DNA of 15,843 nucleotides from an uncultured Desulfovibrio sp. (GTDB taxonomy: Bacteria > Desulfobacterota > Desulfovibrionia > Desulfovibrionales > Desulfovibrionaceae): the NCBI GenBank assembly GCA_945871415.1, contig CAMBWG010000010.1:1-15843 (forward strand). The letters run 5' to 3'. This document shows, in pieces, positions 1 through 15,843 of the stretch. The translations under genes were made by a program, and so were the position numbers. How positions within the stretch are numbered: the stretch's first letter is position 1; the number at the start of each line of letters is the position of its first letter. The notes beneath the pieces were generated by a model, which was given only the letters and a program-made list of their open reading frames with translations, was not told where the DNA came from and made no database searches.

Positions 1-550
1 AAGCGGAAAGACCGGCAGGCCGTCGCCGCATGAAAAGGGAATACAGCCCGAAGCAGAGCGCGCCGCCCAGGGCCCAGAAATCGCCGCTGTTCAGGCGCAG
101 AGCCGCAAGACGCTCCCAGTCCCCCCGGCTGACGAGAATGATGACGCCCGCCACCACAAGGCATACGCCGAGCAGACGGCGGGGGGAAATGGCTTCTCCG
201 TAAAGAATGCGGGACAGGAGCAGGATGACGACGGGGGCTGTCGGCACGAGCAGTGCCATATTGAGGCTTTCCGTGGTCTGCCCGGCCTTGTAGATGAGGG
301 TATTCATAAGGGTGACGCCCAGAATGGCCTGTATGGTCAGGTAGCGGGCGTGGGCGCGAATCAGAGGCCAGTCGGCGGCCAGATGCTTCCAGGCAAAGGG
401 CAGCAGCGCGAGAAGCGCCACAAGCCAGCGCCAGAAATTGCACTGCCACGGGGGAATCATGTCGGCAACGGCGCGTGCCACGACGAAGTTGCCCGACCAG
501 ATGACGGTTGCCGTCAGGGCGGCGGCATAGCCCCGGCTGATTCGCTGCAT
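1..550 (-). CDS. EamA/DMT-family transporter (3' end outside window)
   Basis: This is a membrane protein of the drug/metabolite transporter superfamily, read from an ATG at 550 to the window edge, so only about 183 N-terminal codons are visible. It begins MQRISRGYAAALTATVIWSGN. The first helix carries the W-[SG]-x-N-[FY] pattern typical of EamA domains, followed by hydrophobic segments near residues 38-55, 70-90, 95-115, 120-140 and 160-175. The visible part covers the first EamA repeat (normally about 140 residues) and the start of the second; family members are usually 280-310 residues. GGGGAAG lies 3 nt before the ATG. The gene is divergent from the neuB-like gene and has its own sigma-70-like promoter (584-612). 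The substrate cannot be inferred; DMT proteins export small metabolites or amino acids, but nothing here ties it to the neighbouring sugar genes. Confidence 0.85.
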   Translation of the reverse strand, partial: MQRISRGYAAALTATVIWSGNFVVARAVADMIPPWQCNFWRWLVALLALLPFAWKHLAADWPLIRAHARYLTIQAILGVTLMNTLIYKAGQTTESLNMALLVPTAPVVILLLSRILYGEAISPRRLLGVCLVVAGVIILVSRGDWERLAALRLNSGDFWALGGALCFGLYSLFMRRRPAGLSA

Positions 551-583
551 AGTCTTCCCCTGCCCGTTGATTGCGGGCGTTTC

Positions 584-612
584 ACAATAGCGAAGGAGAG
601 CCCCCTTGCCAA
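584..612 (-). promoter_or_regulatory. sigma-70-like promoter of the EamA transporter gene
   Basis: On the minus strand there is TTGGCA (607-612, 5/6 to consensus), a 17-nt spacer, and TATTGT (584-589, 4/6). It lies about 35 nt upstream of the ATG at 550. A small stem (GCCCG/CGGGC, 562-578) sits between the -10 box and the ribosome binding site. Confidence 0.5.
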
Positions 613-720
613 GGCGGGGCGATGGGGGGACGCCGCTTTTCTTTCGCGCGGCAAAAAGCTAGACTGGCGCTGCCCTATCTTTTTCCCTCCCTGCGAAACG
701 GGAGGCCATGCAAGGACACA

Positions 721-1797
721 ATGATGAATATCATGCAGATATTTGAAGAGGTCGCGCCGCAGGAACGCATTGCGGTTCCCTATGTCATTGCCGAGGCCGG
801 CGTCAACCATGAAGGCAGCATGGATATTGCCCGCCGCCTGATTGACGAAGCCGCCGAGGGCGGCGCGGACGCCATCAAATTCCAGACCTACAAGGCGGCG
901 ACGCTGGCGTCCAGGGATTCTCCGGCCTACTGGGATACCTCCAAGGAGCCGACGCGCAGCCAGTACGAACTCTTCAAGAAGCATGACTCCTTCTGGAAGA
1001 ACGAGTTCGAGGCGCTCAAAAAGCATTGCGATGCCGCGGGCATTGCCTTCATGTCCACGCCCTTTGATGTCGAGTCGGCGCATTTTCTCAATGATCTTAT
1101 GGATGTGTTCAAAATATCCTCGTCGGATATCACCAACAGGCCCTTTATTGAGATTCTCTGCGACTTCGGCAAACCCATTATTTTGTCCACAGGGGCGGCC
1201 CATCTGCATGAGATCGCCGAGGCCGTGGAGTGGATTGAGGCCAGGGGCAATCCCCTGGCCCTGCTGCATTGCGTGCTGAACTACCCCACCCGGGACGAAA
1301 ATGCCGCGCTGGGCATGATCAGGGGCCTGCAGCGTCACTTCCCGCAGCACGTCATCGGCTACTCGGATCACACGCTGCCCGACGATATGCACATTCTGGA
1401 GACGGCTACTCTGCTTGGGGCGCGGATTCTGGAAAAGCATTTCAGCCACGACAAGACGCTGCCGGGCAACGATCATTATCACGCCATGGACAAGGAAGAC
1501 CTCAAGCGCTTCTATGCCCGTCTTGAACGGACGCTGGCCAGCGTGGGCGATTTTGCCCTGCGCGCCCTGCCCGAGGAAGAACCTGCCCGCCGCAATGCGC
1601 GGCGTTCGCTGGTGGCCGCTCGGGCCATTACGGCGGGAAGCCGGATCTCGCCTGCCGATCTGACGTGGAAGCGCCCCGCTCACGGCATTTCGCCGCGAAA
1701 TTACGACGAAGTGCTGACCATGCGCGCCCGCAGGGACATCCCCGAAGACACGGTGCTGCGCTGGAGTGATCTGGATGACGGCGAGGCCCGCGGCTGA
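721..1797 (+). CDS. neuB: NeuB-family N-acylneuraminate (nonulosonic acid) synthase
   Basis: The family condenses phosphoenolpyruvate with an N-acetylated hexose such as ManNAc or a bacillosamine-derived sugar, giving a nine-carbon sialic, legionaminic or pseudaminic acid in the cytoplasm. The product has 358 residues, the usual family length. The N-terminal TIM barrel shows AEAGVNHEGS (about residues 22-31), GGADAIKFQTYKA (about 46-58), the MSTPFD strand, KISSSDITN, GYSDHT and EKHFSHDKTLPGNDH. The last 60-70 residues are a SAF (antifreeze-like) domain beginning near RRSLVAARAI. AAGGA at 712-716 supports ATG 721 (or ATG 724); an upstream in-frame extension is possible but has no such site. 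No neuA or neuC is nearby, so the exact sugar is unresolved. The LIC12162-type transferase lies downstream and a stem-rich leader lies in between. The family is certain, the substrate is not. Confidence 0.88.
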   Translation: MMNIMQIFEEVAPQERIAVPYVIAEAGVNHEGSMDIARRLIDEAAEGGADAIKFQTYKAATLASRDSPAYWDTSKEPTRSQYELFKKHDSFWKNEFEALKKHCDAAGIAFMSTPFDVESAHFLNDLMDVFKISSSDITNRPFIEILCDFGKPIILSTGAAHLHEIAEAVEWIEARGNPLALLHCVLNYPTRDENAALGMIRGLQRHFPQHVIGYSDHTLPDDMHILETATLLGARILEKHFSHDKTLPGNDHYHAMDKEDLKRFYARLERTLASVGDFALRALPEEEPARRNARRSLVAARAITAGSRISPADLTWKRPAHGISPRNYDEVLTMRARRDIPEDTVLRWSDLDDGEARG

Positions 1798-1818
1798 GCC
1801 GGGTGTCTCTTCTTTCCC

Positions 1819-1868
1819 GACGAGCTTCCGTGACCGGTCTGATGCTTCGGGCGGGTCGCGGAAGCGTC
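1819..1868 (+). other. stem-loop downstream of neuB
   Basis: A 12-bp stem (1824-1835 with 1854-1865) contains one U.G pair on the + strand and is extended by GAC/GTC with a two-base bulge; the loop is 18 nt. TTTTT follows only about 10 nt later (near 1880), so it could be a poor terminator or a leader structure of the next gene. Confidence 0.35.
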
Positions 1869-1907
1869 TGCCGGGGATTTTTCGCCGTATGAAAGGTTGG
1901 TTGGTAT

Positions 1908-1942
1908 GCAGACGCAAAAGCGCAATGCGCTTTTGCGTCTGC
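1908..1942. repeat. near-perfect 35-bp palindrome in the LIC12162-gene leader
   Basis: Two exactly complementary 17-bp arms (1908-1924 and 1926-1942) are separated by a single base. Internally it reads AAAAGCGCA-A-TGCGCTTTT. No T-tract follows on either strand outside the arms. It ends 34 nt before the ATG at 1977. It may be a bidirectional terminator core, a cruciform or a protein-binding operator. Confidence 0.6.
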
Positions 1943-1976
1943 TGATCAGGTTCGGGAAAAAACTGCGGAGAACTTC

Positions 1977-3743
1977 ATGGTGGACTCTTCTGGCCCGTCT
2001 GCTGCCTGTCCCCGGCTTGTGCTGGGCTTGATGCCTTCCGGCGCAACCCCGGAATTCTTTCGTCCGTCCGGGCCGTGGTGTTTTGCCGGGCAGGAGGAAT
2101 TCTTTCCCGACTGGGAAGAGCGTTTTCTCTTTCCGCCGGAGCCGTTGCGCTGCGCGGACGAGGCGGCGCGGGCCGCGGAGGAGGCGCAGGCCCTCTGCGC
2201 GGACAGTATTCCCCGCGTGGCGGCGCAGCTCTGTCCGCACTGGGCGGATTTGCCGGAAAGCTACTGGGAGACGCTGCTGGCTCCGTGGGCCATCGTCGTG
2301 GCCAGTCAGATTGTGGAACGGCAGAAGCGCGTGCAGGCCCTGTGCGCGGCATGGGGCGACAGCCCGCTGGAAGTGGAGCTGCTGCCGGAGAACTGCCGTT
2401 TTGTCTTCGGCACGGATCAGGACGTGGTCCTGCACGGAGCGCTGGGGGCGGAGTTCAATCACTGGCTTTTTTCACGTCTGCTGGAGGCGCAATGGCCCGC
2501 CGCCTGGCGCAGGATTGCGTTGCCGGAGATGGAACGGCATTTTTCCCGGGAGGAAGATATGCCGCAAAGCGGCCGACGCGCCGCTTTGAAACAGCGCCTG
2601 CGGGAGCTGCTGCTGCGTCTGCCCTTCCCCCGGCTCAAGGGGATGAGTCTGACGCAGGCGCTGCGCTTTTCTCTTGCTCTGCGCGGTGAATGCGCGGGCG
2701 AGGATCGCGGGCGCAGCCTGCGCGAGGCCTTCGGTTCCGAGGCTACCGGGCGTGTCTGTGCTCTGCCGCTGGACCCTCTGCCTCTGTTTATGGCGGCCCT
2801 GCCGGAGAGTCTGCGGCGTCTGGAGCACCCGCCGGCCATTTTCCCGCCGCTGGGCAGGCGGCATCTGCGTGTTGCCAGCGTCGCCGCATATGAAGATGCG
2901 GAATACAGGCGTTTTCTGGCGGAGTGGCGCGCACAGGGGCACCGCCTTGCCTATGTGCAGCATGGCGGTAACTACGGTCAGATTGCCACGGCCTGCGCCA
3001 CGGCCGTGGTGGAATTCAGCCAGCACGCCTTTTTTACCTGGGGCTGGGATTCCTATACTGCGCGCGGCCTTGGTAAGGGAGACGGCCCCTGCTGGCTTCC
3101 TCTGCCCTATCCGCAGCTTGCGGCCATGAAGGATGCCTGGCGGGGCGGCAGCGGCCGGCTGATTCTGGTCGGCACGGAAATGCCGTTGTACGCCTATCGC
3201 CTGGATGCCCGTCCGACGCCGCTGCAGATGGTTCAGTACCGGGAGGATAAGCAGTGGTTTCTGGAGGCCCTGCCGCGCGCCGTGCAGGATGTGACCTATT
3301 ATCGCCCGTATTTCGATGTGCCGGGATCGCTGGAAGACGCGCCGTGGCTGCTGCCCCGTTTCCCGCACGTGCATCTGTGCACCGGATCGCTGGAAGAACA
3401 TATGCTGTCCTGCCGGCTGCTTGTGCTGGATCATAACTGCACAACGCTTCTGCAGGCGCTGGCCGCCAATGTGCCGACCATTGCCTTCTGGACGCGGGAT
3501 GTCTGGCCGCAGACAGCGGAGGCCGGAGCCTGGATTGATGCGCTGGCCGAAGCCGGCATCTGGCAGCCCACAGCGGAAAGCGCAGCCGCCAAAGTCTACG
3601 AGGTCTGGGATGATCCGCTTGTCTGGTGGCGCAGCGAGGCTGTGCAGCGTGTGCGGCGCGATTTCTGCCGCTGCCATGCCCGGACAACGGACGGCTCTCC
3701 CGTCCCTCTCTGGATACGGACTCTCAACAGGCTGATAAAATAA
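1977..3743 (+). CDS. LIC12162-family putative transferase (O-antigen-associated)
   Basis: The product is a 588-residue soluble protein without a signal peptide or membrane segments. I assign it to the LIC12162 family of putative transferases, known from polysaccharide loci, based on length and motifs. These are AYVQHGGNYG (about residue 323), VVEFSQHAFFTWGWDSY (about 342-358), and a C-terminal LDHNCTTLLQALAANVPTIAFW (about 483-504). That last stretch resembles the nucleotide-sugar or acceptor end of GT-B-like folds, where a conserved acidic residue precedes a small-residue helix. The catalytic reaction of this family has not, to my knowledge, been established. CGGAG (1966-1970) sits 6 nt before the ATG. 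The gene follows neuB on the same strand, and such proximity suggests that it works on nonulosonate or a related surface sugar. Its stop codon overlaps the start of the Sel1 gene. Confidence 0.65.
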   Translation: MVDSSGPSAACPRLVLGLMPSGATPEFFRPSGPWCFAGQEEFFPDWEERFLFPPEPLRCADEAARAAEEAQALCADSIPRVAAQLCPHWADLPESYWETLLAPWAIVVASQIVERQKRVQALCAAWGDSPLEVELLPENCRFVFGTDQDVVLHGALGAEFNHWLFSRLLEAQWPAAWRRIALPEMERHFSREEDMPQSGRRAALKQRLRELLLRLPFPRLKGMSLTQALRFSLALRGECAGEDRGRSLREAFGSEATGRVCALPLDPLPLFMAALPESLRRLEHPPAIFPPLGRRHLRVASVAAYEDAEYRRFLAEWRAQGHRLAYVQHGGNYGQIATACATAVVEFSQHAFFTWGWDSYTARGLGKGDGPCWLPLPYPQLAAMKDAWRGGSGRLILVGTEMPLYAYRLDARPTPLQMVQYREDKQWFLEALPRAVQDVTYYRPYFDVPGSLEDAPWLLPRFPHVHLCTGSLEEHMLSCRLLVLDHNCTTLLQALAANVPTIAFWTRDVWPQTAEAGAWIDALAEAGIWQPTAESAAAKVYEVWDDPLVWWRSEAVQRVRRDFCRCHARTTDGSPVPLWIRTLNRLIK

Positions 3744-4768
3744 TGACGAAACAAAAATTGGGTTTAATGGCGCTGTGCCTGTGTATGGCGCTGGGTGGGA
3801 GCCCTGACGCTTTCGGCGCTCCGGCTGCGGAAAAGGCGGCGGCCGCCGAAGCCGCCGGGGCCGCCGCGCCGGAAGCGGCAAGTCTTACGGAAGTGCAGGC
3901 CGCGCTGGATGCGGACAATGCGGAAAAGGCCGTGGAGCTGCTCAAACCGCTGGTGAAAAAGAAACAGCCCGAAGCCATGTACGTCATGGGGCGTCTGGCG
4001 CTGGAAGGGCGCGGCACGCGCCGCAGCCCTGTCTATGCGGCGACATTGTTTCAGGAGGCGGCCCAGAAGGGAGATATCCGGGCCCAGAACGCCATCGGCA
4101 CGGCGTACGCGCGCGGACAGGGCGTCAAGCGGCATTACGGCGAGGCGGCACGCTGGTTCCGCAAGGCCGCGGAGCAGGGGCATGCCGTGGCTCAGTGCAA
4201 CCTTGCCTATCTGTATTCGCAGGGGCGCGGCGTGCGCAGGAGTCAGGAAAGCGCCATTGAATGGTACAGCCGGGCCGCCAATCAGGGACTGGCGGATGCC
4301 CAGTATAATCTGGGGCGTCTGTACATGAGCGTCAAGGGCGAGCTTCAGGATGATGTGAAGGCCGTTCACTGGCTGGAAAAGGCCGCGGAGCAGGATCACG
4401 CCCGGGCGCAGAATGTGCTGGGCTACATGTACGCCGAGGGGCGCGGTTATGCGCAGGACAATGCCAGGGCCCTGCAATGGTATCAGCGCGCGGCGGATCA
4501 CGGGCTGGCCGAAGCGCAGTACAACCTGGGCTACATGTACGAGCAGGGGCGCGGCGTGGCGCAGGACTACGTCAAGGCCGTGGAATGGTACCGCAAGGCC
4601 GCCGATCAGGGCGATGCCACGGCGCAGTACAGCCTTGGCCTGATGTATGATCAGGGGACCGGCGTTCCCGCCAATCTGAGCGAGGCCAATCGCTGGTACC
4701 GGCTGGCTGCCAAGAACGGCGACCCCGATGCAAAAGCCGTGATTCGTTCGCAGGAACGGGGGAAATAG
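3743..4768 (+). CDS. secreted Sel1-like repeat (SLR/TPR-type) protein
   Basis: The 341-residue product has a clear signal peptide: a basic start MTKQKLG, a hydrophobic core, and likely cleavage after DAFGA near residue 26. A short Ala-rich linker (about 27-48) follows, then at least seven tandem 36-residue Sel1 repeats from about residue 75 to 330. Each shows the pattern AxAQxxLGxxYxxGxGVxxDxxxAxxWYxxAAxQG. Repeat 4 departs from the pattern (MSVKGELQDDV instead of the GxGV turn). These solenoids are protein-interaction scaffolds; a periplasmic location is expected. The start ATG shares its A with the TAA stop of the upstream gene (TAATG), so translation is probably coupled. This is unusual, because the partner is a cytoplasmic transferase. 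The TAG stop abuts the first repeat copy. No enzymatic role is implied. Confidence 0.9.
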   Translation: MTKQKLGLMALCLCMALGGSPDAFGAPAAEKAAAAEAAGAAAPEAASLTEVQAALDADNAEKAVELLKPLVKKKQPEAMYVMGRLALEGRGTRRSPVYAATLFQEAAQKGDIRAQNAIGTAYARGQGVKRHYGEAARWFRKAAEQGHAVAQCNLAYLYSQGRGVRRSQESAIEWYSRAANQGLADAQYNLGRLYMSVKGELQDDVKAVHWLEKAAEQDHARAQNVLGYMYAEGRGYAQDNARALQWYQRAADHGLAEAQYNLGYMYEQGRGVAQDYVKAVEWYRKAADQGDATAQYSLGLMYDQGTGVPANLSEANRWYRLAAKNGDPDAKAVIRSQERGK

Positions 4769-4893
4769 AGAGCGTTTCACCTTTGAAAAAGGAGAAACGC
4801 GAGGCGGCGGCACAGCGCCGCCCGGCCCAAGGTGAGCGGAAAAACGTGTTTTTTCCCGCGAAACGACAGGCCGTATGGTTTGAAACGTTGCAC
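4767..4893 (+). repeat. CTAG-ended repeat, copy A (5' portion, truncated)
   Basis: It matches the first ~120 bp of the full copies. It has the 5' hairpin GCGTTTCACCTTT-GAA-AAAGGAGAAACGC (one A.A mismatch), the GC hairpin GGCGGCG/CGCCGCC, the GCGGAAAAA.../TTTTTTCCCGC hairpin, and the conserved ACAGGCCGTATGG block. Similarity is lost after GGTTTGAAA (about 4876-4884), so the 3' stem is not formed. Its left edge overlaps the Sel1 TAG stop (4766-4768). Confidence 0.8.
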
Positions 4894-4903
4894 CTTGAAA
4901 AAA

Positions 4904-4956
4904 TATCCCCCGGCGGCGCGTTTTCCGTATCGCGTTGCCGGGGGTATCTTTATGTT
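4904..4956. terminator. putative bidirectional terminator between the convergent Sel1 and fliR genes
   Basis: A 14-bp stem (4907-4920 with 4931-4944) starts with five C-G pairs. It has two adjacent G.U pairs when read as + strand RNA and a 10-nt loop. On the + strand TATCTTTAT follows; on the minus strand ATATTTTTTC follows, which is a good U-tract. It could end both transcripts. On the minus strand the two G.U pairs become mismatches. Confidence 0.6.
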
Positions 4957-4962
4957 CTCTGG

Positions 4963-5027
4963 GCTGTTGTTCCGGGTGACAGATGGTGTTTCCCGGAACA
5001 AACTATGCGGAACAACAGCGTTTTTTT
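4963..5027 (+). terminator. terminator-like hairpin with a competing inner hairpin
   Basis: A 12-bp perfect stem, GCTGTTGTTCCG (4963-4974) with CGGAACAACAGC (5008-5019), is followed by G and seven T residues (5021-5027). The same left arm can instead pair as TTGTTCCGGG (4967-4976) with CCCGGAACAA (4992-5001), which leaves the distal arm free. This resembles mutually exclusive leader structures, but no gene lies downstream on the + strand. Confidence 0.45.
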
Positions 5028-5087
5028 CGCAAAACAACAGGCCGTATGGTTTGAAATGCAAAGTATTTCAAACTGAAAATGCTCTAG
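5008..5087 (+). repeat. CTAG-ended repeat, copy B (3' portion)
   Basis: It matches the last ~80 bp of the full copies. It has GCGGAA...TTTTTTTCGC, then ACAACAGGCCGTATGG, the 10-bp stem TTTGAAATGC-AAA-GTATTTCAAA (one G.U), and the terminus CTGAAAATGCTCTAG. Its final CTAG (5084-5087) is also the first CTAG of copy C, forming the palindrome GCTCTAGAGC. Confidence 0.8.
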
Positions 5088-5233
5088 AGCGTTTCAACTT
5101 TGAAAAAGGTGAAACGCGAGGCGGCGGCACAGCGCCGCCCGGCCCGAAGTGAGCGGAAAAACCGCGCTTTTTCCGCGAAACGACAGGCCGTATGGTTTGA
5201 AATGCAAAGTATTTCAAACTGAAAATGCTCTAG
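5084..5233 (+). repeat. CTAG-ended repeat, copy C (full length, 150 bp)
   Basis: It begins and ends with CTAG. The outer 22 bases at each end are imperfect inverted repeats (18 of 22 match: CTAGAGCGTTTCAACTTTG.. against CTAGAGCATTTTCAGTTTG..). Four stem-loops follow one another: 5092-5120, GGCGGCG/CGCCGCC, GCGGAAAAA/TTTTTCCGC (9 bp, perfect), and TTTGAAATGC/GTATTTCAAA. The closing CTAG (5230-5233) contains the fliR stop codon on the minus strand. Confidence 0.85.
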
Positions 5234-6021
5234 TTGTAGAGCGGACTCATGGCCCGGAGGATGTTGGTGAACAGGCCGTCCATGCCGGAAATGAACGAGC
5301 CGATGTGCTGGGCCATAATCTGGAAAATCAGACCGATAAAGAAGAAGCCCACGCTGATCTTGATGGGAAAGCCAAATTCCATGATGTGAATCTGCGGCGA
5401 GGTGCGGGCTACGAGGCCGAGCGCCACTTCAACCATGAACAGCGCCACCATGACGGGAGCGCATATCTTGAGTGCCAGACGGAACATGCCGACGGACAGA
5501 CCGACGACCTGATCCAGCAGCGCCTGACCAATGAAGAGCCCCCCCGGCGGGATGAGGTCAAAGGTCGCCGCAAAGCCGCGAATCATATAAAGATGTCCAT
5601 CCAGCGACAGGAAGGTCAGAAGCGAGACCATCCAGATAAAGAAGGATGTTGCGCCGGTATTGTTGCCGCTGATGGGATCGGCAAAGGTAATCATGGCAAA
5701 GCCCATCTGGAAGCCCAGCAGCTCGCCGCCCGCCTGAATACCCATGAAGAGAAAGTTGACGATCATGCCGAGCACCAGGCCGATGACCAGCTCGCCAAGC
5801 AGCATGATGGCAATGTCAAAGGGGTGAGCGGGCATGAACGCGCCCGAAAGAGAGACGACGGGCCATACGCCCAGAGTGAAGACGATGGATACGGCGCCCT
5901 TGACGGTTGTGGGGATGTTCTGGGTCGAAAAGATGGGCAGCATGAACATGATGATGCTCACGCGCATCAGCGTCAGAATGAAGCTGAGGACAACCGCGGG
6001 ATTATAATCAAAAAGATTCAT
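5230..6021 (-). CDS. fliR: flagellar biosynthesis protein FliR
   Basis: FliR is an integral inner-membrane component of the flagellar type III export gate, together with FliP, FliQ, FlhA and FlhB. The product has 263 residues, the usual length. It begins MNLFDYNPAVVLSFILTLMR and has about six hydrophobic segments spread over the whole protein. It contains the family stretch with RVSIIMFMLPIFSTQNIP near the N-terminus, LGELVIGLVLGMIVNFLF (about residues 75-92), GELLGFQMGFAM, and a C-terminal PLYN. The start is 12 nt downstream of the cheV stop, so the two genes are almost certainly co-transcribed; only a weak ribosome site (CCGGA) is present. The TAG stop is provided by the terminal CTAG of repeat copy C. 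No fliP, fliQ, flhB or flhA is adjacent, unlike many flagellar operons. Confidence 0.93.
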   Translation of the reverse strand: MNLFDYNPAVVLSFILTLMRVSIIMFMLPIFSTQNIPTTVKGAVSIVFTLGVWPVVSLSGAFMPAHPFDIAIMLLGELVIGLVLGMIVNFLFMGIQAGGELLGFQMGFAMITFADPISGNNTGATSFFIWMVSLLTFLSLDGHLYMIRGFAATFDLIPPGGLFIGQALLDQVVGLSVGMFRLALKICAPVMVALFMVEVALGLVARTSPQIHIMEFGFPIKISVGFFFIGLIFQIMAQHIGSFISGMDGLFTNILRAMSPLYN

Positions 6022-6033
6022 GGCGTCCGGCCA

Positions 6034-6987
6034 CTAGCGGTGCAGCTTGACGGAAATGAGTTCCCGGATGATCTGATTGAGGCGCGGCAGATCCGGCTTG
6101 GAAACCTGCCTGTCGGCCCCGACCTTTTCCCCCTTGGCGCGGACGGCATCCGTAATCAGGGATGAAAAGAGAATGACGGGGATGTTGCGCATGGCGGGAT
6201 CGCTGCGGATGTGCGCCGTCAGGCTGTGGCCGTCCATTTCAGGCATTTCGATGTCTGAGATGATGACATGGACATGATCCGTCAGGCTTTCTCCCTTGTT
6301 CACGCATTCGTCGCGCAGCTGCTGAAGGTAGCTCCAGGCGTCCTTGCCGGTGGCCTTGTCCGTTACCTGAAAACCGGACTGGAGCAGCGAGGAGCGCATG
6401 ATATGGCGAATGGCGCTGGAGTCGTCCACCACCAGCAGGTGGAACTTGCCCGCGTCTTCCACCGGCGTGGTGTCCACTTCCACATGGGACATGTCCAGCG
6501 AGGGGTCGAGGCTGGCAAGGATTTTTTCCATGTCCAGAATGAAGAGGACGCGTTCGTTGATACGCAGGACGCCCGTAATGGAAGACTGCGAATAGCTCTG
6601 TACATGGTGGTTCGGCGGTTCAATCTGATCCCAGGTAAGGCGATGGATGCTGGTAACGGCCGAAACAAGGAAGGCCGCCTGCACGCCGCAGAATTCCGTC
6701 ACGAGCACCTTGTTGGTGGGATTCTTGACCAGAGTCTTGCCCAGCCATGCCCCCAGATCCACCAGAGGCAGGACCTTGCCGCGCAGATTGAACGTGCCGA
6801 GGCTGGAGGGATGACTGGCGTTGGGCATGCTGGTCACGGTAGGCATGCGGATGATTTCCAGTACCTTGGCAACGTTGATGCCGTAGGAGCCCACATAGGT
6901 GGAACCGTCGGGCAGAGATTCCTCGATCAGAAACTCGATGATTTCGAGCTCGTTGTTCTTGGGCGTGAGCAGGCTGTTTTGCGACAT
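6034..6987 (-). CDS. cheV: CheV chemotaxis coupling protein (CheW domain + receiver)
   Basis: CheV couples chemoreceptors to CheA through its CheW-like domain, and its receiver domain is phosphorylated by CheA, probably in adaptation. From the ATG at 6987 the product has 317 residues. A CheW domain spans about 12-165 (NELEIIEFLIEE, FNLRGKVLPLVDLGAWL, ITGVLRINERVLFILDMEKIL). A receiver domain spans about 180-310 with the acidic pair VVDDSS, the phospho-acceptor Asp at about 245 (IISDIEMPEMDG), the switch Ser in ILFSSL, and the Lys in SKPDLP; all key residues are present. I choose ATG 6987 rather than ATG 7002 because GAGG lies 5 nt before it, while the upstream ATG has no spaced ribosome site. 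A sigma-28-like promoter precedes it, and fliR follows. Confidence 0.93.
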   Translation of the reverse strand: MSQNSLLTPKNNELEIIEFLIEESLPDGSTYVGSYGINVAKVLEIIRMPTVTSMPNASHPSSLGTFNLRGKVLPLVDLGAWLGKTLVKNPTNKVLVTEFCGVQAAFLVSAVTSIHRLTWDQIEPPNHHVQSYSQSSITGVLRINERVLFILDMEKILASLDPSLDMSHVEVDTTPVEDAGKFHLLVVDDSSAIRHIMRSSLLQSGFQVTDKATGKDAWSYLQQLRDECVNKGESLTDHVHVIISDIEMPEMDGHSLTAHIRSDPAMRNIPVILFSSLITDAVRAKGEKVGADRQVSKPDLPRLNQIIRELISVKLHR

Positions 6988-7009
6988 GGCGACCTCGTGC
7001 ATCTTCTGA

Positions 7010-7025
7010 ACGCCGCTCGGCGTCT
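7010..7025 (-). other. short leader hairpin upstream of cheV
   Basis: A compact inverted repeat, ACGCCG-CT-CGGCGT, lies between the sigma-28-like -10 box and the cheV ribosome site. It may shape the 5' end of the mRNA. It has no T-tract on the coding strand. Confidence 0.35.
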
Positions 7026-7032
7026 GAACTCC

Positions 7033-7059
7033 TTATCGGGCAGACAGCGGAAAGCTTAA
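7033..7059 (-). promoter_or_regulatory. sigma-28 (FliA)-type promoter for cheV-fliR
   Basis: The minus strand reads TTAAGCTT (7052-7059), 11 nt, CCCGATAA (7033-7040). Against the sigma-28 consensus TAAAGTTT-N11-GCCGATAA this is 13 of 16 positions with the exact spacing. It lies 46 nt before the cheV start, in the short gap after nth. Chemotaxis genes are classic sigma-28 targets. Confidence 0.72.
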
Positions 7060-7101
7060 CCTTCTTCGCTGGGCGAAAACGCGGGCATCATTGTTCCGGC
7101 C

Positions 7102-7821
7102 CTACGACGGCGCATGCGGCTTTCCGGGGGCGTTTTTCTTTCGGGCGGCGGGCGGTTCGCGCCGGGGGCAGAAGCCTCCCATTTCGCATTCGCCGCAGCG
7201 GGGACCCCGCGCGTGGCAGACATCGCGTCCGAACCAGACCATACGGTGATTGAAGCCGCCCCATTCCGGCTGCGGCAGCAGTTTCATGAGATCCTGCTCC
7301 ACGTCAACCGGATCAGTCCGCGTCGTCAGGCCGAGACGATAGCAGATGCGCTTCACATGCGTATCCACGGCCAGCCCCTCATTGATGCCGTAGGCCCCGT
7401 ACAGAACCACATTGGCGGTCTTGCGGGCCACGCCCGGGAGCGTCGTCAGTTCCGCCATGCTGCGGGGCACGTCGCCGCCGTAGACATCCGTGACACGGCG
7501 GGCCGCGCCCAGAAGGTTTCTGGCCTTGCTGCGGTAAAAGCCCGTGCTGCGGATGACTTCTTCCAGTTCTCCCGGAAGCGCCTGCGCCAGCTCCTTCGGG
7601 CCGGGCCAGCGCCGGAAAAGCTCGGGGGTGACGGTATTCACGCGCGCATCCGTACACTGTGCCGCCAGCACGGTGGCGACCAGCAGCTGCCAGGCATCCC
7701 GGGCCTCAAGATGGGTGGCCGGGACCGGGTAACGCGCCTTCAGCGCCGTCAGGACCTGCTCGGCGCGTTCGCGCGCGCCCTTGGGCAATTTTGTGTTCCG
7801 CATGACCTTGCTATATGCCAC
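7102..7821 (-). CDS. nth: endonuclease III (base-excision DNA glycosylase/AP lyase)
   Basis: The enzyme removes oxidised pyrimidines and nicks abasic sites. The 239-residue product has the full catalytic set. The helix-hairpin-helix LPGVARKTANVV carries the catalytic Lys (about residue 137) and is followed by the VDTHVKR stretch with the catalytic Asp. A C-terminal [4Fe-4S] loop reads C-x6-C-x2-C-x5-C (CHARGPRCGECEMGGFC). The N-terminal half contains LLVATVLAAQCTDARVN, typical of the family. A basic tail of about 20 residues follows the cluster. The annotated start is GTG (7819-7821); ATG at 7803 is a possible alternative, and neither has a well-spaced ribosome site. The gene is divergent from cutA and upstream of the independently promoted cheV-fliR pair. 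Confidence 0.95.
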   Translation of the reverse strand: MAYSKVMRNTKLPKGARERAEQVLTALKARYPVPATHLEARDAWQLLVATVLAAQCTDARVNTVTPELFRRWPGPKELAQALPGELEEVIRSTGFYRSKARNLLGAARRVTDVYGGDVPRSMAELTTLPGVARKTANVVLYGAYGINEGLAVDTHVKRICYRLGLTTRTDPVDVEQDLMKLLPQPEWGGFNHRMVWFGRDVCHARGPRCGECEMGGFCPRREPPAARKKNAPGKPHAPS

Positions 7822-7895
7822 AGCCTGCGGCTCGCGGCAATACGCCCGCTTGCGGATCTCCCCGGCGGAACGGGGAAAAGCCCTCGCGAGCCCCT

Positions 7896-7923
7896 TTGTT
7901 TTTTGTCCTGTGCCGTGTACTCT
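7896..7923 (+). promoter_or_regulatory. possible sigma-70 promoter of cutA
   Basis: TTGTTT (7896-7901), a 16-nt spacer and TACTCT (7918-7923) lie 34 nt upstream of the cutA ATG, in the 136-bp divergent gap with nth. Confidence 0.4.
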
Positions 7924-7957
7924 GGCGCTGCGCCCGGAGCGAATCGGGAGGAACGTT

Positions 7958-8308
7958 ATGAGTCTGCTTGTCTATGTGACCATGCCGGACCGGGAGTCCG
8001 GCCTGCGCCTTGCCCGCCGTCTGGTGGAAGCGCGCCTGGCGGCAGGGGTGAATCTTGTGCCGGGCGTCCTGTCCGTGTACCGCTGGCGCGATGCCGTGCA
8101 TGAACACGGCGAATGTCTGCTGCTGGCGCAGGTTGCGCGGACGGCCTTTGCGGAGGCGCGTGCGCTGATTGTGCGCGAACATCCCTATGAAGTCCCCTGC
8201 GTCATGGCGCTGCCTCCGTGCGACGGGCACGAACCCTTTCTGCAATGGATTGCGGACAATTCCTTTCCCGGCGGCGGAACGCCCCTTGCGGAAGAGTCCC
8301 TTTCCTGA
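7958..8308 (+). CDS. cutA: CutA1-family divalent-cation tolerance protein
   Basis: The 116-residue product matches the small trimeric cytoplasmic CutA1 family, historically linked to copper tolerance but with a poorly defined role. Family signatures are visible in order: YVTMPDRESGLRLARRLVE (the usual T.P....A..LA..L), LAAGVNLVPGVLSVYRW, ECLLLAQV, and HPYEVPCVMALP, where family members normally read HPYEVPEI. The Lys usually found after the ExLL motif is Gln here. GGGAGGA (7946-7952) sits 5 nt before the ATG, which decides the start within a longer open frame. An intrinsic terminator begins immediately after the TGA stop, separating this gene from the downstream kinase. Confidence 0.92.
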   Translation: MSLLVYVTMPDRESGLRLARRLVEARLAAGVNLVPGVLSVYRWRDAVHEHGECLLLAQVARTAFAEARALIVREHPYEVPCVMALPPCDGHEPFLQWIADNSFPGGGTPLAEESLS

Positions 8309-8333
8309 CGGCCGTTTCCCGGCCGGTTTTTTT
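8309..8333 (+). terminator. intrinsic terminator after cutA
   Basis: The stem CGGCCG (8309-8314) / CGGCCG (8320-8325) has a 5-nt loop and is followed by G and seven T residues (8327-8333). It starts right after the cutA stop codon. Confidence 0.85.
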
Positions 8334-8382
8334 ATCCGCAGCGGAACCGCACCGGCGAAAAATACTTTCAGGAGAAAATAGT

Positions 8383-9330
8383 ATGTCTATCTATGTTTCC
8401 GGCTCTCTGGCCTTTGACCGTATTATGACGTTCAAGGGCAATCTGCACGATCATATCCTCATGGACAAGCTGCGCATGATCAGCGTCAGTTTCATGGTGG
8501 ACAGCATGGATGAGCGGCGCGGCGGCTGCGCGGGGAATATCGCCTACAGTCTGGCCCTGCTGGGCGAAAAGCCCGTGCTGGTGGCCGCCGCAGGCCGGGA
8601 CTTCGACGGTTACGCCCGCTTCCTTGAGGAACAGGGCGTCTCGCTGGAAGGCGTGCGTCGCGTTCCCGATGTTTTCACGGCGCTGTGCTACATCACGAGC
8701 GATTTGAACGGTAATCAGATCACGGGCTTTTATCCCGGAGCCATGAACACGCCGTCGGATTATGCTTTCCCGCATCTGGACGCGACGACGGATATCGGCA
8801 TTGTCTCGCCCGGCAACATGGAGGACATGCGCCGTCTTCCCGCCTTCTACAAGGAAAAGGGCGTGCGTTACATCTACGATCCGGGGCAGCAGCTGCCCGT
8901 GCTGAGCAAGGAGGATCTTGCGGCAGGTATCGAGGGCTCCTTTGCCTGCGTGACCAATGATTATGAAATCAGCATGGTCTGCAAAAAGCTGGAGCTGCGG
9001 GAAGAGGATTTGCTGCAGAAAACGCGCTGGCTTGTGACCACTCTGGGCGCGGAAGGGCAGCGCGTGCGCTCCGCCGACGGAACGGATGTGCGCATTCCGG
9101 CGCTGAACTGCCGCAAGGTGGCCGATCCCACCGGAGCGGGCGACGCGCATCGCGCCGGTCTGCTGACGGGCATCGCGCGCGGCCTTTCCGTGCCGGAAGC
9201 GGCGAAAATCGGGGCCGTCAGCGCCACCTACGCCATCGAGCATGTGGGAACGCAGGAGCACGCCTACAGCCGCGAAGCCTTTACGCGCCGCTATGAGGAA
9301 GCCTTCGGGCCGCTCCCCGTGCGTCTGTAG
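8383..9330 (+). CDS. PfkB-family carbohydrate/nucleoside kinase (adenosine-kinase-like)
   Basis: This is an ATP-dependent ribokinase/PfkB-superfamily kinase of 315 residues, normal for the family. The N-terminus MSIYVSGSLAFDRIM is the first strand with the substrate-binding Asp. GGCAGNIAYSLALLG (about 47-61) is the PfkB signature 1 region, and DPTGAGDAHRAGLL (about 248-261) is signature 2 with the anion hole GAGD and catalytic Asp 254. The residue after GAGDA is His where Phe is usual. The overall look (SFMVDSMDERRGGCAGNIA, NQITGFYPGAM) is closest to bacterial proteins annotated as adenosine kinase or sugar kinase; the substrate cannot be fixed from sequence. AGGAG (8371-8375) is placed about 7 nt before the ATG. 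It follows the cutA terminator closely (49 nt), so a promoter would have to lie in that gap or read-through must occur. It converges on rfbA. Confidence 0.88.
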   Translation: MSIYVSGSLAFDRIMTFKGNLHDHILMDKLRMISVSFMVDSMDERRGGCAGNIAYSLALLGEKPVLVAAAGRDFDGYARFLEEQGVSLEGVRRVPDVFTALCYITSDLNGNQITGFYPGAMNTPSDYAFPHLDATTDIGIVSPGNMEDMRRLPAFYKEKGVRYIYDPGQQLPVLSKEDLAAGIEGSFACVTNDYEISMVCKKLELREEDLLQKTRWLVTTLGAEGQRVRSADGTDVRIPALNCRKVADPTGAGDAHRAGLLTGIARGLSVPEAAKIGAVSATYAIEHVGTQEHAYSREAFTRRYEEAFGPLPVRL

Positions 9331-9389
9331 CGAAGACCGGCCCTCGTTTTTTCTGTTCTTCCTTATTCCGGGGGAAGGGAATCCCGCAT

Positions 9390-9443
9390 CTCTGCTGTCG
9401 ATGCCCCTGGCATCCTTCGCCACAACGGCCATCGACAGCAGAG
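9390..9443. repeat. 14-bp inverted repeat between convergent kinase and rfbA genes
   Basis: CTCTGCTGTCGATG (9390-9403) and its exact complement (9430-9443) flank a 26-nt loop. GGTTTTC follows 6 nt later on the + strand; there is no T-tract directly downstream on the minus strand. It probably forms the transcription end or an RNA stabiliser for one or both converging transcripts. Confidence 0.5.
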
Positions 9444-9475
9444 CAAAGGGTTTTCTTCCCCCTCAAAACAAATCG

Positions 9476-10375
9476 TCAAGTCAGGCTCTCGCCGAGCCAG
9501 GTGTCGCCGTCGGCCAGTTCCAGCAGATACTGTCCGTATCCTGACTTGCACAGCGGCAGCGCCAGCTTGCGCAGCTGATCGCCGGAAATGAAGCCCTTGC
9601 GCCAGGCGATTTCTTCCGGGCAGGCCACTTTGAGGCCCTGCCGCAACTGTACGGCCTGCACAAAGTTGGCTGCCGCCAGCAGAGATTCGTGCGTCCCCGT
9701 ATCCAGCCAGGCCACGCCTCGCCCTATGCGTTCCACATGCAGACTGCCCTGCTGCAGGTAGCGGTTGTTGACGTCGGTAATTTCCAGTTCGCCGCGAGCG
9801 GACGGTTTGATGGACCGGGCAATGTCCACAACCTGCGCATCATAGAAATACAGGCCGGTGACGGCATAATTGGACTTGGGCTCTTCGGGTTTTTCCTCAA
9901 TGCTGATGGCCTGTCCCCGGCGGTCAAATTCAACCACGCCGTACCGCTGCGGATCACCGACGTGATAGCCGAAGACCGTCGCGCCCTGCGCGCGCGCGTC
10001 GGCTCTGGCCAGCAGTTCCGCCAGTCCCTGCCCGAAAAAGATATTGTCGCCGAGAATCAGGCAGGACGGCGCGCCCGCCAGAAAGTCTTCCGCCAGCAGA
10101 AATGCCTGCGCCAGTCCTTCGGGACGCGGCTGCTCGATGTATGTCAGGCTGCAGCCCCACTGACTGCCGTCTCCCAGCTGCATCTGAAAGAGGTGCGCGT
10201 GCTCCGGCGTCGTGATGACGGCTGTTTCCCGTATGCCCGCCAGCAGCAGCACGCTGAGCGGATAGTAGATCATGGGTTTGTCGTACACGGGCATGAGCTG
10301 CTTGCTGATGCTGCAGGTGAGCGGATGGAGCCGGGTACCGGAGCCGCCAGCGAGGATGATGCCTTTGCGTTGCAT
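9476..10375 (-). CDS. rfbA: glucose-1-phosphate thymidylyltransferase
   Basis: The enzyme joins glucose-1-phosphate and dTTP to give dTDP-glucose, the first step toward dTDP-rhamnose and other dTDP-deoxysugars. The 299-residue product has the expected length. The N-terminal nucleotidyl-transfer loop is [16 protein letters not shown] (about 5-20), followed by [34 protein letters not shown] (with the metal-binding Asp), [42 protein letters not shown] and [14 protein letters not shown], all standard for RmlA. The start is MQRKGIIL at 10375, with AGGA about 9 nt upstream. An in-frame extension upstream has no family similarity. No rfbB, rfbC or rfbD lies next to it, so the rest of the pathway must be elsewhere. 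Repeat copy D lies upstream. Confidence 0.95.
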
Positions 10376-10496
10376 GGGCGAAATTCCTGTTGAGTGTCCA
10401 TGAGCATGTGACGCCGCAAGACCGGGAGCGGCGTCGGCATTCCGGCGAAACGCAGGGCTTCGCCCGGTATTCAGACCGCGTTGCGGCGGGGCCGGC

Positions 10497-10644
10497 CTGG
10501 GGCGCTTTATCTTTGAAAAGGTAAAAACGCGAGGCGGCGGCACAGCCCGCCCGGCCCGAATTGTGCGGAAAACCGCGTTTTTCCCGAGATCCGGCAGGCC
10601 GTATGGTTTGAAATGCGAAGCGTTTCAAACTGAAGATGCTTCAG
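10497..10644 (+). repeat. CTAG-ended repeat, copy D (decayed, 148 bp)
   Basis: It is collinear with the full copies but more diverged: CTGGGGCGCTTTATCTTTG at the left, then GCGAGGCGGCGGCACAG, GCGGAAAA.. TTTTTCCCG, GGCAGGCCGTATGG, the perfect-length 3' stem TTTGAAATGC-GAA-GCGTTTCAAA (one U.G), and CTGAAGATGCTTCAG at the right. The terminal CTAGs have become CTGG and TCAG. Confidence 0.78.
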
Positions 10645-10675
10645 GAATGCGGCCCGCTGTTTTTCCGCTCTCGCG

Positions 10676-10719
10676 GGTAGAAAAACAAAGAGACGCGCCG
10701 GTGTTGTTCGGTGCGTCTC
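10676..10719 (-). terminator. putative terminator downstream of the 109-codon gene
   Basis: On the minus strand the stem GAGACGC.CCG/CGG.GCGTCTC (10690-10700 with 10709-10719, one A.C mismatch) is followed by TTTGTTTTTC (10689 downward). It lies about 200 nt past the stop of the gene at 10919-11248. On the + strand the mismatch is a G.U pair, but there is no T-tract. Confidence 0.55.
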
Positions 10720-10918
10720 CTGGTAAAATCGTCTTGTCCTGCATCATTGTCGGGAGGCATGCGCGCCTGTTTTGCCGTATGCGGCGCGTGCCGATGATGA
10801 CGCCGACAGACCCTCCCCCGATATGTGCGACAGTGCCGTCTGTCGCCGGATTCCTGCCGCGACGCCTGCCGATGCGTCTTTCAGGCGGCGGGAAAATTTC
10901 TGCCCGAAGTCGGGATGC

Positions 10919-11248
10919 CTAGACGCTGAGGCTGACGCCCAGCGTGCGGGCGGAGTCATGAGACTGGAACTGCTCGAAGAAATTGATTTCCTGCTGACTC
11001 ATGAAGGGAGAGGCAAATTCACTGACGGCGCCTTTGGCCGCATTGAGAATATCCATGCCGAACGCTTCATTAAAGAACATCCGTTCGGAAACATCCAGAA
11101 CGTCCGTGGGGGAAAGCTGGGAAGATTTCTCCAGAGCTTCGGGGCTGAAACTGACCACGTCGCCGTAGCTGTCCGGGGTGGAAACACTCTTTTTTGAGGT
11201 CAGTGAAGAAAATGTGTGACTGACGGCTCCCAAACCTGAAATCTGCAT
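10919..11248 (-). CDS. hypothetical protein, 109 residues
   Basis: I do not recognise a family. The protein begins MQISGLGAVSHTFSSLTSKK and has a Ser/Thr-rich, probably disordered N-terminal third. The segment GDVVSFSPEALEKSSQL (about 29-45) recalls the V-x-[LIF]-S-x-x-A-L pattern seen in FlgM-like and other small flagella-associated proteins, but the match is too weak for assignment. The rest is amphipathic helix with FFNEAFGMDILNAAKGAV and MSQQEINFFEQFQ. No signal peptide, cysteine or membrane segment is present. GGAGG sits 5 nt before the ATG, which strongly supports translation. An AT-rich upstream region (11249-11484) precedes it and a terminator-like hairpin lies downstream. It appears to be monocistronic. 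Confidence 0.75.
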   Translation of the reverse strand: MQISGLGAVSHTFSSLTSKKSVSTPDSYGDVVSFSPEALEKSSQLSPTDVLDVSERMFFNEAFGMDILNAAKGAVSEFASPFMSQQEINFFEQFQSHDSARTLGVSLSV

Positions 11249-11484
11249 TGCGCCCTCCGATGCAGGTGTGACCTTGCGGTCCGTTGTTCGAGATGGGGAT
11301 GAGAAAAATGGAAAAGCTTTCTTCTCTGTACGGCGTTGTCAATAAAACATCAATACAAGATGTGGAGAAAGTCTAGCTTTTATCCGTATTTTTTTCTCAT
11401 TTCCTTACGCACCGTCGTATTTTCGACAGCGCGATTGTCATCCATGATTATGCAATGAGCATGCCAGATATGAGGGCTGAAGGC

Positions 11485-11775
11485 TTAACGCATTGTCTGA
11501 TATTCAATATATTTTTCCATGGAAACATCATAATCGTTGACGGCGTTTCTGACGATGAGGCCGTTGCGCTGCATGTAGAGGAGCAGATCTTCATAGTAGG
11601 CGCCGTAGTTGTTCATGCCCATGTAGCGGCGCGCAAAGCGATCCATTTCGCGCATGACATCATTGAATTTATGCTTGGCATGGCGATTTTCGTAGCTATC
11701 GGACTCGCGGGCCCATGCGCCTGCGGTCTTGTAAAATTGGGCCATATAGGCCTGAAGAATTTTCTTGGGATCCAT
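11485..11775 (-). CDS. hypothetical protein, 96 residues
   Basis: I do not recognise a family. From the ATG at 11775 (MDPKKILQAYMAQFYKTAG) the product is a small, soluble, strongly helical and aromatic-rich protein. It has at least ten Tyr and several Phe/Trp, with clusters such as YENRHAKHKFNDVMREMDRF and MGMNNYGAYYEDLLLYMQRNG. It has no signal peptide, Cys or transmembrane segment. AAGGA lies 6 nt before this ATG, which decides the start; the open frame continues further upstream, but that part crosses the T-rich leader and lacks a ribosome site. It is transcribed in the same direction as asnB and the SMR-like gene but is separated from them by 192 nt with stem-loops. The low GC of its flanks differs from the glycan genes next to it. 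Confidence 0.7.
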   Translation of the reverse strand: MDPKKILQAYMAQFYKTAGAWARESDSYENRHAKHKFNDVMREMDRFARRYMGMNNYGAYYEDLLLYMQRNGLIVRNAVNDYDVSMEKYIEYQTMR

Positions 11776-11869
11776 AGCGTGTCCTTGTCCGCCGGAGTAT
11801 GGTGGATGAGAGGCCGTTCTGGCAGCAGTTTTGGCGATTTTAAAGGGACTGTCAAGAATTTGCCGAGAG

Positions 11870-11939
11870 CTTGTCAAAAAAATATCTAGAAAAAAGTCTG
11901 GAAAATCCTGCGACATTTTTTTGACGAGACATCGCAGGA
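11870..11939. other. overlapping inverted repeats downstream of the SMR-like gene; likely terminator
   Basis: An 8-bp perfect stem TCCTGCGA (11906-11913) / TCGCAGGA (11932-11939) has an 18-nt loop and is followed on the minus strand by TTTTCC, which suits a terminator of the gene ending at 11968. A second, overlapping pair, CTTGTCAAAAAAAT (11870-11883) with ATTTTTTTGACGAG (11915-11928), matches at 13 of 14 and cannot form at the same time. Confidence 0.5.
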
Positions 11940-11967
11940 AACAGGGCCTCGTGCGGGCGAAACCGTG

Positions 11968-12315
11968 TCAGCTTCTCTGAATCATGAGGAACATGCCCGC
12001 GATGATCAGAACGCAGCCCGCAAGCTGCCTTGCGCTGAAAACCTCGTGGAAAAAGAGCCACGAGCAGAACAGGATGCCCACATACTGGAGCACCAGAACG
12101 GACTGAGCCACGCCCAGCGAGACGTTTCGGAGCGCGGCGGCATAGATGACGCCGCCGACGCCGAAGACAGCCAGTCCCAGAAAGGAGCGCCAGGACATGA
12201 TATGCAGCAGCCACGGCGTCGGCGGCAGCTGCGCTCCCGATTTCAGCAGAATATTGGCGAAGGTATTGCAGGCCACGCAAAAAAGCAGCAGCCCCAGATG
12301 CGCCCAGCTGGTCAT
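11968..12315 (-). CDS. SMR/ArnE-ArnF-like four-helix membrane protein (putative lipid-linked sugar flippase)
   Basis: The 115-residue product is almost entirely hydrophobic with four predicted helices (about 5-25, 40-60, 68-88, 94-112), the layout of small EamA/SMR-type proteins. The half AAALRNVSLGVAQSVLVLQYVGIL-FCSWLFFHE-FS-LAG-LIIAGMFLM follows the ArnE/ArnF pattern (L-R-x-[LV]-x-[LV]-[GS]-x-A...HEx[FL]S..G..LI..G). The Glu in helix 1 that is essential for drug-pumping SMR proteins is absent (LLLFCVACNTFANILLK), which argues against multidrug export. The start overlaps the asnB stop by 4 nt (ATGA), so the two are translationally coupled. With the polyprenyl-phosphate-type glycosyltransferase upstream, a role in flipping an undecaprenyl-linked sugar is a reasonable inference, unproven. 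Confidence 0.75.
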   Translation of the reverse strand: MTSWAHLGLLLFCVACNTFANILLKSGAQLPPTPWLLHIMSWRSFLGLAVFGVGGVIYAAALRNVSLGVAQSVLVLQYVGILFCSWLFFHEVFSARQLAGCVLIIAGMFLMIQRS

Positions 12316-14198
12316 CGGTTCCGCCCCTCCCTATGGAAGAAGGCGCTTTCGGCCAGCGCCAGCCACGCCCAGAGGAAGAGCCGGTGATCGCCGCGTCGCC
12401 GCTGCTGGGCCTCGGCCCGCTGCCGGATGCCTTCGGGCAGCATCCACGGGCACTCATCCCCGGGGAAGGGCGGCAGCGGCAGGGAGCGCAGCCAGAGGTT
12501 GAGCGGAATGCCGAATCCCTTCTTGGGTCGATTGATGATGGATTCCGGCAGCCAGCCCGCCAGCGCCTGTTTCAGGATATACTTGGTGACGCCCTTGCGT
12601 ATTTTGAAGCGGAAGGGAAGACGGCGGCAGAAATCCGCAATGTCATTATCGAGGAAGACAGCGCGACTTTCCAGTGATGAGAGCATGGCGGCGCGGTCCG
12701 TTTTGACCAGAATGTCGCCGGAAAGATAATGCTCCACAAAAAAGGCCTGTGCCTGTTCCGGCAGCGAAAGATGCCGGTTGCGCTCCCAGGTGGCCAGCTG
12801 ATCCGCGTACAGTTCCTCCGGCGGCAGGGGCGAGCTGAAGATCTCTCCCATTTCCGCGGGCTCGACCGGGCTCATCCACACGGGCAGCCAGAGGGGGCGT
12901 ATGGAGGAGAGCCCGCGCAGGAAGCGGCGGATCTTGAAGTCAAGACTCATATTGGCGTCGGAGGTGGGCACCAGATTCATGCCCCGGCGCAGCAGCTGAT
13001 GCAGGGGCCGCGGCATGCAGCGGCTGTACCAGAGGGCCGGAGTCAGTGCCTTGAAGGGATCATAGCCCGCAAAGAGCTCGTCGCCGCCGTCCCCGGACAG
13101 GGCCACGGTAACGCTCTCCCGCGTGAATTCCGCCAGCAGGGCCGTGGGCAGGAGGGAGGCGTCGCCCAGCGGATCGCCCACGCGGGGCAGCAGCTGCCGG
13201 ACGCGCTCCTGCGCGGTATCCAGATCCAGTTTGCGGATATGGTGACGCACGCCGAAGTAGCGGGCCACTTCAGCCGCATAGGGGCTTTCGTCAAAGCTTT
13301 TTTCCGTAAAGCCCACGGAAAAGGCGTGAATGCGTTCGGCGGGCAGCAGACGGCTCATGGCCGCAAGAACGGAGCTGGAATCCACACCGCCGGACAGAAA
13401 GACGCCCAGAGGCACATCGCTGGCCAGGCGGCGCTGCACGGCCTGCGTCAGCAGGGAACGCAGCTCTTCGACGAGGCGGGGTTCGTCGGCGTCGCGGATG
13501 GACTCGTCCGGCTCCAGCGTAAAACGCCAGTAGCGGCGAATATCCTTCTGGCCGGTAGCCAGATGCAGCGTCAGGCTGGAACCGGCGGGCAGACTGTGCA
13601 CGCCTTCAAAGATGGTCCTGTCGGCCGTGCAGTAGCCCCAGGCAAGATAGCGCTGCACATTGGCAGCGTGCAGACGGCCGGAAAACAGGGGCCAGTGAAA
13701 AAGCGCCTGAATCTCGCTGGCAAAGGCGAAACCATCCTTGTGTTCAGCCCAGAACAGGGGTTTTTCCCCGAAACGGTCGCGCGCAAGAAAGAGGCAGCGG
13801 CGGGCCTTGTCCCATATGGCCAGAGCAAACATGCCGTTGAAGCGGGCCGGAGCCTCTTCGCCCCATTCCATATAGGCATGCAGAACGGTTTCCGTATCGC
13901 TGTGACTGCTGCGGAACACATGGCCGCGCTTTTCCAGCTCGGCCCGCAGTTCGGGGTGATTGTAGAGCTCCCCGTTGTAGACAAGAACGTAGCCGCCGCC
14001 GTCGCTGTCGTCGCCCGCCGCAAAGGGTTGCGCACCCCCCGCGTGGTCGAGAATGGACAGACGCCGATGCCCCAGCGTCACGCCGCTGGCTTCATGCCGC
14101 CAGATGCCGCCGCCGTCGGGGCCGCGATGCCGTATGCTTTCCAGCATGGCAGGGACAGCTTCCGCCCCCTGCCGCCATACGCCCGCAATACCGCACAT
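12312..14198 (-). CDS. asnB: glutamine-hydrolysing asparagine synthase-family amidotransferase
   Basis: The 628-residue product has the two-domain AsnB plan. The N-terminal class II glutaminase begins with the catalytic Cys2 (MCGIAGVW), followed by SIRHRGPDGG, LGHRRLSILD, YNGELYNHPELR (about 74-85) and SDTETVLHAY. The C-terminal ATP-pyrophosphatase domain has the PP-loop SGGVDSS (269-275), SGDGGDELFAGYD, and the late VKTDRAAMLSSLESRAVFLD segment. The final ~50 residues are basic. AsnB homologues in surface-polysaccharide loci amidate uronic acids or sugars rather than aspartate; the context (glycosyltransferase upstream, ArnE/F-like protein coupled downstream) favours that, but true asparagine synthase cannot be excluded. 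AGGAG lies about 11 nt before the ATG. The leader contains a GGCGGGC/GCCCGCC hairpin (14254-14270) and repeat copy E. Confidence 0.9.
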   Translation of the reverse strand: MCGIAGVWRQGAEAVPAMLESIRHRGPDGGGIWRHEASGVTLGHRRLSILDHAGGAQPFAAGDDSDGGGYVLVYNGELYNHPELRAELEKRGHVFRSSHSDTETVLHAYMEWGEEAPARFNGMFALAIWDKARRCLFLARDRFGEKPLFWAEHKDGFAFASEIQALFHWPLFSGRLHAANVQRYLAWGYCTADRTIFEGVHSLPAGSSLTLHLATGQKDIRRYWRFTLEPDESIRDADEPRLVEELRSLLTQAVQRRLASDVPLGVFLSGGVDSSSVLAAMSRLLPAERIHAFSVGFTEKSFDESPYAAEVARYFGVRHHIRKLDLDTAQERVRQLLPRVGDPLGDASLLPTALLAEFTRESVTVALSGDGGDELFAGYDPFKALTPALWYSRCMPRPLHQLLRRGMNLVPTSDANMSLDFKIRRFLRGLSSIRPLWLPVWMSPVEPAEMGEIFSSPLPPEELYADQLATWERNRHLSLPEQAQAFFVEHYLSGDILVKTDRAAMLSSLESRAVFLDNDIADFCRRLPFRFKIRKGVTKYILKQALAGWLPESIINRPKKGFGIPLNLWLRSLPLPPFPGDECPWMLPEGIRQRAEAQQRRRGDHRLFLWAWLALAESAFFHREGRNR

Positions 14199-14305
14199 CG
14201 AGAGGATATCTCCTGTTGCCTGTTTATGGAGAATGCGCCTGTCGCGCTTCTCCGGCGGGCTGCGCCCGCCTTGATGAAATCCGTATCCCTGTGGAAGGCG
14301 CCCGC

Positions 14306-14455
14306 CTGGAGCGTTTTACCTTTGAAAAAGGTGAAGCGCGAGGCGGCGGCCCGCGCCGCCGGGCACTGATAAGCGTAAAAAAGCTTTTTTCCGCTAAACG
14401 ACATGGGCCTTATGGCTTGAAACGCAACACGCGTTTCAATCTGAAAATGCTCTAG
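14306..14455 (+). repeat. CTAG-ended repeat, copy E (full length, 150 bp)
   Basis: It has the same length and block order as copy C, with CTGG at the left end and CTAG at the right. The 5' hairpin GCGTTTTACCTTT-GAA-AAAGGTGAAGCGC closes with two U.G pairs on the + strand. The 3' stem is TTGAAACGC/GCGTTTCAA, perfect, where copy C has an A-T or G.U at the corresponding pairs. The closing CTAG (14452-14455) contains the stop codon of the minus-strand glycosyltransferase gene. Confidence 0.85.
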
Positions 14456-15429
14456 CGGCAGGCGTCGGGAGCGCCCGCGGACTGGTCACCGCCCTTGCGG
14501 ATGATATTTCTGATCTTGTAGGACTTCTTGTCCTGGGCCTCAAAGTACGTCCGGCTCAGGACTTCCGCCAGCAGCCCCATGAGAATGGAGTTGACGCCAA
14601 GCAGGAAGGAAAGGCCCGCAAAGGTCGGCAGGGGCGTCTGAATCAGGGATGTGTCGCCGAAGATTTTGAGCCCAAGCGCCCAGATCAGGGTCAGCAGCGA
14701 CAGAAGCACGGCAAACAGACCGAAACCGCCAAAGACATAGATGGGCTTGACCAGATGGCGGTCAAGGAACTTGACCACGCAGAGATCCAGAAGCACCTTG
14801 AAAATACGTTCAAGCCCGTATTTGCTCTTGCCGTGTATACGCGGATGATGCGTGACGGGCATTTCCGTCACGCGGGCGCCCTGCCAGGAGGCATAAATGG
14901 GGATGAAGCGGTGCATTTCGCCGTAGATGCGCACGCCGTCCAGCATTTCGCGGCGGTAGGCCTTGAGGGAGCAGCCGTAGTCGTGCAGCCGCACTCCGGA
15001 CACGAAGGAGATAAGCCGGTTGGCGATGTGGCTGGGCAGATTGCGGGTCAGCTCGGCATCCTTGCGATCCTTGCGCCAGCCGGAAACAACGTCGTAACCT
15101 TCGTCCAGCTTGGCCACAAGGCGGCCGATATCGGCGGGATCATTCTGAAGATCGCCGTCCATCGGAATAATGATGTCGCCCCGGGCATTGTCGATGCCGG
15201 CCATGAGGGCGGCCGTCTGGCCGCAGTTGCGGGCCAGATGGATAACCACAAGCGCCTCGTCTCCGGCGGCCAGCGCGTCAAGAATTTCAGCGCTGCCGTC
15301 CTTGCTGCCGTCGTCGATCAGCAGCAGCTCGTAGGGCGTATTCAGCTTGCGTACTTCTTCCGTCACTCTGGCGTGAAGTTCGCGCACATTGTCACGTTCA
15401 TTATAAATAGGAATTATGATGGAAAGCAT
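14452..15429 (-). CDS. family 2 glycosyltransferase, DPM1/ArnC/GtrB-like (polyprenyl-phosphate type)
   Basis: The enzyme is predicted to transfer a sugar from a nucleotide donor to polyprenyl phosphate at the cytoplasmic face of the inner membrane. The 325-residue product has a GT-A domain at about 1-215: LSIIIPIYNERDNV at the start, LLLIDDGSKDGS (about 36-46), HLARNCGQTAALMAGIDNARGD, and MDGDLQNDP (DxD-type metal site near 91-93). HDYGCSLKAYRREM and HHPRIHGKSKYGL follow. Two hydrophobic hairpin helices lie at about 228-250 and 266-292, as in GtrB and ArnC. AAGGAG 4 nt before the ATG fixes the start. The last codons are followed by a TAG contributed by repeat copy E. A possible sigma-70 promoter precedes it. 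It may be read through into asnB; the 253-bp gap contains the repeat. Confidence 0.92.
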   Translation of the reverse strand: MLSIIIPIYNERDNVRELHARVTEEVRKLNTPYELLLIDDGSKDGSAEILDALAAGDEALVVIHLARNCGQTAALMAGIDNARGDIIIPMDGDLQNDPADIGRLVAKLDEGYDVVSGWRKDRKDAELTRNLPSHIANRLISFVSGVRLHDYGCSLKAYRREMLDGVRIYGEMHRFIPIYASWQGARVTEMPVTHHPRIHGKSKYGLERIFKVLLDLCVVKFLDRHLVKPIYVFGGFGLFAVLLSLLTLIWALGLKIFGDTSLIQTPLPTFAGLSFLLGVNSILMGLLAEVLSRTYFEAQDKKSYKIRNIIRKGGDQSAGAPDACR

Positions 15430-15522
15430 GGGGCTCCTTGCCCGGTGTGGGCTGTGTCCGAAGCGGGCAGCCGAAGATGACGGCGGCTACGAAAGACTGA
15501 ATGCCCGCATTTGTTCGGTGGT

Positions 15523-15551
15523 ATCATGCCGCAAGCCGAAAAATAAGGCAA
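15523..15551 (-). promoter_or_regulatory. possible sigma-70 promoter of the glycosyltransferase gene
   Basis: The minus strand reads TTGCCT (15546-15551), a 17-nt spacer and CATGAT (15523-15528), about 95 nt upstream of the ATG at 15429. Confidence 0.35.
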
Positions 15552-15598
15552 CCTGTTACATGATTGTCGTCCCCGCAGTCTTTTTACGGAAAAAGAAC

Positions 15599-15627
15599 TT
15601 GACGCCGTGCGCCGCTTGCGCTAGAAA
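15599..15627 (+). promoter_or_regulatory. sigma-70 promoter of tRNA-Ala
   Basis: TTGACG (15599-15604, 5/6), a 17-nt spacer, and TAGAAA (15622-15627, 4/6) lie 25 nt upstream of the mature tRNA 5' end. Confidence 0.65.
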
Positions 15628-15652
15628 GCTTTTCACGCACCGCATGTGCTGT

Positions 15653-15728
15653 GGGGAAGTAGCTCAGCTGGGAGAGCATCGCCTTCGCAAGGCGGGGGTC
15701 GAGGGTTCAAATCCCTTCTTCTCCACCA
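15653..15728 (+). tRNA. tRNA-Ala (anticodon CGC)
   Basis: The 76-nt gene has a complete cloverleaf: acceptor GGGGAAG/CTTCTCC, D arm GCTC/GAGC, anticodon stem TCGCC/GGCGG with loop TTCGCAA (anticodon CGC, reading GCG), T arm GAGGG/CCCTT with TTCAAAT, and an encoded CCA. The acceptor contains the G3.U70 pair, the alanine identity element. A promoter precedes it and a terminator follows. Confidence 0.97.
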
Positions 15729-15737
15729 CAAATTTCC

Positions 15738-15775
15738 AAAAGGTCCGCAAGGTAATACCTGCGGACCTTTTCTGT
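15738..15775 (+). terminator. intrinsic terminator of tRNA-Ala
   Basis: AAAAGGTCCGC (15738-15748) pairs with GCGGACCTTTT (15761-15771), with an inner AGGT/ACCT extension. TTTTCTGTT follows. It lies 10 nt past the tRNA 3' end. After it, to the window end, I see nothing supportable. Confidence 0.85.
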
Positions 15776-15843
15776 TACTGCGGGTGTCGATGGCTCCCTG
15801 CCGTGCGGCGCGCGGTAATGCCGTCCGCAATTTTCGCAGGGGA

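What the first reader, a model, noticed from the sequence alone, without database searches (positions are those of the whole stretch)
5084..5233. A ~150-bp CTAG-ended dispersed repeat family with MITE-like terminal inverted repeats
Two full copies (5084-5233, 14306-14455), one decayed copy (10497-10644) and two partial copies (4767-4893, 5008-5087) occur in under 10 kb, all intergenic and all in the same orientation. Ends carry CTAG/CTGG and 22-bp inverted repeats (18/22 in copy C). This density suggests a high-copy genomic element. I do not recognise it as a named family, and no transposase that could mobilise it is in the window.
Basis: partly seen in the sequence, partly recalled or inferred. 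Interest (0 to 1): 0.72.

Follow-up and report, generated by a model that had tools for sequence, protein, structure and literature searches.

The report
High-copy folded MITE in Desulfovibrio
A Desulfovibrio bacterium carries several hundred copies of a 148-base jumping DNA element that is too short to encode a transposase, folds into hairpins, and was most likely spread by the enzyme of an IS630-type insertion sequence found in its relatives, often landing exactly on a gene's stop codon.

Summary
The repeat is real and highly amplified: 387 core matches (control 0) in the window's 2.56-Mb draft genome. It is a MITE: TAGAGC ends, TA target duplication, YTAR target, and occupied/empty allele pairs between sister species, two exact at the junction. 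Its partner, not found in the own draft, is an IS630-family insertion sequence in sister species; one IS end equals the MITE's left end over 21 of 21 bases, and similarity stops there. Two additions. (1) Both ends read TAG inwards, so insertion into a TAA/TAG stop codon restores a stop; many copies sit on apparent gene ends, including window copies C and E. (2) The interior is a multi-hairpin fold with strong covariation: 19 of 33 pairs change on both sides in 15 sequences from 8 genomes. The same core occurs without recognisable TAGAGC ends at conserved loci in other species, for example between leuC and leuD. It reached no Rfam gathering score, and my paper searches showed no description. 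It is a new member of the IS630/RUP-type MITEs; whether the core is functional is open.

The parts
5085..5232 (+). Copy C, full-length element (148 bp with the TA at both ends; CTAG at both borders)
   Evidence: not present at the orthologous gene end in G021 and G098, judged from the gene side only
5085..5105 (+). Left terminal repeat of copy C, TAGAGCGTTTCAACTTTGAAA, identical over 21 of 21 bases to one end of the IS630-family element of G021
5212..5232 (-). Right terminal repeat of copy C (TAGAGCATTTTCAGTTTGAAA on the minus strand)
5084..5090 (+). P1: pairs with 5227-5233 and closes the fold
   Evidence: Fold
5091..5115 (+). Hairpin P2
   Evidence: Fold
5120..5139 (+). Hairpin P3 (GC-rich)
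5140..5190 (+). P4: outer stem CGGCC/GGCCG, loop strands AAGTGA and GAAACGACA, inner stem GCGGAAAAA/TTTTTCCGC
5194..5220 (+). Hairpin P5 (TTTGAAATGC..GTATTTCAAA)
4767..4885 (+). Copy A, right end lost; its start coincides with the stop codon of ORF 3626-4768; a shorter relic with the same start is seen at that gene end in G093
5007..5087 (+). Copy B, right half only, sharing its CTAG with copy C (tandem)
10497..10644 (+). Copy D, full length, diverged, just upstream of an rmlA-like gene (name recalled from the ORF sequence)
14306..14455 (+). Copy E, full length, lowest model score in the window; its right end supplies the stop codon of ORF 14452-15429(-); not seen at this place in G021, G098 and G093

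Best explanation
It is a MITE of the IS630/Tc1-mariner type. An IS630-family transposase made by a full-length IS, now or formerly in the lineage, recognises the roughly 21-bp TAGAGC ends, cuts the element out and inserts it at YTAR (ideally CTAG), duplicating the TA. Because each end reads TAG inwards, insertion into a TAA or TAG stop codon recreates a stop. Gene ends are therefore benign landing sites, and copies accumulate there and in intergenic gaps. The interior is too short for a transposase; it is a chain of hairpins whose pairing is kept although its sequence changes. Shown: copy number, ends, TA and YTAR, empty alleles, match of IS and MITE ends, covariation. Inferred: trans-mobilisation by that transposase, and the reason why the fold is kept.
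For: Copy number: 387 core matches against 0 control; 127 model hits in 577 kb. Target: Y in front of the terminal dinucleotide at 166 of 196 ends (G000), 154 of 190 (G021) and 82 of 97 (G098); the dinucleotide is still TA at 110, 122 and 77 of these. Occupied/empty pairs: of 496 element comparisons with flanks, 43 could be placed, some of them reciprocal; 14 were scored empty, 14 occupied, 15 other. By eye two empties are exact at the junction with the TA doubled (G098 L101:7564 vs G021 L133; G098 L173:6384 vs G000 L201) and three differ by a lost TA or a few bases (G021 L406:2192 and 8956 vs G000 L233; G000 L239:943 vs G021 L218). Copy E is not seen in the three genomes where its neighbour gene was found (G021, G098, G093), nor copy C in G021 and G098. 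Partner: a 995-bp IS in G021 (L312:1396-2390) and a 993-bp IS in G098 (L166:4759-5751) with TAGAGC ends. The G098 protein (322 aa) is an IS630 transposase: NF033545 at 193 bits, cut-off 100; PF13358 at 116 bits. MITE and IS ends agree 21/21 in G021 and, for the copy compared, 21/21 in G098; in G002, whose ends differ, they agree 16/17 with G002's own IS. Stop codons: an open frame of at least 100 codons ends at the element's TAG at 39 of 105 ends in G000 (19 and 14 in the other two frames; Wilcoxon p 0.002) and 36 of 111 in G021 (10 and 10; p 0.00015). Fold: z = -7.7, 0 of 200 shuffles as good; covariation 0.343 vs 0.117 in shuffles, 0 of 500 as high.
Against: No relative of this transposase was found in the window's own genome: 0 matches at 1e-10, draft about 79% complete. 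Its one DDE_3 match (G000:C172, 47 bits) has no TAGAGC pair around it. Only 6 of the 12 genomes at the match limit for the element carry a related transposase, against 13 of the other 67. The G021 IS has its reading frame split in two. The right end of the element matches the G021 IS ends less well, 13 of 17. Of 14 'empty' calls one is clean on one side only and eight are ragged or nested in other copies. The stop-codon excess is weaker in G098 (22 of 73 against 10 and 9; p 0.066), and at other YTAR sites of the G000 contigs the in-frame share is already 20.7%, lower than another frame's 30.2%.
Confidence: 0.86

Rival explanations
1. The element is mobilised by an IS5-family, IS427-type transposase; ISs of that family in the same genus also sit at CTAG.
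For: PF13340/PF01609 elements of about 827-857 bp in the genus have termini at CTAG or YTA sites.
Against: In the 12 of 30 PF13340 loci whose ends could be read, they go on as, for example, GTAGTGTC, GGGCTGTTTC or AAGTCATTTC, none as TAGAGCRTTT (similar), while an IS630-family end matches over 21 bases. The other 18 loci were cut off or gave no readable ends.
Confidence: 0.05
2. It is a functional regulatory RNA or intergenic element kept by selection, whose spread by transposition is secondary or ancient.
For: Covariation in 31 of 33 pairs over 52 matches (alignment fitted to the model) and in 19 of 33 on an unfitted alignment. Copies without TAGAGC ends lie at shared loci: leuC-leuD in four genomes, and downstream of a radical-SAM-like gene in five genomes whose loci align at about 70-90% identity.
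Against: No orientation preference relative to open frames ending at the element: 53 of 148 left ends, 44 of 141 right ends. Several hundred copies in one genome, and copy number differs widely between genomes of the genus. No match at an Rfam gathering score.
Confidence: 0.2
3. The compensatory changes come from mutation rather than selection: template switching within imperfect palindromes corrects one arm from the other.
For: Arms change in step; within one genome 28 of 33 pairs show some change on both sides. That such a process is known is recalled, not looked up.
Against: The outer P4 stem, whose arms lie about 40 bases apart, also covaries (CG to GC, GC to CG), and the strands beside the P4 stem (AAGTGA, GAAACGACA in copy C) are largely conserved though mostly unpaired.
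Confidence: 0.25
4. REP/BIME-type palindromic repeat spread by a Y1 (RAYT) transposase.
For: Multi-hairpin, high copy, at gene borders.
Against: It has terminal inverted repeats, a TA duplication and full-length empty sites, which from general knowledge a single-strand Y1 mechanism would not give. No search for RAYT genes was made.
Confidence: 0.03

Closest known systems
RUP (repeat unit of pneumococcus, about 107 bp, proposed to be moved by IS630-Spn1; PMC3049150 passages, PMC2229807 part 1 of 3)
   Same: Short, non-coding, TIRs like those of a resident IS630-family IS, TA at the termini, target duplication, folds with its TIRs paired, high copy
   Different: Other host phylum, 148 bp, GC-rich hairpins, 21-base end match to the IS, YTAR/stop-codon landing; no sequence comparison with RUP was made
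Correia/NEMIS elements of Neisseria (PMC2229807 part 1, PMC10969869 passages)
   Same: 107-155 bp, TIRs, TA termini, stable fold in transcripts, over 120 copies
   Different: Ends recalled as TATAG-type instead of TAGAGC; IHF and promoter motifs not looked for here
ERIC (enterobacteria; up to 711 copies in Photorhabdus, PMC10969869 passages)
   Same: TIR, TA at the termini, folded, comparable copy number
   Different: Gammaproteobacteria; here an IS with matching ends was found
Chunjie MITE of Geobacter uraniireducens and QMITE2 of Coxiella (PMC10969869 passages)
   Same: Families with full and truncated copies, including copies that lost the terminal repeats
   Different: 38 copies plus 57 partial ones, and 78 copies; no covarying core at conserved loci is mentioned in the passages I saw
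IS630 of Shigella and ISY100 (PMC2170065 passages; title of Tenzen and Ohtsubo 1991 seen in its reference list)
   Same: TA duplication; CTAG preference for IS630 by that title; cut-and-paste
   Different: Those are autonomous elements; the one here is not

Membership tests
Bacterial MITE | Short element without a transposase gene, with terminal inverted repeats | tested here: met
   148 bp, too short for a transposase; TIR 18/22 in copy C
Bacterial MITE | Many dispersed copies in one genome | tested here: met
   387 core matches, control 0
Bacterial MITE | Target-site duplication and occupied/empty alleles | tested here: met
   Two pairs exact at the junction and three near-clean among 14 scored empty, of 43 placed
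IS630/Tc1-mariner-type MITE | TA duplication at YTAR/CTAG | tested here: met
   Y in front of the terminal dinucleotide at 166 of 196, 154 of 190 and 82 of 97 ends; dinucleotide still TA at 110, 122 and 77
IS630/Tc1-mariner-type MITE | Ends match those of an IS630-family element in the same or a sister genome | tested here: met
   21/21 for one end in G021 and G098; protein NF033545, PF13358; not found in the own draft genome
IS630/Tc1-mariner-type MITE | Mobilised in trans by that transposase | not testable with these tools
   Needs an excision or insertion assay
RUP | Sequence homology to RUP | not tested
   RUP sequence not fetched; similarity is of kind only
IS5/IS427-derived MITE | Ends match an IS5-family element | tested here: not met
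   None of the 12 of 30 PF13340 loci with readable ends has TAGAGCRTTT; 18 of 30 not readable
Known Rfam RNA family | Match at the gathering score | tested here: not met
   Window and 12 loci: only tRNA, LSU rRNA and 5S rRNA; relaxed scans gave only sub-threshold hits

The most novel reading that the evidence does not exclude
The MITE interior is older than the MITE. A structured RNA or nucleic-acid-binding element of the Desulfovibrionaceae, still standing alone without TAGAGC ends at conserved loci (leuC-leuD; downstream of a radical-SAM-like gene) and once in a 23S-5S rRNA spacer, was captured between IS630-type ends and amplified to hundreds of copies, giving a genome-wide hairpin that ends genes at their own stop codon.
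Probability: 0.22. Interest if true: 0.78.

Novelty: new member of a known kind. Interest (0 to 1): 0.52.

Why it matters
It gives a multi-species MITE system with a partner IS at hand, junction-resolved empty sites between sister species, subfamilies whose ends differ, in G002 in step with its own IS, and a fold with strong covariation. That makes two questions testable: does selection or palindrome repair keep MITE hairpins, and can a MITE spread a structured RNA? It may also help to explain fragmented assemblies of these species, since a number of contigs begin or end in a copy, and it shows how an element that restores stop codons could reach several hundred copies at little cost.

Tried and rejected
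IS5/IS427 as mobiliser: considered because those ISs use CTAG; the readable ends do not match. Known RNA families: relaxed Rfam thresholds gave only sub-threshold hits such as int-alpA at 22.9 bits against a cut-off of 35.8, in the spacer between copies A and B, and RNase_MRP at 20.3 against 50. Presence in phage and plasmid records: no match; one IMG/VR contig has two copies. Kink-turn reading of the P4 loop: dropped by eye, because the GA after the stem is not followed by the second stem. Copies A and B as halves of one element: rejected, because they overlap in element positions 70-119. A search for far pairs of terminal motifs gave 28 pairs; only the L166 pair was followed up. Of the 30 DDE_3 loci, 5 showed TAGAGC-type ends (L311, L312, L313, L336, L337); L313 is the same IS as L166. 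The co-occurrence of IS630 and MITE (6 of 12 against 13 of 67) is counted but not used as proof, since drafts lose ISs. For the alignment, I kept 15 of the 24 rows printed and dropped nine: the two that did not align as cores (L068, L070), others because of N, a large insertion or a missing part of P3, or because close copies were already in. One measure is weaker: further pair types 26 against 22.2, reached by 20 of 500 shuffles. On checking the draft of this report I corrected the number of genomes behind (8, not 7) and moved one empty site to one-sided; the confidence of the main reading went from 0.87 to 0.86 for that.

Full report
What was checked. The alignment of 44 stretches longer than 100 bases from the first 30 loci and the window gives a 148-base element TAGAGCGTTTCAACTTTG...AAAATGCTCTA. 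The core pattern, with up to 3 mismatches, occurs 387 times in the draft genome (200 forward, 187 reverse; reversed-pattern control 0; 2,556,977 bases, 435 contigs, completeness 79%). In the window and the other 40 largest contigs (577,426 bases) the model finds 127 matches, or about 560 if the whole draft is alike. A number of copies lie at contig ends, so the finished genome may hold more.

Where it occurs. Contig lengths tie G021 to Ca. D. intestinigallinarum (DXFI) and G098 to the uncultured Desulfovibrio BRZ_SQ bin37 (CALVHG). By DNA search 10 of 36 same-genus and 0 of 24 same-order genomes match, some only over short stretches. With the model 36 of 79 genus genomes (own included) match at 0.001, 12 of them at the limit of 49 scored places, and 38 of 288 family genomes match at 1e-5: 27 of the genus and 11 of five other genera. 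The last two used stricter filters and a limited number of scored places.

Mobility. Flanks of full-length copies were mapped between three genomes held in part (630, 668 and 245 kb). Of 496 element comparisons with usable flanks, 43 could be placed, some of them reciprocal: 14 empty, 14 occupied, 15 other. Read by eye, two empties are exact at the junction with the TA doubled (G098 L101:7564-7711 against G021 L133; G098 L173:6384-6531 against G000 L201). Three more differ by a TA turned into TG, one extra base or a few extra flank bases (G021 L406:2192 and 8956 against G000 L233; G000 L239:943 against G021 L218). One is clean on the left only (G000 L229:9709). The other eight are nested in other copies or ragged; one of these (L194:2097) leaves TGAGCTGA at the empty place, which could be a deletion remnant rather than a virgin site. 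In the window itself, copy C is absent at the same gene end in G021 and G098, judged from the gene side because the far flank does not align; the same gene end in G092, G095 and G097 has other relics of the repeat nearby. Copy E is not seen in the three genomes where its neighbour gene was found (G021, G098, G093). Median identity of copies to the consensus is 89.2% in G000, 93.9% in G021 and 92.6% in G098, so copies in G000 look older.

The partner. A scan of all held DNA for paired TAGAGC-type ends too far apart to be the repeat, and a scan of the genus for DDE_3 genes (ends), led to the same elements: 995 bp in G021 (L312:1396-2390) and 993 bp in G098 (L166:4759-5751). The G098 element encodes one 322-aa protein over almost its whole length, an IS630-family transposase (NF033545, 193 bits, cut-off 100; PF13358, 116 bits). 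In G021 the frame is split into 135 and 208 aa. IS630-family elements with TAGAGC-like ends were also read in G002, G024 and G016. End comparison: the MITE left end equals one IS end over 21 of 21 bases in G021, and in G098 for the copy compared, and similarity stops there. In G002, whose MITE ends differ, the right end fits G002's own IS at 16 of 17. So the MITE shares the ends only and is not a simple internal deletion of the IS found. The own draft has no match to this transposase at 1e-10 and one other DDE_3 match without TAGAGC ends around it. Related transposases occur in 19 of 79 genus genomes, including 6 of the 12 with most copies.

Stop codons. The inward reading of each end is TAG. 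In window copies C and E this TAG is the stop codon of the neighbouring ORF, and copy A starts at the stop codon of ORF 3626-4768. Over ends with an intact TAG, an open frame of at least 100 codons ends exactly there at 39 of 105 (G000), 36 of 111 (G021) and 22 of 73 (G098). In the other two frames the counts are 19 and 14, 10 and 10, and 10 and 9; Wilcoxon p is 0.002, 0.00015 and 0.066. At 1079 other YTAR sites of the G000 contigs the in-frame figure is 20.7%, the other frames 11.8% and 30.2%, so target choice plus removal of damaging insertions may explain most of it. These are open reading frames, not called genes. The element shows no strand preference at such ends (53 of 148 left, 44 of 141 right), which speaks for a selfish element rather than an orientation-bound signal.

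The fold. Copy C folds at -70 kcal/mol, z = -7.7, 0 of 200 shuffles as good; the other strand gives z = -6.4. P1 joins the ends; P2 to P5 are hairpins. On a sequence-only alignment of 15 copies from 8 genomes (15 of 24 rows), 19 of 33 pairs change on both sides, 94.9% of cells pair, and covariation is 0.343 against 0.117 in shuffles and at most 0.071 when slid; one measure, further pair types, is reached by 20 of 500 shuffles. Model-fitted alignments agree but lean towards the structure: 31 of 33 in 52 matches, 28 of 33 within G000 alone, 23 of 33 among copies of the second class described next. The strands beside the P4 stem (AAGTGA and GAAACGACA in copy C) are largely conserved. Selection is one reading; repair of imperfect palindromes is another.

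Copies without TAGAGC ends. In G007, G074, G075, G100, G004 and G073 the model finds a few copies with hairpins P3 to P5, and often a P2, but by eye no TAGAGC ends. Some loci are shared between species: leuC-leuD in G074, G100, G075 and G004, and downstream of a radical-SAM-like gene in G073, G074, G100, G075 and G007, whose loci align at about 70-90% identity. The neighbouring ORFs were read in one genome each, and leuC, leuD and radical-SAM are named from recall of the sequences. One copy in G075 lies between the 23S and 5S rRNA genes. They may be ancient insertions that lost their ends, or the source of the core.

Known or not. Paper searches in the held library (listings and abstract starts) showed no description of this repeat; subscription papers are mostly missing. 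I saw passages of PMC3049150, PMC10969869, PMC2170065 and PMC4853749 and part 1 of 3 of PMC2229807: RUP is the closest kind, ERIC reaches 711 copies, a MITE of Thiomargarita hits 260 of 439 contigs, and IS630-type elements insert at TA. I therefore file it as a new member of the IS630-type MITEs, with an unusual core.

Noticed in passing
L187:1580-1730 and L187:5980-6130: A 6.4-kb IMG/VR contig with phage-tail-like ORFs (named by recall) carries two copies of the element between ORFs, a possible route between hosts.
   Followed up: partly
L432:665-767: A core copy without TAGAGC ends sits between the 23S and 5S rRNA genes of G075.
   Followed up: partly
L421 and L422, beside the core at 1501-1607: At the leuC-leuD locus of G075 and G004 about 74 bases are inserted within the core, before the AAAGTGA strand, compared with G074.
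   Followed up: no
L433:1501-1759 (minus strand): Two core copies in tandem downstream of a radical-SAM-like gene, with a long hairpin inside P5.
   Followed up: partly
window 4896-4954: A GC-rich hairpin followed by T-rich sequence lies between copies A and B, possibly the terminator of ORF 3626-4768; weak Rfam hits fall here.
   Followed up: no
G020:C1 and G091:C1: The IS load differs greatly in the genus: 63 DDE_Tnp_1 matches in G020 and 29 DUF4096 matches in G091.
   Followed up: no
L306, near 763: A TAGAGC-ended short hairpin near an IS5-family gene in G087, perhaps another miniature element.
   Followed up: no
window 15653-15725: A tRNA gene on the plus strand, 65.4 bits.
   Followed up: no
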